From positions 62,001 to 126,000 of the forward strand of contig JASJAN010000021.1 in the NCBI GenBank assembly GCA_030066985.1: DNA of 64,000 nucleotides. The letters are read 5' to 3'. Below are positions 1 to 64,000 of the stretch, piece by piece (the stretch's first letter is position 1; every line of letters begins with the position of its first letter). The notes under the pieces are model-generated. The model was not told the origin of the DNA, searched no databases, and saw nothing but the letters and a program-made list of their open reading frames with translations. Both the position numbers and the translations under genes were made by a program. The stretch is from Desulfobacterales bacterium. GTDB taxonomy: Bacteria > Desulfobacterota > Desulfobacteria > Desulfobacterales > JAHEIW01.

Positions 1-456
1 TTGCGCCCACGTCTCCATACCGCTGGGATTTGAGCCATATCCCGGTTCAGATAAACCAAAACAGCCAATAATGTTGCCGCGGGCCATTTTAGGCAGCCAT
101 TTTTTGCGCTGTTTCTCTGAACCAAACTGATAAATGGGGAACATGACCAGGGAATTTTGAACCGAAAACATGGCCCGCAGGCCGCTGTCACAACGACTCA
201 ATTCCTGACAGATGAGACCATAAACGGCGTGGCTGCGCGGTTTGCATCGGTGGCCATCGACATGCACCCCCAAAAGGCCCAGCTCAGCCATTCTTGGAAT
301 CAGCTGCACGGGAAAAGTTGCCTTGTCAAAATGTTCAGCGATGACCGGCATACATTCCTGGTCTACAAATGCGCGAACGATACCTCTAATGGTCTTTTCT
401 TCTTTGCTGAGCAAGGTGTCAATCTGGTAAAAATCAACATTTTCGCCTGTAGTCAT
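1..456 (-). CDS. acyl-CoA dehydrogenase, N-terminal part (runs off the window)
   Basis: Flavin enzyme that oxidises an acyl-CoA thioester to the enoyl-CoA in fatty, branched-chain or dicarboxylic acid catabolism. Only the first 152 codons are present; the gene continues past base 1. The helical N-terminal domain is followed by the middle-domain motif FGLSEPGYGSNPSGM, the FAD/substrate loop of this family, where most members have a T/S-EP-x-x-GS pattern. The wording resembles the glutaryl-CoA dehydrogenase branch, but substrate cannot be fixed. The ATG at 456 follows a strong GCAGGAGATC ribosome site. It is divergent from the aldo/keto reductase. Confidence 0.88.
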   Translation of the reverse strand, partial: MTTGENVDFYQIDTLLSKEEKTIRGIVRAFVDQECMPVIAEHFDKATFPVQLIPRMAELGLLGVHVDGHRCKPRSHAVYGLICQELSRCDSGLRAMFSVQNSLVMFPIYQFGSEKQRKKWLPKMARGNIIGCFGLSEPGYGSNPSGMETWAQ

Positions 457-632
457 TAGCGATCTCCTGCTGTGGTAGGATTTGCATATGAGTTATCATA
501 AGACCCCATGAGAAAAAGAGCAACCAATGACGGTGCACATCGTCGGCGATTCTTGTTTTTTGGACTCAAATGGTTAGAATGTCGTATGATAGATGCAAAT
601 ACATCTCTGACATCACAGGAATGGAGGAAATC

Positions 633-1592
633 ATGCAATATCGCCAGCTGGGACTATCGGGCATTCAAATTTCGTCGATTATCATGGGCCTCTGGCAGGC
701 CGGCAAAGAGATGTGGGTCGGCATAGATGACCAAGAAACCATCCGAGCGATTCGTGCGGCCTATGAAGCCGGTATGACCACATTCGACACAGCCGAAGCC
801 TATGGTAAAGGACATTCGGAGAAAATACTGGCATCGGCAATATCCGATCACCGCAATCAGGTTATTTATGCCACTAAGGTATTTGCTAACCATCTCAAAC
901 ACGATCAGGTGCTGGCAGCCTGCGAGCGTTCACTCAAAAACCTGCAGACGGATTATATTGACCTCTATCAAATCCACTGGCCCTCGGATTCATTTGGCTT
1001 TAAACCGGTGCCCATTTCAGAGACAATGAAGGCGATGAATTTACTAAAAGAGCAGGGAAAAATCCGCTCGATCGGCGTTTCCAACTTTTCGCGCTCTCAG
1101 CTTCAGGAAGCACTTCAATACGGCCGCATCGACAGCCTGCAACCACCGTATTCCCTTTTCTGGCGACATATAGAAAAAGATCTGATGCCCTTCTGTGCTG
1201 ACAACCATATCACTGTTTTGGCTTACTCATCCATGGCTCAGGGGTTTTTAACGGGCAGATTTGGGCCGGGTCACAAATTTGAAAAAGGGGATGTGCGGGC
1301 AAAAAATAGATTGTTTCAGCCGGATATGTATGCCCGCGTTCAGGAAGCCCTCTCCCGCCTGGAACCGCTTGCAAAGCAACATAATGTTACGCTAGGTCAA
1401 TTGGCCTTGGGCTGGGTCATATCGCATGCGGGCACCTGTGCCATTGCCGGTGCTCGAAATGCCCATCAAGCAATCGACAACGCGGCGGCAGGCGCCTTGA
1501 TCCTATCGCAACAAGATCTGGCCAAAATCGATGAAATTGGGCGCGGTGTTACCGATTATCTGGATGATAATCCGGTGATGTGGGATTTCTAG
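633..1592 (+). CDS. aldo/keto reductase
   Basis: NAD(P)H-dependent carbonyl reductase of the AKR superfamily, a soluble TIM barrel of 319 residues. The catalytic tetrad is complete: Asp52, Tyr57, Lys82 and His115 (in YQIHWP). The C-terminal GARNAHQA segment fits the cofactor phosphate-binding region. An in-frame ATG at 570 exists, but the ATG at 633 is preceded by GGAGGAAA at a good distance, so it was chosen. The stop overlaps the 3' end of the convergent zinc-ribbon gene by 4 nt. Substrate is unknown. Confidence 0.9.
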   Translation: MQYRQLGLSGIQISSIIMGLWQAGKEMWVGIDDQETIRAIRAAYEAGMTTFDTAEAYGKGHSEKILASAISDHRNQVIYATKVFANHLKHDQVLAACERSLKNLQTDYIDLYQIHWPSDSFGFKPVPISETMKAMNLLKEQGKIRSIGVSNFSRSQLQEALQYGRIDSLQPPYSLFWRHIEKDLMPFCADNHITVLAYSSMAQGFLTGRFGPGHKFEKGDVRAKNRLFQPDMYARVQEALSRLEPLAKQHNVTLGQLALGWVISHAGTCAIAGARNAHQAIDNAAAGALILSQQDLAKIDEIGRGVTDYLDDNPVMWDF

Positions 1593-1852
1593 CATTTGAA
1601 AGGGTAGAAGTGATGATAGCAGTATCCCTGCGGGTCTCCCCATTTCATTTCTGTATCAATTAGGCATTGCCCGATCATCTGTTTGGATATCTCTTCATAA
1701 TCAGGGCGTTGCTCCTCTTGTCGTTTACACTCCATACATATGGCTTGATGATCATATACCGATAAAATCCGATGATCATCGCTGCCAATTTGTTTGTCGC
1801 AACGATTGCATTGTATGGCGCAGGTTAGCTGCTCTACCCACTGGTCAGCCAT
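1589..1852 (-). CDS. small zinc-ribbon hypothetical protein
   Basis: An 87-residue cytoplasmic protein of unknown function. Two CxxC pairs (CNRC at 15-18 and CMEC at 39-42) can form one treble-clef or ribbon zinc site; a third Cys cluster with HH lies near the C-terminus (GYCYHHFYPFKC). Clear ribosome site AAGGAGGATATCTG before the ATG supports translation. It may be co-transcribed with other minus-strand genes, but its downstream neighbour is convergent. No catalytic motif is visible. Confidence 0.7.
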   Translation of the reverse strand: MADQWVEQLTCAIQCNRCDKQIGSDDHRILSVYDHQAICMECKRQEEQRPDYEEISKQMIGQCLIDTEMKWGDPQGYCYHHFYPFKC

Positions 1853-1907
1853 CAGATATCCTCCTTATCTAAATTGAGCGCTTCGAATAATTTCATCACC
1901 AGAATGT

Positions 1908-2114
1908 TTATTTCTTTATATCATTCACCAAATCCTTGATTATGGCAACAACATTTCGTCCCCTTTCGCGTGCAATGCGATGCGCATCCGCGACAATTTG
2001 AGATGCCTGAATGTTGAGCTCCGCCTGATTGGGCACTGTTTTGCCCAGCTTTTGGTAGCGCCAGGTGATAAATCGTATGGCCAGGCGCTCCTCCTGCTGT
2101 TTGAAAAAACCCAT
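1908..2114 (-). CDS. small hypothetical protein
   Basis: A 68-residue, basic, mostly helical cytoplasmic protein that I do not recognise. It has no Cys, membrane segment or signal peptide. GGAG lies 4 nt before the ATG, which is short but usable. Of the three overlapping reading frames here this one has the most protein-like composition (regular heptad-like helices, KDLVNDIKK end). It lies 55 nt upstream of the zinc-ribbon gene on the same strand, so the two may share a transcript. Confidence 0.55.
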   Translation of the reverse strand: MGFFKQQEERLAIRFITWRYQKLGKTVPNQAELNIQASQIVADAHRIARERGRNVVAIIKDLVNDIKK

Positions 2115-2201
2115 TTCTCCAGTTCCTGTTTTCCCAGGGCATTATGCATCAACGAATAGATGATACTGTAATGGTGATGTTTATGGCTATTGGCTTATGA
2201 T

Positions 2202-2243
2202 CAGTTGCAGCCAGCTGCCAGGAACCAGCAGCCAGTGGCCTGC
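2202..2243. repeat. intergenic repeat of CTGGC/GCCAG words (family C)
   Basis: Repeated GCCAG/CAGC words (cagccagctgccagg, accagcagccag) fill the gap next to the holA stop codon. The same vocabulary recurs at 13922-13990, 33605-33722, 53080-53150 and 60024-60058, always outside genes. Confidence 0.6.
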
Positions 2244-3731
2244 TCAGGCTGACCCCTTTTGCCGATAGCATACACTTAAAACCAGCCGCTCTAAAATTAG
2301 TTTGGGATCCTGGCCGCTGGTTTTAAGCTCACGGTCAGTTGCGTTCAAATGGTCAACGGCGGCCATCAGTTCTGTTTTCGTAAACCGAGCCGATTTCTTT
2401 AACAGCTGATAAACGGGATAGCTATTTTTAGGATTTCTGGCAAGCACTAAATCGGTTTGAATCTTCTTTTTTTTCGAATCTTTACCGCCTTTAGCAAGAC
2501 CATCAACATCTTCAACCATATATTCAGGCTGCTCCCATTGTTCAAGGGTTCGGCGCAAGGATTGGTCATAATCCACAATCGATGGCATCATATTTTGTTG
2601 AAAAGCGTTGTATGAGACCCCAGCATGCCATCCTCTTCCTGCCTCGCTGGCGGTAAAATCCTTGGCCAGCAGCAACCGCCTGATCTGATTAACAATTGCC
2701 GAAAGGATCTGTAAGGGATGAAATCCACCAGCGATGAGAGAATTGATATAAAATAGGGCTTTTGACACCTGTCGGTCTGCTATGGCATTGGTCAGCTCAT
2801 AGATCGGATCCTGTTTAGTGCGTTTCAAAACAGAGGTCACATCTTTTTCGGTAATCGTATCCCGATCGCCAACATAGTCCACTAATTTCTCAAGATTGCC
2901 GCAGAATGTTCTCAGGTCAAAGCCGGTCATATCCAGCAGTGCCGCATAGGCAACTTTGTCCATTTTTTTGTTTGCCGGCTGAAGGATTTCGACCACTTTT
3001 TTTTGCAAGATAGCGTCTTGCGCTATCCGGTCTGCGCGACGCTCCCCTTTGGGAACCCGACAGTCAATGATAACACCCTGTTCCTTTACCAGCTTGTACA
3101 ACCCCAGTCGCTTGTCAACCACGTCAGTGGTAATTACCAGGTGATTGTTGGCTGGAAATCCCTTTTTGATCGCTTTTTGCAGCGCCCCGGGCAAATCCGC
3201 CGGCGGGGGGATGTTGAGATCACTTTGTTGGCAGTATTCGATAAGGTCATCCAACCATTCATCGCTTTTGATTAAATCTTGCGCAAACGATAGTGTGGAT
3301 TGACGGTTCGACGGCGCAACATCATCAAACGACAGGCTTAAGTTACCCATCAAGCTTAATAAATATTTGGCGGCTTTGCTTTTATTGTCATCATCATAGG
3401 CTTTTTTTGAATTTTCCATCAAGCGGGTCTTATCCTGGGTGGCATGAAAAATTCTTGATTCCAACAAAGCAACCACTTTGGTCCCGGGTATCAAAGAAAA
3501 GGTGTTAACCCGTTCAATCACATCATAGATATTCTCAACAACGCCTTCCATAGGATCATAGTTTGCATGCCGTTTTTTTTCCGGCAGCAACACATCCAGC
3601 AGCTTTGAATAGGCTGTTTTGACCAGCAGTTCTTCACCGAACAACAAATAGACGGGCGCAAATGGCTTTTCGGAATCACCACCCAGATCCTTTAAGTACT
3701 TTGGCAGCAATTGATGGTTGAGTTCAGGCAT
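2244..3731 (-). CDS. holA: DNA polymerase III subunit delta, enlarged
   Basis: Delta subunit of the clamp loader, which opens the DnaN sliding clamp. The start of the AAA+-like domain is seen in FAPVYLLFGEELLV, followed by LVITTDVVDKRLGLYKLVKEQ, the conserved TGFDLRTFCGNLEKL segment and the C-terminal collar ending KLILERLVLSVCYR. At 495 residues it is about 150 longer than typical HolA: extra segments lie at roughly 90-165 and near 420-450 (lysine-rich KGGKDSKKKK). The longer frame begins at 3878, but family similarity begins at the ATG at 3731; the ribosome site there is weak. It lies downstream of ileS-lspA. Confidence 0.85.
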   Translation of the reverse strand: MPELNHQLLPKYLKDLGGDSEKPFAPVYLLFGEELLVKTAYSKLLDVLLPEKKRHANYDPMEGVVENIYDVIERVNTFSLIPGTKVVALLESRIFHATQDKTRLMENSKKAYDDDNKSKAAKYLLSLMGNLSLSFDDVAPSNRQSTLSFAQDLIKSDEWLDDLIEYCQQSDLNIPPPADLPGALQKAIKKGFPANNHLVITTDVVDKRLGLYKLVKEQGVIIDCRVPKGERRADRIAQDAILQKKVVEILQPANKKMDKVAYAALLDMTGFDLRTFCGNLEKLVDYVGDRDTITEKDVTSVLKRTKQDPIYELTNAIADRQVSKALFYINSLIAGGFHPLQILSAIVNQIRRLLLAKDFTASEAGRGWHAGVSYNAFQQNMMPSIVDYDQSLRRTLEQWEQPEYMVEDVDGLAKGGKDSKKKKIQTDLVLARNPKNSYPVYQLLKKSARFTKTELMAAVDHLNATDRELKTSGQDPKLILERLVLSVCYRQKGSA

Positions 3732-3934
3732 TTTGCTGTGGCTGTCAATTGATGGTTGTCCGTCATCTGTTGCAGACAAACAGAGAAAAAAGGGTATGGT
3801 GTTGAACTCCTGGATACCGGCAAACACCACAAAGCACAACGTAAAGCACCATTGGATCCGGCAGCGAAAGTTTGACATCTATAACGCGCCGCAAGCGATC
3901 ACCCGAGCCGAAGCCGACATCAAGCGGCCAGATT

Positions 3935-4420
3935 CTATTCGGGCATTTTTTTAAAAATGATATGGTAAAGAAATATCCCAATTCCAACAGAAATGGCGCT
4001 GTCGGCAATATTAAATGCGGGCCAGTGCCAGTTTCCCACATAGAAATCCAGAAAATCGATTACCATTCCAAATCGAATCCGGTCGATGAGGTTTCCGATG
4101 GCGCCGCCAAAAATCAAGGCAAATGCGGCTGCCAGCGCGACGTATTGCCTGGGTGTTTTTTTGTAGAAATAAAAAATTAATCCGACTGCCAAAGACGAGA
4201 TAAATAAAAAAATAATGCTTCGCAGGGTCGGGCTCAGATTCGCCATAAGCCCAAAGGCACCGCCCGGATTGTATATATGGGTCAGATTAAAAAAACCGTC
4301 GATCACCGGGATCGTCGTGTGTTGTGGGACGGCGCGCAGAACGATTTCTTTGGAAATCTGATCCAGCGCAATGACCCCTCCGGCGATCACCGCCAGCTTG
4401 ATATATTTGTTGTTGAGCAT
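3935..4420 (-). CDS. lspA: lipoprotein signal peptidase (SPase II)
   Basis: Inner-membrane aspartyl protease that cleaves signal peptides from diacylglyceryl-modified prolipoproteins. It has 161 residues and four hydrophobic segments, as usual. Family boxes are intact: NPGGAFG at 51-57, GNLIDRIRFGMVIDF with the catalytic Asp at 122, and FNIAD with the second catalytic Asp at 140. It follows ileS on the same strand, the classical ileS-lspA arrangement, but the two are separated by a 174-nt gap holding a family B inverted repeat. Putative lipoprotein substrates occur at 21765 and 28933. Confidence 0.97.
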   Translation of the reverse strand: MLNNKYIKLAVIAGGVIALDQISKEIVLRAVPQHTTIPVIDGFFNLTHIYNPGGAFGLMANLSPTLRSIIFLFISSLAVGLIFYFYKKTPRQYVALAAAFALIFGGAIGNLIDRIRFGMVIDFLDFYVGNWHWPAFNIADSAISVGIGIFLYHIIFKKMPE

Positions 4421-4431
4421 GTCTTCTTTAC

Positions 4432-4594
4432 AAAGGTTCCAAGGTTCAGGGTTCTGCGTTCAGGGTTAAACCATAAAAGTCAACAGCTGTCTGGTCTCAC
4501 GAATGTCGCCATTAACCGGCTAATCATTCAATATCAGTGGACAGAGCCAGAACACCTCCAACCTTTGAACCCTGAACCTTGAACGCTGAACCTT
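4432..4594. repeat. inverted repeat element, GGTTCAGG words (family B), in the ileS-lspA gap
   Basis: Left arm 4432-4468 and right arm 4560-4594 are built from GGTTCAGGGTTC-type words in opposite orientation. AAGGTTCAGGGTTC at 4441-4454 pairs exactly with 4567-4580. The right arm directly abuts the ileS stop codon at 4595. In ileS-lspA mRNA it could fold into a long hairpin with a loop of about 90 nt. Confidence 0.75.
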
Positions 4595-7393
4595 CTAAGA
4601 TATTTCGGATAACGCATTCTGGCAACGTTCGCAAATCGTCGGTTGAGAGCTATCCGTTCCGACAGTGGTTTCATAGACCCAGCAGCGTTCACATTTTTTG
4701 CCTGCTGCGGTTTCAATTTTAATGGCCAGGCCTTCAAGATTTTCACTCACAAAACTGCCGTCCAGTTTTTCGTCCTTGAGCAACGATACGTTTGAAACGA
4801 TAAAAATAAATCTTAGATCATCCGCATACGGTTCAAGCAGACTGTATAAATTATCATCTACAGAAAGGATAACAGAGGCGTCCAGAGGGTGCCCGATTTG
4901 TTTTTTTGCTCGGGCCTCTTCCAGAGCTTTGGTCGTCTCGGCCCGAACTTTCAGAATCGTATCCCATTTTTGAGCCAGCTGATCATCTTTCCAGTTTGGA
5001 TTGTCCTCGGGCAGGAGGACCAGGTGAACACTTGGAACTTTATCGCTGTGTTCCGGCATGTGGGTCCAGATTTCTTCAGCTGTGAACGGCAGTAGCGGTG
5101 CCATCAATCGCACCAATGAATCCAGTAGATAATACATCACCGTCTGCGCGCTTTTGCGAGCTTTAGATTTCGGCGGTGATGTATACAGCCGATCTTTGAG
5201 GATATCCAAATAAAATGCCGACAAGTCTAATGTGCAATAATTATGGAGCGCATGATAGATAATATGATATTCATAGCGATCATAGGCCTTAAGCGTTTTT
5301 TCAATTATCGCCTGTAGTTTATGCAAGGCAAAACGATCCAACTCCGGCATGTCTTCATAGGGCACCAAATCTGCAGCCGGATCGAAATCAAACAAGTTAC
5401 CTAGCATGAACCGGCTGGTGTTGCGGATACGCCGATAAGCGTCGCTGAGTTGTTTTAAAATATTCTCAGAGATACGGATATCTTCTCTGTAGTCGGTTGC
5501 CGACACCCACAATCGCAGGATTTCAGCACCGTATTTATCAATAACCTCGCTGGGCGCAACAACATTTCCCAGCGACTTGGACATTTTGCGACCTTCGGCA
5601 TCCACCACAAAACCATGGGTTAATACGGCTTTGTAAGGGGCCTGTTTTCGAGTACCCACAGCCGTCAGCAACGAACTGTGAAACCAGCCTCGGTGCTGAT
5701 CGCTTCCCTCTAAGTATAGATCCGCCGGCCATTGCAAATCTGCTCTGGGTTCGAGCACTGCTGCGTGACTGACGCCTGAATCAAACCATACGTCAAGAAT
5801 GTCATTTTCTTTGACAAAAGACTTGCCGCCGCATCCGGCACAGGCCACATCACCGGGAAGAAAATCGGAAATATCTTTTTCAAACCAGATATCGGCACCG
5901 TGCTGCTCGAATTGAGAATAGACTTCGCGCATAACGTCTTCATCCAATAGAATCGTTTCACAATCTTGACAGTAAAAGACCGTGATCGGAACCCCCCAGG
6001 CGCGTTGTCGTGAAACACACCAATCCGGTCGATTTTCAATCATGCCGTAAATGCGTTCGCGACCCCAGTGCGGAATCCATGTGACGGTATCAATAGCGGC
6101 CAGGGAATTTTGCCTCAGGCCAATCTTGTCCATTGAGATAAACCACTGCGGTGTGGCGCGGAAAATCACCGGCTCCTTGCAGCGCCAGCAATGCGGGTAG
6201 TTATGCTCGATATGACCCTCAGCGACCAGCGCGCCCAGATCATTTAGCTTCTTATTGATATTTTTATTGGCATCAAAAACAAATTGCCCTTTGAAAAAGG
6301 CAACATCATCGGTAAAACACCCCTGGTCATCTACCGGGGAATAGACATCTAAGCCGTACTTGAGACCGACCTCATGGTCTTCGCGACCGTGACCGGGGGC
6401 CGTATGAACGCAACCGGTGCCGGCTTCCAGAGTGACATGATCTCCCAGAATGATAAGCGAATCCCGATCGACCATCGGATGGCGACAGCGCTTGTTCTCC
6501 AACGCTTGCGAGTCAATCTCGGCAATGACCTCATAATCTGAGATTCCAAAGGTTTGCATACAATAATCCATCAACTCACGCGCCAGAATAAAGACCGAAT
6601 CGTTTCCGACATCAACGGCCACGTACTCAAACTCTGGGTGCAGCGCAATGGCTAAGTTGGCCGGAAGCGTCCAGGGCGTTGTCGTCCAAATAACGACGTA
6701 AACAGATTTGCCGGCCAATGTTGGAAACGCTTTGCCAAGATCATCTTGCAGAATAAATTTTACGAAAATCGATGGAGCGGATTCGTCCTGGTACTCAATT
6801 TCCGCCTCAGCAAGTGCGGTCTGACAGGTGAAACACCAATAGATCGGTTTTTTGCTGCGAAACAGGCTTCCATCGCGGGCAAATTTGCCACATTCCCGGG
6901 CGATGATTGCCTCATACTGATAGTTCATGGTCAGGTAAGGATTTTCCCAGTCCCCCATTACGCCTAGTCGTTTAAACTCATCGCGCTGGATATCAATGAA
7001 TTTTTCAGCATATGCCCGGCAAAGCCTGCGAACATCCGCCAAAGAGAGTGTTTTTTTCTTCTCCCCGATCTCCAAATCGACATTATGCTCGATCGGCAAC
7101 CCATGACAGTCCCAGCCCGGAACATAAACCGCATCATAGCCTGCCATCTGCTTGGACCGCACGATGATGTCTTTCAGAATTTTGTTCAAGGCGGTGCCAA
7201 TATGGATGTTGCCATTGGCATATGGCGGCCCGTCGTGCAAAATAAACGGCTCCCGACCTTTGGATGAATTTCGGACGTGTTGGTGCAGATCCACCTTGTC
7301 CCACTGCTTAAGTTGTTCCGGCTCTCGCTTCGAAAGATTGGCTTTCATCGGAAAACGGGTCTTCGGAAGGTTAAGCGTCTTTTTATAATCCAT
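4595..7393 (-). CDS. ileS: isoleucyl-tRNA synthetase
   Basis: Class I aminoacyl-tRNA synthetase that charges tRNA-Ile and edits valine. It has 932 residues, the usual length for the bacterial type. The HIGH motif is in [10 protein letters not shown] (64-67) and the KMSKS loop in [12 protein letters not shown]. The editing (CP1) domain is present with [14 protein letters not shown]. The C-terminal zinc site CERCWVYE...CERC closes the protein. A TATAAT-like box on the minus strand at 7460-7465 may be its promoter. It is followed by lspA. Confidence 0.98.
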
Positions 7394-7459
7394 GCATTCC
7401 TCCGATTTTTATTTTCGGATTAACCTATATCGAGCGTGTACAATATTAAGAAGAGATCA

Positions 7460-7465
7460 ATTATA
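7460..7465 (-). promoter_or_regulatory. putative -10 box upstream of ileS
   Basis: TATAAT read on the minus strand, about 70 nt before the ileS ATG, in an AT-rich stretch. No good -35 hexamer is visible at 17 nt, so this is only a candidate. Confidence 0.25.
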
Positions 7466-7499
7466 TCTAATTTTGTACAAATTTTGTGTGTTATAATTC

Positions 7500-7970
7500 T
7501 ACGATTGATGGCCGCAGGATCAGGGCAACGGTTTGAACAATCCATTTCGTTTTTTTAATTAGAAACCCTTTGGTTTTCGCTTTCAGCTTTCGACTTCCCA
7601 TCCACTGATGCAGGCTGCTGCGGAGGACGGGCGCTCTTTGAGCTTGGGGCTTCAGTAAATAGCTTCCGTTTTCGCTCTGCCGAGCTTGGGGCTTCCGTCT
7701 TCGCATTGGCATGCTATGCCGGGACAAGTCGACCCCACAAGTCGCCGCGACACAACGCCGGGGCAGGTCGCCCCGGCACGGTGGCAATCCGCCGTAGGCG
7801 GATCAATCCTGCCAATCACTCCAGTTAGGATTAAACTAAGTTTTTTACTTGGATTGCCAAATCCTGTCAAGCAAATACCATTAGCGGTGCTATTCGCAGA
7901 TGCGGATTGAACCATTCGGGCCGCGCTGTCCATCTGCGGTTATTCAGAAAAATGCCGGAAACAGTTTCAG
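7500..7970. repeat. non-coding repeat-rich gap between ileS and rmlA
   Basis: The 655-nt gap at 7394-8048 has no convincing gene; the open frames in it are low-complexity. Direct copies of GAGCTTGGGGCTTC lie near 7638 and 7682. GACAAGTCG/GGCAGGTCG words follow at 7719-7780, including a hairpin CCGGGGC-AGGTC-GCCCCGG at 7758-7776. A perfect palindrome ATCCGCC-GTA-GGCGGAT lies at 7787-7803, the same core found in other gaps of this window. Confidence 0.6.
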
Positions 7971-8048
7971 CAGGATTTGATCGGCAAGGTGGGGGTGTCG
8001 ACTGTGGCGTTTGATGCCGCAGCAGACGATCATGATCCATACAGACAG

Positions 8049-8933
8049 TTAGATCGAGGTCTCAACATCATTGGCGATATCCAGCAAATAGCGCCCATAA
8101 TCATTCTGGACCAATCGCTGAGCAAGGTTTTCAAGTTGCTTTTTGCTGATATATCCCAAGCGAAAAGCCAGCTCCTCAACACAGGCAATTTTAAGTCCCT
8201 GGCGTTCCTGGATGGCCTGAACGTAACTTGCCGCCTGTTGCAATGCCTCATGGGTTCCGGTGTCCAACCAGGCATATCCGCGTCCTAAAAGCTCTACTCT
8301 GAGTCTACCCTGTTGCAAATACGCCATATTGACATCGGTGATCTCAAGCTCGCCGCGTTTGGACGGCTTAAGGTGATGGGCAATGTCAATGACATCGTTA
8401 TCATAAAAATACAATCCGGGAACGGCATAATTGGACTTCGGTTGTTGGGGTTTTTCTTCGATTCCGATAACGTTGCCACTAGCATCGAAATCGACAACGC
8501 CATAGCGCTGGGGATCTTTTACCGGATATCCAAAAATTAAGCCGCCGCGCTTTAACTGAACTGCCTTGCTCAAGATCATTGATAAATTGGGACCATAAAA
8601 TATATTGTCTCCCAGAATGAGCGCCACGGGATCACTTCCGATAAATTCCTTTCCAATAATGAACGCCTGTGCCAGTCCTTCGGGGCGCGGTTGTTCTTTG
8701 AAAGTAAAAGACAAGCCCAACTGGGACCCATCGCCCAAAATTCTTTTGAAAATCGGCAGGTCATCCGGAGTCGAGATCAACAAAATTTCTTTGATACCGG
8801 ACAGCATCAACACAGACAGAGGATAATAAATCATCGGTTTATCATAAACCGGTAATAGTTGTTTACTGACCCCCAGAGTAATGGGAAACAGTCTGGAACC
8901 GGATCCACCCGCTAAAATGATGCCTTTCATCAT
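8049..8933 (-). CDS. rmlA: glucose-1-phosphate thymidylyltransferase
   Basis: Makes dTDP-glucose from glucose 1-phosphate and dTTP, the first step to dTDP-L-rhamnose and related sugars of surface polysaccharides. The nucleotidyltransferase signature [20 protein letters not shown] is at the N-terminus, with [11 protein letters not shown] and [10 protein letters not shown] following; 294 residues is the normal length. An AGGA box precedes the first ATG. It lies 58 nt downstream of the UDP-glucose dehydrogenase on the same strand, so a two-gene nucleotide-sugar unit is likely. rmlBCD are not in the window. Confidence 0.96.
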
Positions 8934-8991
8934 AGTGACGTCCTGCTTAGAATATTTTTTGGCGTTGAGTGCAGCAATATCAGCGTTGCCA

Positions 8992-10371
8992 TCAGGACGG
9001 CTGCATTACCACAGAGCCTACTGCCAAATAAGTGTAGTCTTTAGACACGAGTTCATCATAATCCGGAATCATGCGGCGGCCGTCCATAATCAGGTAGGGA
9101 GGGGTCACGGTATCTTCAATGGTTCGTGAAAATCCACGAAATTCCTCACAATCTGAAGATATAAAGAGCGCCTGGGTGTCCTTAATGGCATCTTTGGCCG
9201 AATCAAAATATTTAATTTTATCAAATAATACGTTTTGGGAAGGATCAAACTCCTGCCGGGCTGATTCATTGGCCAATGGATCATAGGCATTGATTTGGGA
9301 TACGCCTTTTCCGAGTAATGCTTCGACAACTTTGATAGATGATGCATCGCGCATATCGTTGGTGTGTTTTTTGAAAGCCAGTCCCAACACTGCCACGCTT
9401 TTATTGTTAAATTTGAAACCGGCCTCATTGATGGCACGATCAACCAGATACACTTTCTGGAATTCGTTGACCTCAAAAGAAGCCTCCAGCATTTTGGTGC
9501 TGACATTCATTCGTCGCAACTGAAAAATTAAGGAGGCAATATCTTTTCCGAAACAGCTGCCGCCGGCGCCATTGCTGACAAATGAGCCCCAGGTGCTGAT
9601 GCGGTCGTCAGCCGTGACACCCATTCGAAGGTCATCAATATTCACATTTGCGATTTTTTCACCGATCTTGGCGCCCACACCGTTCCAAAATGAGATGTAA
9701 GTCAACAACATGGTGTTGGCGACGTATTTTATCGCCTCGGCAGTTTCAGGCGTGGTCTCAATGTATTTGATGCGAACGTGATGTACAAATTGCGAATAGA
9801 CACGGCGTAGAATTTTAAAATCTTCTTCATGGTCGCAGCCCACAACCACGCGATCTGGCCTGCGGGCCTGATTCACAGCGGTTCCTTCGGCTAAAAATTC
9901 AGGATTGGAAGCCACGCCAAAATTCTCTACACCGCAGTTTTTCATAATTCCTTCCAAGCGTCTGGCGGTCTCAATGGGTACCGTGCTCTTGCTGACCAAC
10001 ACGATGCGACGGTTATCTTTCCGAGTCGCTAAAATCCCAGCAATTTGCTCGGCGGCAGCATCAAAATAGGTCAAATTGGTAGAGCCGTCCAGATTAGAAG
10101 GTGTCGGCAGACATAAAAATATGGCATCAGTACCTTCGATGATCGACTTCAAGTCACTGGAAAAAAATAGGGATTTACCGTGGGTTTCACGAATAATATT
10201 GGACAAACCGGGCTCCATCACAAATTTTTCGATTTCATCAGCCTGACCGGTGGAAAATGCATCGATCTTGGCTTGATCGACATCATAGGCGTATACCTCG
10301 TGACCGTATTCCGAGCACACAGCAGCCTGAACAAGTCCGACATACCCGGTTCCCGCAACAATAAGTTTCAT
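8992..10371 (-). CDS. UDP-glucose 6-dehydrogenase family protein
   Basis: NAD-dependent two-step oxidation of a UDP-sugar to the uronic acid, probably UDP-glucose to UDP-glucuronate. The Rossmann motif [12 protein letters not shown] begins near residue 6; [11 protein letters not shown] is the family substrate loop; the catalytic Cys is in [10 protein letters not shown]; the C-terminal domain has [15 protein letters not shown]. The frame can start at a GTG (10377), but GAGGTG is better placed as ribosome site for the ATG at 10371, giving 459 residues. It is upstream of rmlA. A UDP-ManNAc dehydrogenase role is less likely. Confidence 0.92.
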
Positions 10372-10496
10372 ATTCACCTCTTATCTTATTTTTTTAAACC
10401 TGTCCGAAACAAGTCCAGCACTAAAACCAAACGGGTCAATATTCTGGGGGGGAAATTTTATATGAGTGCTGCCCAAATTCGCTGATTTCCTTGTGC

Positions 10497-11003
10497 TTAG
10501 TAAACACCCAGATCTCTTAATAGATCATTGATGCCGAGTTTTTGAAGTTTGAGCCTTAAAAATTCTGAAATCGTCGGCTGGACAGGCCTCACTTTGAGGA
10601 ACATATTGGCTTCTCTAGGCGTCTGATGGCCTTTCTTGATATTGCAGGGTTTGCAGGCCGCCACACAATTTTCAAAAGTGGATTTACCGCCTCTGGATTT
10701 AGGAATAATATGATCTATGGTAAGACGAATTCGTTGGGCTCCACAATAAGCGCATTTAAATCCATCTCGGATAAAAACGTTCTTTTTGCAAAAGGCAACC
10801 CCTGTTCGATATATGGTGCGGATCAGTTTGATCAAACGCATAACCGCCGGGATTTTAAAAATAGCGCCACTGGAACTTCTTACCGTTTTGGTAGAATCCT
10901 TTAAAACCTCAACCTTGCCTTTCGCCTGCAAGCAAATGGCGCGTTTCCAGTGAACAACATTCAGATACGTATAATCTGCATTTAGTAAAATGCAATGTGT
11001 CAT
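10497..11003 (-). CDS. HNH endonuclease
   Basis: A 168-residue protein with an N-terminal domain (ILLNADYTYLNVVHWKRAI) common in stand-alone HNH proteins, then an HNH domain. The domain shows CAYC and CKPC zinc pairs around LTIDHIIPKSRGG and FENCVAACKPCNIKKG. Such genes are frequent in bacterial chromosomes and most have no proven role; DNA nicking is inferred from the fold. The ATG at 11003 has GGAG 8 nt upstream and was preferred to the one at 11015. No toxin, phage or restriction partner is adjacent. Confidence 0.85.
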   Translation of the reverse strand: MTHCILLNADYTYLNVVHWKRAICLQAKGKVEVLKDSTKTVRSSSGAIFKIPAVMRLIKLIRTIYRTGVAFCKKNVFIRDGFKCAYCGAQRIRLTIDHIIPKSRGGKSTFENCVAACKPCNIKKGHQTPREANMFLKVRPVQPTISEFLRLKLQKLGINDLLRDLGVY

Positions 11004-11228
11004 CCCGTGCTCCATGTTCTAGTACTTGGCTAACATTTCCAGGCAGTTACCTCCATTTGGCAGTTGCCAAACGCTAAGGATCGCCCACAACTCTCATGTT
11101 AAAAATTTTAATATAGCCAACGTCAAAAATCAATCCCATATTGCGGTTTGCAGAATATTGTCATAATTACAGCTTAATGCTGGACGTTAAAATGCAGATG
11201 TCTCGTCTGAAGCCGGCAAAGGTAATCA

Positions 11229-11368
11229 GGTTAAGCCCGTTACCCGCTTGTCCGCCTCCGGTGGGTTAGCCGGTTAACTCGATCAGATGTTAGTCTGATT
11301 TTAACAGGCCTGATCCCGTATCACCAGGACCTGCAGCCCGCCCAGCGGGCTAACCGGACAACCCAAAT
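11229..11368. repeat. inverted repeat element, GGTTAGCCCG words (family F, copy 1)
   Basis: The gap 11004-11379 holds no gene. Left arm 11229-11280 (words TTAAGCCCGTTACCCG and GGTTAGCCGGTTAA around a degenerate CCGCC-TCC-GGTGG) and right arm 11335-11365 (GCGGGCTAACCGG) are complementary in part. The right arm ends 15 nt before the methyltransferase start. A second copy is at 54473-54628. Confidence 0.6.
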
Positions 11369-11379
11369 AAATTGCGATC

Positions 11380-11937
11380 ATGAAACATTTTGATTTGCTC
11401 GCCCCCATTTACGATTCCCTGGCCGGCAAACCCGATACAACCCGATTCAAACGGCTGTTGGCCCTGCCCTGCAAGGGTCTTTTGCTGGATGCCGGTGGGG
11501 GGACTGCCAGGGTATCATCTCGCTTAAGCAGTCTGATCGAACATATAGTCGTCAGTGATCTGTCTTATCGTATGTTGAGGCAGGCCAGCCACAAGCCAGT
11601 TCTTCTTGTTGGATCGCGGGTCGAACAACTGCCGTTTGCAGATGAATCTTTTGATCGTATTCTTGTTGTCGATGCACTGCATCATTTTAGCGATCAGCAG
11701 GGGGCCATTCGTGATCTATTACGCGTTTTAAAATGCGGCGGCCGCCTGGTGATAGAGGAGTATGACTTGACGCACACCGGTGTTAAGCTGCTGGCTCTGG
11801 CTGAAAAAATCCTGGGGATGGGCAGCCGGTTTTTAAAATCCGCTGACATGGAAAAAATGATCAGCCTAGATGGCGTATCTGTAACCATTGAGCGCCCCAA
11901 CTGCTTTACCACCTGGATCATCGCCGATAAAAAATGA
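11380..11937 (+). CDS. class I SAM-dependent methyltransferase
   Basis: A 185-residue UbiE-like methyltransferase. Motif I is LLLDAGGGTARVS (35-47), the acidic ribose-binding loop follows VVSDLS, motif II/III is DESFDRILVVDALHHF and then LLRVLKCGGRLVIEEYD. The substrate is unknown; the family includes quinone and small-molecule methylases. There is no clear ribosome site, but the start fits the family N-terminus (FDLLAPIYD). It stands alone between a family F repeat and the convergent VKOR gene. Confidence 0.85.
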   Translation: MKHFDLLAPIYDSLAGKPDTTRFKRLLALPCKGLLLDAGGGTARVSSRLSSLIEHIVVSDLSYRMLRQASHKPVLLVGSRVEQLPFADESFDRILVVDALHHFSDQQGAIRDLLRVLKCGGRLVIEEYDLTHTGVKLLALAEKILGMGSRFLKSADMEKMISLDGVSVTIERPNCFTTWIIADKK

Positions 11938-12016
11938 AAACATCCAATAATCGTTTGATCCTGCCCGCAGGTGCTAGCGGCACCGGCTGGTGATGGTTGA
12001 ACCCATCTTAGGGGTA

Positions 12017-12958
12017 TTAGTTGGTTTCACAATCGACCACCAAAGAGCATTCTTCGTCTTTATCAGTATAAACCGTAATCTCTTGGTCGCTTGAGATCGG
12101 TGATTCTTCAAGGTACAACACTTCGTCATGCGTAAAACAGGCCCTGCGAATAAAGTTTATAATCGTGTTTTCGCCTTTGATGAACCTGTAGCTTTCAGCG
12201 TCCTTTACCACCAAAACCGGCACGCTTTTGATCTCCAGCACGTTAAGAATCAATCGGTTAATTTCAGGGGCAAAGTGCGGATTGAGTTCAAGCCCTGTGA
12301 GTTCCAATGATGTGATGGTATCAATAGGATTCAAATATAAATCACAGCTATTACAATTGTTGAGTGTTTCAATCACGTTTTGACAATGCGGGCAATCAGA
12401 CGAAAATATCAGAAAGATCTGTTTGCTTGGCGATGAGCAGGATTTAACGCCGTAAGATGCGTTTTTCAGTGAATAGGTTTTTGATTTTGCGCTGATGGGA
12501 AAAAACGTTAGGATTGAAAATGACAGCGCCACGGCAGATAAAACAGCAAAACCGATAGCCAGCTGTCGCAAGCCGTAGAGCATATTCAACAAAATCATAA
12601 ACGCAAATATCATCAAACAATAGGCGCAGATCGTATGGGCAATCAATATTTGATATGCCATCAGGGCTGAATCAAAAACCAAACCCGAGACCAGTACCAG
12701 CCCAATGACATCAATATCAAATAGCATTTTGGGCTTTAAATTGAACGACAGCCAAAAGACCAATTGAAAAAATATCAAGCCTGCGATGTTCAAATAAAGC
12801 GGCGATATCGAGGCTAAGCCTTTAACCACCTCGCACCCGTCGTTTAAACAAATCCCAGCACCGCTGATAATGGTTATCAGGATTTGGAGCGCAATGATCA
12901 CACTGGCGCCGAATGCAACCCCTCGAATGATTTTGTATTTTGTTTTTGATTCCGTCAT
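12017..12958 (-). CDS. VKOR-type membrane oxidase fused to a thioredoxin-like domain
   Basis: Membrane quinone-linked disulfide-forming enzyme, replacing DsbB, with its own thiol partner attached. The N-terminal half has about five membrane segments; Cys37 and Cys42 (ICLNDGC) form the loop pair and C111-AY-C114 the quinone-proximal active site. The C-terminal domain after about residue 175 carries C189-PH-C192 in the order expected for a thioredoxin-fold DsbA/DsbG-like partner facing the periplasm. The start overlaps the carbamate kinase stop by 4 nt (ATGA), showing translational coupling. A link to carbamate metabolism is not evident. Confidence 0.85.
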   Translation of the reverse strand: MTESKTKYKIIRGVAFGASVIIALQILITIISGAGICLNDGCEVVKGLASISPLYLNIAGLIFFQLVFWLSFNLKPKMLFDIDVIGLVLVSGLVFDSALMAYQILIAHTICAYCLMIFAFMILLNMLYGLRQLAIGFAVLSAVALSFSILTFFPISAKSKTYSLKNASYGVKSCSSPSKQIFLIFSSDCPHCQNVIETLNNCNSCDLYLNPIDTITSLELTGLELNPHFAPEINRLILNVLEIKSVPVLVVKDAESYRFIKGENTIINFIRRACFTHDEVLYLEESPISSDQEITVYTDKDEECSLVVDCETN

Positions 12959-13887
12959 AAAGTAATTTCGGTACCGGCCTCTCTGTTTACAGCCGACCCA
13001 ATCGCTTCGATCGATGTGATCACTGCGCGTTTGCCCCCGTTGTGCACAAACTGAACCGCCGCTTCAACTTTAGGCCGCATCGATCCAGCAGCAAAATGTC
13101 CTTCAGCAATCAATTGGGCAGCTGATTGTACGTTTAAATCGCGTAAAAATACTTCCTCAGCAGTTCCATAGTTCAAGGCAACGCCATCCACATCGGTTGC
13201 AATCACGAAGATGTCAACGCCGACCTCTTCGGCCAGCTTGGCGCTGGCCAGATCTTTATCGATGACAGCATCAACGCCTTGAAACGCCCTGCCCTCCCGT
13301 ACCACAGGAATACCGCCTCCTCCGCAGCAAATGACGATAAAATCGGAATTGATGAGCTTCTTTATTTCGCGTTTTTCAATGATGGTCACCGGCTTGGGCG
13401 AGACCACCACGCGCCGGAGGCCTTTGGCGGTTTTAACGATCGGATAGCCGGATGGCACATCTTTTTCCGATTTGTAAACCGGTCCGATTGGTTTGGTTGG
13501 ATGAGAAAAGGCTGGATCATCTTCATGAACCACCACGTAAGTAATCAGACTGATCAACGGCTTGATGTGGACCCCCAAATCCATCAGTTGGCTGTCCAGA
13601 GTCGACTCAATCATGTATCCGATCTGGCCCTGGGTTTGGGCAACTAAAATTTCAAGCGGCAGTTTCGGTACTTCAGCGCAGCTTTCCTGCTGAAGTAAAA
13701 GGTTGCCAACCTGTGGGCCGTTGCCGTGGGTAATAATAACTCGGTAGTCCTGTGAAAGCCTGGCGATTTGCCGAATGGGCAGCACCAGATTCTTAAATTG
13801 TTGCGCGACAGAGCCTTTTTCACCCTTACGGATGAGTGCATTGCCACCCAAGGCAATCAGAAGTACCGGTCTAAGTAAATCTTTCAT
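12955..13887 (-). CDS. arcC: carbamate kinase
   Basis: Transfers phosphate between carbamoyl phosphate and ADP, making ATP at the end of arginine, agmatine or purine fermentation, or running in reverse. Amino acid kinase fold, 310 residues: N-terminal LIALGGNALIRKGEKG, ITHGNGPQVGNLLLQ, then ICCGGGGIPVV and DKDLASAKLA. It is translationally coupled to the downstream VKOR gene and lies 248 nt after the cDPG-synthase-like gene, with repeat elements between. No arginine deiminase or carbamoyltransferase gene is in the window. Confidence 0.95.
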   Translation of the reverse strand: MKDLLRPVLLIALGGNALIRKGEKGSVAQQFKNLVLPIRQIARLSQDYRVIITHGNGPQVGNLLLQQESCAEVPKLPLEILVAQTQGQIGYMIESTLDSQLMDLGVHIKPLISLITYVVVHEDDPAFSHPTKPIGPVYKSEKDVPSGYPIVKTAKGLRRVVVSPKPVTIIEKREIKKLINSDFIVICCGGGGIPVVREGRAFQGVDAVIDKDLASAKLAEEVGVDIFVIATDVDGVALNYGTAEEVFLRDLNVQSAAQLIAEGHFAAGSMRPKVEAAVQFVHNGGKRAVITSIEAIGSAVNREAGTEITL

Positions 13888-13921
13888 TTTGCTCTTGCCT
13901 TGTCCCTAAAAATAATATCAT

Positions 13922-13990
13922 TGGCCAGCCTCTGGCTGCTGGCTTCTTGCTCCTGGCGACTTGATTCTGGCAACTGGCTACTGGCGCTCC
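13922..13990. repeat. CTGGC-word repeat (family C)
   Basis: Degenerate tandem words CTGGCTGCTGGCTTCTTGC and CTGGCAACTGGCTACTGGC fill this stretch between the cDPG-synthase-like gene and arcC. Most copies have the same orientation here, unlike the inverted copies at 33605 and 53080. Confidence 0.65.
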
Positions 13991-14020
13991 TGATAACATA
14001 ATGCACAATCGGAGCACAAC

Positions 14021-14100
14021 CGAGGACGAGTACGAGAACGAGTACGATAAGGGCACCTAAGATCTTCGTCCTCGTCGTCGTCCTCGTGCTCGTCCTCGAG
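14021..14100. repeat. inverted repeat element, GAGGACGAG words (family E)
   Basis: Left arm 14021-14048 (CGAGGACGAGTACGAGAACG) and right arm 14064-14100 (TCGTCCTCGTCGTCGTCCTC and further) are near-complementary with only about 15 nt between them. The arms are tandem 6-9 nt words, so they can pair in several registers. Only one copy of this family is in the window. Confidence 0.75.
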
Positions 14101-14135
14101 AACTCTAACTCACAGCAACCCGCTAAAATGTTAAA

Positions 14136-15449
14136 TCATTCCAACCGCGCTGTTATCAGCGCCTCAAGTGTGAGCTCACCATGATCCTGATACTCATATC
14201 TTACCCGCACAGTGGGCTTTTCTATATTCAGCACCAGCGGCAAATGAATCGGAGTGGCAAACAAAACCAGGTCGCAATCAGCTGTATTAATTGTGTTTTC
14301 AAGATCGCTGATCTGGTCAGGCGTATACCCCATGGCCGGTATCACATTTCCGATATGCGGATAGACCGTGTAAGTTTCATTGAGAGAGCCGACGGCGTAT
14401 GGGCGTGGATCAATTATTTCAGCTGCGCCAAATGTTTCGGCAGCAACAATCCCGGCACCGAAAGGCATTTCACCATGGGTGAGGGTCGGCCCGTCCTCAA
14501 TGACCAAGACGCGTTTACCCCGGATCATTTCCGGCTGCTTAACCACTAGAGACGACTCCGCCAGGACAATTTGCGCCCCAGGAGCATATTCTTCGATGTT
14601 TTTTCTGACCTGCCAGACTTTTTGCGCCGGTGCGGAATCGACTTTGTTAATCACGGCAATGTCAGCCATGATCATATTGGTCTCTCCAGGGAAATACAGC
14701 AATTCATGGCCAGCCCGGTGTGGATCAAAAAGAACAATATGCAAATCCGGTTTATAAAAAGGGGTGTCATTGTTCCCGCCATCCCAGATAATAACATCGG
14801 CTTCTTTTTCGGCTTCGGTTAAAATCTTGCCATAGTCGATCCCGGCATAGACCACGATGCCCTGCTCAACTAAGGGCTCAAATTCTTCTCTTTCTTCAAT
14901 CGTGCATTGGTGTTTTTCAAAATCTTCATAAGTTGAATATCGCTGCACGATCTGGTTTCTAAGGTCACCATATGGCATTGGGTGACGCACGACCACTACC
15001 TGTTTGCCGTTTTTCTTTAGGACCTCACAAACCTTGCGCGTGGTCTGGGATTTCCCGCATCCCGTTCGAACCGCACATACGGCCACAACGGTTTTCGAGG
15101 ATTTAAGCATGGTATAGGGCGCACCAATCAGAATAAAATCGGCTCCCTCTGCCATAGCCAAAGAGGCTTTGTGCATGACTTCCACATGCGGGACGTCGCT
15201 GTATGAAAAAGCCACCAGATCCACCTGGTGCTGTCGAATCAGCTCGGCAAGACTGTCTTCCGGATAAATGGGAATGCCTTTGGGATATAGTTCGCCGGCA
15301 AGCTCAGGCGGATACAGACGACCAGCAATATCAGGAATCTGTGCGGCAGTAAAAGCGACCACATCATAACGTGAATTGTCTTTAAAGTAGACGTTATAAT
15401 TATGAAAATCTCGACCGGCTGCCCCCATAATGATGACTTTTTCAATCAT
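14136..15449 (-). CDS. cyclic 2,3-diphosphoglycerate synthase-like P-loop protein
   Basis: A 437-residue protein resembling cyclic 2,3-diphosphoglycerate synthetase, which in methanogens closes 2,3-DPG using ATP. The N-terminal Rossmann-like part (MGAAGRDFHNYNVYF) is followed by a P-loop at 126-134 (VRTGCGKSQ), VIIWDGGNNDTPF and AVINKVDSA, features of a GTPase-like core. Many bacteria without known cyclic DPG carry this family, so the true substrate here is uncertain. The frame is open from 15527; AAAGGCG supports the ATG at 15449. It is followed by arcC. Confidence 0.75.
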   Translation of the reverse strand: MIEKVIIMGAAGRDFHNYNVYFKDNSRYDVVAFTAAQIPDIAGRLYPPELAGELYPKGIPIYPEDSLAELIRQHQVDLVAFSYSDVPHVEVMHKASLAMAEGADFILIGAPYTMLKSSKTVVAVCAVRTGCGKSQTTRKVCEVLKKNGKQVVVVRHPMPYGDLRNQIVQRYSTYEDFEKHQCTIEEREEFEPLVEQGIVVYAGIDYGKILTEAEKEADVIIWDGGNNDTPFYKPDLHIVLFDPHRAGHELLYFPGETNMIMADIAVINKVDSAPAQKVWQVRKNIEEYAPGAQIVLAESSLVVKQPEMIRGKRVLVIEDGPTLTHGEMPFGAGIVAAETFGAAEIIDPRPYAVGSLNETYTVYPHIGNVIPAMGYTPDQISDLENTINTADCDLVLFATPIHLPLVLNIEKPTVRVRYEYQDHGELTLEALITARLE

Positions 15450-15545
15450 AGCCACGCCTTTCAGTTTATTTGATGGATTGGTTTTATTTTTTAGTTTAGT
15501 ATATACCAATAAATGCGTGGTCTGCAAATATCTTTCATCGGTAAG

Positions 15546-15715
15546 GGTTCTGGGTTCAAAGGTTCAGGGTTCAGGGTTCAGAGGTTATATGTTCAAGGTT
15601 TTGAAATTAATAGGTTCCGATTTCACACCGCGCGTTCATTCTTTCGAAATATGATCTGATTGCTTTCTGATATTGCTCCAACCTTTGAACCCTAAACCTT
15701 GAACCCCGGAACCTT
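15546..15715. repeat. inverted repeat element, GGTTCAGG words (family B)
   Basis: Left arm 15546-15585 repeats GGGTTCAAAGGTTCAGGG words; right arm 15680-15715 holds the complement (AACCTTTGAACCCTAAACC). GGGTTCAAAGGTT at 15552-15564 pairs exactly with 15680-15692. It occupies most of the 346-nt gap between the divergent cDPG-synthase-like and HAD genes, so it sits in a promoter region rather than at gene ends. Confidence 0.75.
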
Positions 15716-15795
15716 GTTTATAAAATTTATAATTTGATTCAAAATTCAATTTATACTAAAAATCAAGACAGTCGTTTTTATTCAGGAAATCAGAT

Positions 15796-16761
15796 ATGAC
15801 CCAACCTCTTTTTCTGCAGAATATCATCGCCTGCATCTGGGACTTTGACAAAACGTTGAGTCCTGGCTACATGCAGGCACCGATATTTGAACGGTATGGA
15901 ATTGACCCCAAAACTTTCTGGAAAGAAGTAGAACAATTGCCCAGCCAATACAAAAAAAATGGGCTAGATCTGATCTCTACAGACACGCTGTATTTAAATC
16001 ATATATTAACCTATACCCGCGAGGGAAAGTTTAAAGGACTCAATAATGCCAGGCTAAGACAGCTTGGCCATAAAATAGAACTCTATCAGGGGCTGCCGCA
16101 ATTTTTTGAGGAAATTAAAAAATTTGTGGCAACAAACGCCGAATATCGGCAACACGATATTCAAGTGGAACATTACATCGTCTCAACAGGTTTAAGACAA
16201 ATGATCTTGGGCAGCAAAATTGCGCCGTATGTCGATGGTGTTTGGGGTTGCGAATTTGTGGAAGACGCACCGCCGCCCGGATATTTGGATAGCACCTCAA
16301 AGACCGCTTCGCAGGATCCCAGGACGCTCTCACAAATTGCGTATGCACTGGACAATACAACCAAGACCAGAGCCGTTTTTGAAATCAACAAAGGCAGCAA
16401 TAAAATTCCAGATATTGATGTAAATGCCATGATCCCCGACGCGGATCGCCGCGTGCCGTTTCAAAACATGGTCTATATTGCCGACGGCCCCAGCGATATT
16501 CCTGTTTTCTCATTAATCAACCGCTACGGTGGTAGAACTTTTGCGGTCTATCAGCCTGAATCCAGCAAAGAATTTGCCCAAGTCAACAATTTGCAGAAGC
16601 AAAACCGTGTCCAGTCATTTGGAGAAGCCAATTACAACCGAGGTTCTCAGACCGCTATGTGGATCCTAAATGCCATAACTGAAATATCTGCTCAGATCGC
16701 TAAAAATAGAGAACGCGCGCTGGGAGATAAAATTGGGAAACCGCCTAAGCATTTGGAATAG
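15796..16761 (+). CDS. HAD-superfamily phosphatase
   Basis: A 321-residue HAD hydrolase. The nucleophile motif WDFDKTLSPG (Asp16, Asp18) is at the N-terminus, motif II is VSTGLRQMI and the C-terminal metal-binding motif is IADGPSDIPVFS, as in phosphoserine phosphatase-like enzymes. The cap region between them is large. No signal peptide. AGGAAA precedes the ATG. Expressed alone by its position; the substrate is not predictable. Confidence 0.85.
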   Translation: MTQPLFLQNIIACIWDFDKTLSPGYMQAPIFERYGIDPKTFWKEVEQLPSQYKKNGLDLISTDTLYLNHILTYTREGKFKGLNNARLRQLGHKIELYQGLPQFFEEIKKFVATNAEYRQHDIQVEHYIVSTGLRQMILGSKIAPYVDGVWGCEFVEDAPPPGYLDSTSKTASQDPRTLSQIAYALDNTTKTRAVFEINKGSNKIPDIDVNAMIPDADRRVPFQNMVYIADGPSDIPVFSLINRYGGRTFAVYQPESSKEFAQVNNLQKQNRVQSFGEANYNRGSQTAMWILNAITEISAQIAKNRERALGDKIGKPPKHLE

Positions 16762-16834
16762 GATTTATGTCATAGATCGGTGCCGTTTAATGCTTATAAC
16801 AGTTTTTTAAGCAGCCGGAAATTTCTCCAGGAGT

Positions 16835-16989
16835 TCCGCCGCAGGCGGATTCAGGTGTCAGGTTTCAGGTGTCAACAAACAGCAAACAGAGGAAATATAT
16901 CTGCTTCTTTTTCTATTTTTTTATCTGTCTTCTGTCTTCTGACATTTGTCTTCTGAGCACTGACACCTGAAACCTGACACCCAAAACCT
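16835..16989. repeat. inverted repeat element, TCAGGTG words (family A, copy 1)
   Basis: Starts with the palindrome TCCGCC-GCA-GGCGGA (16835-16849). The arm 16854-16874 and the arm 16961-16981 are perfect 21-nt inverted copies (GGTGTCAGGTTTCAGGTGTC plus one base). The loop of 86 nt includes tandem TCTGTCTTCTG words near 16925-16955. It lies between the HAD and FKBP-like genes. Confidence 0.85.
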
Positions 16990-17026
16990 TAAAAATATCC
17001 TCACTGTTGAATAAAGGATGATAAAA

Positions 17027-17407
17027 ATGAACAAAATCGAAAACCTACAAAAAGTGACACTAAAGATGGAAGCCGGCACCACCACCGAACGAATGGACCT
17101 TACCCCGACCGCGTTGCAATATGAGTTTATCTTCGGTATCGGTCCATCCGGTATGTGCCCCTTTGAATATGAATTAATCCATAAAAAAGAGGGCGACATC
17201 GTTAAGTTGCGCCTCAACAGAGAAGAACACCATCAGTATACAGGGCATCTTTTTCTGCCGATTCATGATTTGTTTGAAGAAAATGCAAGTTTCTTTCTGA
17301 AAGTAAAAATTGCAAAAGTGCAACCAGCCGATAGCAAAGAGGTTGTCAAGGCTCTGGCAGAAACCACTGCACATACTGGCGGTTGCGGCTGCGGATGTGG
17401 TTGCTAA
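17027..17407 (+). CDS. FKBP/SlyD-like protein with cysteine-rich tail
   Basis: A 126-residue protein whose middle resembles FKBP-type prolyl isomerases of the SlyD class: LQYEFIFGIGPSGMCPFEYEL, where family members read F-x-F-G-x-G-x-x-L-P-x-x-E-x-x-L, then EGDIVKLRL. It ends in GGCGCGCGC, a run of alternating Gly and Cys that could bind soft metals, as the His/Cys tail of SlyD binds nickel. The fold has insertions missing relative to SlyD, so isomerase activity is uncertain. AAAGGA is 9 nt before the ATG at 17027, preferred to the ATG at 17018. Confidence 0.6.
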   Translation: MNKIENLQKVTLKMEAGTTTERMDLTPTALQYEFIFGIGPSGMCPFEYELIHKKEGDIVKLRLNREEHHQYTGHLFLPIHDLFEENASFFLKVKIAKVQPADSKEVVKALAETTAHTGGCGCGCGC

Positions 17408-17575
17408 TGATTCCTTCACATGACGAAAGACATATCAAAATTTTAATAGAAGAACGACAGGTGGGTGCAGCAAATGTCTGACCAGCGGTTATCCTAAAAG
17501 ACATATGGGCTTGACGCCATATCTTCAGGCCTTTATTCAATCGGATATCCGGGTCATTATGAAAGGAGGGGGAAG

Positions 17576-18025
17576 ATGTTTAAAGAATTTAAAGAATTTG
17601 CCATGCGGGGCAATGTGGTCGACATGGCCGTCGGCATTATCATTGGAGCTGCCTTTGGAACGATTGTCAAGTCACTGGTTGCTGACGTTCTCATGCCGCC
17701 GATCGGCATGCTGCTGGGCAATGTGGATTTTTCCAATCTCTTTGCCGTCATCAAACAGGGATCTGTTGCCGGCCCGTTTGCCACAGTGGCAGAAGCGCAG
17801 AAAGCAGGTGCAGTCACCGTTAATTATGGTGTGTTCATTAATACGATCATCAGTTTTTTGATTGTCGCTTTTGCTATTTTTATCGTTATTAAAGGCCTCA
17901 ATAAATTGAAACGAGAAGAAGAAGCGCCGCCAGAGGAGCCTACCACCAAGGATTGCCCGCATTGTTTTTCAGAAATACCCATCAAGGCGACCCGCTGTGG
18001 CTTTTGCACATCAGAGCTTGGATAA
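17576..18025 (+). CDS. mscL: large-conductance mechanosensitive channel with C-terminal zinc ribbon
   Basis: Inner-membrane channel that opens under membrane tension and saves cells from osmotic downshock. Residues 1-110 are a normal MscL: amphipathic start [20 protein letters not shown], two membrane segments and the cytoplasmic helix. The usual C-terminus is extended by a zinc ribbon, CPHC at 123-126 and CGFC at 139-142 (ending TSELG). AAAGGAGGGGGAAG is a strong ribosome site. A hairpin at 18105-18150 may end the transcript. Confidence 0.95.
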
Positions 18026-18104
18026 ACTTAGACGCTGCTGCTGTTTGCGAATGTATTTGTAGTTATTAGACCGTTCTCAACTCCAAATCCTCTGATCGCA
18101 ACAT

Positions 18105-18150
18105 ACCGGGGATGGTCACTGAGTGATATGCTCAGACGACCATCCCCGGT
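18105..18150 (+). terminator. strong hairpin after mscL, possible terminator
   Basis: ACCGGGGATGGTC (18105-18117) pairs perfectly with GACCATCCCCGGT (18138-18150); the loop has an inner CTGAG/CTCAG stem. The following bases (TTGCTTCC) are only weakly U-rich. Nothing gene-like occurs in the remaining gap to 18419 apart from a small ACACCC-CATAA-GGGTGT hairpin at 18367-18383. Confidence 0.55.
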
Positions 18151-18419
18151 TTGCTTCCAAACGAATGCCTGAATGTTGCACGATTCAGCGGCTTGTATGT
18201 GCAGTCATTCTTCAGGGATACTTTTCACCTCGAACCTTTTCACAAGGCGATTCAGTCTTATTCAACAAACTTCCATTACCCCAAAAGGGTCCCCCATGTC
18301 GCTTTAAGATTTAATTTGCCTTTGGGTGACGGTTGTGTGTAAGATTTGAGTATCACAGGCTGCCAAACACCCCATAAGGGTGTCTCAAAAACACCGCACA
18401 TCGGTTTTCAAAACTTGAT

Positions 18420-19301
18420 ATGAAGATTCGTTTACCAACCATTTCTTTGACCATTTTGATTCTATTCGCTGCGGCGGCAGTGATCACTCAAGCCGGCGAA
18501 AACAGCCAAGCCATTGGCTGGCAGAAGCTTGATAAAGGCATAGAATTGGGCACCTTTCTATCCCCCTTGCGGGCTGAAGTCGGGGATTCACTGGTAAGGG
18601 TGTTGCGAATTGATCCGACCTATTATCAGTTGCGGTTGCTCAACACCTCGGCTATCCAAAATGGCTCTCCAATTACGCCTAAACAATGGTGCCGCCAAAA
18701 CGGTCTGACGGCTGTGATCAATGCCAGTATGTATCAGACCGATTACAAAACCAGTGTATCCTTAATGCGCAGAAAAGGGCATGTCAATAACCCTAGATTG
18801 TCCAAGGACATGACGATCCTCGCCTTTGACCGGCTGGATAGCGGCGTTTCGGAAGTAAAAATTATTGATCGCCAATGTGAGGATTACAATTTCTGGAAAA
18901 AAAAATATGCCACCCTGATTCAAAGTATCCGCATGATATCATGCACTGGTAAAAATGTCTGGAAACAGCAGCCCCGGCGCTGGAGCACGTCAGCTATTGG
19001 TGTCGATACGCAGAACAATGTTTTATTCATTCATGTGCGATCGTTATATAGCACCCATGACCTGATAAATATCCTTAAAGCACTTCCCCTTAACATATCA
19101 CGTGCCATGTATACCGAAGGCGGACCCCAGGCTCAGTTATACATCAAAGTCGCCGATAGAGAATTTGAATTCGTTGGTAGTTATGAAGTCGGCTCAAGTG
19201 ATGCCAACAAGGGATCGTTACCATGGCCCCTGCCAAATGTGATCGGCATCGTAAAGCGAAACCCCAAGCCCAAGCCATTAAGCGCTGCAGCAAACAGATA
19301 G
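18420..19301 (+). CDS. secreted phosphodiester glycosidase (NAGPA/DUF2233-like) protein
   Basis: A 293-residue exported protein: residues 1-25 form a signal peptide (LTILILFAAAAVITQAGE). The mature part matches the phosphodiester-glycosidase family: AVINASMYQTDY, then SAIGVDTQNNVLFIHVRS and the hallmark TEGGPQAQLYIK, where the family has N/E-L-D-GG-x-S. The family includes the enzyme that uncovers mannose 6-phosphate tags and bacterial cell-envelope hydrolases; the target here is unknown. Monocistronic by its spacing. Confidence 0.75.
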   Translation: MKIRLPTISLTILILFAAAAVITQAGENSQAIGWQKLDKGIELGTFLSPLRAEVGDSLVRVLRIDPTYYQLRLLNTSAIQNGSPITPKQWCRQNGLTAVINASMYQTDYKTSVSLMRRKGHVNNPRLSKDMTILAFDRLDSGVSEVKIIDRQCEDYNFWKKKYATLIQSIRMISCTGKNVWKQQPRRWSTSAIGVDTQNNVLFIHVRSLYSTHDLINILKALPLNISRAMYTEGGPQAQLYIKVADREFEFVGSYEVGSSDANKGSLPWPLPNVIGIVKRNPKPKPLSAAANR

Positions 19302-19566
19302 ATTCTTGACCTGTCTGCTGGTTCGCAGGATGCACCCCTGTTCGTAAAACCATTAAAACAGGTCAGGATTTTAATCGCGCTACATTCATTTTTGACCGCC
19401 GGTGCTGAGTATTCATCGCATTGTGACTTTTTTTTCTAAATAAAGAGGTTGATATTTGATCAGCCTTCCTCTATGAATTATAGTACTTAAGAAAAGTGAA
19501 AAATTTCAGTGCTGGGATTCAATTATCTATATAACTAATTGAAATAAATACTTAAATTAAATTAAC

Positions 19567-20385
19567 ATGCCAAAAGCAACTGAACAGTATAATCTAGCCG
19601 TCATCAATCCGGGCCTTGCCAAGGAATGGCATCCGACTCGCAACGGGGAATTAAATCCCCGAAACGTGACTCCCGGCTCAGGTCGAAAAATATGGTGGAT
19701 ATGCAGCAGGGGCCATGAATGGCAGGCAACCGTATACAGCCGAAACCGCGGCACTAACTGCCCATCGTGCCACAAATCCACAACGGCGGATAACAGCGAA
19801 ATGCTGCTTGCCAACACCGATCTCATCAAAGAATGGCATCTAACGAAAAATAGCGGTTTAAATCTGCGGAATTTACCACCGGGCTTTAATAAAAAAGTAT
19901 GGTGGATTTGTGAAGAAGGACATGAATGGGAGCAAACAGTCAAAGCACGAATAAAAGGACGCGGTTGCCCGCAGTGCAACAAAGGCAGCGTTCAGAAAAA
20001 ATCACCAAAAGATTCGCCATCAACTCAGCCGTCTGAGAAGATGTTGACACCTGATAAATTCGGTGTGCGCCGACCATCATTTGCTGAAACCAGTGCGGCA
20101 ACCGGTTTTAGAAGAAATAAGCGCTTTATGCATCGGGCAACTGTCATCATAGAAGATGTCAATTCTGGTTCGTTGAGCTACGCCCAAACAAAAGATTTCA
20201 GCAATGATGGTATGCTATTGGAATCAGCAGTTGCTTTCAAACCCGGCACGAAAATAAAAATTAAATTTGACGCCCAACCCTTTAAATCTGCTCCAAAAAC
20301 TTACAGCTCTATTGTCAGGTGGTGCAAAGAAGCTGCCAATGAAGACGCCATGCACAACTACGGAATTGGCGTAAAATTTATTTGA
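19567..20385 (+). CDS. double zinc-ribbon (DUF4379-like) protein with C-terminal PilZ domain
   Basis: A 272-residue cytoplasmic protein of unusual architecture. Two tandem copies of a zinc-ribbon domain (about 8-65 and 75-138) each show EWHxTxN, then WWIC-x3-GHEW and CPSC or CPQC. After a Ser/Pro linker, residues about 175-272 look like PilZ: RRNKRFMHR and DFSNDGMLLES fit the RxxxR and D/NxSxxG c-di-GMP-binding motifs. The ribbon family often accompanies nuclease-like proteins, so nucleic-acid contact controlled by c-di-GMP is an inference. It has no membrane part. Confidence 0.75.
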   Translation: MPKATEQYNLAVINPGLAKEWHPTRNGELNPRNVTPGSGRKIWWICSRGHEWQATVYSRNRGTNCPSCHKSTTADNSEMLLANTDLIKEWHLTKNSGLNLRNLPPGFNKKVWWICEEGHEWEQTVKARIKGRGCPQCNKGSVQKKSPKDSPSTQPSEKMLTPDKFGVRRPSFAETSAATGFRRNKRFMHRATVIIEDVNSGSLSYAQTKDFSNDGMLLESAVAFKPGTKIKIKFDAQPFKSAPKTYSSIVRWCKEAANEDAMHNYGIGVKFI

Positions 20386-20590
20386 TAAAATTTGAACCCG
20401 GAATTACCTTTCACCTATTTAATTAAACAATTCGTTTAAATTTATAATATAACTATATTAAATTAAATAAAAATCAAACTTAATAGCCTGGCGGATCAAC
20501 CGACTTCATGCTAAAGTTTCGCCAAATTTAACCGATATTATGTTATACTTGTATTTTGCAAGATTCGGGTTTTAATTACAGGAGATCGTA

Positions 20591-20764
20591 ATGAAGGACC
20601 TTATCTCTCAGGGTTTATTGCTGCTTTCAGAAATCGGCGTGATTGTCGTCATGTTAATTATTATCGTAAAAGAACGAAAAAAAAGAAAAGAACACGCAAA
20701 GAAAACAAAACGGCCAGCGCGAAGCAACGCGGTGCCCGAAACACAAACACTTTATCTGGATTGA
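20591..20764 (+). CDS. 57-residue single-span membrane protein
   Basis: Short gene with ACAGGAGATCGTA before its ATG and a terminator 45 nt after its stop, which together support expression. The product starts MKDLISQGLL, has one hydrophobic helix (about 8-26) and then a very basic stretch (KERKKRKEHAKKTKR) that should face the cytoplasm, ending TQTLYLD. I do not recognise it. Possible roles include a small membrane regulator or an anchor, but nothing in the sequence decides this. Confidence 0.6.
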   Translation: MKDLISQGLLLLSEIGVIVVMLIIIVKERKKRKEHAKKTKRPARSNAVPETQTLYLD

Positions 20765-20808
20765 TCATCGATCCAGCTAAACCAACACCCAGTGACCCAA
20801 AATCTTAC

Positions 20809-20845
20809 AAAGGCAGCGACCCAATACCGGGCGCTGCCTTTCTTA
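20809..20845 (+). terminator. intrinsic terminator
   Basis: AAAGGCAGCG (20809-20818) pairs with CGCTGCCTTT (20832-20841), followed by TCTTAC. It ends the small membrane-protein transcript and separates it from the gene at 20904. Confidence 0.75.
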
Positions 20846-20903
20846 CTAGAATAAATCAAATCAGCATGTTTTGGTCTTTAGCCGTTCAATAGGATAAACG
20901 CTC

Positions 20904-21659
20904 ATGAATTGCCCTAAATGCGGTTTTGAACAGACCCTTGATGGCATTGAATGCCAAAAATGCTGTGTTATTTTTGCTAAATATCTCAACGTTAAAAAAC
21001 ATCCGGCACAGAAAACTGCCCATACGCCCCTCGCGGTTCCAAAAAACAAAGCTGGCTGGGAATTTGCAAAAAATCTATTTTTGTATGTGAAGCCTGAGAC
21101 CAATTCGCTTATTTTGATAGGCCGCAGCCTTGTATTTGCCATCATTTTGATATGGAGTATCAAATTTATTCTGACCCCCATGAAAAACCATTATGCTATG
21201 GCGTCTTTCTGGCATCTGGTCAATCTGCCTTTTCACGAAGCCGGCCACCTTATATTTCGACCCTTTGGCGAATTTATGACCTCTTTGGGCGGCAGCCTCG
21301 GCCAATTGCTGATACCGCTCGTTTGCCTGGTGGTTTTTTTAATCAAGACCCGTGATACTTTTGCTGCTGCCTTTGCTTTGTGGTGGTTTGGCGAAAATTT
21401 TCTAGATCTGGCTCCGTATATCAACGATGCACGATCGTTGAGTTTGCCATTGTTAGGCGGTAACACCGGGCGTACCTCGCCATACGGATTCCATGATTGG
21501 GAATTTATTCTTAAAAAATTGGGCTGGATTCAATACGATCATACGCTGGCATATTGGGCACATCTTTTGGGTTGTGTTTTGATGATATTCGCACTTGTAT
21601 GGGGCGGATATATCCTTTATAAGCAATATCAATACAAAAAATCCGCCGATTCAGCCTGA
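20904..21659 (+). CDS. zinc-ribbon membrane protein with HEAGH motif
   Basis: A 251-residue protein. The N-terminus is a zinc ribbon (CPKC at 3-6, CQKC at 17-20, then VIFAKY), a leader common to many deltaproteobacterial proteins. Then come four to five membrane segments. At the start of the second, NLPFHEAGHLIFRPFGEF contains HExxH-like HEAGH, as in site-2 (M50) proteases and related membrane proteins. The third metal ligand of M50 (an NxxPxxxLDG-type motif) is not obvious; ENFLDLAPYINDA could substitute. Protease activity is therefore unproven. Confidence 0.65.
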   Translation: MNCPKCGFEQTLDGIECQKCCVIFAKYLNVKKHPAQKTAHTPLAVPKNKAGWEFAKNLFLYVKPETNSLILIGRSLVFAIILIWSIKFILTPMKNHYAMASFWHLVNLPFHEAGHLIFRPFGEFMTSLGGSLGQLLIPLVCLVVFLIKTRDTFAAAFALWWFGENFLDLAPYINDARSLSLPLLGGNTGRTSPYGFHDWEFILKKLGWIQYDHTLAYWAHLLGCVLMIFALVWGGYILYKQYQYKKSADSA

Positions 21660-21764
21660 AGCCCATTACACCTCACTCAAATCCACTGTCGCACCCGAAG
21701 GTGTCAATTGGGAGATGAATCCGGTATTGTACCCTTCCCCACCTAATAAGGAAAGGATAGCAAA

Positions 21765-22163
21765 ATGAAAAGGCAGTTAGGTTTCATTCTTATAACTGCA
21801 TTGGTTATCGCCGCGGCATCTTGTTCCGGAACGATGAAAGGTATCGATCGCTATTCGGGCAAGCGCGTTTTTTTTGAATATGAAGACGAAAAATTCGGAT
21901 CCGCCAAAATTCATATTGTCATGCCCGGCGGAGAGAAATTTTCGGGCAAGCTTCTTAGCGAACCTATGGTAGGGGCATCGGGCAAAGAATACCCGGCCAT
22001 AAATGAATTTCCCGGCAATGCACAAGCACTTTTGTTCGGCGATCGCGGTACAGAAATGCGGTGTAAATTCAGGCTGTCGGATAAAGTGATGGGATTCAAA
22101 AGTGGCGGCTACGGCCTGTGCGAAACTTCCGAAGGCCATGTGATTGATATCTTTACGCGCTAA
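21765..22163 (+). CDS. small lipoprotein
   Basis: A 132-residue exported protein with a lipoprotein signal: LITALVIAAASC places the lipid-modified Cys at 20. The rest is beta-rich with two further Cys (MRCKFRLSD and YGLCETSEGH) that might pair. No family recognised. It lies 22 nt before the following nitrilase-family gene on the same strand, so co-transcription is likely, although their roles seem unrelated. Confidence 0.65.
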   Translation: MKRQLGFILITALVIAAASCSGTMKGIDRYSGKRVFFEYEDEKFGSAKIHIVMPGGEKFSGKLLSEPMVGASGKEYPAINEFPGNAQALLFGDRGTEMRCKFRLSDKVMGFKSGGYGLCETSEGHVIDIFTR

Positions 22164-22185
22164 CGAATAAATGAGGAGCCGGGGC

Positions 22186-22959
22186 ATGAGGGTCACGGTC
22201 TGTGAAATGCACAACCAGCCAGACCGCTTTGAGCAAGATTGGAACGCATTGGTCGACCACGTCAAATCTGCTGCCAGCGAATTGGTTTTGCTCCCTGAAA
22301 TGCCCTTCTATCCCTGGCTGGCGTCTGCTAAAAAAGTTGACGCTAAACGCTGGCAAGCTTCCATAGAGGCGACCGATAAATGGATAACTTGCCTTAAAGA
22401 TCTGGCACCGGCCGCCGTTCTGGGCACCCGGCCGGTGGTAAAAGACAACCGTCGGTTAAATGAAGGCTTCTGCTGGGAGGCTGCCGCAGGTTATCGCCCC
22501 ATCCATTGCAAAACCTACCTTCCCGATGAGCGTGGTTTCTGGGAAGCATCATGGTATCAGCGGGGTGACGACGATTTCAGCGTGATGCAGTGCGGACAGG
22601 CCACAGTGGGCTTCCTCATCTGCACCGAACTGTGGTTTAACAAACATGCCAGGAATTACGCGCAACAGGGCGCTCATCTGATCGTCTGCCCCCGGGCCAC
22701 TCCCAAGGCTTCAGTCGATAAATGGCTCGCGGGCGGACGAGCTGCAGCGATAGTATCCGGCGCATACTGCCTGTCCTCAAATCATACTGGATCCCGCACA
22801 GATGGACCTGATTGGGGCGGTGCCGGCTGGATTATCGAGCCTGAAGAAGGTGAAATCATAGGGCTTACATCAAAAATGACGCCATTTTTAACCATGAGCA
22901 TTGACCTGAAAGCAGCAGAAAATGCCAAGCGCACCTACCCCCGATATGTAAAGTCCTAA
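22186..22959 (+). CDS. carbon-nitrogen hydrolase family protein
   Basis: A 257-residue nitrilase-superfamily amidohydrolase. The triad is visible: Glu in LLPEMPFYPW, Lys in CKTYLPDERG and Cys in GFLICTELWFNKHARNY. It is a single-domain member without the extra regions of true nitrilases, so an amidase or ureidopropionase-type role is more likely than nitrile hydrolysis. GAGGAGCCGGGGC is the ribosome site for the ATG at 22186; the upstream in-frame ATG at 22171 overlaps that site. Confidence 0.85.
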   Translation: MRVTVCEMHNQPDRFEQDWNALVDHVKSAASELVLLPEMPFYPWLASAKKVDAKRWQASIEATDKWITCLKDLAPAAVLGTRPVVKDNRRLNEGFCWEAAAGYRPIHCKTYLPDERGFWEASWYQRGDDDFSVMQCGQATVGFLICTELWFNKHARNYAQQGAHLIVCPRATPKASVDKWLAGGRAAAIVSGAYCLSSNHTGSRTDGPDWGGAGWIIEPEEGEIIGLTSKMTPFLTMSIDLKAAENAKRTYPRYVKS

Positions 22960-23073
22960 AAGCGCTTGCATCTAATCACAGAAACACCTAAATTTATCTA
23001 ATTTAGCACCCATCATACAGCAGCCCATCTTTTCAAAGGCTGACTTGATAATCCAGAAAACAGGCTGCCCCCT

Positions 23074-23496
23074 ATGCAGATCAATATCTCTGAATTTTCA
23101 ATCGCAGATTATAATCAGGTCTTGATGCTTTGGAAGCGCTGCAAAGGCATCGGCCTGAGTGACGCAGACTCAAAAGAAAATCTAAATGCCTATCTAAATC
23201 GCAATCCTGCTTTAAGCTTTGTGGCCAAAAACGCGAATGCGGTCATCGGAGCGGTGCTGTGCGGGCACGATGGTCGCCGGGGTTATCTTCACCACCTTGC
23301 CGTGCGCCACGATTGCAGGAATCAGGGCATCGGCCGATCACTTATTGAAAAATGTTTGTCGGGGCTTAAATCAATCGGAATTCAAAAATGCCACCTGTTT
23401 ATATTCAACACCAACGACAGCGGTATTCGATTCTGGAAAAAAATGGGCTGGGATTATCGCAATGATTTGAGTGTGATCTCTAAAGAAATCGAATAG
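23074..23496 (+). CDS. GNAT acetyltransferase
   Basis: A 140-residue acetyl-CoA-dependent N-acetyltransferase. The acetyl-CoA pyrophosphate loop is RNQGIGRSL, preceded by LHHLAVRHDC, and the C-terminal NDSGIRFWKKMGW is the family end motif. It resembles the YpeA subgroup of small acetyltransferases. It starts an apparent three-gene run with the nitrilase and LysE exporter. The substrate is unknown; an amine or amino acid related to the neighbouring enzymes is conceivable. Confidence 0.82.
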   Translation: MQINISEFSIADYNQVLMLWKRCKGIGLSDADSKENLNAYLNRNPALSFVAKNANAVIGAVLCGHDGRRGYLHHLAVRHDCRNQGIGRSLIEKCLSGLKSIGIQKCHLFIFNTNDSGIRFWKKMGWDYRNDLSVISKEIE

Positions 23497-23550
23497 CCTG
23501 TGCAGATCTTTTTATCAGCACCATATCGCATGGCAGAAACGCGAGGTAAA

Positions 23551-24513
23551 ATGGCCACAAAAAATCAAGATGTAAAGGCGGCTGTCGTACAGGCAGCGCC
23601 CATACTGTTTAATCGCGAAGCTACTGTGGACAAAGCCTGTGCGTTGATCGAACAGGCAGCTGCACAGGGTGCCCAACTTATTTTGTTTCCTGAAGCATAT
23701 ATCCCGGCTTACCCAAGGGGTTTGGCGTTTGGCACGGTAGTGGGTAGCCGCAGCCCGGTGGGACGTAGGATCTGGCAACGCTACTGGGAAAACACAGTGG
23801 AAGTCCCTGGCCCCACAACGCAAAAATTGGCAGAAGCGGCCAAAAAGGCCAACGTCTATCTGGCGATGGGTATTATCGAGCGAGACATGCAGCGCAGCAG
23901 CGGCACCCTGTATTGCACACTTTTGTATTTCGGACCCGATGGCCGGTTGCTGGGCAAACATCAAAAACTGAAACCCACCGCCGGAGAGCGACTGATTTGG
24001 GGTGAAGGCGATGGCAGCACGCTCACCGTTATTCAGACTGATATCGGCAACATTGGCGGGTTGATCTGCTGGGAAAATTATATGCCGCTGGCCCGTATGG
24101 CCATGTATAACAAGGGCGTGGATATTTACCTAGCGCCCACAGCCGATGCCAGAGATACCTGGCAGGCCACACTACGTCACATTGCATGTGAAGGACGCTG
24201 TTTCGTATTGGGATGCAACCAGTATATGACCAAGGATATGTATCCGGATGATTTGAAAGACTTAAAGGAATTGGACGAGCAGCCTGAGATCATGTGCCGC
24301 GGCGGCAGCGTCATAATTTCGCCTCTGGGAAAAGTTTTGGCTGGCCCGATGTATGATCAAGAAGGCTTCCTGTATGCCAATCTGGATTTAGGCGCCATTG
24401 CCCGCAGCAAATTTGATTTCGACGTGGTAGGACATTACGCCCGCCCGGATGTCTTTCAGTTGCTTGTCAACGAAAACCCGAGTGTGTCAGTGGTGGAAGT
24501 CGATAAAAAATGA
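23551..24513 (+). CDS. nitrilase
   Basis: Hydrolyses a nitrile to the carboxylic acid and ammonia. It is a 320-residue member with the true nitrilase catalytic motif: Cys in GGLICWENYMPLARM, Glu in LILFPEAYIPAYPRG and Lys in HQKLKPTAGERLIWGEGDG. These match the aliphatic/arylacetonitrilase branch. The frame opens at 23500, but GAGGTAAA precedes the ATG at 23551. It overlaps the LysE start by 4 nt, implying coupled translation, so an acid or amino acid product might be exported. Confidence 0.9.
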   Translation: MATKNQDVKAAVVQAAPILFNREATVDKACALIEQAAAQGAQLILFPEAYIPAYPRGLAFGTVVGSRSPVGRRIWQRYWENTVEVPGPTTQKLAEAAKKANVYLAMGIIERDMQRSSGTLYCTLLYFGPDGRLLGKHQKLKPTAGERLIWGEGDGSTLTVIQTDIGNIGGLICWENYMPLARMAMYNKGVDIYLAPTADARDTWQATLRHIACEGRCFVLGCNQYMTKDMYPDDLKDLKELDEQPEIMCRGGSVIISPLGKVLAGPMYDQEGFLYANLDLGAIARSKFDFDVVGHYARPDVFQLLVNENPSVSVVEVDKK

Positions 24514-25130
24514 TGGAATGGGGCTTATTTATCAAGGGCATGATTATCGGTTTTTCAATTGCCGCACCGGTGGGGCCCATTGGGATCCTGTGCATCCAGC
24601 GCACATTATCAAACGGCAATTTCCAAGGACTGGTCACCGGGTTGGGGGCCGCCACCGCTGACGCAGTTTATGGTTTCATTGCCGCGTTTGGTTTAACTTT
24701 TATTTCTGATTTTTTGGTGGATCAATCTATTTGGTTTCGAATCATCGGTGGCCTTTTTCTTTGCTATCTGGGAATACGTGCTTTTGCAAGCAAACCGTCT
24801 TCGCAGAGCCTTTTAGTAAAAGATAGCAATGCGCTTTCATCCTATGGCACCACTTTTTTCTTAACCCTTACCAATCCAATGACCATCCTTTTTTTCGCGG
24901 GCGTATTTGCCGGGATGGGGGTTGTCAGCGAATCCATCCACTATGCCGCAGCGGGTCTGATGGTCATCGGCGTCTTTATCGGCTCAGCGACCTGGTGGTT
25001 GCTGTTGAGCGGTGCAACCGCCATTTTTCGCCATAAAATCAGCGAGGGCAAGCTGGCGTTGGTCAACAGGATTTCCGGGGTCATTATTCTGGCCTTTGGT
25101 GTGGCGGCGCTTGTGAGTGTTGTGGTTTAA
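24510..25130 (+). CDS. LysE/RhtB family exporter
   Basis: A 206-residue inner-membrane protein with six hydrophobic segments. It opens GMIIGFSIAAPVGPIGILCIQRTL, the LysE-family signature, and has LTLTNPMTILFF in the middle. Members export amino acids or related metabolites. Its ATG overlaps the nitrilase stop (ATGA). The gene is followed after 7 nt by a family A repeat, in which transcription might end. Confidence 0.9.
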   Translation: MMEWGLFIKGMIIGFSIAAPVGPIGILCIQRTLSNGNFQGLVTGLGAATADAVYGFIAAFGLTFISDFLVDQSIWFRIIGGLFLCYLGIRAFASKPSSQSLLVKDSNALSSYGTTFFLTLTNPMTILFFAGVFAGMGVVSESIHYAAAGLMVIGVFIGSATWWLLLSGATAIFRHKISEGKLALVNRISGVIILAFGVAALVSVVV

Positions 25131-25137
25131 ATCTAGG

Positions 25138-25276
25138 GTTTCAGTGTTCAGGTGTCAGGTGTCAGGACTACGAATTTGATGAAAATCATCTTTGCATGGC
25201 ATCTTTTTTCTGACACATGAAACCTGACACCTGAACCGCATCTGGCGGAACTTTTGAACATTGACACCTGAAAGCT
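25138..25276. repeat. family A element, copy 2 (with shared core)
   Basis: Inverted arms TTCAGGTGTCAGGTGTCAGG and TGAAACCTGACACCTGAA flank a core (ACTACGAATTTGATGA, then GCATGGCATCTTTTTTCTGA). After the right arm come a degenerate CCGC-ATCTG-GCGG palindrome and AACTTTTGAACATTGACACC. Nearly the same layout and core recur at 44807-44951, making this a genuine dispersed element rather than simple repetition. Confidence 0.85.
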
Positions 25277-25329
25277 TGTAAATTTTGAGGTCATAAATTG
25301 AATTGACTTAAAAAATGGAAGGCATGCAA

Positions 25330-25692
25330 ATGGAAACAATAGAGGTGGCACCAATCAAACCGACCATTACCTTTAAGGAATTTGAGAAGATTGACATTCG
25401 CATCGGGACCGTCGAAAAGGTGGAACCGGTTGAACAAGCCGACAAATTGGTCAAATTGCGTGTAAATTTTGGCGACCATCACCGTCATATCCTGGCCGGT
25501 ATTAAGACAGAGCGAGCGGATCCAGCAGAAATTGTCGGTCTGCAGGCACTATTTGTAGTAAATCTTGAACCGCGCGAAATGATGGGCGAAGTGTCAGAGG
25601 GTATGTTGTTTGATCTGGGTTATGCCGACGACATTACGCCGGTCATGGCAGTTCCGGAGAGACCGGTTCCGAATGGTGTCAGAGCTGGATAA
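25330..25692 (+). CDS. tRNA-binding domain protein (CsaA-like)
   Basis: A 120-residue stand-alone EMAPII/OB-fold tRNA-binding domain, like CsaA and the C-terminus of methionyl-tRNA synthetase. Features: FEKIDIRIGTVEKVEPVEQADKL (split here by length limits only in reading), LAGIKTERADPAEIVG and LEPREMMGEVSEGML, which is the family RKM-x-G-x-x-SEGM motif with a Glu-Met variant. CsaA proteins are proposed chaperone or export helpers. GGAAGG lies 7 nt before the ATG at 25330; ATGs at 25315 and 25324 are alternatives. Confidence 0.85.
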   Translation: METIEVAPIKPTITFKEFEKIDIRIGTVEKVEPVEQADKLVKLRVNFGDHHRHILAGIKTERADPAEIVGLQALFVVNLEPREMMGEVSEGMLFDLGYADDITPVMAVPERPVPNGVRAG

Positions 25693-25903
25693 TGATTGCC
25701 TATTGGGATGACCCTTGCCATCAAATGGAGGCGAACAATGCCATCGCCATCTTTCCTCGAAGATTTTTTGATATTTCCGATTAGCACAATTTGAACAAAA
25801 TAGAGAAGCTATTCAATTCCGATGCAGAGCTTTACTTTCCCAAAAAACATTTGACACTCATCATTTTAGTCTTTGATTCTCAAAGCGCATAACAAGGACG
25901 ATA

Positions 25904-26545
25904 ATGGGTATTCACATCAGACAGGCCCGGGCTGAAGACGCTGATTTTCTGGCCTGGCTCATGATCATCGCGGGAAGGGCCCACGTCACCAGGGGAATCT
26001 GGGAGGTCATATTAGGCGGCACAGAACAAGAGTGCCTAATATTTCTTAAACACCTGGCGGTAACCACTACACCGCATCTCTTTCATCATTCATGCTACCT
26101 GATAGCGGAATCCGATGGCAAACCAGCAGCAGGGTTAGGTGGATACGATCCGAGTCGATTAGGATACATAGCACTTCAAAAGGCTATGCCGGAAGTTTTT
26201 AGAAAACTCGGGTATCTTGGTCCAAGCCCAGAAGCCAACAACCGTGCAGAGCGGGTACTTTGTTGTATACCTGATAACGTCAAAGGGGCCTGGATCATTG
26301 ATAGTGTGGCCACGTTGCCTGCGTATCGCCGCAAGGGATTGGCTGACCGTTTGCTGACGGTAATTCTTGAAAAAGGTCGTCAGAAGGGTTTTCAGAGGGC
26401 CCAAATCAACTTATACATCGGAAATCGTCCTGCTCAGCGCGCCTACGAAAAGCATGGATTTAAAATTGTGGCGCACAAATGTCATCCGGACTTTGAGGAT
26501 GAAATCGGCTCACCTGGAATGATATGCATGTTGAGAAATCTTTGA
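25904..26545 (+). CDS. GNAT acetyltransferase
   Basis: A 213-residue N-acetyltransferase. The acetyl-CoA loop RRKGLADRL follows DSVATLPAY, and NRPAQRAYEKHGFKI is the C-terminal motif. The N-terminal half (residues 20-130) is longer than in minimal GNAT proteins and probably holds the substrate pocket. Monocistronic. Substrate is unknown. Confidence 0.82.
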   Translation: MGIHIRQARAEDADFLAWLMIIAGRAHVTRGIWEVILGGTEQECLIFLKHLAVTTTPHLFHHSCYLIAESDGKPAAGLGGYDPSRLGYIALQKAMPEVFRKLGYLGPSPEANNRAERVLCCIPDNVKGAWIIDSVATLPAYRRKGLADRLLTVILEKGRQKGFQRAQINLYIGNRPAQRAYEKHGFKIVAHKCHPDFEDEIGSPGMICMLRNL

Positions 26546-26698
26546 TAATACAAACAATTAAGAAATGACAATCCTCGTGAAGGGTTGATTTTACAGGGTT
26601 GGGCTTCCAAAAATGACTAGATTATGACTTGACACGCCCAGATCAATATGATTCAGATACGGCTGCTGTTCTTTTTTTATCAACCACCAGAGGGTAAC

Positions 26699-27253
26699 AT
26701 GGCCACTTGGATCTGGATATTCATCATTTTGGTCGGAAGCCTGTTTGCCCTGAAAATCATTTACACCTTTAGCATCGCCTTGGTTTTACCCATCACCCAG
26801 GGCGCGCTTTACGTCTCAACATCTCGGGCAAAAATCAAAGCCTTTATTGATGCCGTTCCCATGAAAGCTGATCAAATGCTGGTCGATCTGGGGTGCGGTG
26901 ACGGACGCGTGTTGAGGGAAGTTCAAAAGCGATATGGGGTTCGTACAGTCGGATATGAAATCAATCCGCTGGCCTGCCTGAAGGCTCGAATATATTCTTT
27001 CGGGTCTCATAAAATTAACATCAGGCGTCAAAATTTCTGGGAAGCCGATTTGTCTGAAGCAGATGTGGTTTTTTGCTATCTTTATCCGGATGTAATGAAA
27101 AAGTTGGCTGCCAAGCTCGTTGCCGGTCTGAAACCGGGCGCTGTGGTTGTATCGAGCAATTTTGCCCTACCAGGAATCGTCCCCAGCCAGGTCATAAAAT
27201 TAAAGCACATATTATATAATGACCCCATCTACATATATAAAATGAAACCATAA
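26699..27253 (+). CDS. membrane-anchored SAM-dependent methyltransferase
   Basis: A 184-residue protein with one N-terminal membrane helix (WIWIFIILVGSLFALKIIYTF) and a second hydrophobic stretch, then a methyltransferase core facing the cytoplasm. Motif I is LVDLGCGDGRVLRE, the acidic loop GYEINPLA, then FCYLYPDVMKKL and LKPGAVVVSSNF. AGAGGGTAAC precedes the ATG at 26699, chosen over the upstream start at 26648. The substrate may be a membrane lipid or quinone, by location only. Confidence 0.78.
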   Translation: MATWIWIFIILVGSLFALKIIYTFSIALVLPITQGALYVSTSRAKIKAFIDAVPMKADQMLVDLGCGDGRVLREVQKRYGVRTVGYEINPLACLKARIYSFGSHKINIRRQNFWEADLSEADVVFCYLYPDVMKKLAAKLVAGLKPGAVVVSSNFALPGIVPSQVIKLKHILYNDPIYIYKMKP

Positions 27254-27303
27254 GTGCTCAGTATAGCGCGGCGTATTCAATTTCAAAATCAATACTTGTT
27301 TCA

Positions 27304-27741
27304 ATGGAATTTGCCTTTGCAACCGCCAAAGATGAAGAACGAATCAAACAGGTCTTGGCGGCCTGCGGCCTTGAGCACCGGGATATAAAACCGACACAGC
27401 TGCAGCATTTTTTGATGGTGCAAGATAACACAGAGCTGACGTTAAACGGTGTCGTGGGCCTTGAAATTAAAGGCCATGTCGGACTGCTGCGATCCCTGGC
27501 CGTTATGCATGCCCATCGTCAGCAGGGGCTGGCAACCCAATTGGTCAGCAAAATAGAGGCGTATGCCCGGCTGCAAAAAATTAATACGCTCTACTTGCTG
27601 ACATTAACAGCTGAGGCTTTTTTCACTGCAAAGGGGTATCACCAGATCGATCGAGTTTCTGCTCCTGCTGCCTTGCAGTCGACAGCTGAATTCAAGGACT
27701 TGTGCCCGCAAACTGCCGTATGCATGAAAAAGCATCTTTGA
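27304..27741 (+). CDS. arsN2: ArsN2-type GNAT acetyltransferase
   Basis: A 145-residue acetyltransferase of the group often found in arsenic-resistance operons. Diagnostic features: GLLRSLAVMHAHRQQGLATQLV, TLYLLTLTAEAFFTAKGY and the C-terminal TAEFKDLCPQTAVCMKKHL. ArsN1 acetylates phosphinothricin-like organoarsenicals; the role of ArsN2 is less certain. No ars genes lie nearby, so arsenic detoxification here is only suggested by family. Confidence 0.75.
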   Translation: MEFAFATAKDEERIKQVLAACGLEHRDIKPTQLQHFLMVQDNTELTLNGVVGLEIKGHVGLLRSLAVMHAHRQQGLATQLVSKIEAYARLQKINTLYLLTLTAEAFFTAKGYHQIDRVSAPAALQSTAEFKDLCPQTAVCMKKHL

Positions 27742-27799
27742 AAAGTAGATTGATGCCAGCATCCAACATGGTAGCGCTCAATAACCTGAGAGGAGAATG

Positions 27800-28003
27800 A
27801 TGAAGCAAGAGATTTTGGTCAAAATGCAAAAGGGGGTTTACTATCCGGGAAATCACCTGGGCAACAGAAAAGATCTGGATAATCTGGTTACCGAAGGTTT
27901 ATTGGAGCCGATGGATGGATCCTTTGTTTGCGGCCCGGACAACCAGCCCTCTTATTGCTTGACCGCTAAAGGCTGTCGTGAAAAGCGAAAAAATAACCGC
28001 TGA
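27800..28003 (+). CDS. small hypothetical protein, winged-helix-like
   Basis: A 67-residue protein starting MKQEILVKMQKGVYYPG and continuing RKDLDNLVTEGLLEPMDG, then YCLTAKGCREKRKN. The pattern 'separate low/second helix, LxxxGLL, then xYxLTxKG' resembles a winged-helix DNA-binding fold such as the MarR or PadR wing. That is inference from sequence rhythm. AGGAG is 4 nt before this ATG; an adjacent ATG is at 27797. It is followed by the uracil glycosylase gene. Confidence 0.6.
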   Translation: MKQEILVKMQKGVYYPGNHLGNRKDLDNLVTEGLLEPMDGSFVCGPDNQPSYCLTAKGCREKRKNNR

Positions 28004-28121
28004 GCAACCATCGCCACGTTAATGAATGTCGAAAACCTCAAAGTGTTTGACGAACACTTCAAATCGACCTACCTTATGATCAAAATCCCATTAGCCAATC
28101 AGATGTTGAAAAGCTGGTCCT

Positions 28122-28859
28122 ATGAACCATGATGTGAATCACCTTGAAACCATTGCCACCGACTTGGTCAAAGCGCTGCGTCCTTTAAAGTTCGGGCCAC
28201 CGATAAGTCATGTGTACAATCCACTTGAATATGCCCGGGATTCCTTAAAGCAATACCACAAAAAATTTGCTTCTGCTCCGAAAGAGGTATTGTTCCTGGG
28301 GATGAACCCGGGGCCGTGGGGCATGGCTCAAACCGGTATTCCGTTTGGTGAAATTCAGGCGGTTAGGAACTGGATGAAAATTCAAGCGCAGGTGGGAGCC
28401 CCTGCAAAAACGCATCCGAAGCGGCCTGTTTTAGGATTTGCCTGCAAAAAAAGAGAGGTCAGCGGGCAACGGCTGTGGGGATGGGCCCAAAAAAAATTTC
28501 GCACACCAGATCGATTTTTCAAGCGCTTTTTCGTAGCCAATTACTGTCCTCTGATTTTCATTGAAAACAGTGGGCGGAACCGAACACCGGACCAAATTCG
28601 TGTCGCCGAACGCAAGCCGCTGCTGGATATTTGCGACCAAGCACTGCGCCGCACCATCGACTTTTTTAAGCCGCGTTATGTCATCGGCGTCGGTAAATTC
28701 GCAGAAAAACGCGCCAGAACTGTGCTGGATCAACATGATATCAAAATCGGCATGATTGCCCATCCGAGCCCCGCTAATCCCCAAGCAAATCGCGGATGGG
28801 AACCGTTGATGGAAAAACAGCTCTCGGCAATGGGAATAAAGATCGGTTTAAAAAAATAG
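28122..28859 (+). CDS. SMUG1-type uracil-DNA glycosylase
   Basis: Removes uracil or oxidised pyrimidines from DNA for base-excision repair. A 245-residue member of UDG family 3: the active-site motif is LGMNPGPWGMAQTGIPFGE, and the DNA-binding motif is HPSPANPQANRGWEP near the C-terminus. Bacterial SMUG1 enzymes are known from Geobacter-like bacteria. The ATG overlaps a 36-codon frame of uncertain meaning. No signal peptide. Confidence 0.92.
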   Translation: MNHDVNHLETIATDLVKALRPLKFGPPISHVYNPLEYARDSLKQYHKKFASAPKEVLFLGMNPGPWGMAQTGIPFGEIQAVRNWMKIQAQVGAPAKTHPKRPVLGFACKKREVSGQRLWGWAQKKFRTPDRFFKRFFVANYCPLIFIENSGRNRTPDQIRVAERKPLLDICDQALRRTIDFFKPRYVIGVGKFAEKRARTVLDQHDIKIGMIAHPSPANPQANRGWEPLMEKQLSAMGIKIGLKK

Positions 28860-28916
28860 ATGGAGTGTTGGCGTATTGATATTTTTGAGCACCACTCCAG
28901 TACTCCATTGCTCCAG
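28860..28916. repeat. inverted repeat element, TGGAGT words (family G)
   Basis: ATGGAGTGTTGGCGTATTG (28860-28878) and CCACTCCAGTACTCCATTG (28892-28910, plus CTCCAG) are partly complementary with 13 nt between. It begins at the SMUG stop codon and ends 16 nt before the next gene's ATG. Confidence 0.6.
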
Positions 28917-28932
28917 AATTAAGATAAATCTT

Positions 28933-29514
28933 ATGAATTGCAGTCTTAAATATATCGCCGCAGTTTGTTTGCTTACCGGCTTGCTGGGTTGTGCCACAGC
29001 TAATGTGTATTATCCGGGTAAAATGTCAGCAGATCCCACTTCAGTGGAAGCGCAATCTAAAGCGCAGACATACTGGCAAAATGTAAGACGGCTTGAATGG
29101 GAATTGAATGCGCTGGGTCCTGAGGTTGACCCGTTGGAGTCAAGACGGGTGGCCGAAACGGCGATTCGTGAATCCGCTATACTGGCTGAAGAATACCAGC
29201 TGGTTCGTCCGGCGGTGGCCCATAATTTGCTGGTCGTAATGGGCATTAAAGAACGTGGGTTGTGCTATCAGTGGACGGAGGATCTGATGAAACGCCTCCA
29301 AGCGCTGGAATTAAAAAGCTTTCAACTCCACTGGGCAGTCGCCTATCGCGGCAGTAACCTGCGTGAGCATAACTGCGTTGTCATCAGCGTTGCGGGGCAA
29401 CCTTTTACCAGAGGGATCTTGTTGGACCCTTGGCGTCATTCAGGAAATTTATACTGGACCCCGGTTGTCAAAGACAGCTATCCCTGGGAGACAATCCCCC
29501 CCACCCAATGGTGA
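28933..29514 (+). CDS. lipoprotein of unknown function
   Basis: A 193-residue exported lipoprotein; the lipobox LLGC puts the modified Cys at 20. The mature protein has a helical segment with RRLEWELNALG and ESRRVAETAIRESA, then VMGIKERGLCYQWTEDL and a C-terminal HNCVVISV...GILLDPWR stretch. A Cys-His-Asp arrangement (Cys in GLCYQW, His in REHNC, Asp in LLDPWR) is reminiscent of papain-like or transglutaminase-fold proteins, but that is speculative. The ATG at 28933 was preferred to a TTG at 28876. Confidence 0.65.
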   Translation: MNCSLKYIAAVCLLTGLLGCATANVYYPGKMSADPTSVEAQSKAQTYWQNVRRLEWELNALGPEVDPLESRRVAETAIRESAILAEEYQLVRPAVAHNLLVVMGIKERGLCYQWTEDLMKRLQALELKSFQLHWAVAYRGSNLREHNCVVISVAGQPFTRGILLDPWRHSGNLYWTPVVKDSYPWETIPPTQW

Positions 29515-29600
29515 AGCAAAACCGGGCCGAATGCGGTTGGGGCTTAGAATATTCCCATAAAACGTTGCCTTCAGCTTAAACTCAGACCAGGAAAAACGTA

Positions 29601-30581
29601 ATGCCCAACCCACCAGACAATGTATTTGATCGCATTCAGGATGCAAAAAAGCGGCTGGACGGACAAGCCCATATGACCCCAATAATGACCTCACAAACGC
29701 TCGATCGAAAAGTGGGCGCTAAGGTTTACCTTAAATGCGAAAATTATCAACGTGTCGGGGCATTCAAATTTAGAGGCGCTTATAACGCCATGTCACGCCT
29801 TTCCGAAGAAGAGCGCCGGCGAGGTGTTATTACGCATTCATCTGGTAATCACGCCCAGGCGATTGCGCTGGTTGGCAACCTTTTGGGTGTCAAAACCACC
29901 ATTGTCATGCCGCAGGATGCACCGGCCACCAAACGGGCTGCCACCGAAGCATACGGGGCAGACATTGTTGAATACGATCCCGCTAAAACCACCCGCGAAG
30001 AGATCTCGCTGGGTCTCAAACAACAGCACGGTTATATTTTGATACCGCCCTATGACCATATTGATATCGTTGCCGGCCAGGGAACTGCGGCGCTCGAATT
30101 TTTCGATCAGGTCGAGTCGCTGGATATGCTGCTGGTGCCGTGCGGCGGTGGCGGTTTGCTGAGTGGCTCAGCCATCGCGGCGAAAGGAATGAATCCCGCT
30201 TGCAGGGTCATCGGTATCGAACCGCAATTGGCTGATGACGCCACCCGCTCCTTTCAGACCGGAAAACTTCACCGTGTTAAAAATCCGCCCACCATCGCGG
30301 ATGGGACCCGCACGCCTTCGCTGGGAGAAAATGTCACCTTTCCGCTGATACTCAAATATGTGGATGATATGAAAACCGTCTCGGAAGCGGCAATTATCGA
30401 AGCGGTACAGTTTTTATTTTACCGCATGAAGCTGGTTGTTGAGCCCTCGGGCGCTTTAGGTGTCGCAGCGCTGTTAAGCGCCAGCGTGGTGCCGCAAGGC
30501 CGCTTGGGTGTCATCATCAGCGGCGGCAACATCGATGGTCCTACGATGAAAACCATTTTGGATGCTGAGACAGCGCTTTAG
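29601..30581 (+). CDS. threonine/serine dehydratase-family PLP enzyme
   Basis: Fold-type II PLP enzyme of 326 residues that deaminates threonine or serine to the 2-oxo acid, or racemises serine. The PLP lysine lies in GAFKFRGAYNA, the cofactor-phosphate loops are THSSGNHAQAIAL and PCGGGGLLSG. It lacks the C-terminal ACT-like regulatory domain of biosynthetic IlvA, so it matches the catabolic threonine dehydratase/serine racemase type and is unlikely to be isoleucine-inhibited through that domain. Monocistronic. Confidence 0.88.
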   Translation: MPNPPDNVFDRIQDAKKRLDGQAHMTPIMTSQTLDRKVGAKVYLKCENYQRVGAFKFRGAYNAMSRLSEEERRRGVITHSSGNHAQAIALVGNLLGVKTTIVMPQDAPATKRAATEAYGADIVEYDPAKTTREEISLGLKQQHGYILIPPYDHIDIVAGQGTAALEFFDQVESLDMLLVPCGGGGLLSGSAIAAKGMNPACRVIGIEPQLADDATRSFQTGKLHRVKNPPTIADGTRTPSLGENVTFPLILKYVDDMKTVSEAAIIEAVQFLFYRMKLVVEPSGALGVAALLSASVVPQGRLGVIISGGNIDGPTMKTILDAETAL

Positions 30582-30749
30582 GCGTTTGGGTTTGAGATTT
30601 AATTGATTGACATCGGCCTGTGACAGTACCTTGACTTTGGACAAAGTTTGAATCTGGTAAGCCTTAACATAACGAAGCCAACCGGAGTTTGCAGATCCAT
30701 CTATTCTGTGCTTAAATGAAATGAACGGATACAAAATGGAGTTTGCGCA

Positions 30750-31082
30750 ATGAAAAAAATGTTAGCCATAGCCGCCATCCAGGCATCGCTGATTCTGACG
30801 GCAAACAATTCCCATGGATTTGACATCATGAACCTGCGGGATCAGTCGACACTCAGATGCCCGGGAGGTATCGTTGCGCGTGGCGATTCAGATACTGATG
30901 TGCAGCGCCGATGCGGAGAGCCAATAAAGGTAGCTTATCGACAGGATTTTGGCCCCATTTGGATCTATCATTTCGGCCAGGGCAGATTCATGTACTACCT
31001 GGCTTTCTTGCATGGAAATTTACAGCGAATTGCAAGCGCTAGATGCAACCCCAATAAAGCCGAATGTTTGGATATCAGATGA
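30750..31082 (+). CDS. exported DUF2845 protein
   Basis: A 110-residue secreted protein with a signal peptide (residues 1-23, ending SHGF). The mature part matches DUF2845: CPGGIVARGDSDTDVQRRCGEP, then FGPIWIYHFGQGRFMYYLAFLHGNLQRI. These are small periplasmic proteins of unknown function with a conserved Cys pair, present here. ATGGAGTT precedes the start at a distance. Alone in its unit. Confidence 0.78.
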   Translation: MKKMLAIAAIQASLILTANNSHGFDIMNLRDQSTLRCPGGIVARGDSDTDVQRRCGEPIKVAYRQDFGPIWIYHFGQGRFMYYLAFLHGNLQRIASARCNPNKAECLDIR

Positions 31083-31457
31083 TCCTTCGCATGTTGGAAA
31101 TACGATTAAGGATTGAGATATCTTTGCCGTATCCATATTTTTGCACCCTCAACAAATTGGTAACTTTCATATTCAATCACATGCCATTGCTTAGTTTGCG
31201 TGCTGGTCATTGATCGCCTACCGCGGAGTGGCCTCTATACCCCCTACCCTTTGATCTTTTTTTCGATCCTCTGCCTTCAGTTCTCTGTTTTCTGGCATTT
31301 GACGGCCGCACACCGCAGCGTTTACGGTATCTGCGATTGCAGAGATCCTACATTTCCGCAACGCGAAGCTATTGACTTAAGATGGGTCGTGCATAGTTTT
31401 TTGGACAGTCTATTTTAAGGAAAGCGACTACATTTTCAGATAAAAGGGAGATCTCAG
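31083..31457. other. 375-nt intergenic stretch
   Basis: No convincing gene is seen; the open frame at 31200 has poor composition and no ribosome site. A possible promoter for the selenoprotein gene lies at its right end. Confidence 0.4.
31372..31399 (+). promoter_or_regulatory. possible sigma-70-type promoter for the Sec peroxiredoxin
   Basis: TTGACT at 31372-31377 and TAGTTT at 31394-31399 are separated by 16 nt and lie 59 nt before the ATG. The -10 match is weak. Confidence 0.3.
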
Positions 31458-32105
31458 ATGAGCCTACAAGCAAAGCTTGATGAATATAAAGTCAATTTCA
31501 AGAAAACAGCGCCGGCCGATGTGCAAAAGACCATGCAGCAGGCGGCTGAAGAGCTAAGAAACTCCAAGATCCTGGAACACACCTTAAAATCAGGCAATAA
31601 AGCACCTCATTTTGAACTGGAAAACGCTGAAGGCCAAATGGTACGATCAGAGGATATCCTGTCGCAACGGTTAATGGTGCTGACTTTTTACCGTGGCCGC
31701 TGGTGACCGTACTGCAATATTGAGCTGGAGGCTCTGCAAAGCCACTTGGAAAAGTTCAATGCCCTGGGGGCTGAACTAATTGCCATTTCTCCCCAGATCA
31801 TCAAATTCAGCCGCACCTTGAAAAAATCTAAAAAGCTGACATTTGAGATTCTCGGCGATCCGGGCAATCAGGTTGCCGGTCAATTCGGGCTGGTGCATAG
31901 CGTGCCCGAATATTTGAGAAGCATTTATTTGCAGTTCGGCATCGACCTGCCGCGATACAACGCAGACGAATCCTGGACACTGCCCCTGGCGGCTCGATTC
32001 ATTATTGACCGACAAGCGGTTATACGATACGCAGAAACAGATACGGACTACCGGGTAAGGCCCGAACCGGAACATACCCTCAATGCATTAGAAGCTTTAA
32101 TTTAA
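31458..32105 (+). CDS. selenocysteine-containing peroxiredoxin-like protein
   Basis: A 215-residue AhpC/TSA-type thiol peroxidase in which the TGA at 31704-31706 is read as selenocysteine (residue 83). The motif reads FYRGRW-U-PYCNIELE, where relatives have RGxWCPYC, so Sec replaces the peroxidatic Cys with a resolving Cys86. Downstream similarity continues (LGAELIAISPQ, FEILGDPGNQVAGQFGL, PLAARFIIDRQ). The hairpin at 31713-31738 fits a bacterial SECIS. AAGGGAGATCTCAG is the ribosome site. Reading it as a pseudogene or two genes (31458-31706 and 31746-32105) is less likely. It is 3 nt before the adenosyltransferase gene. Confidence 0.88.
31713..31738 (+). promoter_or_regulatory. bacterial SECIS hairpin of the Sec peroxiredoxin
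   Basis: TGCA (31713-31716) plus GAGC (31722-31725) pair with GCTC plus TGCA (31731-31738), leaving a 5-nt bulge and a TGGAG loop. The loop GG starts 21 nt after the UGA, within the 16-37 nt range described for bacterial SECIS elements. Confidence 0.65.
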
Positions 32106-32108
32106 ATC

Positions 32109-32678
32109 ATGACGAAGATTTACACCGGAACCGGCGACAAAGGCAAAACCAGTTTATTCAGCGGCGAACGCATATCAAAAGCTGATGACCAAATCGACGC
32201 TTACGGTGATCTGGATGAGCTCAACTCAATCCTGGGTGCCCTGGCAGCCCACCTTTCCGCAGAAGAAAAACTGGTTGTTGAACTGCAGCAAATCCAATCA
32301 GACCTTCTTCAGGCTGGGTCCTGGCTTGCCACCCGCCCGGGCTCTGCCGCGATTGATTCCCTTGAAGAAATAACGGCGGAGCAAATTGTTTTTTTAGAAG
32401 AAGCCATTGACCGCTACCAAAAAGAACTGCCGGAGCTAAAGGCATTTATACTGCCGGGCGGCCATATCACTGCTGCCTGGTCCCATGTCGCACGGACGGT
32501 TTGCCGCCGCTGTGAACGCAAAGCAATAGCGCTTATGGGCCAGCACGCAAAGGCAAAAACTGACGCGCCCTATCAACGCGTCTTGGTTTTTTTAAATCGC
32601 CTGTCGGATTATTTGTTTGTGTTGGCCCGTCATTGCAATCACCTTCATGGTGTTGCAGATAAACCCTGGAAACCCTGA
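32109..32678 (+). CDS. PduO-type cob(I)alamin adenosyltransferase
   Basis: Transfers adenosyl from ATP to cob(I)alamin, making coenzyme B12. A 189-residue member: N-terminal ATP motif IYTGTGDKGKTSLFSGERI, YGDLDELNSILG, and the C-terminal helix VCRRCERKA with LNRLSDYLFVLAR. Three nucleotides separate it from the Sec peroxiredoxin, so the two are in one operon; the flavin reductase follows and could supply reduced cob(I)alamin, an attractive but unproven link. Confidence 0.95.
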   Translation: MTKIYTGTGDKGKTSLFSGERISKADDQIDAYGDLDELNSILGALAAHLSAEEKLVVELQQIQSDLLQAGSWLATRPGSAAIDSLEEITAEQIVFLEEAIDRYQKELPELKAFILPGGHITAAWSHVARTVCRRCERKAIALMGQHAKAKTDAPYQRVLVFLNRLSDYLFVLARHCNHLHGVADKPWKP

Positions 32679-32691
32679 GGTCATTTCCAAT

Positions 32692-33351
32692 TTGAAAACC
32701 CATGTAGCAACCCATTCTGCTGTCCTGCTGAAACGTCATTGGATTTCGGCGAAAACATTTGAAATCATAATCAGCAAGCCGCCCGGGTTTGAATTTGAGC
32801 CGGGCCAGCGCATCAGTTTGAGCTTGGGTGGGCATGCAAGAGATTACTCCATCGCATCGGCAGCAAATGAGCCTGAGCTGATATTTTGTATCCGCAGCGT
32901 AGCCGGCGGTAAATTATCCACGCTTCTCAGCGTCGCTGATATCGGGACTCCTCTTTCTGTTAATGGCCCCCACGGTTATTTTAGTTTCAAATCCTCTTCT
33001 CGACCGGCGGTGTTTGTGGCAACCGGCACCGGCATTGCACCATTTTGCTCAATGTCTCGTTCAGGTATATCAGACTTTACGCTTCTGCATGGTGTCCATT
33101 TAACGGAAGATCTCTATTATGCGAATCAGTTTCAACAAAATGCCCGCACCTATGTTCCCTGCCTGACGGAAACCGCTCAACTACCGCAAAATGCGTTTAA
33201 AGGAAAGGTCACTGAATATCTTGAACAGCATTTGGCTTCCGGTGCCTATGATTTTTACCTTTGCGGTCGGCATGAAATGATCAGAGATGCCACCCTGATC
33301 ATCGATGAGCGCTTCCCCGATTCTCTGGTATACACTGAGATGTTCTACTGA
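32692..33351 (+). CDS. ferredoxin-NADP reductase-like flavoprotein
   Basis: A 219-residue reductase of the FNR superfamily: FAD-binding motif ARDYSIASAANE (family RxYSxxS), VNGPHGYFSF, then the NAD(P)-binding part ATGTGIAPFCSM and YLCGRHEMIRDA, ending YTEMFY. No iron-sulfur domain is attached, so it needs an external electron partner. A TTG at 32692 with GAGGT 9 nt before it is the likely start; upstream starts lie inside the adenosyltransferase gene. Cobalamin reduction is possible from context. Confidence 0.78.
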   Translation: MKTHVATHSAVLLKRHWISAKTFEIIISKPPGFEFEPGQRISLSLGGHARDYSIASAANEPELIFCIRSVAGGKLSTLLSVADIGTPLSVNGPHGYFSFKSSSRPAVFVATGTGIAPFCSMSRSGISDFTLLHGVHLTEDLYYANQFQQNARTYVPCLTETAQLPQNAFKGKVTEYLEQHLASGAYDFYLCGRHEMIRDATLIIDERFPDSLVYTEMFY

Positions 33352-33360
33352 AGCTAAAGC

Positions 33361-33789
33361 TTCAGGGTTCCGGGTTCTGGGTTCAGGGGTTCAGAGGTTA
33401 GCGCCCGGCCGGCAGTTAGCGACTGCCACCGTATAATTTTTGTAACATGTCGTTTTCCGGCCTGGTGTGCAGTTTGGAGGTTCTGACGTGCTGCTTTACG
33501 GCCTGACCTGCTTGGCCGGCAAAGCTCGATGGAGCGACGCCGGATCGTTTTGCGGCTTAATGTGTCCAATATGGGTCAGAGGTTAGTAATACGTACCACC
33601 TGATTGCACCTTATAGTTCACTGGCTACCTGTTAATGTTAACTGGCACTGGCATTTGGCTGCTGGCAAGAAGCCGCTGAGTGGTAGATATTTGGCAGCAG
33701 CCAGAGACCGGTAGCCAGATGCCAAAAATGCGAAACCCAGAACCTTGAACCTCTTAATTTTGAACCTTTGAACCCTGAACCTATGAACC
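33361..33789. repeat. composite intergenic repeats (families B and C)
   Basis: The 518-nt gap at 33352-33869 has no gene. Family B arms lie at 33361-33399 (GGGTTCCGGGTTCTGGGTTC) and 33739-33789 (TTTGAACCCTGAACC and more). Between them a family C inverted pair (CTGGC words 33605-33664, GCCAG words 33690-33722) is nested. A 200-nt stretch of unrelated sequence (33400-33600) separates the parts. Confidence 0.7.
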
Positions 33790-33869
33790 CGATAGAAAAA
33801 GTAGGTATTGATCTTGGCGTTTTTTCTGGCTAACTTACCCCCAGGACACACATAACACAAGGAGGCAGT

Positions 33870-34892
33870 ATGAAGTTTGAAGCTATTGAACGCGAAACTG
33901 TTATACTCGATCCGAATAACAACATGCAGCGCCGCACGATTCCCAGTGAAATCCGCAAAGACCCGCTGACTGGCAGGACCTCGCGTATCTGTCACTTCAT
34001 GCCCCTAAAATGGGAAAAACCGGATTTCGATCAACTGGTGGCCGGCACCCAGGAATTCTGCCCCTTTTGCCCGGATAAGGTCATGAAGGTCACCCCCTGT
34101 TTCCCGGAGGATATCATACCCGAAGGTCGTATGGTGTTAGACGACAAAGTTCTGTTTCCCAACATTGCTCCCTATGACAGCCTGGGCGCCTGCGCCACCT
34201 TCAGCGGCCAGCACTTTATTCCCATGACCGACATCACCTCCGGTCACATTGTGGATGCCTTTCGCCTGGCAATACAGTTTTTTCAGCGGGTAGATGAAAT
34301 CAACCATCCCGAATCCGTATACCACCTAATTAACTGGAATTATATGCCCGCTTCCGGCAGTTCGCTCATTCACCCGCACCTGCAGGTCTTTGCCTCTGCC
34401 TACGCGCCCCATCTGTTGCACGAGGAGCTGGCCTGCGCCAGAACGTATTTCCAGCAGCAGGGAACCAATTACTGGGATGATCTGGTAAAAACGGAGGAAA
34501 CAGATGGCCAACGCTTTCTGGGACAAATTGGCCGCAGCAGCTGGCTGACCGTATTTGCACCATTGGGGGTCGCCGGAGATGTCATCGCGGTTGTCGACTC
34601 GGCCAACTGTACCCTGGATTTGACCGCTGAAGATATTGAAAACCTGGCACACGGGCTGACAAAGCTGATGATCGCCTACGATCAAATGGGTGTTTACAAT
34701 TTTAATATGAATTTTTTCCCCGGCGCCCAGGGGAATGAACATGCCCGTTTTCATTTGGTGTTTTCACCACGCACCTTTTTCAACCAAGCCTTGGGAACCC
34801 CCGATGTCGGCGCATTGCGTAATCTATACAACGAAGGCATCTGTATGGCTTTTCCGGAAGAGATCAATGAAAAGCTAAAACTTGAATTTTAA
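33870..34892 (+). CDS. galactose-1-phosphate uridylyltransferase-like HIT protein
   Basis: A 340-residue two-domain protein of the GalT branch of the HIT superfamily. The first domain has a zinc-site pair CPFC; the active-site motif is SSLIHPHLQVFAS (His-Pro-His-x-Gln as in GalT). A second HIT-like half follows with FFPGAQGNEHARFHLVFSP. GalT forms UDP-galactose via a uridylyl-His intermediate; the real substrate might instead be another nucleoside diphosphate compound such as ADP-sulfate or Ap4A. CAAGGAGGCAGT is the ribosome site. It precedes the nitroreductase by 15 nt. Confidence 0.82.
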   Translation: MKFEAIERETVILDPNNNMQRRTIPSEIRKDPLTGRTSRICHFMPLKWEKPDFDQLVAGTQEFCPFCPDKVMKVTPCFPEDIIPEGRMVLDDKVLFPNIAPYDSLGACATFSGQHFIPMTDITSGHIVDAFRLAIQFFQRVDEINHPESVYHLINWNYMPASGSSLIHPHLQVFASAYAPHLLHEELACARTYFQQQGTNYWDDLVKTEETDGQRFLGQIGRSSWLTVFAPLGVAGDVIAVVDSANCTLDLTAEDIENLAHGLTKLMIAYDQMGVYNFNMNFFPGAQGNEHARFHLVFSPRTFFNQALGTPDVGALRNLYNEGICMAFPEEINEKLKLEF

Positions 34893-34907
34893 AGGAGGAA
34901 AACCACA

Positions 34908-35486
34908 ATGGAATTTATGGAAGTGATTAAATCCCGCAGAAGTTGCCGTGCATTTGAACCGGATCCGGTCCCCCAGGAACAACTGGCCGCCATCATGGAA
35001 GCCGGTCAATGGGCGCCAAGCCCTCTGCACGCCCTGCCCTGGGAATATATTGTCGTCACCGATCCCGGTGTTAAAGCAAAAATCAAAGAGGTTTCCGAAG
35101 CAGCCAAACAGGCTGTTTTAGATGGTGGCGGACCGGGGTTTGCAGCCAAATACCCAATGGATTTTTTGGAACAGGCGCCCGTGCTAATTGTTGTGGTTTT
35201 TGATCCGACGAAAAAGGGATTAGGAGACTTTTTTAATCAGAAATACGGCGCCATACAGGCAGTTTCAGCCTGCGTTCAAAACATGATGCTGGCCGCTGCG
35301 GAATATGGATTGGGGTCGTTATTTTTTACCTGGTTTGATCCTGATAAAATGCAACCGGTTTTAAACATCCCGCAAAATCTCGAAATTGCAGCGATCATTC
35401 CGATTGGAAAACCCAAAGGAGAGGTAAAGGCGCCGCCCCGCCCTGAGCCAAAGGTTCATTACGAGGGATTTAGCGCCTCTGAATAA
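34908..35486 (+). CDS. nitroreductase-family flavoprotein
   Basis: A 192-residue FMN enzyme: IKSRRSCRAFEPDPVP binds FMN, QWAPSPLHALPWEY is the second contact and AAAEYGLGSLFFTW the family helix. Reduces nitro compounds, quinones or flavins with NAD(P)H. AAAGGAGGAAAACCACA is a very strong ribosome site. It shares a transcript with the GalT-like gene and converges with the acyl-CoA synthetase. Confidence 0.9.
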   Translation: MEFMEVIKSRRSCRAFEPDPVPQEQLAAIMEAGQWAPSPLHALPWEYIVVTDPGVKAKIKEVSEAAKQAVLDGGGPGFAAKYPMDFLEQAPVLIVVVFDPTKKGLGDFFNQKYGAIQAVSACVQNMMLAAAEYGLGSLFFTWFDPDKMQPVLNIPQNLEIAAIIPIGKPKGEVKAPPRPEPKVHYEGFSASE

Positions 35487-35544
35487 TGCAGTTTTAGGGT
35501 ACAGGGCTGCCGGCATGGGGCCCGGTCATAAGGCGGCACCGACC

Positions 35545-37209
35545 TTAGGACGCGGTTTTGTCCTTGGATATCCGACGGCGTTCTTCGTCCCGGATTTCGC
35601 GCCGCAGCAGCTTGCCCACTTTGGATTTGGGTAGCATATCGCGAAATTCAATGTATCCGGGGACTTTATACGGCGCTAGACGGTCGCGGCACCATTGCTG
35701 CAGTTCCGCACCCCCAACGCCGCGGGCATCTTCTTTCATCACGACGATGGCCTTGACCCGCTCACCAACTTTCTCATCGGGAACACCGACCACGCAGGCA
35801 CCAATGACCGTGGGATGGTCCTGCAGCACCGCTTCAACCTCCGAGGCCGATATGCGGAAAGCCTTGTGTTTGATAATATCGGCTGAACGCTCCACATATA
35901 TGATTTCGCCATCCTCATCCTGGCGCACATAATCGCCCATGCGGTAGTAGATTTTGTTGTTGAGTTCGATATAGGCCTGCCGGGTTTCTTCCGGTTTGTT
36001 CCAGTATTCCTTGAGGGTATAGGGGGATGTGACCAGCAGCTCGCCGATTTCTCCGATTGCAACCGGATCAAGTGTATCGGGATCAACCACAATGCATTCC
36101 CTGCTTTTCAGCGGAAGCCCCAGTGTCGTGGGCTTGGGGTCTTCATTAATCCGGCTGTAAGTTACGTGGCCGGCTTCGGTGGAGCCATAAACCTGATAAA
36201 TGGGAATGCCCAGATGCTCCTGCCAGCGGTTAAACACTTCAATCGGCAACACATCGCCACCGCAATAACAGTAACGCAAAGTGCTGAGGTCATATTTTTC
36301 CAGACGATCGTTTTCTAGGATCATGCGGTACAGGGCTGGTACCCCCAGAAACCAGCGTACCCGGTTGCGCTGGATGGTTTCAAGAATGGCATCAACCTGG
36401 GGCATCGGCATCAATACAGCGGTATTGCCCTTGTTAAGCCCCACCGCTATAAATAAACCCAAGGCCATAATGTGAAACAGCGGGTTAATGGCGATATACA
36501 CATCTTCGCCTTCTTTGAGATGGCCGGCAGCCACGTCATCGGTGATATCATTCACATAGGAGACCATACCAATGTGATTGCCGGGAACCCCCTTTGGAAA
36601 GCCGGTCGTACCACCGGTATATAATATATATGCCAGGTCCTTCCAGGGATCGATCTCAATTTGTGATGACTTTGGTGAGTGAGTGAGCAATTTCTTAAAT
36701 TCGAATACGCCCTCTGTCCGCTCGACTTTGCCATTGGGTATTTTGTCAAAAAGAAAGCCCAGATACCGTTTCCAAAAAGGCAAAAGGTCCACCAGGTTGG
36801 TGACAATAATGCGTTTGAGCCCGGATTCAGCAAAAACATCGCTGGCATAACAAAAATTAGTGTCCTGGCAGATGATGGTTTCGGCCCCGGAGTCCTTAAT
36901 CATATAATCAAGTTCATGGGATGTATAAATGGGGGACACGGGCACAAGCACAGCCCCCATTTTTTGAATCCCTAAAAAGGCGATGACCCATTGAATGCAA
37001 TTGGGAATGTAGATCATCACCCGGTCGCCTTTTTTAACGCCTAAATCCTGCAAAGCGCCGGCAAAGCGTTCACTGAGGTCCCTAATTCTGGAAAATGAAA
37101 ACTGCTGTCCCAGATAAATAACAGCAGTGTTATCTGGATAGCGCTCACTCATCTGATCAAAGCGTGTAAAGGTTAATTCTTTCTCTAAATTTGTTGTCGT
37201 CTGACTCAT
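35545..37209 (-). CDS. long/medium-chain acyl-CoA synthetase (AMP-binding)
   Basis: Activates a carboxylic acid to its CoA thioester through an acyl adenylate. A 554-residue ANL enzyme: P-loop-like YILYTGGTTGFPKGVPGN, A5 motif YQVYGSTEAGHV, A7/A8 RMGDYVRQDEDGEIIYVERSADIIKHKAFRI region and the catalytic lysine in LPKSKVGKLLRREI. It is the last gene of the liv operon, 108 nt after livF across a 17-bp inverted repeat, suggesting that the acid imported by the ABC system is activated here. GGAG lies 12 nt before the ATG at 37209. Confidence 0.93.
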   Translation of the reverse strand: MSQTTTNLEKELTFTRFDQMSERYPDNTAVIYLGQQFSFSRIRDLSERFAGALQDLGVKKGDRVMIYIPNCIQWVIAFLGIQKMGAVLVPVSPIYTSHELDYMIKDSGAETIICQDTNFCYASDVFAESGLKRIIVTNLVDLLPFWKRYLGFLFDKIPNGKVERTEGVFEFKKLLTHSPKSSQIEIDPWKDLAYILYTGGTTGFPKGVPGNHIGMVSYVNDITDDVAAGHLKEGEDVYIAINPLFHIMALGLFIAVGLNKGNTAVLMPMPQVDAILETIQRNRVRWFLGVPALYRMILENDRLEKYDLSTLRYCYCGGDVLPIEVFNRWQEHLGIPIYQVYGSTEAGHVTYSRINEDPKPTTLGLPLKSRECIVVDPDTLDPVAIGEIGELLVTSPYTLKEYWNKPEETRQAYIELNNKIYYRMGDYVRQDEDGEIIYVERSADIIKHKAFRISASEVEAVLQDHPTVIGACVVGVPDEKVGERVKAIVVMKEDARGVGGAELQQWCRDRLAPYKVPGYIEFRDMLPKSKVGKLLRREIRDEERRRISKDKTAS

Positions 37210-37240
37210 TCTATTAGAGCACTCCAAATTAATTTATGTT

Positions 37241-37316
37241 AAAGTTAGCTCAAAAATAGTAGGTAACGTCCATGGGTCCGCCTCCGGCGGATTAGATGCA
37301 TTTTTGAGCTAACTTT
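37241..37316. repeat. 17-bp perfect inverted repeat with GGCGG palindrome in its loop
   Basis: AAAGTTAGCTCAAAAAT (37241-37257) and its exact complement (37300-37316) enclose 42 nt that contain TCCGCC-TCC-GGCGGA (37277-37291). It spans the gap between livF and the acyl-CoA synthetase and ends at the livF stop codon. In the minus-strand mRNA it forms a strong stem. Confidence 0.85.
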
Positions 37317-37317
37317 T

Positions 37318-38064
37318 TTAGATGCCAAAATAGGCAGACCTAACATCCGGGTTATTCATCAACTCCTCGCGGGTGCCTTCCAGAACCGCGGCGCCGTTTT
37401 CCAGTATAAAGGCGTAATCCACGATCGGCAAAACAGGTCGCGCATACTGTTCGGTCACAATAATCGAAATGCCCATTTCATCGCGGATTTCTTTGGTGGC
37501 CCGCACCAGGACCGCCTGAATCAAGGGACTCAGTCCCAAAAGCGGTTCATCGAGCAGCAGCAGTTTTGGCTGCGCCATCAACGCTCTGCCGATGGCCAGC
37601 ATTTGTTGTTCGCCCCCGCTTAAAAAACCGCCAATTCGTTTTTGTAATTTTTCAAGTGCCGGAAAGACTCTAAACACATATTCCAACGTCTCTTTGGCTT
37701 GAGCGGGTGTTGCCAGATAGCCTCCAATCCGCAAATTATCCAGGACCGTGCACTCCTTGAAAATTCGGCGTCTTTCCGGGCAAAGTACGATACCTTTTTT
37801 CGCTCTCTTGCTGGGTTTCAGATCCGTGATATTTTCGCCCAAATAGGTAATGTCGCCCAGAACACTGATGCGCTCACCACCGGCCATTTCCTCCTTTTTG
37901 CGGATATCTTCCATGATACCCGACAGGGTGTACATCAGGGTTGATTTACCGGCGCTGTTGGCGCCAAAAACACCCACGATTTGATTGTCGCCACACCGAA
38001 TGCTGACATTGTTGAGGGCCAGCATGTTTTCGTAAAACACCATCAGCCGATTCGCCTCAAGCAT
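37318..38064 (-). CDS. livF: branched-chain-type ABC transporter ATP-binding protein LivF
   Basis: One of the two ATPases driving the LivKHMGF importer, 248 residues. Walker A is GANSAGKST (typical GxNGAGKTT with a conservative change), ABC signature LSGGEQQMLAIGRAL, Walker B LLLLDEPLLGLSP and H-loop region IIVTEQYA. Start choice: ATG at 38064 with GAGGAGG upstream, overlapping livG by 8 nt. Compared with LivF it has a short insert around MEDIRKKEEMAGGERIS. Confidence 0.93.
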   Translation of the reverse strand: MLEANRLMVFYENMLALNNVSIRCGDNQIVGVFGANSAGKSTLMYTLSGIMEDIRKKEEMAGGERISVLGDITYLGENITDLKPSKRAKKGIVLCPERRRIFKECTVLDNLRIGGYLATPAQAKETLEYVFRVFPALEKLQKRIGGFLSGGEQQMLAIGRALMAQPKLLLLDEPLLGLSPLIQAVLVRATKEIRDEMGISIIVTEQYARPVLPIVDYAFILENGAAVLEGTREELMNNPDVRSAYFGI

Positions 38065-38851
38065 GCGCCATGACCTCCTCAACCTCCTCGGATCCAAAAT
38101 AAGCCTCTTTTACTTTTTCGTCTGCCATGACTTCCTCAGCTGTGCCTTCGATGAGCTTTTCACCAAAATTGAGCACCATAATCCGATTGGCCACCTGAAA
38201 CAGCTCTCTGAGCCGGTGTTCGATCATAATCAGGGTGATGCCTTCCATCTGCAAACGCTCCACCAATGGCACCATGCTGGCAATCTCACTCATACTCAGC
38301 CCTGAGAAAACCTCATCGCAGATGATCACTTCCGGATTCAAGGCTAGGCAGCGGGCCAGCTCCAGACGCTTAAGATAGCCGGTCGGTAAATTGGAGGCCT
38401 TTTTGTAAGGCACAAAAGATTCGCGCTCAAAGCCCAATTCTTCCAGAATGTCGATGCTGACCGTGTTTCGGTCCCCGAGCTTGCCGCCGCCCCTCCAACC
38501 ACCGGTGCGTTTAGCCCGCGGAGAAAATAGCGGAATCACCAAGTTCTTATAGGCCGGCAGGCTGTAATACGGGCGCATGATCTGAAATGTGCGGGTGATG
38601 CCCATATCAGCTATTTTATGGGGTGGTTTGCCGGATATTTTTTTTCCCCGGTAAAGAACTTCACCGGCAGTCAGTTCAATAAAACCGGTAATGCAATTCA
38701 CCAGGGTGGTCTTGCCGGATCCATTGGGGCCGATAATCCCTAAAATTTCGCCTTCGTGCAGATCGAAACTGACCTCATTGAGCGCAAAAATACCGCCGAA
38801 GGATTTGGTCACCTCACCGATCTGCAGCAATGGTGTTGTTGATGGGTTCAT
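38057..38851 (-). CDS. livG: branched-chain-type ABC transporter ATP-binding protein LivG
   Basis: Partner ATPase of LivF, 264 residues. Walker A GPNGSGKTTLVN, GITRTFQIMRPY Q-loop region, signature LPTGYLKRLELARCLAL (the LivG variant without canonical LSGGQ) and Walker B VIICDEVFSGLS, with H-loop MIEHRLREL. A long basic insert PRAKRTGGWRGGGKL lies near residue 115. It overlaps livM by 4 nt (ATGA) and livF by 8 nt. Confidence 0.93.
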   Translation of the reverse strand: MNPSTTPLLQIGEVTKSFGGIFALNEVSFDLHEGEILGIIGPNGSGKTTLVNCITGFIELTAGEVLYRGKKISGKPPHKIADMGITRTFQIMRPYYSLPAYKNLVIPLFSPRAKRTGGWRGGGKLGDRNTVSIDILEELGFERESFVPYKKASNLPTGYLKRLELARCLALNPEVIICDEVFSGLSMSEIASMVPLVERLQMEGITLIMIEHRLRELFQVANRIMVLNFGEKLIEGTAEEVMADEKVKEAYFGSEEVEEVMAHA

Positions 38852-39867
38852 ACTTTAATCCACTTTTCGAATTGATGATATTTGCGCTGGCCATACACCA
38901 TAATGCCTTCGCTGCGAAAAATAATGAAGGCCAGCAGAATCAGGGCATAAAATACGATACGCAGGGTCCCAAACGCTCGCAATAGCTCTGAAATCGGCAC
39001 CAGAATGAAGGCGCCCAGAACCGGGCCCACCAGGGTCCCGGAGCCACCGATGACCGTGGCGGCAATCGGCAAAATGGAAAAATCCAGCGCTAGCGTCGAC
39101 AGGCCGGCCCACATATACAGATGAACCAGATAAGCGCCCGCCAGACATCCGATCCCGGAGGCAATAAATACCGCTATGGTCTTGTAACGGGTGACACTCA
39201 TTCCCGACGCCCGAACCGACTGATCATTGTCTTTAACCGCCCTGAACACTAAGCCGATATCCTGGTTGACCAATCTTCGGGTGCCGAACAGCAATACCAG
39301 CACCATCACGATAATAAAATATTGCTCCATCCAACGGTTCGTAAAACTTTCGATGCCCACAATCCCATCGGTTCCGCCCAGGACATCCAGCGCTTCGATA
39401 ACCCGCGCTAACAGCAACGGATACATCAGGGTGACAATGGCAAAATAAACCCCCCGCAGAGGAAGACATGGTAGCAAAAGAACGGTGCAGATAACTGCCC
39501 CCAGCACAGTGGCAATCGGAATGGTGAAAATGGGCGGCAATCCAAAAGACGTGTTGAGAATGGCGGCAATATAGCTGCCCGTTCCGATAAAAAACGCGCC
39601 ACCGAGTGAGACCAGACCCACGTAATGTGCCAGAAAATCAAAACTCAACGCCAGCAAGGCATAGATGCAGACGATGGATATGACCCGTTGCCAATACATG
39701 GAGGGCATCACCAGCGGCAAAATCAACAGGCCGCCAATCAGCGCGACCCGGGGTAGAAACAGATATGACAGCTCCCGCCAGGACATCAAAGCATAGATGC
39801 CTTCGGATCGAACCTTGATTCCCCTGTCCAAGCGTTCCTTACGGCGCTGCTCCTTTGATGCATTCAT
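38848..39867 (-). CDS. livM: branched-chain-type ABC transporter permease LivM
   Basis: Inner-membrane permease, 339 residues, about ten hydrophobic segments. Family features: VGLVSLGGAFFIGTGSYIAA, LRGVYFAIVTLMYPLL, GGTDGIVGI and the C-terminal VIGGSGTLVGPVLGAFILVPISELL. The cytoplasmic N-terminus is basic (KEQRRKERLDRGIKVR). The frame is open from 40062, but the ATG at 39867 overlaps the livH stop by 4 nt and gives the family length. Confidence 0.92.
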   Translation of the reverse strand: MNASKEQRRKERLDRGIKVRSEGIYALMSWRELSYLFLPRVALIGGLLILPLVMPSMYWQRVISIVCIYALLALSFDFLAHYVGLVSLGGAFFIGTGSYIAAILNTSFGLPPIFTIPIATVLGAVICTVLLLPCLPLRGVYFAIVTLMYPLLLARVIEALDVLGGTDGIVGIESFTNRWMEQYFIIVMVLVLLFGTRRLVNQDIGLVFRAVKDNDQSVRASGMSVTRYKTIAVFIASGIGCLAGAYLVHLYMWAGLSTLALDFSILPIAATVIGGSGTLVGPVLGAFILVPISELLRAFGTLRIVFYALILLAFIIFRSEGIMVYGQRKYHQFEKWIKV

Positions 39868-40730
39868 ACGCGCTCTTCCAGCTCTTTCTGAAGTCCAAAC
39901 AACCCGGAGGGTCTTAAAATCAGGGTGATGATGATCGCCAGCAAGGCAACCACCATCTGATAATGGGCCCCCAGGTAAACAACCGTTAAAATTTGGGCAA
40001 AACCGATGATAAAAGCCGCCAGCACCGCTCCAATCCAGCTGCCTAAGCCGCCGACAATGCAAACTGCAATAGCTAAAATAAGAACGTTATAGCCCGCTTC
40101 GACAACAATATTTCCCAGCGGAAGCAGCACAACCGCCCCCAGGGCAGCCAGCATGGAGCCGAATCCCATGGCGGCCAGCGCCATCACATCAGAGTCGATA
40201 CCCAACATCATGGCCGCCCGCTCGTCCTGGGCCATTCCGCGCAGGGCCAGACCGACGCGAGTATAATGGGTAAACAACCACAGTACCGCAACCACCGCTG
40301 CGCCGATGCCCACAACCAGCAACCGTTGGTAATCCACCGATACGCCAAAAATTTCGGTGCTGCCTTCGATAAAGGCCGGCAGGGTGTAAGTCAGGCCCCT
40401 AAATCCGCCCCAGCGCAGTCCCTCTAAAATGGCCAGCCCAATGGCATAGGTCGCCATAATTTCCGATATTTCCATCCCCCGGATCCGGATCAGCACGAAC
40501 TGGTAGATCAGGGCACCGATAATACCCGTGCTCAGCATGGTCAGCAGGATACTGACCAGATAATTCAACTTGAGCGTGTTGATAAACGTCCAGGTAATGA
40601 AACCGCTGGTCACGTACAGGGCGCCGTGGGCAAAATTGGGTAAGCGGCTGACGCCGTACACCATTGCAAATCCCAGGGCAAATAGCGCCAGCGAGACGCT
40701 GTTTATCGTTCCGTAAATTACAATTTCCAT
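39864..40730 (-). CDS. livH: branched-chain-type ABC transporter permease LivH
   Basis: Inner-membrane permease pairing with LivM, 288 residues. Family features: GTINSVSLALFALGFAMVYGVSRLPNFAHGA region at the N-terminus, LALRGMAQDERAAMMLGID (the conserved R-A-x-AQD-x-xAA loop that contacts the ATPase) and VGGLGSWIGAVLAAFIIG. The ATG at 40730 was chosen over the longer frame starting at 40781. A hairpin lies in the 168-nt gap between livK and this gene. Confidence 0.92.
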   Translation of the reverse strand: MEIVIYGTINSVSLALFALGFAMVYGVSRLPNFAHGALYVTSGFITWTFINTLKLNYLVSILLTMLSTGIIGALIYQFVLIRIRGMEISEIMATYAIGLAILEGLRWGGFRGLTYTLPAFIEGSTEIFGVSVDYQRLLVVGIGAAVVAVLWLFTHYTRVGLALRGMAQDERAAMMLGIDSDVMALAAMGFGSMLAALGAVVLLPLGNIVVEAGYNVLILAIAVCIVGGLGSWIGAVLAAFIIGFAQILTVVYLGAHYQMVVALLAIIITLILRPSGLFGLQKELEERV

Positions 40731-40763
40731 GATTTTAACAGGAAAAAACCAGGCGTGAATTGG

Positions 40764-40795
40764 ATTTAAGGCGCCACACAAGCAGCGCCTTAAAT
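40764..40795 (-). promoter_or_regulatory. intercistronic hairpin between livK and livH
   Basis: ATTTAAGGCGC (40764-40774) pairs perfectly with GCGCCTTAAAT (40785-40795) around a 10-nt loop. There is no U-tract on the minus strand, so it is more likely an mRNA-stability stem protecting the abundant livK message than a terminator. Confidence 0.6.
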
Positions 40796-40898
40796 TTGCA
40801 AAACAGATATATTATTGCATCTTTAAATAGTGATTAATGTGCAATCGTTGATTTTATTCTTAACCTTGCAATATTTTTTCAGGCAACATTTTTAGGTA

Positions 40899-42173
40899 TT
40901 ATTTTTTCATCCAGGGCGGCAGTTGAATGGAACCCTTGGCAATACTTTTGGGATACACTACAACCCGTTTGCCGTCCTGCCATTGCAGAATACTGCCCAC
41001 CGCACCGGTTTCAGGATCTTTGGCCGGAATGACCTGGTGACTTTTGGGATCGAATTTCAAGCGCCCGTAAACGCCCATCACATCGGTTTTTTCCAGCTCG
41101 GTCACAATCTTGTCCGAATCGAGACTGCCGGCGCGCTCGATGGCATCCCGCAATACATAGATGGCCATATAGCTGCTGGAACCGCCTAATCCCTCGGGCG
41201 CAACGCCCCATCGTTTTTCGTAGGCGTTGTAGAACTTCATGGTCCAGGGCGTAGCATCGGAAGGCGCGTTGCCGGCATTGACGACGTTACAGAGGGTATA
41301 TTCGCCTTTGCCATCAGTGGCTTTCCAGAAACCGGGCTGCTCGGCAGCTGCCAGGGTCGAGCCGAACGGCAGGGCCGGAATTTTCATTTCATACCATTGC
41401 TTGAGCAAAATGGCGCTTTCGGGCATATCCATCCAGATATTGATGATTTCCGTTTTGCTGTTTTTGGCCTTGAGCAATCCCATGGAAAAGTCAGTTGCAC
41501 CGGTGGGGTAAATTTCCACACCGGTGACATTCCAGCCTTTTTTAGTGGCAACGGCATTCATGACTTTGGCCGCACCGCGCGCATGGGAGACATCCTGCGC
41601 GATGATAAAAAGGTTGTTGAAGCCGTGTTTTTCCTTCAGCTCGGTAAAGTTGGCAAACATCTCGCCCACCAAATTCTTGGCCTCACCGTGGATTCGGAAA
41701 CAATACTTGTATTTGTCATAGTTTTCGGCCACCATTGCGTGGTATTTGGGCGTTAAAACACCGGTGGTCAGGATCGACACCTTTTTATATTTGCTTAAAA
41801 GCGGCATCGCGGCCAGCGCGGCTTCGGAACGAACCGGTCCGCCGACTATAAAATCAGCTTTTTTATCCAGGATCAGCTTTTCAACCGCCAGCAGGGCCTC
41901 GCTGACCGGCACACCCGGTTCCAAATCGCGGGTATCAATCACCTCCAGTTTGAGCGGTCGTTTCTTGCCGCCCACATTGACACCGCCGGCGGCGTTGATT
42001 TCCTCAATCGCCAGGGTAAAGGCTCTCTCAGGACCCCATCCATATAGGAAGGCCGTTGAAAGCGGCGCACCAACAATAATGGGCTTTTCGGCCGCCAGGG
42101 CCGCGCTTCCCGGCAGGATTAGAAAAATTCCCAATAATAAGATCATGAGCATTTTCATATTCTTAACGATCAT
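40899..42173 (-). CDS. livK: branched-chain-type ABC transporter substrate-binding protein
   Basis: Periplasmic ligand receptor of the importer, 424 residues, type I periplasmic-binding fold. The signal peptide spans residues 1-27 (MLMILLLGIFLILPGSAALAAE). Mature start PIIVGAPLSTAFLYGWGPER, FIVGGPVRSEAALAAMPLL and DVMGVYGRLKFDPKSHQV are family segments. Clear GGAGG ribosome site before the ATG at 42173. The CoA ligase in the operon points to a carboxylate ligand (fatty, aromatic or branched acid) rather than an amino acid; this is inference. Confidence 0.92.
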   Translation of the reverse strand: MIVKNMKMLMILLLGIFLILPGSAALAAEKPIIVGAPLSTAFLYGWGPERAFTLAIEEINAAGGVNVGGKKRPLKLEVIDTRDLEPGVPVSEALLAVEKLILDKKADFIVGGPVRSEAALAAMPLLSKYKKVSILTTGVLTPKYHAMVAENYDKYKYCFRIHGEAKNLVGEMFANFTELKEKHGFNNLFIIAQDVSHARGAAKVMNAVATKKGWNVTGVEIYPTGATDFSMGLLKAKNSKTEIINIWMDMPESAILLKQWYEMKIPALPFGSTLAAAEQPGFWKATDGKGEYTLCNVVNAGNAPSDATPWTMKFYNAYEKRWGVAPEGLGGSSSYMAIYVLRDAIERAGSLDSDKIVTELEKTDVMGVYGRLKFDPKSHQVIPAKDPETGAVGSILQWQDGKRVVVYPKSIAKGSIQLPPWMKK

Positions 42174-42370
42174 GGTAAACCCTCCTTTTCCAGAATGAAA
42201 ACGGGTTATGGGTTGGCAGATCACAGCAACCTAAAGCAATTGCGACCGCGATCCTTGATTTTATTGAACTGCGGGCTCGATCACGCAGCTTAGATCATGC
42301 TGCGCGGTAAAATTGATCGATGGTTGATGTTCTATCGGGTGGGTTTTTGAATGTCAAGCCATTAATATAA

Positions 42371-42385
42371 TGAATGAAATTCATT
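42371..42385. promoter_or_regulatory. palindrome AATGAA-A-TTCATT in the divergent liv/selenoprotein region
   Basis: Perfect 13-bp palindrome at 42373-42385 preceded by TG, giving TGAATGAAATTCATT. It is similar in style to TetR-family fatty-acid regulator sites (TGAATGA, TCATTCA), but its spacing differs from the Bacillus FadR consensus. It lies 198 nt upstream of livK, in the 469-nt gap. Confidence 0.45.
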
Positions 42386-42476
42386 GTGTTTAAAAACACC
42401 ACCCTTCTATCTTGGAAATGAATAACAGTGATTTTGGTATCAAAGTTGACTGCTGACCAAAAGCAGTGCTAATGGC

Positions 42477-42496
42477 TTGACATGTAGTGATGTCAA
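42477..42496. promoter_or_regulatory. 20-bp operator-like palindrome TTGACAT-N6-ATGTCAA
   Basis: Perfect 7-nt half-sites separated by GTAGTG, about 145 nt before the selenoprotein ATG and 300 nt before livK. Half-site length and 13-nt centre spacing suit a dimeric helix-turn-helix regulator. No regulator gene is adjacent. Confidence 0.5.
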
Positions 42497-42642
42497 TTGA
42501 GAAGGCCATACTGTTTTAGGATAAAATTAGCTTAATGGGTTGTTAAAAAAATTGACCTAGGTCAAAATGAAACGATACAGGTTCTGTAGATCTGGTGTTA
42601 TCGCCAAACCCAATTCATCTATATCAATAGAGGAACGCATCA

Positions 42643-43392
42643 ATGGGGCAACTGAGAGAATTTCCGTTAAGATATCGACTGTTTCTAAAAACCTACCCCT
42701 GGCGGTGCAATGACCCGGTACCCTGGGCACCTTTGCAAAAACCGCTCAAGGATTGTCGCCTGGCTGTGGTATCCAGTTCGGGCTTTATCACGAATGGCCA
42801 AGCGCCTTTTGACGAATCGATTCGAGGGGGAGATTACAGTTTTCGTAAAATTCCTTCGGATATGAACGCCAACGAGTTAATCGACACCCATCGCAGCAAA
42901 ATCTTTGACCATTCTGGATTACGGCAAGACCCAAACCTGGCCTTTCCCATTCGGCGCATGCAGGAATTGGTAATTAAGGGTCGCATCGGTTCATTGACGA
43001 GCCGATATTTATCGTTTATGGGTTCTATTACCGCGCCCGGACGGCTGGTCAAAAAAACCCTTCCGGCAGTCGTCAAACTGTTCAAAGACGATGGCGTGGA
43101 TGTCGCGCTGTTGATTCCGGTCTGACCTATTTGCAACCAGACCGTGGGTCTGGTGGCCGGGGCACTGGAGCGTCAGGGTATCTCTACGGTGACCATTCAA
43201 TTGTTGCGCCATGTGGCTGAAAAAGTGCTTCCACCGCGTGCTCTGTGTGTCCCCTTTCGTCATGGTTACCCGCTGGATGCGCCTGATGAACCGGCAAAGC
43301 AGCATGCAGTTATCGAAGCCGCCTTAAAAATGCTCGAAGACCCGCACCTGAAGCCGCCGGCCATCCAGGACTATGTGCCGCAATTAGACTAA
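42643..43392 (+). CDS. PrdB/GrdB-like selenoprotein (glycine/sarcosine/betaine/proline reductase selenoprotein B family)
   Basis: A 249-residue reductase-type protein with TGA at 43123-43125 read as Sec161. The motif VALLIPV-U-PICNQTVGL matches the U-P-V-C-N-Q-T active site of the GrdB/PrdB family; FDESIRGGDYSFRKIP, NLAFPIRRMQELVIKGRIG and YLSFMGSI are other family boxes. Size fits the 26-kDa PrdB subunit rather than the longer GrdB. A perfect SECIS hairpin follows the UGA. GAGGAAC precedes the ATG. No prdA, grdA or partner thioredoxin is here, so the reductase substrate is open. Divergent from liv. Confidence 0.9.
43136..43154 (+). promoter_or_regulatory. bacterial SECIS hairpin of the PrdB/GrdB-like gene
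   Basis: ACCAGACC (43136-43143) pairs perfectly with GGTCTGGT (43147-43154) around a GTG loop. The loop GU starts 19 nt after the UGA, as expected for SelB recognition. Confidence 0.82.
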
Positions 43393-43437
43393 AAGGAAAA
43401 TACAAAACTCAAGGCAATTTATTGGAAATTATACAAG

Positions 43438-43536
43438 AAGGTTTCAGGTTTCGGGTGTCAGGTGTCAGCCCTTCTGTTCGTCCCTGAAACCTGACACCTG
43501 ACACCAGAACCGCCAGAGGCGGAACTTTAGAGCCTT
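43438..43536. repeat. family A element, copy 3
   Basis: TTTCAGGTTTCGGGTGTCAGG and CCTGAAACCTGACACCTGAC arms flank a short loop (about 15 nt). Then ACCGCC-AGA-GGCGGA (43509-43523) and AACTTTAGAGCC follow, as in copies 2 and 4. It lies 45 nt after the selenoprotein stop and 30 nt before the hydrolase-OsmC ATG. Confidence 0.82.
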
Positions 43537-43566
43537 AAACCTTAATTCGACAAAGAAGAGGCGCAT

Positions 43567-44790
43567 ATGAAATTCAAAAAGATTGAGTTTGAAAACAACG
43601 ATGGCCTGATTCTTTCAGCGAGGATCGATTTGCCGGTTGCCGGCAAACCAGCGGCATATGCTTTGTTTGCGCATTGCTTTACCTGTTCAAAAAATATCAA
43701 GGCCATTGCCCACATTACCCGGGCGCTGACGCGTGAAGGCATCGCGGTAATGCGATTTGATTTCACAGGTCTTGGTGAAAGCGAAGGTGACTTTGCGGAC
43801 ACCAATTTCTCCTCCAATGTTGGTGATTTGATTGTGGCCGCTGATTTTTTGGAATCCAACTATGAAGCGCCGAAAATATTGATCGGGCATTCATTTGGCG
43901 GAGCAGCGGTACTGCAAGCGGCTGCGCACATTTCTTCTGCAACTGCCGTGGTGACCATCGCCGCTCCGTCCGATCCCGGGCATGTGACCCACTCTCTTGG
44001 CAGCGCAACTCAAATCATTCAAAGCCGCGGTAAAGCGGAAGTCAGCTTAGCCGGCAGAACGTTTACGCTTAAAAAGCAGTTTTTGGAAGATCTGCAATTT
44101 GTCAATATGAAAGAAACGATCAAAAAGCTGGACAGGGCGCTGCTGGTGTTGCATTCTCCGGTGGATGATACCGTAGGGATCGACAATGCGGCCCAGATTT
44201 TTCAGACCGCCCGGCACCCTAAAAGTTTTGTTTCCCTCGATAAAGCCGACCACCTGCTAACCAGCCAGGCCGATTCTCTGTATGCCGGTGCGGTCATCGC
44301 GGCCTGGGCAAGTAAATACGTCAGCGATACGCACCCAGATCAACCCGCCGTTGATGACGCCCAGCATCAGGTAACCACCCGAATCGGCAAGACGGCTTAT
44401 GTCACCGACATTATGGCAGCCGGTCACAGCCTGGTCGCCGATGAGCCCCAATCGATGGGCGGAAGCGATTTGGGCCCGACGCCTTACGATCTTTTAATGG
44501 CGGCCCTGGGCACGTGCAAAGCCATGACGTTGCGCATGTATGCCGACCGCAAGCAATGGCCGTTGGAAGATGCGACCTTTCAATTAAACCATAAAAAAAT
44601 TGATGCCGCTGATTGCGAGACCTGCCAGACAAAAGAAGGTCAGGTGGACCAATTTGATTGTGAAATCGAGCTATCCGGAGAACTAGATGATCAGCAAAAA
44701 CAGCGGCTACTTCAAATAGCCGATCGCTGCCCGGTTCACCGTACGTTGCATTCGGAGCTCATCGTTCGGTCGACGCTCAAAGAGGAATAA
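43567..44790 (+). CDS. bifunctional alpha/beta hydrolase-OsmC fusion
   Basis: A 407-residue fusion. Residues 1-255 are an alpha/beta hydrolase: nucleophile in LIGHSFGGAAVLQ, Asp in LHSPVDDTVGI and His in ADHLLTSQ. Residues 270-405 are an OsmC/Ohr-like thiol peroxidase domain with Cys pairs GTCKAMTLRMYA and RCPVHRTLHSEL. This architecture occurs in many bacteria; OsmC members reduce organic hydroperoxides. The hydrolase domain might release a peroxidised acyl ester for the second domain (inference). Family A repeats bracket the gene on both sides. Confidence 0.9.
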   Translation: MKFKKIEFENNDGLILSARIDLPVAGKPAAYALFAHCFTCSKNIKAIAHITRALTREGIAVMRFDFTGLGESEGDFADTNFSSNVGDLIVAADFLESNYEAPKILIGHSFGGAAVLQAAAHISSATAVVTIAAPSDPGHVTHSLGSATQIIQSRGKAEVSLAGRTFTLKKQFLEDLQFVNMKETIKKLDRALLVLHSPVDDTVGIDNAAQIFQTARHPKSFVSLDKADHLLTSQADSLYAGAVIAAWASKYVSDTHPDQPAVDDAQHQVTTRIGKTAYVTDIMAAGHSLVADEPQSMGGSDLGPTPYDLLMAALGTCKAMTLRMYADRKQWPLEDATFQLNHKKIDAADCETCQTKEGQVDQFDCEIELSGELDDQQKQRLLQIADRCPVHRTLHSELIVRSTLKEE

Positions 44791-44806
44791 GGCTGCCACC
44801 TTATAA

Positions 44807-44951
44807 GGTTTCAGTGTTCAGGTGTCAGGACTACGAATTTGATGAGAACCATCAGATTCTGCATGGCGTCTTTTTTCTGACATCCGAAACCTGAAACCTG
44901 AACCGCCTCCGGCGGAACTTTTGAACGCTGACACCTGACACCTGACACCTT
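44807..44951. repeat. family A element, copy 4 (with shared core)
   Basis: Same order as copy 2: TTTCAGTGTTCAGGTGTCAGG, core ACTACGAATTTGATGA and GCATGGCGTCTTTTTTCTGA, right arm GAAACCTGAAACCTGAA, CCGCC-TCC-GGCGG (44903-44915), AACTTTTGAACGCTGACACC. The arm is longer than in copy 2 (three CTGACAC words). It begins 17 nt after the hydrolase-OsmC stop. Confidence 0.85.
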
Positions 44952-44999
44952 AAAATTATTGAGTGGTCGCATCAGGCATGTTGGATAAGGGAACTTATT

Positions 45000-45845
45000 A
45001 TGTCCCCAAAAGATTTACCCATCATTCCACCAGAGCGTGCGGATGACCTGCATCATTTGGAGATTGCTTCACAGGCTGACTTGGTGCTTTATATGGCGGG
45101 CAACCAATTCATGGTCATGCCGGACATCATCACAGCATTCAAGGAACAGCATCCGGAAATAAAGAATATATTTTACGAAACCCTGCCACCGGGTCTGGAA
45201 CTTAAGCAGATATTGGCCAGGGGCGCTCTTTGGCAGGGCAAGCCGTTTAACATCTACCCGGACGTCTACAGCTCTGTAAATCAAAAGGCCATGCAAATTC
45301 TGGCTGAACAGGGGCATATCCGGCCAGGGGACGAACTTCTGTATTTGCACAACCGCCTGACATTGATGGTGCCACGCGGGAATCCGGCAAATATTGTATC
45401 AGTGGAGGATCTGGCGAGAGATGATGTCCGCATCTCACAGCCGGACCCTGAGAATGAAGATATCGCTTACTATATCATCGACATGTACCGTCAGGCGGGC
45501 GGAAACGCCCTTGTCGAACGCATTATGGAAGAAAAGCGGGACGAAGGCACAACAATTTTGACCCGTGTCCACCATCGCGAAACACCGCTGCGAATTCGAA
45601 AAAGGACGGTGGATGTCGGACCGGTCTGGGTGACGGAAGCCAAGCAGGCCCGGGACACCGATCTGCCATTTGATGAAATTGAACCCGGTGCCCGTCTGGA
45701 CCAAAGAGATAACATAAATTATTATATTTGCCGATTACAGAATACTCCCCATTCGCAAAATGCCCAAAAATTTATTGAATTTATTCTTTCGAAGACCGGG
45801 CAGAACATTTATAAAAAATTTGGATTCCTACTTCCTCCGCCTTAA
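45000..45845 (+). CDS. cytoplasmic ModA-like substrate-binding domain protein
   Basis: A 281-residue protein with a type II periplasmic-binding fold but no signal peptide: the start MSPKDLPIIPPERADDL is hydrophilic and has GGGAAC 5 nt upstream. The pattern AGNQFMVMPDIITAFKEQHPEI, LTLMVPRGNPANIVSVEDL, RISQPDPENEDIAYY and FIEFILSKTGQNIYKKFGF matches molybdate/tungstate-type binding proteins. A leaderless copy suggests an intracellular oxyanion or ligand sensor; no permease, ATPase or DNA-binding domain is attached. Confidence 0.7.
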   Translation: MSPKDLPIIPPERADDLHHLEIASQADLVLYMAGNQFMVMPDIITAFKEQHPEIKNIFYETLPPGLELKQILARGALWQGKPFNIYPDVYSSVNQKAMQILAEQGHIRPGDELLYLHNRLTLMVPRGNPANIVSVEDLARDDVRISQPDPENEDIAYYIIDMYRQAGGNALVERIMEEKRDEGTTILTRVHHRETPLRIRKRTVDVGPVWVTEAKQARDTDLPFDEIEPGARLDQRDNINYYICRLQNTPHSQNAQKFIEFILSKTGQNIYKKFGFLLPPP

Positions 45846-46101
45846 ATCAGCTAGTGGAAAAATCGCTGAGACCCGCTGCCGATTATCTGCGGCCCTCAAA
45901 ATAAATTGGGATAAAAGCCGTTTCTGATGGATTCGCTCAAACTGCACATGTACAGATGGCCGGGGAGTACAAAAGCCCAGTGCTGCAAGGTGTTGCGGGT
46001 TGACAGGTGCAGCTTTCTTTATTAGTCTTCAGCAGTTTAGGCGCAACAGGTGTTGAGAGACGCTGTAAATTCTAATATCCCATTTGGTACCGCCAAACGA
46101 T

Positions 46102-46602
46102 ATGAATAAAACCGTGTCCAAAATGCTGGTCTGCGAAACGATCTTGCTGCTGATGGTGATGACGGGCTTTATCGATATGGCACTGGCCGAGCAACGTTTC
46201 ATAGATCATGGCAACGGAACCATCACCGATCGCAAACTCGGGCTCATGTGGGCCAGAACCGATAATCAAAACGATATCTTCTGGGACCAGATAAAAAATT
46301 GGCTGACAGAAGAATTTCCAGATACAATCCCGCAGTTATACGACAACTGGCGTCTTCCAACCACCACCGAATTGCAGAGTCTTTTTGTCGAGGACCCTAA
46401 ATATAAGGGATATCAAACGCTATGCGGTCATCCGGTTAAAATCGTTCCGCAAATCCAGCTCAGTTGTATCCTTGTCTGGACATCAGATATGGCCCTGGGC
46501 CTGCCGTTGGTGTTCGATTTCAACCTGGGAAGCGCATTTTCGGTCGGTCTGCATGAACAGAAAGGTTGCCGGGTGCTGCCGGTGCGCTCTTTGCGGCAGT
46601 GA
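46102..46602 (+). CDS. exported DUF1566 protein
   Basis: A 166-residue protein with a signal peptide (residues 1-29, IDMALA). The mature part matches DUF1566: RFIDHGNGTITDRKLGLMWARTD, WDQIKNWL, NWRLPTTTELQSLF, VWTSDMA and CRVLPVR at the end. These small periplasmic proteins of the C-type-lectin-like fold have no known role. A TTG at 46084 is in frame, but the ATG at 46102 starts the signal peptide properly. Confidence 0.75.
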   Translation: MNKTVSKMLVCETILLLMVMTGFIDMALAEQRFIDHGNGTITDRKLGLMWARTDNQNDIFWDQIKNWLTEEFPDTIPQLYDNWRLPTTTELQSLFVEDPKYKGYQTLCGHPVKIVPQIQLSCILVWTSDMALGLPLVFDFNLGSAFSVGLHEQKGCRVLPVRSLRQ

Positions 46603-46637
46603 CTTATAGGATACGAAAAGCAGTCGTCTGAGACGAA

Positions 46638-47459
46638 ATGGACCTATCCAGCGATAAGATAAAACCAGGGGTGGTTGCGGTGATCGGCATCCCATTTGAT
46701 GCCCATTCGTCATTTAGGCATGGTGCTGCCCAAGCACCTGGCCAAATCCGTGCTGTTTTGACATCTGGTGCCAGTAATATGTGCTCGGAATCAGGCATCG
46801 ATCTGGCGGACCGGTCTGATTTTGTCGATCTTGGTAATATGCGCGTCAACAGCGATCCGGATGCCATCGAGAGCATTGCAGCCAATATCAGCGAGCTCTT
46901 GAAACGACATATCCGTCTCATTTCCCTGGGAGGCGATCATTCAATTACCTATCCGATCATAAAATCCTATCATAAAAAGTTTGGCCGGCTTGAAATTGTT
47001 CAGCTGGATGCCCATCCCGACTTGTATGACAGTTATGACGGCAACCGCTTTTCCCATGCCTGTCCATTTGCGCGGATCATGGAAGAAAATCTCGCATCGC
47101 GCCTGGTCCAAATCGGTATCCGTTCGCTGAATCCGCATCAAAAACAACAGGCTGAACGTTTCGGAGTGGAAATGATCACGATACCACAATTGGAGACAGT
47201 CGCCCGGATTCAGTTGCAGGGTCCGTTGTATCTCTCAATCGATCTAGACGTTCTTGATCCGGCATTCGCCCCCGGCGTCGCCCATCATGAACCGGGCGGA
47301 ATGACGACCCGCCAGTTGATTGAGTTGATTCAACAATTGCCAGCGCCAATCGTGGGTGCTGACATCGTCGAATTTAACCCCCAAAGAGACCTGTCAGAAA
47401 TGACTGCCGCGGTGACAGTTAAAATCCTTAAAGAAGTTGCCGCCCGAATGCTCACATGA
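46638..47459 (+). CDS. agmatinase/ureohydrolase family protein
   Basis: Dimanganese ureohydrolase, 273 residues, that releases urea from agmatine or a related guanidino compound. Metal ligands: GGDHSITYP, QLDAHPDLYD and SIDLDVLDPAFAPG. Overall pattern fits agmatinase (SpeB) more than arginase. It is first of a four-gene run, with an aldo/keto reductase 30 nt downstream. A role in polyamine or arginine metabolism is family-based. Confidence 0.9.
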   Translation: MDLSSDKIKPGVVAVIGIPFDAHSSFRHGAAQAPGQIRAVLTSGASNMCSESGIDLADRSDFVDLGNMRVNSDPDAIESIAANISELLKRHIRLISLGGDHSITYPIIKSYHKKFGRLEIVQLDAHPDLYDSYDGNRFSHACPFARIMEENLASRLVQIGIRSLNPHQKQQAERFGVEMITIPQLETVARIQLQGPLYLSIDLDVLDPAFAPGVAHHEPGGMTTRQLIELIQQLPAPIVGADIVEFNPQRDLSEMTAAVTVKILKEVAARMLT

Positions 47460-47489
47460 CCCCAAACCATCGTTCAAGGTGACTTCGGA

Positions 47490-48347
47490 ATGGATCCGAC
47501 CCAAATTCAAGAACGGATATTCGGAAAAACTCAACAAACGGTGACCCGAACCGGTCTGGGCGGCGAGGGTGTTCTGCGGACCCGCCAACGGCATACCGAG
47601 GCGCATGCTGTCATACAGGCCGCCGTTGATCAGGGCATCACCTATTTTGATTCAGCACGTGTTTACGCGGACAGCGAAATATATTACGGCAGCTTATGGG
47701 GCAAACGCCCCGATATCCGGGCTGCTATTTTTCAGGCCAGCAAATCTGCCAGCCGTGATAAAAAAGGGGCTGAGGCCGATCTGAACCAATCATTGGAGCG
47801 CCTGCAGACAGACTATCTGGATTTGTGGCAAATTCATGATGTCCGCACAGAAGCGGATTTGGCAACGATCTCAGGAGCCGGTGGTGCGCTGGAAGCTTTT
47901 GTTGCAGCCAAGGCTGCCGGTAAGATCCGCGCGATTGGTGTCACCGGACATCACAATCCACACATTCTGACACAGGCGGTTCGACAATGGCCGGTTGACG
48001 CCGTCATGTTACCGGTCAATCCGGTCGAGGACATTCTGGGTGGTTTTCTAACAGAAACCTTGCCGGCAGCCAGAGAAAAAGGTATCGCCGCTATCGGCAT
48101 GAAAGTCTTGGGCGCCTCCCATTTTCTGTTACCCCCGGCTCAGATCACAGCCGAAACGCTGATTCGTTACGCGCTTTCATGCGATATCGATGTCGCCATT
48201 GTGGGCTGCGCAACCCCTGCTGAAGTCAAAACATTGACCGATATGGGCCGCACAGCAGAGCCCTTTATAGAGGCAGAAAAAGAATCTGTTTTAAATGTGT
48301 TTAAACCAATTGCCAGGCAGATCGCTTACTATCGAGGCGTATTATGA
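47490..48347 (+). CDS. aldo/keto reductase
   Basis: A 285-residue AKR: tetrad Asp54, Tyr59, Lys85 and His116 are present in YFDSARVYA, QASKSASR and WQIHDVRT. It is shorter at the C-terminus than the aldo/keto reductase at 633. The next gene overlaps by 4 nt (ATGATG), implying coupled translation. No ribosome site is stronger than the GGTGACTTCGG before the ATG. Confidence 0.88.
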   Translation: MDPTQIQERIFGKTQQTVTRTGLGGEGVLRTRQRHTEAHAVIQAAVDQGITYFDSARVYADSEIYYGSLWGKRPDIRAAIFQASKSASRDKKGAEADLNQSLERLQTDYLDLWQIHDVRTEADLATISGAGGALEAFVAAKAAGKIRAIGVTGHHNPHILTQAVRQWPVDAVMLPVNPVEDILGGFLTETLPAAREKGIAAIGMKVLGASHFLLPPAQITAETLIRYALSCDIDVAIVGCATPAEVKTLTDMGRTAEPFIEAEKESVLNVFKPIARQIAYYRGVL

Positions 48348-49159
48348 TGATTGATATAAGCAAAATAGATTATCCGCTGTTGGACCAACCGGCGGTGTCG
48401 AATAGGTTGTTTCACCCGCGCCCCGAATTCGGGCAGCCCGATTCAGCAAATGACGATACCCTCATGATGATACCGGTGGAAGCTGACATTTCTATAGGCG
48501 CTCGATTTCACCTGACCGAAAAATCCGGTGCAACCCTTTTGTTTTTTCACGGCAACGGAGAAATTGCGGCCGATTACGATGATTTTGGTCGGATCGTAAA
48601 TCAGCTGGGATTCAACCTTCTAGCTGTTGACTACCGTGGCTACGGCCGCTCGAGCGGACGACCCACCGTAACCGCCATGATGCGTGATTGTCATGTGATT
48701 TTCGATTTTGTCTGCCAATGGCGCGCCCAAGAGCAATACAGTGGTCCTATCGTTTTGATGGGCCGATCGCTGGGCAGTGCTTCCGTACTCGAACTGGCAT
48801 CTCATTACCCAGCCCGCGTTGATGGGTTAATTGTCGAAAGCGGCTTTGCCCATTCTGCCCCTCTGCTACAGCTTTTAGGCATCAATACGACCGACATCGG
48901 CTTCGAGGAGACGCTCGGATTTCAAAATACTGAAAAAATAGCTGATTTTCATAAACCCACTTTAATTATTCATGCTGAAAAAGATCACATCATCCCCTTT
49001 TCCGACGGGATTTTGCTTTTTGAAACCTGTTCGGCTGCTGATAAGACGCTGCTTAAAATTCCCCACGCCAACCATAACGACATCTTCATACATGGAATTC
49101 AGGATTACCTTGAGGCGATGGTAAAATTGCGCCAACGTCTAACCACCTCTGCAGCTTGA
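48344..49159 (+). CDS. alpha/beta hydrolase
   Basis: A 271-residue serine hydrolase: oxyanion region LLFFHGNGEIAADYD, nucleophile in LMGRSLGSASVLELA (G-x-S-x-G), Asp in IIHAEKDHIIPFSD and His in PHANHNDIF. This pattern matches the BEM46/ABHD13-like group. No signal peptide, so cytoplasmic. It is translationally coupled to the aldo/keto reductase; substrate is unknown. A 301-nt gap without visible gene or repeat follows. Confidence 0.87.
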   Translation: MMIDISKIDYPLLDQPAVSNRLFHPRPEFGQPDSANDDTLMMIPVEADISIGARFHLTEKSGATLLFFHGNGEIAADYDDFGRIVNQLGFNLLAVDYRGYGRSSGRPTVTAMMRDCHVIFDFVCQWRAQEQYSGPIVLMGRSLGSASVLELASHYPARVDGLIVESGFAHSAPLLQLLGINTTDIGFEETLGFQNTEKIADFHKPTLIIHAEKDHIIPFSDGILLFETCSAADKTLLKIPHANHNDIFIHGIQDYLEAMVKLRQRLTTSAA

Positions 49160-49460
49160 TTGATTTGCCGATAGTATCAGGCCCAACCTGTTGATAATTT
49201 TATTAAATTTTGAAAATAGACCCGTTAGGCCTTCGTGTTTGGGCCACAATCCGCATTGTTCCCGCGTCGTTAGGTCAAAAAATACCGAACAGTCCGAATT
49301 TTCTTATTTTTCCTTAAGTTTATGCCCCAGTAAGACGATAATCATAAATAGCACCACATGGACAATTCCGAAGCAGGCATAAGCCAAAATTAAAACATTA
49401 TAAATAATTTTAAGTCACTAAAAGGCTTTTGGTTGTTCATGGGAAGTTGGGGAACATCAA

Positions 49461-50684
49461 ATGGGACTTACGCACATCAATGATCTAAAACCGGGTATGA
49501 TTCTGGATGAGGAAGTCCGCGACATCAATGGGCGACTGCTGCTCAAAAAGGACAAAAAAATCCAGTCATCCCATTTTCGAATTTTTAAGATATGGGGCGT
49601 TACCGAGGTCAACATTCAGGGCAACAATGGCGACAAGAATCCTTTCGCTGACCCGGCAAGCCCGGAGCGAATTGAAAAAATTGAAGAAACTACAAAAAAT
49701 CTATTTCGCCATGTCGATTTAGATCATCCGGCCATCAAAGAAATTTATCGAATTTCGCTTGAGTTCCGCAGTAAACACAATCTTTGTGGAGATGAAAATA
49801 CGATCGATCTGACGGAAGTCGACAGCCAGCAAGGAAATAATGGAAGTAATTTTCTGCAAAAACTGAAAAACAAAAACATTACCTTGCCGGAAGTACCGTC
49901 AATTGTTTTCGAGTTAAACGAAGTGATTGCCAATCCCTTGTCATCGGCAGAAGATATCGCGCAAGTGGTTCAGCGCAGTCCCAGTTTAACTGCCCTGCTA
50001 TTGAAAATTGTCAATTCGCCATTTTACGGGTTCCCATCCAAAATCGATAAAATTTCATTGGCGGTGACATTGATCGGTACACGGGAAATTTCCGGGTTGG
50101 CACTGGGCATCAGCCTGATTTCTTTGTTTAATAAAATTCCAAAAGAAATACTGAGCATGTACTCTTTTCTGAGGCATAGTTTGGCGTGCGGTATCATCTC
50201 ACGAATTTTAGCAACCCACAAAAACATGCCTCAGACAGAACAATTGTTTGTCTCAGGGCTGCTGCATGATCTGGGGCGGTTGATTCTCTACAGCTTTTTT
50301 CCCACTGAATCTCGTAATGTACTCAGCCGAGCGCGATCTTCGGAAATGCTGCTGTATAAACAGGAATCAGATTATCTGGGCTGCAACCATACCCATCTGG
50401 TCAAGCATCTCCTGCAGCAATGGAAACTGCCCATGGTTCTGGAAAACAATGTTTATTTTCATCATAATCCCAGAGAAGCCCAACAACCACAGCCTGCCAC
50501 CCTGGTCCATTTGGCGGATATTATAACCAACGGATTGGGCATTGGCACCAGCGGAGAGCGTTTTGTACCGCCCCTGGACCATGCCGCCTGGGAAAGCCTG
50601 GAGTTGTCACCGAGTTGCTTCGAGGTGGTTACCAAACAGGCCACCCATCAATATTTTGCTTTAGAATCTATGCTGGACATGTAA
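49461..50684 (+). CDS. HDOD-domain signalling protein
   Basis: A 407-residue protein. Residues 1-55 form a small leading domain (GLTHINDLKPGMILDEEVRDINGR, typical of HD-GYP/HDOD N-termini). Residues about 145-350 are the HDOD domain: LPEVPSIVFELNEVIANPLSSAEDIAQVVQRSPSLTALLLKIVNSPFYG and the degenerate HD site FVSGLLHDLGRLILYSFF. HDOD proteins are usually non-enzymatic signalling scaffolds. The kinase gene starts 7 nt later, so the two are almost certainly one operon. Confidence 0.9.
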   Translation: MGLTHINDLKPGMILDEEVRDINGRLLLKKDKKIQSSHFRIFKIWGVTEVNIQGNNGDKNPFADPASPERIEKIEETTKNLFRHVDLDHPAIKEIYRISLEFRSKHNLCGDENTIDLTEVDSQQGNNGSNFLQKLKNKNITLPEVPSIVFELNEVIANPLSSAEDIAQVVQRSPSLTALLLKIVNSPFYGFPSKIDKISLAVTLIGTREISGLALGISLISLFNKIPKEILSMYSFLRHSLACGIISRILATHKNMPQTEQLFVSGLLHDLGRLILYSFFPTESRNVLSRARSSEMLLYKQESDYLGCNHTHLVKHLLQQWKLPMVLENNVYFHHNPREAQQPQPATLVHLADIITNGLGIGTSGERFVPPLDHAAWESLELSPSCFEVVTKQATHQYFALESMLDM

Positions 50685-50691
50685 CGCCAAT

Positions 50692-52467
50692 ATGAATCAA
50701 GATACCACCATACCAATGGATGCGGATAAACTTCTGGCCCGCATTGATTACCTTGAAGAAAACCGAAGGTTTATCCAAAATGCCCTTGAAATGGCCCTTT
50801 CACTGGGTGATTTCCAGGAAAATATTAACAAGGGCTATGGCCCTGATCATATCTTGAAGGAAGCCGACAAGCGAATCAGCCACCTGATCCCTTTTGAAGC
50901 CAATGCGCTTTATTTGGTGGATCAGGAAAGTTCAAATTTTAATTTGGCTGTATGCAATGACAACCAGCTGAAACCCTATATCCAAACAGAAGTTAATCAT
51001 ATGATCGAGCAGGGCTATTTTGCCTGGGCCATGCGGGAAAAACGGGGTGTATTGATATCCTCCAAAGATCATAGCCGAAAATTTGTGTTGCATGTTATCG
51101 CCACATATTCACGCATACGGGGGATGTATGTCGGGCTATTACCGGAAAAAAACAACAAAATTCCGGACACTTCTCTGACCTTGTTATCGATTATTTTGCT
51201 CAATACCGCCAATGCCCTCGAAAGCCTTGAATTTTATTCTTTGCTGCGCAATCAAAATGAAGTCCTTGAACAAATGGTTGAAGAGCGCACCCAGACGCTT
51301 GCCAAATACGAACGCCAGCTGCAGCAGGTGCTCAAGATTCAGGCCATCGGCACCCTAGCAGGCGGTATTGCACATGATTTTAACAACATCTTATTTCCCA
51401 TTGTCGGATACACCGAGCTGACCATGGACGAAGTGACTGAGGACAGTGTGGCTCACAGCAACCTTGAAGAGATTCTTAAGGCTGCCAACCGCGCTAAAGA
51501 ACTGGTCAAACAAATTTTAACCTTCAGCCGGCAAAGCGGACAGGAACGCAAACCCGTCGAAGTTCATCATGTTGTAAATGAAGCGCTCAAACTCTTGCGC
51601 GCATCGATTCCGGCATCTATAGAAATTGTGCATGATATCGATGAAAACTGCGCCCCGGTGATGGGGGATGCCACCCAGATCCATCAGGTAATCATGAATT
51701 TATGCACCAATGCCTATCAAGCGATGCAAGACAAAGGCGGTAAGCTGGAAATTAGCCTCAAAGAGATGTATGTCGGATACGAGCAAACGGTTCAAAAGAT
51801 CGGTATGCAGCCCGGCAAACATGTGCAGCTGTTGGTAAAAGATGAAGGTTGCGGTATGGATGCTTCAGTACTCGATCGAATTTTTGAACCCTACTATACC
51901 ACCAAAGAACAGGGCAAAGGCACTGGACTGGGTCTATCGGTGATTCATGGTATTGTTAAAAACCACCGCGGTGATATCACCGCCAGCAGCACGCCGGGAA
52001 AAGGGGCCGTTTTTACGGTTTTGCTGCCTGTGATCGAAGACGAGGATGTTCAAACCGAATATGAACCTGTCAATGGTGTGGAAAAAGGAACCGAACGCAT
52101 CCTGTTGGTCGATGATGAAGAGCAAATTGTTTCCATGCAACGACAGATGCTTGAAAATATGGGCTACAAGGTCACCACTCGAACCAGCAGTGTTGAAGCG
52201 CTCAAGGAATTTAAGAAACAGCCTCAAATTTATGACCTGGTGATCACGGACATGACCATGCCGCACATGACCGGTGATGAGCTGGCCCAAAAATTATTGG
52301 ACGTCAAACCCGGCATTCCGGTGATTTTGTGTACCGGTTTTAACGAAGACATCACCGAAGAAAAAGCACTGGAGATGGGTATTCAAAAATTTATCATGAA
52401 ACCGGTCATCAAAAATGATTTGGCCACCACCATTCGCAGTGTCCTTGATCAACCCCCTCCCAACTGA
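50692..52467 (+). CDS. hybrid histidine kinase with GAF domain and receiver
   Basis: A 591-residue soluble sensor kinase without membrane segments. Order: GAF-like sensor (about 45-195), coiled coil (195-215), dimerisation domain with phospho-acceptor His228 (GGIAHDFNNILF), ATPase boxes (N at QVIMNLCTNAYQAM, G1 DEGCGMD, G2 GKGTGLGLSV) and a C-terminal receiver (Asp520, Lys570 in IMKPV). An output is lacking; phosphorelay to another regulator, possibly the receiver at 54773, is inferred. Cytoplasmic signal sensing is implied. Confidence 0.93.
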   Translation: MNQDTTIPMDADKLLARIDYLEENRRFIQNALEMALSLGDFQENINKGYGPDHILKEADKRISHLIPFEANALYLVDQESSNFNLAVCNDNQLKPYIQTEVNHMIEQGYFAWAMREKRGVLISSKDHSRKFVLHVIATYSRIRGMYVGLLPEKNNKIPDTSLTLLSIILLNTANALESLEFYSLLRNQNEVLEQMVEERTQTLAKYERQLQQVLKIQAIGTLAGGIAHDFNNILFPIVGYTELTMDEVTEDSVAHSNLEEILKAANRAKELVKQILTFSRQSGQERKPVEVHHVVNEALKLLRASIPASIEIVHDIDENCAPVMGDATQIHQVIMNLCTNAYQAMQDKGGKLEISLKEMYVGYEQTVQKIGMQPGKHVQLLVKDEGCGMDASVLDRIFEPYYTTKEQGKGTGLGLSVIHGIVKNHRGDITASSTPGKGAVFTVLLPVIEDEDVQTEYEPVNGVEKGTERILLVDDEEQIVSMQRQMLENMGYKVTTRTSSVEALKEFKKQPQIYDLVITDMTMPHMTGDELAQKLLDVKPGIPVILCTGFNEDITEEKALEMGIQKFIMKPVIKNDLATTIRSVLDQPPPN

Positions 52468-52652
52468 AACGTCCGTCCTTCAAAGCAATAAAATGACGAA
52501 ATGAAACGCATTTCTGCTCTAACCGAATGACGGTTGACACATGCTGCCCTCAGCCTCACCATAGAAGTTAGATTGACCTCGCATTTTTTTTCCTTTATGA
52601 ATTGAGAAGAAATTATGTTGGTTATGCAGAAAGCTCAAGCGAGGCATATATA

Positions 52653-52724
52653 ACCACGAAGGGCACGAAAGGATAAAAGTAAATTTATGTGATTTCCCTT
52701 TGTGATCTTCGTGTTCTTCGTGGT
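52653..52724. repeat. inverted repeat element, CACGAAGA words (family D)
   Basis: ACCACGAAGGGCACGAAAGG (52653-52672) and CTTCGTGTTCTTCGTGGT (52707-52724, extended leftwards by CCCTTTGTGAT) are inverted with about 25 nt between. It occupies the 346-nt gap 52468-52813, which has no gene. One copy in this window. Confidence 0.7.
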
Positions 52725-52813
52725 GAGAAAATACCAGACGTATCCAACTGGCGTTTTTCGGATAACTGCATAGATTATTTTTCAGTTTGTCATTCAGAAA
52801 GAGCAGGTTGCCT

Positions 52814-53065
52814 ATGACGCGTCATTCGCATGAATTTGTGGAAACCTATGAAGGATTGGTGGGTTTTGGAGCTGATCGGGAAACAGACGAAAACACCGTC
52901 GTCTATTATCTTCAGAAATTTTCCGACGATCGGCTAATGAAGACCCTTGTGAAGCGGCTGTCTGAGGATGAATTGTCCGAAATTTTTAATCTCATGACCC
53001 GCCTGCTTAAAACACATCTTTCTGAGGCCGAATATCACGGCCTTTTTTTAAAAGAGGCATCATAG
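52814..53065 (+). CDS. small hypothetical protein
   Basis: An 83-residue protein, acidic at the start (HEFVETYEGLVGFGADRETDEN) and helical later (SEDELSEIFNLMTRLLKTHLSEAEYHGLF). No Cys, membrane span or known motif. The ATG at 52814 follows GCAGG weakly; an upstream ATG at 52787 is also in frame. Length, codon use and helix pattern suggest a real protein; function unknown. Confidence 0.55.
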   Translation: MTRHSHEFVETYEGLVGFGADRETDENTVVYYLQKFSDDRLMKTLVKRLSEDELSEIFNLMTRLLKTHLSEAEYHGLFLKEAS

Positions 53066-53079
53066 CTTCAGACCACTGC

Positions 53080-53150
53080 CGGCAGCCGGCATCTGGCTTC
53101 TACTCAATGATTCCTGGCTTCCTGCCAGCAGCCAGAAGCGAGAAGCCAGG
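53080..53150. repeat. CTGGC/GCCAG inverted repeat (family C)
   Basis: GGCATCTGGCTTCTACTC and CCTGGCTTCCTGCCAGCAGC, then AGCGAGAAGCCAGGCGC, are arranged so that 53095-53125 and 53125-53150 can pair in several registers. It lies in the 171-nt gap before the aminopeptidase. Confidence 0.6.
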
Positions 53151-53236
53151 CGCTATTGACCGTTAACCCGTGGAAGTCATTCAAATACCGGGTACCTGAA
53201 AATGGACACAAAGGACAAAAACAGAAGGGGGAGAAC

Positions 53237-54436
53237 GTGCTGACCGAAAAACAGCTCGTGCGCTATGCCGATGTCTTATTGTGGGGCCTGCAAACCGCCA
53301 AATCCCGCCGCATCACCCGCAACGACCTTGTGCTCATTCGTTTTGACCTGGCAGCCGTACGCTTGGCCGAAATTTTATTTGCCAAGTTGCTCGCGGCCGG
53401 GGCGCATCCGCTGCTGCGCCTAAATCCCACTGCCTCAATGGAGCGCGACTTTTACATGCTATCCAACAACAAGCAACTGGTGTTTATTCCGCCGGGTGAA
53501 GAAAAACTGTTTTCCCGCTTAGATGGCAGCATTTCAATCTATGCCCCTCAATCAATGACACACCTGGCCAAAATTGATTCCAAAAAAATCGCAACAGCAC
53601 TGCTTTCCAAAAAAAAATTGCGTGATGTGCTTGATACCAAAGAGGCCCGGGGAAAATTTAGCTGGACGTTATGTATTTTCCCTACAGCTGAATTGGCGAA
53701 ACATGCACGCATCAGTCAAAAAGCGTATAGCAGCCAGGTTGCCAGAGCCTGTTTTTTAAATGCGGCTTCTCCAGAAAAAGAATGGCAGCGCATATACAAG
53801 CAAGCGCAAGCCATCAAGCGTTGGCTCAACCAATTACCGGTAAGCGCTTTGCAGGTGACTTCTGATAATGTGGACTTGCATATTTCACTGGGAGATAAAC
53901 GACGCTGGGTTGGCATATCGGGACGCAATATTCCCAGCTTTGAAATATTTGTCTCGCCAGATTGGCGTGGCACCCATGGCACCTATTATGCGGACCAGCC
54001 CTCTTATCGCAGCGGCAATTACGTGCGTGGGGTGCGTCTGAAGTTTGATAACGGCCGCCTGACCAAAATTAGAACTCAAAAGGGCCAGGACTTCATGCAG
54101 CAGCAACTGCAAATGGATAAGGGCGCCAGCCGCCTGGGTGAGTTTTCATTAACCGATAAACGTTTTTCACGAATCAACCGCTTTATGGCCAATACGCTTT
54201 ATGATGAAAACTACGGTGGCACATTCGGTAACTGTCACATAGCACTGGGGTCTTCGTACTCAAATACGTATTCCGGCAATACCATCGAACTGACAAAGCC
54301 GCTAAAACGCAAATTGGGCTTTAACGAATCCGCCCTGCACTGGGATTTTGTCAATACCGAAAAAAAACAGGTAATCGCAATTTTAAAATCCGGCAAAGAA
54401 GTCTTGATCTACGAAAATGGAAAATTTACTCATTAA
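53237..54436 (+). CDS. M29-family aminopeptidase
   Basis: A 399-residue metallo-aminopeptidase of the thermophilic-type M29 family. Likely metal ligands: Glu in GRNIPSFEIFVSPDW, Glu in SRLGEFSLT, His in FGNCHIALGSSYSNTY and His/Asp in ALHWDF. Cytoplasmic peptide turnover is the expected job. A long in-frame start at 53156 (TTG) exists, but GTG at 53237 with GGGGGAG directly upstream is preferred. Followed by a strong hairpin. Confidence 0.85.
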   Translation: MLTEKQLVRYADVLLWGLQTAKSRRITRNDLVLIRFDLAAVRLAEILFAKLLAAGAHPLLRLNPTASMERDFYMLSNNKQLVFIPPGEEKLFSRLDGSISIYAPQSMTHLAKIDSKKIATALLSKKKLRDVLDTKEARGKFSWTLCIFPTAELAKHARISQKAYSSQVARACFLNAASPEKEWQRIYKQAQAIKRWLNQLPVSALQVTSDNVDLHISLGDKRRWVGISGRNIPSFEIFVSPDWRGTHGTYYADQPSYRSGNYVRGVRLKFDNGRLTKIRTQKGQDFMQQQLQMDKGASRLGEFSLTDKRFSRINRFMANTLYDENYGGTFGNCHIALGSSYSNTYSGNTIELTKPLKRKLGFNESALHWDFVNTEKKQVIAILKSGKEVLIYENGKFTH

Positions 54437-54467
54437 AAGCTATTCGGATATTCATCCGAATAGCTTT
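54436..54467 (+). terminator. hairpin after the aminopeptidase
   Basis: AAAGCTATTCGGAT (54436-54449) pairs perfectly with ATCCGAATAGCTTT (54454-54467), loop ATTC. It overlaps the stop codon region and has only a short T-run (CTTTGGTT). Probably a terminator. Confidence 0.6.
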
Positions 54468-54472
54468 GGTTG

Positions 54473-54628
54473 AGCCCGTCGCCGGCTTGTCCGCCTCAGG
54501 CGGGTTAGCCCGTTTGCCGGTTAAAGGGCCAGAAATCATTGCCTTTAATCGGGTCTAATCCGGTTTTCAGGGAACCTTTGGCAAGGCTTAACAGGCTCCA
54601 ACCGGCTCAACGGGCTAAACGGAACAAC
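54473..54628. repeat. inverted repeat element, GGTTAGCCCG words (family F, copy 2)
   Basis: Left arm 54473-54532 has CCGCC-TCA-GGCGG (54491-54503) and GGTTAGCCCGTTTGCCGGTT; the right arm 54590-54628 has the complement AACCGGCTCAACGGGCTAAA. The arms match in order with copy 1 at 11229-11368, 43 kb away. Confidence 0.7.
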
Positions 54629-54710
54629 GCGCGAACCTGATTGTATGAGAACCTATTTTTGTGATGGCAAAAACAAACATAATTGCATCAATGATTCGGA
54701 TGGTGCCATA

Positions 54711-54746
54711 AAAAGGCCGCTGATCGCTAACGATCAAGCGGCTGTT
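54711..54746 (-). terminator. terminator of the receiver-domain gene
   Basis: On the minus strand GCCGC-T-TGATCG and its partner CGATC-A-GCGGC form a bulged stem followed by CTTTTT, about 30 nt after the receiver gene stop. A clear intrinsic terminator. Confidence 0.78.
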
Positions 54747-54772
54747 TAATTTTTAACGGTTTGCTTGGGGTA

Positions 54773-55144
54773 TCAGGCGCTGATGGCCCTTTTCAGTGGA
54801 ATGGAGATCAGCTTTTGGACTGATTCCACCAGGTCCAGTAGCGGAAACGGCTTGGCAAGGACTGCATCAAAGCCCGAGTCTTGAATCTGCCACGGTGTAC
54901 CGGAAATACCGATAATGGGTATGCTGTTATTACAGGAGGCACGAATATGCTCAACCACACCTTTACCATCCAGACCCGGCATGCGCAAATCGGTAATCAC
55001 CATATCGTAACGGCCATCATCAAATTTCTGAATGCCTTCCATTCCGTCCAGCGCCGTTTCAACATCATGACCAAATCGTGTTAATGCCTCCCGAATCACG
55101 CTTAATATGCCCTTTTCATCATCAATTACTAAAATGGTGCACAT
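54773..55144 (-). CDS. single-domain response regulator
   Basis: A 123-residue CheY-like receiver with no output domain. Acidic pocket ILVIDDEKG, phosphorylation Asp in YDMVITDLRMPGLDG, Thr/Ser in IIGISGTP and Lys in VLAKPF. It probably relays phosphate or binds a partner protein. AAGGAAG precedes the ATG. Two palindromes upstream (55226-55270) may control it. The hybrid kinase at 50692 could be its partner, but distance and orientation make that only a guess. Confidence 0.9.
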   Translation of the reverse strand: MCTILVIDDEKGILSVIREALTRFGHDVETALDGMEGIQKFDDGRYDMVITDLRMPGLDGKGVVEHIRASCNNSIPIIGISGTPWQIQDSGFDAVLAKPFPLLDLVESVQKLISIPLKRAISA

Positions 55145-55225
55145 AATAGCTTCCTTAAAAGCGGTGTGGTGGTTTAAATTTTAGCTGATGTTATGGCAAC
55201 TATAGCTCAAAACAAATCACGAGTC

Positions 55226-55270
55226 AACAATATATTGTGGCAACCATTACTTATACCACAATATATAGTT
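55226..55270. promoter_or_regulatory. paired ACAATATATTGT-like operators upstream of the receiver gene
   Basis: AACAATATATTGTGG (55226-55240) and CCACAATATATAGTT (55256-55270) are inverted copies with one mismatch. Each contains a nearly perfect 12-bp palindrome (ACAATATATTGT and ACAATATATAGT), centres 30 bp apart, about three helical turns. This suits two regulator dimers on one DNA face. Confidence 0.45.
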
Positions 55271-55878
55271 GTTTAGACCATTTCTTAAGTGCTGGGCTCT
55301 ATATGTTGCGTCCGGATTCCAGCAATGGTAATGAGCTCAAAGTGTTTGTTAAAAACTGGTTTGGATGCGAATTTAAGGCCGCCCCTCATCCAATTGCATC
55401 CCAAGGAAGGAAAAAAAGTTTTGCACAACCATAATGCTATATTTGGCCAAGTTAGCGCTGGTGTCAAATCGGATTAGGGCTGTTTTTCAAAATGGAACCC
55501 AGGGAGTTATCAACAACTTATATCTATCTGAAATTTAATTAAAATATTTCCAGTCAAATGTGATGCCATTTAATTGCAGAGGGTTACCAAAACTAAGAAT
55601 TTTTATAAAAATTTTAGGTAGATTCGAAGTTATCAACACGTTATGAACAATTTTGTTTTTGGCAGAAAATGGACAAAATCGTTTGTTTTTTTGAATTTTC
55701 TAATGGATTGAAAATGGTGGGTAAAACGAGAAAAAACCGAGGCGCTGCAGCAAAACTGCAGCGCATGGCGGTTGCATTTGCGATGTGGCGAGGCGTTGAA
55801 TCTGTTTAACAGTATGATATCATATCAAAAATTAAACACAACCCATTGGAATCACCTGTGTATTTCAAGCATCAAACA
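55271..55878. other. AT-rich gap with hairpin, no gene seen
   Basis: The gap 55145-55878 is 734 nt. Open frames in it are short and lack ribosome sites. GTTATCAACA occurs at 55507 and 55627, similar to a DnaA-box variant. A hairpin GCGCTGCAG-CAAAA-CTGCAGCGC is at 55742-55764. Confidence 0.4.
55720..55764 (-). terminator. possible terminator of the miaB-DUF151 unit
   Basis: Read on the minus strand, GCGCTGCAG-TTTTG-CTGCAGCGC is followed by CTCGGTTTTTTCTC. It lies 115 nt after the DUF151 stop. The T-run begins 4 nt after the stem, slightly far for a classical terminator. Confidence 0.5.
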
Positions 55879-56376
55879 CTAAACTTTAAATTTTCCAAAA
55901 TCTTCCGGCGAGAGGCTTTCCAAGTAATCAGCCCATTTTTTACCTTCCTCGCTGGTATCCAGGACCTCAGCCTCGCTGTCGCCGATTTTAGATTTTTGCA
56001 TGACCTCATCGGCCACATAAATGGGCGCATCAAATCGCAACGCCAGTGCAATCGCATCGCTCGGGCGCGCATCCATTTCAAACTTACCATCTTTTGAAAT
56101 GAAGTAAATTTTGGCGAAAAACGTATTGTCCTTTAGGTCACAAACCTCTATTTTTGATATAGATATGGACAGCTGATCCGAAAAATTCTTGAATAGATCG
56201 TGCGTCATTGGACGTTCATATTTTATCTTTTGGAGGGCTGAGGCTATTGAAGTTGCTTCAAGCAAACCGATCCATATCGGAACCGCCTGATCCGTTTCTT
56301 CTGATTTCAATATGATGATCGGCGTGTTCGAGGCTGGATCCATAGTCAAACCCGCAATGCTCACCTTATGCAGCAT
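55879..56376 (-). CDS. DUF151 (bifunctional nuclease-like) protein
   Basis: A 165-residue single-domain protein of the DUF151 family. VSIAGLTMDPASNTPIIILKSEE, AVPIWIGLLEATSIASAL and FEMDARPSDAIALALRFDAPIYVADEV are the family boxes. Plant homologues have been reported to act as nucleases; the bacterial role is uncertain. The ATG at 56376 has AAAGGAG 9 nt upstream and overlaps the miaB end by 11 nt, so it belongs to the miaB operon. Confidence 0.92.
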   Translation of the reverse strand: MLHKVSIAGLTMDPASNTPIIILKSEETDQAVPIWIGLLEATSIASALQKIKYERPMTHDLFKNFSDQLSISISKIEVCDLKDNTFFAKIYFISKDGKFEMDARPSDAIALALRFDAPIYVADEVMQKSKIGDSEAEVLDTSEEGKKWADYLESLSPEDFGKFKV

Positions 56377-57784
56377 AGTTTTCAACTCCTTTCGACCCTC
56401 GAGTTGAGGGCTTGAGGTTTAGCGCTCTGCCGGACAGCGAGTGGGTATAGCCCTTATCGATATGGACGCCAACCATTTTGCCCGTCAAGTTTTGGCTGAC
56501 AGCCGAAGCGTCATCCACATGGAAATTAACGATCTTATTTGTGGTAGTTCGGCCGGTCCACTGCATCATATGGTCGCTGCCAGCAGGGTGCCTGACCGTC
56601 TCTTTTTTGCTATATCCATCGGTCAAAACCCATTGGGTGGATCCGACCAATTGTTGATTTTTGCTTCGGGTCAGCTTTTCCTGAGATGCCAGAATGACTT
56701 GCAGCCTATCACGGATGATCGGTGCCGAAATTTTATCAGACAATCCAACCGCAGGCGCAGGGGGCCGATCTGAATATTGAAAAGCAAATAACCCGTCATA
56801 TTCGACCGTTTTGATGAGTTGTAAGGTTTGTTCAAAATCGGTCTTGTTTTCGCCGGGAAAGCCGACGATGATATCAGATGTAATCGCTATCTGTGGACAA
56901 GTATCCCGTAGTTGAGCCACTTTGTCAAGGTACTGCTCGCGGGTATAATGGCGATTCATGCGCTTTAAAATCTTGTCAGAACCGGATTGTACGGGCAAAT
57001 GAATGTGAGAACACAGCTTGTCAATCTCTCCAAACGCCTGGATCAAATCAGGTCCCAAATCCTTTGGATGAGAGGTGGTAAACCGAATACGGTAAAGCCC
57101 CTTGATCTCGTTTACCATCGCTAAGAGCTCGGTAAAGGCGCATAAATTATCACTTATGCCGTAGCTGTTGACATTTTGTCCCAACAGGGTGACTTCTTTG
57201 ATACCGTTGTCTACCAGGGTCCGAATTTCACGAATGATACTTTCAGGTTTGCGACTCGTTTCTCGTCCCCGCACGAAGGGCACCACGCAATAGGCGCAAT
57301 AGTTATCACAACCCCTCATAATCGTGACAAATTTGGATACCAGAGACGGATTTGAGGATCCAACAAGGGATTCAGGAATATCCGGCATGTCAACCATTTC
57401 AACATCAACGATGCGGCAACGCCGGGTCTCGATCTGTTGAATCAGGTGCGGGAGCCGGTATATGGCCTGTGTCCCAAACACCAGATCGACTGCGGGAATA
57501 CGGTCCAAAATTCGTTGGCCTTCCTGCTGAGCCACACAGCCTGCTACGCCGATAATCAATCGTTTTTTATGACGCTTCATCTTTGCCAGCCGTCCCAGCA
57601 TGCTGAAGGCTTTCTGTTCGGCTTTGGCTCTGACCGTACAGGTATTGACAATAATCAAATCGGCACTGTCCATTGTGGCGATTTGCGCATAACCAAGGGC
57701 TGCCAGCTGCATGGCAATTTGCTCTGAATCGTACACATTCATCTGGCAGCCAATGGTGTGAAGATAAAGACGTTTTGAGTTCAT
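56366..57784 (-). CDS. miaB: tRNA-2-methylthio-N6-isopentenyladenosine synthase
   Basis: Radical-SAM methylthiotransferase that adds the 2-methylthio group to i6A37 of tRNAs. A 472-residue protein with the usual three-part layout: N-terminal UPF0004 domain with cluster Cys13, Cys49 and Cys83, the radical-SAM Cys159, Cys163 and Cys166 (RGCDNYCAYCVVPF) and a C-terminal TRAM region. YLHTIGCQMNVYDSEQI opens the protein. The DUF4911 gene lies 24 nt upstream on the same strand. Confidence 0.97.
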   Translation of the reverse strand: MNSKRLYLHTIGCQMNVYDSEQIAMQLAALGYAQIATMDSADLIIVNTCTVRAKAEQKAFSMLGRLAKMKRHKKRLIIGVAGCVAQQEGQRILDRIPAVDLVFGTQAIYRLPHLIQQIETRRCRIVDVEMVDMPDIPESLVGSSNPSLVSKFVTIMRGCDNYCAYCVVPFVRGRETSRKPESIIREIRTLVDNGIKEVTLLGQNVNSYGISDNLCAFTELLAMVNEIKGLYRIRFTTSHPKDLGPDLIQAFGEIDKLCSHIHLPVQSGSDKILKRMNRHYTREQYLDKVAQLRDTCPQIAITSDIIVGFPGENKTDFEQTLQLIKTVEYDGLFAFQYSDRPPAPAVGLSDKISAPIIRDRLQVILASQEKLTRSKNQQLVGSTQWVLTDGYSKKETVRHPAGSDHMMQWTGRTTTNKIVNFHVDDASAVSQNLTGKMVGVHIDKGYTHSLSGRALNLKPSTRGSKGVENYAA

Positions 57785-57808
57785 CTGAAAAGGGCTTACT
57801 CCTGTTCA

Positions 57809-58042
57809 TCAGAGCTTAAGAGCGCTGTAGGCATTCAACGGTCGAATCAAGATCTGTTTGGCAAGATCCTGCAGAATATCTTGGAACTGCTGCTCACAGC
57901 CGGGTGCAATGTAAAATAATATGATGCCTTCTTGCGGTTCGATGGTTTCAATTGTGGCAATGCCGTCGTATGCTTCAAAAATAAACTTCAGAAAAGCGAT
58001 TTTGCTGCGATCCACCCTGTAATGCTGTTGTATTGTTTGCAA
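57809..58042 (-). CDS. DUF4911 domain protein
   Basis: A 77-residue protein: SKIAFLKFIFEAYDGIATIETIEPQEGIILFYIAPG region followed by FQDILQDL, characteristic of DUF4911, seen next to miaB in related bacteria. The predicted start is TTG at 58042, with AGG 9 nt before it; no better ATG exists. Upstream it faces recJ divergently. Function unknown; co-transcription with miaB suggests a tie to translation or RNA. Confidence 0.72.
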   Translation of the reverse strand: MQTIQQHYRVDRSKIAFLKFIFEAYDGIATIETIEPQEGIILFYIAPGCEQQFQDILQDLAKQILIRPLNAYSALKL

Positions 58043-58273
58043 AGTATGCCTAAGTTGTAAGGGCGTATAGTGATTGCCTGTTGTAAATCAAAGAAAACAG
58101 CCTTTGATACTTTTTGGATGAGTGGATCACCCACACATCATTGATCAGGCACGAGGTAAAGACTCAAAATCCATAATAACCACATATGCCTTATTTGCAA
58201 TAAAAAACCCCTGAATGCGGCAGCCCACATTATGGGGTTGTTCAAGCGGTGTTTATAGGTTATAGGGCCGTCC

Positions 58274-59992
58274 ATGAAGAAAAAATGGGATATACTGCAA
58301 CCGGATGCCGTCAAGGTGCAGCAATTGAGTGACCGTTTGAACTGTCATCCGGTCACCGCAGCGGTTTTGATTAACCGTCACCTGACATCTGCAGATGACG
58401 CTTCAGATTTTCTGGGCACAACACTCAATCAGATGCGCCCGCCATTTGGTCTGAAAGACATGCAATCGGCTGTCAATCGCATTTGCCGCGCTGTGGTGGA
58501 TAAAGAAAAAATCCTGATTTTTGGTGATTACGACGCAGACGGAATTAGTGCCACGGCAGTGCTCTTAGAGTTCCTGAAGGCCGCTGACGCTGATGTCTCC
58601 GTTTATATTCCCCATCGCATCAAAGAAGGCTATAGCCTGAAGCCCCACCACATCCAAAATAATGCTCTTCCCAACCAGATCCGATTGATTATTACTGCCG
58701 ACTGCGGTTCCGGCAGCACCGATGCCCTTGCTGCTGCTGCCAAAGCAGGTATCGATGTGGTCGTAACCGATCATCATGAAATTCCTGAAGACATACCACC
58801 GGCCGTGGCCGTGCTGAACCCCAAACGTCCCGATTGCTCGGCCGGCATGGAAACATTGGCCGGTGTGGGGGTTGCTTTTACCCTGGTTATCGCTATCAGA
58901 AAACACCTGCGCGATCGGGGCTTCTGGGAAAATCGCCCGCAACCCAATCTTAAAAACCTTTGCGATCTGGTGGCGCTGGGCACCATCGGCGACCAGGTTC
59001 CTCTGATTGCCGAAAATCGTATGTTTGCAAAAACAGGACTGCAACTGATCAATGCAGCAACACGACCGGGGATTGCCGCACTGCGGTCAGTTGCCGGTAT
59101 CAAGCAGCAACCGATCAATGCAGAAGATGTAGCTTTCAGACTCGTTCCACGCCTGAATGCTGCCGGCCGAATGGACCATGCGTCTCAGGCGCTGCAGCTG
59201 CTGACAAGCACCAATACTGCCAAAGCACACCAGCTGGCCCAAACACTGGATCAATTCAACTTGCAGCGGCGGCAACTGGAACAATCCATTCTGGATGCCA
59301 TTTTAACCGATTTGAGACAATATCCGGACCCGCTAAAGGCACAAAGCCTGGTCAGTTGGAATTCGGGATGGCACCTGGGTGTTTTGGGGATTGTGGCCTC
59401 CCGTATTGTGGACATCTATCATCGACCGGTTGTGTTAATCGCCCTGCAAGGTAACCTTGGCAAAGGCTCTGCCCGCAGCGTACCGGGCCTTGACCTATAC
59501 AGTTCGCTACAGGATTGCCGGCATCTGCTAGAAGATTTTGGCGGTCACTCAATGGCAGCCGGCTTGACCATCAGATCTGAAAATTTAAGTGCCTTTCAAC
59601 AGGCGTTCGAAAGGGCCGTCATCCGGTTGGCTCAGATCGATTTTCAAACGCCAAGCCTGACCATCGATACTGAAATTGATTTCAATGCCATATCGACCAA
59701 ATTGATGGATGAAATAGAACAGATCAGTCCTTTCGGCAATCAGAACCCGGAACCCCTGTTTATGGCACGTGACGTTAAAGTGCTGTCATCTAAAATCGTT
59801 GGGCAAGGCCATCGCAAAATGGTGCTCACCCAGGGTGGTGAAGGTAACGCTAAATCCATCAACGCCATTTGGTTCAATGCCGATCAGAAGCTAATAGAAA
59901 AAACCGCATATGCCCGCCTTGCTTTCCGATTGCGTTGGAATCACTGGAATAATAATAGGAGCATACAGATCATTGTCGAAGACGCACAGTAA
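58274..59992 (+). CDS. recJ: single-stranded-DNA exonuclease RecJ
   Basis: 5'-3' exonuclease on single-stranded DNA in recombination, mismatch and excision repair. A 572-residue DHH-family enzyme: motif I FGDYDADGISA (85-93), motif II TADCGSGSTDAL, motif III VTDHHEIP (167-168) and the DHHA1-type nucleotide motif GKGSARSVPG with GGHSMAAGLT. Motif II reads DCGSGS where many RecJ have D-x-G-I-T, a mild change. Starts at ATG 58274; preceded by a 230-nt gap from the divergent DUF4911 gene. Confidence 0.96.
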   Translation: MKKKWDILQPDAVKVQQLSDRLNCHPVTAAVLINRHLTSADDASDFLGTTLNQMRPPFGLKDMQSAVNRICRAVVDKEKILIFGDYDADGISATAVLLEFLKAADADVSVYIPHRIKEGYSLKPHHIQNNALPNQIRLIITADCGSGSTDALAAAAKAGIDVVVTDHHEIPEDIPPAVAVLNPKRPDCSAGMETLAGVGVAFTLVIAIRKHLRDRGFWENRPQPNLKNLCDLVALGTIGDQVPLIAENRMFAKTGLQLINAATRPGIAALRSVAGIKQQPINAEDVAFRLVPRLNAAGRMDHASQALQLLTSTNTAKAHQLAQTLDQFNLQRRQLEQSILDAILTDLRQYPDPLKAQSLVSWNSGWHLGVLGIVASRIVDIYHRPVVLIALQGNLGKGSARSVPGLDLYSSLQDCRHLLEDFGGHSMAAGLTIRSENLSAFQQAFERAVIRLAQIDFQTPSLTIDTEIDFNAISTKLMDEIEQISPFGNQNPEPLFMARDVKVLSSKIVGQGHRKMVLTQGGEGNAKSINAIWFNADQKLIEKTAYARLAFRLRWNHWNNNRSIQIIVEDAQ

Positions 59993-60023
59993 AAGGGACA
60001 GAGGTCAGAGAACCTTATTGGGT

Positions 60024-60130
60024 GGCCGCTGGCTTCTCGCTACTGGCTGCTGGCAGTCTAAATCGTGAAATTCGGAACCCGCAACCTGTAAAGCACAACC
60101 CTGAACCCAGAACGCAGAACTTTCGAACCT
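60024..60130. repeat. family C and B words between recJ and the HDOD gene
   Basis: CTGGCTTCTCGCTACTGGC and GCTGCTGGC (60030-60058) are followed by CCTGAACCCAGAACGCAG and GGAACCCGCAACCTG (60070-60130). Both families meet here, in a convergent gap of 143 nt. Confidence 0.6.
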
Positions 60131-60135
60131 TAGGA

Positions 60136-60978
60136 TCAGCCCGCAAACACATGTGAGTCTTCCAGACGCACTTCCAGGCGCGCCAAATCCACTTCGGACA
60201 ATCTTAGGTGGGTGGCTTCCGGGGTAGTGTGCAGAACAACGGCAGGTTCGCTTATCATTCCTATACCCAGTTTATGACACATTTGATTGGCCAGGCGCAC
60301 CAGTATCAACAGAGGATTGTTATCATCCAGCTCGGCCAGGTGGTGATCCCGGGCGACAAGGCAATATTTTTCAGGCAAATTCCATTGCCGCATCAGTGAC
60401 GATCCCTGATCGGTATGCAAATTGGCCATGACTTCCTGGATAACCGTATCCGATGGTGGGGTATCGATTTCCCCGCCGGCGACCATACCATCCATGATCT
60501 TCAAAATGTAAAGCTTGCCCACATCGTGAAGCAATCCGGCAATAAATGTTTCATGCGACAGTGTCTCAAAATTGCTCTGTTTGGCAATCCAGCTCGCGCC
60601 GATGGCACAACCCACCGAATGGCGCCACAGTCTTTTCATGATCTGATTGACAGCCGGATCCTTGGACACGAAATTATGCTGCAGAGCCACCAGGCTGACG
60701 ATATTGGATATTTCCTTATTTCCCAGACGAATAATGGCATCTCTGACCGTTGCCACCTGGGCCAAGCCCTTATAGAAGGAAGAGTTAGAAACACGCAGCA
60801 CCTCCCCGGTAAGAGATTGGTCACTAACAATCAGTTTTTCAATCAAACGGGAATCCGGCTCTTCTTTGGCAACCTCTTTTTGAATTCGCAGTGCAGTCGC
60901 ATTAAAGGCTGGCAACTTAACTTTTTCTGCGGCCGTATAATTTTTAATCATTCCCACCAGGGAACTCTGAGTCTCCAT
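60136..60978 (-). CDS. HDOD-domain protein partner of the PilB-like ATPase
   Basis: A 280-residue HDOD protein: VKLPAFNATALRIQKEVAKEEP, LTGEVLRVSNSSFYKGLAQVATVRDAIIRLG and the degenerate metal site FIAGLLHDVGKLYILK, followed by SSLMRQWNLP. It is the second gene of a two-gene unit 9 nt after the PilB/GspE ATPase and its ribosome site AGGAGAACG lies across the gap. A link between signal integration and the ATPase is inferred from that coupling. Confidence 0.9.
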   Translation of the reverse strand: METQSSLVGMIKNYTAAEKVKLPAFNATALRIQKEVAKEEPDSRLIEKLIVSDQSLTGEVLRVSNSSFYKGLAQVATVRDAIIRLGNKEISNIVSLVALQHNFVSKDPAVNQIMKRLWRHSVGCAIGASWIAKQSNFETLSHETFIAGLLHDVGKLYILKIMDGMVAGGEIDTPPSDTVIQEVMANLHTDQGSSLMRQWNLPEKYCLVARDHHLAELDDNNPLLILVRLANQMCHKLGIGMISEPAVVLHTTPEATHLRLSEVDLARLEVRLEDSHVFAG

Positions 60979-60987
60979 AGCGTTCTC

Positions 60988-62913
60988 CTAATAATTGCGC
61001 CGCAATTCTGCCATCGGCCTCGGTTGCTGCAAGCGCGGCAGACTGCGCAGCAACTCCTCAACCGTTGTAACGCCTTCGGCGGCCTTATGGATGCCATCTT
61101 CCAAAAGGGTTATGAGACCGGCGGATTCAATACTAATCTGTCGAAGCTCTTTGCTTGGTTTTCGCTCCAGAATAGCATCCCGCACAAGCTGGTCTAAAAT
61201 AAGCAACTCAAAAATACCGACGCGGCGATTGTATCCGGTGTGTTGGCAGTTCGTGCATCCACGGCCTTTTTGAAATTGAATCCCCCTGATGTCATCGCGC
61301 GAATACCCGATGCGCTGCAATTCCTGTGATGTGGGTGTGAGCGGGCTTGTGCAAGACGGACACACTCTTCTCAGCAAACGCTGCGACATAACACTGACCA
61401 CCGTGGAGGAAATCATAAAGGCCTCAATCGACATGTTCAGCAGTCGAATTAACCCCCCTACGCTATCTTCGGTGTGAAAGGTTGTTAGCACTTTATGCCC
61501 GGTCAGAGCCGCCTGTACAGCGACTTCTGCCGAAAAATTATCACGGATTTCACCGATAACAATGACATCCGGGTCCTGTCGTAGAATATGGCGCAGTGTT
61601 TCTTCATAGGTCAATCCGATTTTCGGATTGATGGAACATTGGGAAGTGCCGTCAATAACGTATTCAACCGGCTCTTCTGCGGTTACGATACTCATTTGGG
61701 GGTTGGTGATATGATGCAAACAACTGTAAACCGTGGTAGTTTTGCCAGACCCCGTCGGACCAGTAAATAAAAGCACCCCACTCGGCAAATTAAGCGCTTC
61801 TTCTACAAACCGATGCAGTATGCGACCAGACAACCCAAGATCGTCAATTTTGCGCAGCTGGCCATGTCGGTTCAACAATCGCAAAACCACTTTCTCCCCG
61901 TGAACGGTCACGTAAAAGGAGGCGCGTATATCCAGCTGCCCATCGGGGTGGTCGAAGAAAAAGCGACCCCCTTGATGACGGCGCTTTTCAGTTATATCGA
62001 CTTCGCAAAGAACCTTGATGCGGCTGGCGACAGCCGGCGCCGTTTCCGGTGGGTACTCCTCAAAAAGAGCCAACACCCCGTCCTGGCGGAATCGCACACG
62101 CAGACACGCTTTTAACGGCTCCAAGTGGATGTCGCTGGCTTCCCTTTGAAGGGCTGCAAGGATAATATCATCCACCAGTTTGATAATGAATTGCTCGTCC
62201 ATGGACGAGATTTGGTTTTTCATTTCGGTGCGCTGGGCCTTCAAGACAACTTCTTGGATAGCGCTTGTACAGGCAATGGCCACCACAATATGGTCGCCAA
62301 ATACCTGACGGGCAGCCTGCAGCTCTTCTTGGTCCAGTGGGTCGGCAAAGGCCACCGTAATGGCACTGCCGTTGGCCTGAATCGGTATAAGTTGATGGGT
62401 TTCGTACCATTTTAATGGCACCTGCGCGAATACTTTGTGATCGATACGGTCCCATTTCGGCTGTACAAAAGGCACCGCCAATTGCAAAGACAGGGCTTCA
62501 ACCAGCACTTGTTCTTGAATCAACTGGCGCTCCACGAGGATTTTACCCAGTTTTCGTTTTGATTTTTCTTCAGCCTGGATGGCCAGTGCCGTCTGCAGAT
62601 CGGAAGTATTGATATGCCCCAGTTCCACCAGAAGCTCTCCAATGCGTATCGATACCGGGTGTTTTCGAATTGCTTCGCCGATTTGATCGTCGGTAATAAA
62701 TTCCAGTTCTTTAATTACTTGCAGTAAAGGACGGTGTTTTTCGAGTTTGGCTTGAACCCGCCGGGCGTATTCGACCTGCTTGTCGGTCAGAAAACTGCAT
62801 TTAACCAGGTGTTTTGCCAGCTGGCTGAAGGCATCAGCATTCGAATCGATTGAAGAAAATCCGTTATCCGGGCGCTCTGAGCGGGTTGATGAGTTCTGGG
62901 TTGCGGTCGCCAT
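60988..62913 (-). CDS. type II secretion/type IV pilus assembly ATPase with MshEN domains
   Basis: GspE/PilB hexameric ATPase, 641 residues. N-terminal repeats RIGELLVELGHINTSDLQTAL and KLGKILVERQLIQEQVLVEAL are MshEN units, which bind c-di-GMP in the MshE family. Walker A GPTGSGKTTT (385-394), Walker B DPDVIVIGEI (447-456), and a four-Cys zinc motif CPSC (518-521) with CTNC (552-555). No other pilus or secretion genes are nearby. It is translationally close to the HDOD gene downstream. Confidence 0.93.
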   Translation of the reverse strand: MATATQNSSTRSERPDNGFSSIDSNADAFSQLAKHLVKCSFLTDKQVEYARRVQAKLEKHRPLLQVIKELEFITDDQIGEAIRKHPVSIRIGELLVELGHINTSDLQTALAIQAEEKSKRKLGKILVERQLIQEQVLVEALSLQLAVPFVQPKWDRIDHKVFAQVPLKWYETHQLIPIQANGSAITVAFADPLDQEELQAARQVFGDHIVVAIACTSAIQEVVLKAQRTEMKNQISSMDEQFIIKLVDDIILAALQREASDIHLEPLKACLRVRFRQDGVLALFEEYPPETAPAVASRIKVLCEVDITEKRRHQGGRFFFDHPDGQLDIRASFYVTVHGEKVVLRLLNRHGQLRKIDDLGLSGRILHRFVEEALNLPSGVLLFTGPTGSGKTTTVYSCLHHITNPQMSIVTAEEPVEYVIDGTSQCSINPKIGLTYEETLRHILRQDPDVIVIGEIRDNFSAEVAVQAALTGHKVLTTFHTEDSVGGLIRLLNMSIEAFMISSTVVSVMSQRLLRRVCPSCTSPLTPTSQELQRIGYSRDDIRGIQFQKGRGCTNCQHTGYNRRVGIFELLILDQLVRDAILERKPSKELRQISIESAGLITLLEDGIHKAAEGVTTVEELLRSLPRLQQPRPMAELRRNY

Positions 62914-63121
62914 TTTACCGGTCTGCTCCTAAATTCATTTATTTGTGAATTTTTGTGCGCGGTATGCGCGTAATAAAGGTATCATTAGTAGTGATATCGG
63001 GTAGTTTTAAAAAAAACTTTAGGCGGATAAGCATATAATATTTTGCTTGCAAACCACTGCATTACCCATTATATTTTTACTAAACTGACTTTTACGCTGA
63101 CTCCAAAAATAAGGTGCAAGC

Positions 63122-63544
63122 ATGGCAAAAGTATTCCGGCCCAGTACACGCGAAGCCAATATCCTTTCCAAAATCGAGTCTCAAAAAGAACGTAGCCGCA
63201 GAATAGCCATTAATTCAATCAAAGATTGTATTGATCCCCTTTCCAATGCGATCGCCATGAAACTGGTTGATGACAACCTGGTTGAAACCACCAACAAAAA
63301 TGCATTGGAAGAGCAAATCAAGAATGCCTTGGAAAAATTAGGCCGCGCCGATGATTTTGAAATCGATTATCAGGTGTCCCCCATCCGGAATCTTGTTCCC
63401 CAGCCCCATGTGGTTAGCCTATTTTTGACGGCTTTTATCATCGAAAAACTTCTTAATCACAAAGATGTCGTCGATATTTATGGGTCCGACGAAGACATTT
63501 ATCTAAATATTCACCAGCAAATCAAAAAATTTCTGCCTGCATAA
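63122..63544 (+). CDS. conserved hypothetical protein
   Basis: A 140-residue protein I cannot place. Residues 1-60 are basic and helical (KVFRPSTREANILSKIESQKERSRR is read there), the rest is mixed; SPIRNLVPQPHVVSLFLTAFII and VVDIYGSDEDIYLNIHQQI are the notable segments. Six helices in a compact domain are likely; no metal motif. AAGGTGCAAGC precedes the ATG. Its stop overlaps the next ATG by one base, so it is coupled to the RNase Z-like gene. Confidence 0.65.
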   Translation: MAKVFRPSTREANILSKIESQKERSRRIAINSIKDCIDPLSNAIAMKLVDDNLVETTNKNALEEQIKNALEKLGRADDFEIDYQVSPIRNLVPQPHVVSLFLTAFIIEKLLNHKDVVDIYGSDEDIYLNIHQQIKKFLPA

Positions 63545-64000
63545 TGCACCCCCGTTTTCATCCCAGACTCATCAACGGACCATTTGATGATCCCGGTCTT
63601 TTCATTCCTTTTCTGTTTGAAAGTCAAGCGATCCTTTTCGACCTTGGCGACAATCAAGTACTGACATCGCGGGATATTCTCAAGATCAGCCATGTGTTCG
63701 TCAGCCACACACACATGGACCATTTTATCGGCTTTGATCGCATCCTGCGTCTGGCATTGGGCCGTGAAAAAAATCTGCATCTATTTGGGCCGCGTCAATT
63801 TTTATCCAATGTAGAGGGCAAACTGGCCGCTTATTCATGGAACCTGGTTGCAAATTATCCATATCGCCTCAAGCTGCGTTTGACCGAGATCCATCATGAT
63901 TATCAGCTCTCCAGAACTTACCTGTGCCAGAATGAATTCATCCCAACCGACGAGGCCGAAAGGAAACCGTTCACAAATATTCTGGTTGAGGCACCCGCTT
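63544..64000 (+). CDS. metallo-beta-lactamase-fold, RNase Z-like protein (N-terminal part)
   Basis: The first 152 codons of a longer gene. The metal motif SHTHMDHFIGFD (HxHxDH at 55-60) follows ILFDLGDNQVLTSRDILKISHVF, as in RNase Z and related hydrolases of the ElaC group. RNase Z matures tRNA 3' ends, but this family has several members. The gene continues past base 64000. The TAATG junction shows translational coupling to the upstream gene. Confidence 0.8.
   Translation, partial: MHPRFHPRLINGPFDDPGLFIPFLFESQAILFDLGDNQVLTSRDILKISHVFVSHTHMDHFIGFDRILRLALGREKNLHLFGPRQFLSNVEGKLAAYSWNLVANYPYRLKLRLTEIHHDYQLSRTYLCQNEFIPTDEAERKPFTNILVEAPA

Follow-up and report, generated by a model that had tools for sequence, protein, structure and literature searches.

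The window, as we call the whole stretch of 64,000 nucleotides of Desulfobacterales DNA that was analysed, encodes a selenoprotein that is probably a stand-alone selenocysteine (Sec) oxidoreductase of the GrdB/PrdB superfamily, that is, a soluble, thiol-recycled enzyme acting on a non-amine substrate. The gene, its recoding signals and its neighbours are listed in Table 1.

Table 1 Features of the selenoprotein locus, in window coordinates.
Feature	Position	Strand	Support
PrdB/GrdB-like selenoprotein, 249 aa, Sec at residue 161	42643..43392	+	TIGR04483 129 bits, PF07355 33.7 bits
In-frame UGA read as Sec, U161-P-I-C164	43123..43125	+	UGA at the site in 146/152 extracted relatives
Bacterial SECIS-like hairpin, 8-bp stem, GUG loop, shortly 3' of the UGA	43136..43154	+	Fold; covariation in 128 sequences
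Periplasmic binding protein (livK-like), divergent ABC uptake operon	40899..42224	-	Pfam; orthologue in 4/7 loci, remnant in a fifth
liv-type ABC transporter, two permeases and two ATPases	37318..40781	-	Pfam
AMP-binding acyl-CoA ligase, last gene of the divergent operon	35545..37227	-	Pfam, NCBIfam
Alpha/beta-hydrolase fused to an OsmC domain	43567..44790	+	Pfam; hydrolase downstream in 7/7 orthologous loci
Second alpha/beta-hydrolase (Hydrolase_4)	48344..49159	+	Nearby in 6/7 orthologous loci

The reading frame opens with the ATG at 42643, passes through an in-frame TGA at 43123-43125 and closes with the TAA at 43390-43392; translation of the TGA as Sec yields a 249-residue product with the motif U161-P-I-C-N-Q-T, in agreement with a preliminary description of this DNA. 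UGA was found at the Sec site in all of the best 80 relatives from the GTDB genome set, and the frame is conserved as well 3' of the UGA as 5' of it, the window protein being identical to one relative (L172) at 69 of 87 residues after the site and at 126 of 164 before it. The genome itself carries tRNA-Sec (selC, 75 bits), SelB (376 bits), SelA (614 bits) and SelD, the gene for the latter being itself interrupted by a UGA. The Sec machinery, whose absence the preliminary description had named as a finding that would speak against it, is thus complete (selA, selB, selC and selD). Selenocysteine at residue 161 is well supported at the sequence level by SECIS covariation (see below), conservation of the frame beyond the UGA and the presence of these four genes. 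UGA-free relatives also exist, in which the alignment places Gly (L026), Cys (L208) or Thr (L209) at the Sec site; Sec has thus been lost or replaced in some members of the family.

The sequence ACCAGACC / GTG / GGTCTGGT at 43136-43154 folds to an 8-bp stem of -18.6 kcal/mol with a z-score of only -1.5, and 18 of 300 synonymous recodings folded equally well, so that the hairpin formed by this single sequence does not go beyond chance. Yet, across 128 distinct relatives, all eight pairs were kept in 96 and seven in 31, and pairs variable on both sides, each linking a third to a first codon position, covaried far beyond shuffled controls. Counted from the UGA, pair 14-30 was Watson-Crick in 115 relatives (at most 91 in 2000 shuffles), pair 17-27 likewise in 115 (at most 95 in 2000 shuffles) and pair 18-26 in 105 (at most 84 in 2000 shuffles). 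Support for the hairpin is thus comparative. An Rfam search at the selenoprotein locus returned no match. The perfect 8-bp SECIS with a GTG loop that had been proposed earlier is confirmed as a stem by folding and is backed by covariation within the family.

Membership in the GrdB/PrdB family, also proposed earlier, was upheld by two profiles: the protein matched Pfam PF07355 (GRDB) above its curated threshold, at 33.7 bits against a cut-off of 22, which places it in the superfamily, and aligned to residues 19-220 of the 238-residue NCBIfam model TIGR04483 (PrdB) at 129.3 bits, against an equivalog cut-off of 300. This superfamily is also marked by an in-frame UGA that sits in a UxxC motif ahead of a SECIS, as is the case here. 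The window protein resembles PrdB in size, in its full-length alignment and in its Sec-containing UxxC and SECIS, but falls short of the PrdB score and comes without a PrdA/pyruvoyl partner, so that D-proline chemistry is not implied. Its likeness to GrdB extends to the C-terminal half only (residues 200-421 of the 431-residue model TIGR01917), where Sec sits in the same place and H83, D89, D96, G127, E176 and R199 are shared; the N-terminal half is missing (249 residues against about 430 in GrdB). Contrary to the preliminary description, the layout of the motif is not identical to that of glycine reductase B. Genuine GrdB adjoining GrdE reads STUGTCTRCGA or STUGTGTRCGA, the former being a UxxCxxC with a further Cys at +6, whereas the stand-alone family reads PxUxxC[NH][QR][ST]VG and the window protein PxUPxCNQTVG, with no third Cys. 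Besides UxxC, residues that are invariant or nearly so in the family include R68, H83, D96, R199 and Q220, and genuine GrdB lacks the D64, R68, P159, V168, P198 and Q220 of the stand-alone family. By its sequence, the window protein belongs to the superfamily without being a glycine reductase B or a proven subunit of proline reductase.

An AlphaFold2 model built with 55 family sequences (pLDDT 95.5, pTM 0.93) predicts a compact alpha/beta domain of Rossmann-like type: a central strand (154-158) leads into U161-P-I-C164, which caps the helix that follows (164-177). Foldseek searches of the PDB and of viral models gave nothing below an E-value of 0.001; the best VIA-align matches were of Rossmann type, with middling Z-scores of up to 7.5 that name no fold relative, and no thioredoxin-fold protein was listed in either comparison, all Z-scores lying below 8. 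A search of solved structures with the window protein sequence (E up to 1) found no relative, and a lone phosphate-loop protein retrieved with the profile at an E-value of 0.4 was dismissed as chance level.

TIGR04483 was matched in 99 of the phylum's 395 genomes; almost all of these matches contain a single in-frame UGA, and some are full-length GrdB. Within the order and the family, 82 of 242 and 6 of 6 genomes, respectively, carried a match to the family profile. Selenoproteins listed as "proline reductase PrdB" were likewise recorded in marine surveys of 2005-2008, with 42 in the Sargasso Sea (PMC1088965) and 235 in GOS, where the PrdB entry of Table 2 corresponds to pfam07355 and UxxC (PMC2398784). 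These open-ocean proteins are akin to the window protein in being pfam07355 UxxC selenoproteins from outside amino-acid-fermenting clostridia; the surveys, as far as their available text goes, differ in giving no gene neighbours or partners and in retaining the proline reductase name, and the window protein represents one sub-branch only (PMC1088965, PMC2398784). It answers to what is said of the marine "PrdB-like" proteins (a short pfam07355 UxxC protein free of partners), a match by description rather than by sequence. The stand-alone occurrence, noted in the preliminary description, is by the genome counts and the accessible survey data (PMC1088965, PMC2398784) the rule in the PrdB-like family and not the exception.

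A tree of 130 rows, comprising relatives only and no clostridial PrdB, placed the window protein in a seven-member Desulfobacterales clade (100/100), itself nested on a long stem (1.12) within a clade of Poribacteria, Acidobacteriota, Nitrospirota, Latescibacterota, Gemmatimonadota and Chloroflexota (100/100). Horizontal gain by the Desulfobacterales lineage is the simplest reading of this topology. The viral contigs searched held no relative. The same genome has a second, distant PrdB-like selenoprotein gene on contig 76 (4056-4733, minus strand; L001) with the motif U-P-Y-C-C-R-S-V, which groups with orthologues from the family and order in a long-branched clade of its own. Another alpha/beta-hydrolase downstream of this copy was rejected as a shared neighbour, as it occurs in the genus only and is not conserved further. 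Two loci (L230 and L232) encode a fused form with about 170 residues beyond the PrdB-like domain, the tail of L232 matching no Pfam or NCBIfam model, and about 16 further order-level matches have open frames of 407-447 residues. At locus L210 of genome G565, a divergent PrdB-like gene and a weak GrdE-like match (49.8 bits) share one stretch, possibly a diverged two-subunit system.

The next conserved same-strand gene downstream of the selenoprotein gene encodes an alpha/beta-hydrolase in all seven orthologous loci, which come from three genera in two families, three of them from a single genus, and are thus not seven independent events. In four loci it carries a fused OsmC domain in which both conserved cysteines are present, and in the remaining three it is a hydrolase only; the OsmC part of the window gene is nearest to NF041052 (OsmC-related (seleno)protein) among NCBIfam models. 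No such hydrolase followed the gene in the 34 other order-level loci. Gene order was taken from a simple ORF caller and mostly from metagenome-assembled loci. Neighbours differ in other phyla. At least one of two constant orthologous groups of Gfo/Idh/MocA dehydrogenases was found at 30 of 32 Poribacterial loci, and in most of them one such gene stops no more than about 15 bp upstream of the selenoprotein gene while the other lies downstream; loci so flanked, within about 1 kb on either side, include L053, L056-L058, L060 and L064-L066. A search of the available literature found no report on selenoproteins in Poribacteria. Acidobacteriota relatives had no evident conserved partner gene, and in most relatives the OsmC-hydrolase is not nearby.

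In proline and glycine reductases the amino acid is held on a pyruvoyl group of the partner subunit (a likely one in glycine reductase) and Sec breaks the C-N bond (PMC10298544). That the window protein is a genuine B subunit of a reductase for D-proline (or another amino acid), with a PrdA/GrdE that has diverged or was not assembled, is highly improbable: TIGR04483 (PrdB) is indeed its top NCBIfam model and the genome is a draft (5.07 Mb, 97.8% complete, 81 contigs), but its score is well under the equivalog cut-off, which no match reached among the 395 genomes of the phylum, and its active-site motif is unlike that of genuine GrdB. Searches for PF09338, the GrdE/PrdA pyruvoyl subunit family, and for GrdA (PF04723) found neither in this genome nor in two others of the genus, and PF09338 was likewise absent from two orthologue-bearing genomes of another family (these and the two of the genus being G399, G397, G577 and G589) and from 19 of the 20 genomes that represent named relatives from other phyla; as positive controls, the PF09338/GrdA searches gave matches in 7 of 14 genomes searched, including grd-bearing ones. 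The lack of prdA/grdE-type and grdA genes noted in the preliminary description is thus borne out across the genome and the genus, and the prd or grd partners whose discovery elsewhere in the genome it had named as counterevidence were not found by these searches. A pyruvoyl partner unrelated to PF09338 may exist. With the known partners absent, the earlier suggestion that a stand-alone member might act on another substrate is the natural conclusion. FarB, a GrdB relative and candidate B subunit of a fluoroacetate reductase, with a predicted attack of Sec on the C-F bond (PMC10838667), offers by analogy a precedent for non-amine substrates in this superfamily, although it is encoded in an operon with a GrdE-like partner, FarE, of a kind that the window protein lacks (PMC10838667).

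A further proposal, following the preliminary description, is that the selenoprotein serves the divergent liv/CoA-ligase operon, for instance by reductively opening an imported compound of carboxylic or amino-acid-like nature. The genus and a single genome of the sister genus retain this operon, and AMP-binding ligases lie near both f114 loci. Orthology of the operon is nevertheless confined to four of the seven loci, and a fifth retains a livK remnant. In f114, the ligases reach just 26-27% identity and the single liv-type cassette seen, at L204, about 29-34%; no liv operon was found beside close relatives in other phyla. The liv/CoA-ligase context, whose sharing by relatives had been put forward earlier as a check, was thus rejected as a conserved partner (four of seven loci against seven of seven for the downstream hydrolase), and we regard such a role as improbable. 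Somewhat better placed, if still rather unlikely, is the reading as a defence protein that uses Sec against peroxides or disulfides, is coupled to OsmC and has no specific metabolic substrate, as the UxxC motif, the OsmC domain with both conserved cysteines in four of seven downstream partners and the wide, patchy spread, which takes in anaerobes as well as lineages presumed to be aerobic (e.g. Poribacteria), might indicate. A strict thiol-peroxidase theme is contradicted by the three partners without an OsmC domain; moreover, the Poribacterial partners are dehydrogenases, most relatives have no OsmC-hydrolase nearby, and the predicted fold seems unlike the thioredoxin fold, as far as its middling structural matches show.

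We thus favour a stand-alone Sec oxidoreductase. Comparative evidence covers UGA decoding, the absence of known partners, the difference in motif and the conserved neighbours; the substrate class, thiol recycling and cooperation with the hydrolase/OsmC protein are what we infer beyond it. After decoding of the UGA by means of the downstream SECIS, the enzyme, having no pyruvoyl partner, would be unable to form a Schiff base with an amino acid in the manner of proline and glycine reductases, and its selenolate would therefore most likely attack an electrophilic substrate directly. Product release would most likely leave a Sec161-Cys164 selenenylsulfide, from which thioredoxin or a low-molecular-weight thiol would regenerate the enzyme. 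Gene order suggests that the Desulfobacterales enzyme probably acts jointly with the downstream alpha/beta-hydrolase/OsmC protein, the substrate perhaps being an ester, thioester or hydroperoxide that is oxidised or electrophilic in some other way, and that its Poribacterial relatives may work with the two Gfo/Idh/MocA dehydrogenases. Since neighbours differ between phyla, the shared chemistry may be generic. More tentatively, and with a rather low probability, the stand-alone branch may represent a new selenoenzyme activity. It would be a pyruvoyl-independent Sec reductase able to break a carbon-heteroatom bond in a metabolite other than an amino acid; its partner would be an alpha/beta-hydrolase(-OsmC) in sulfate reducers, whereas the sponge-associated Poribacteria would pair it with two sugar-type dehydrogenases.

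That this is a widespread selenoprotein family is already known from the marine surveys, among whose more abundant bacterial selenoprotein families PrdB-like proteins rank, usually labelled proline reductase in the survey text available (PMC1088965, PMC2398784). For the stand-alone branch this label is misleading, given the absence of partner subunits from the genomes and a motif unlike that of glycine reductase B. What is new is that the partners are missing genome-wide while controls respond, that the motif is distinct from that of GrdB, that two gene neighbourhoods are conserved and that the branch is nested among sequences from Acidobacteriota, Nitrospirota and Poribacteria; the hydrolase(-OsmC) and Gfo/Idh/MocA neighbours provide concrete handles on the real substrate. 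The window also contains a 7-base-periodic palindromic intergenic repeat of the CAGGTGTCAGGTTTCAGG type at 16852-16983, 25142-25233, 43438-43507 and 44812-44951 (21 matches with at most 3 mismatches against 0.16 expected), one copy of which lies between the selenoprotein and hydrolase/OsmC genes.
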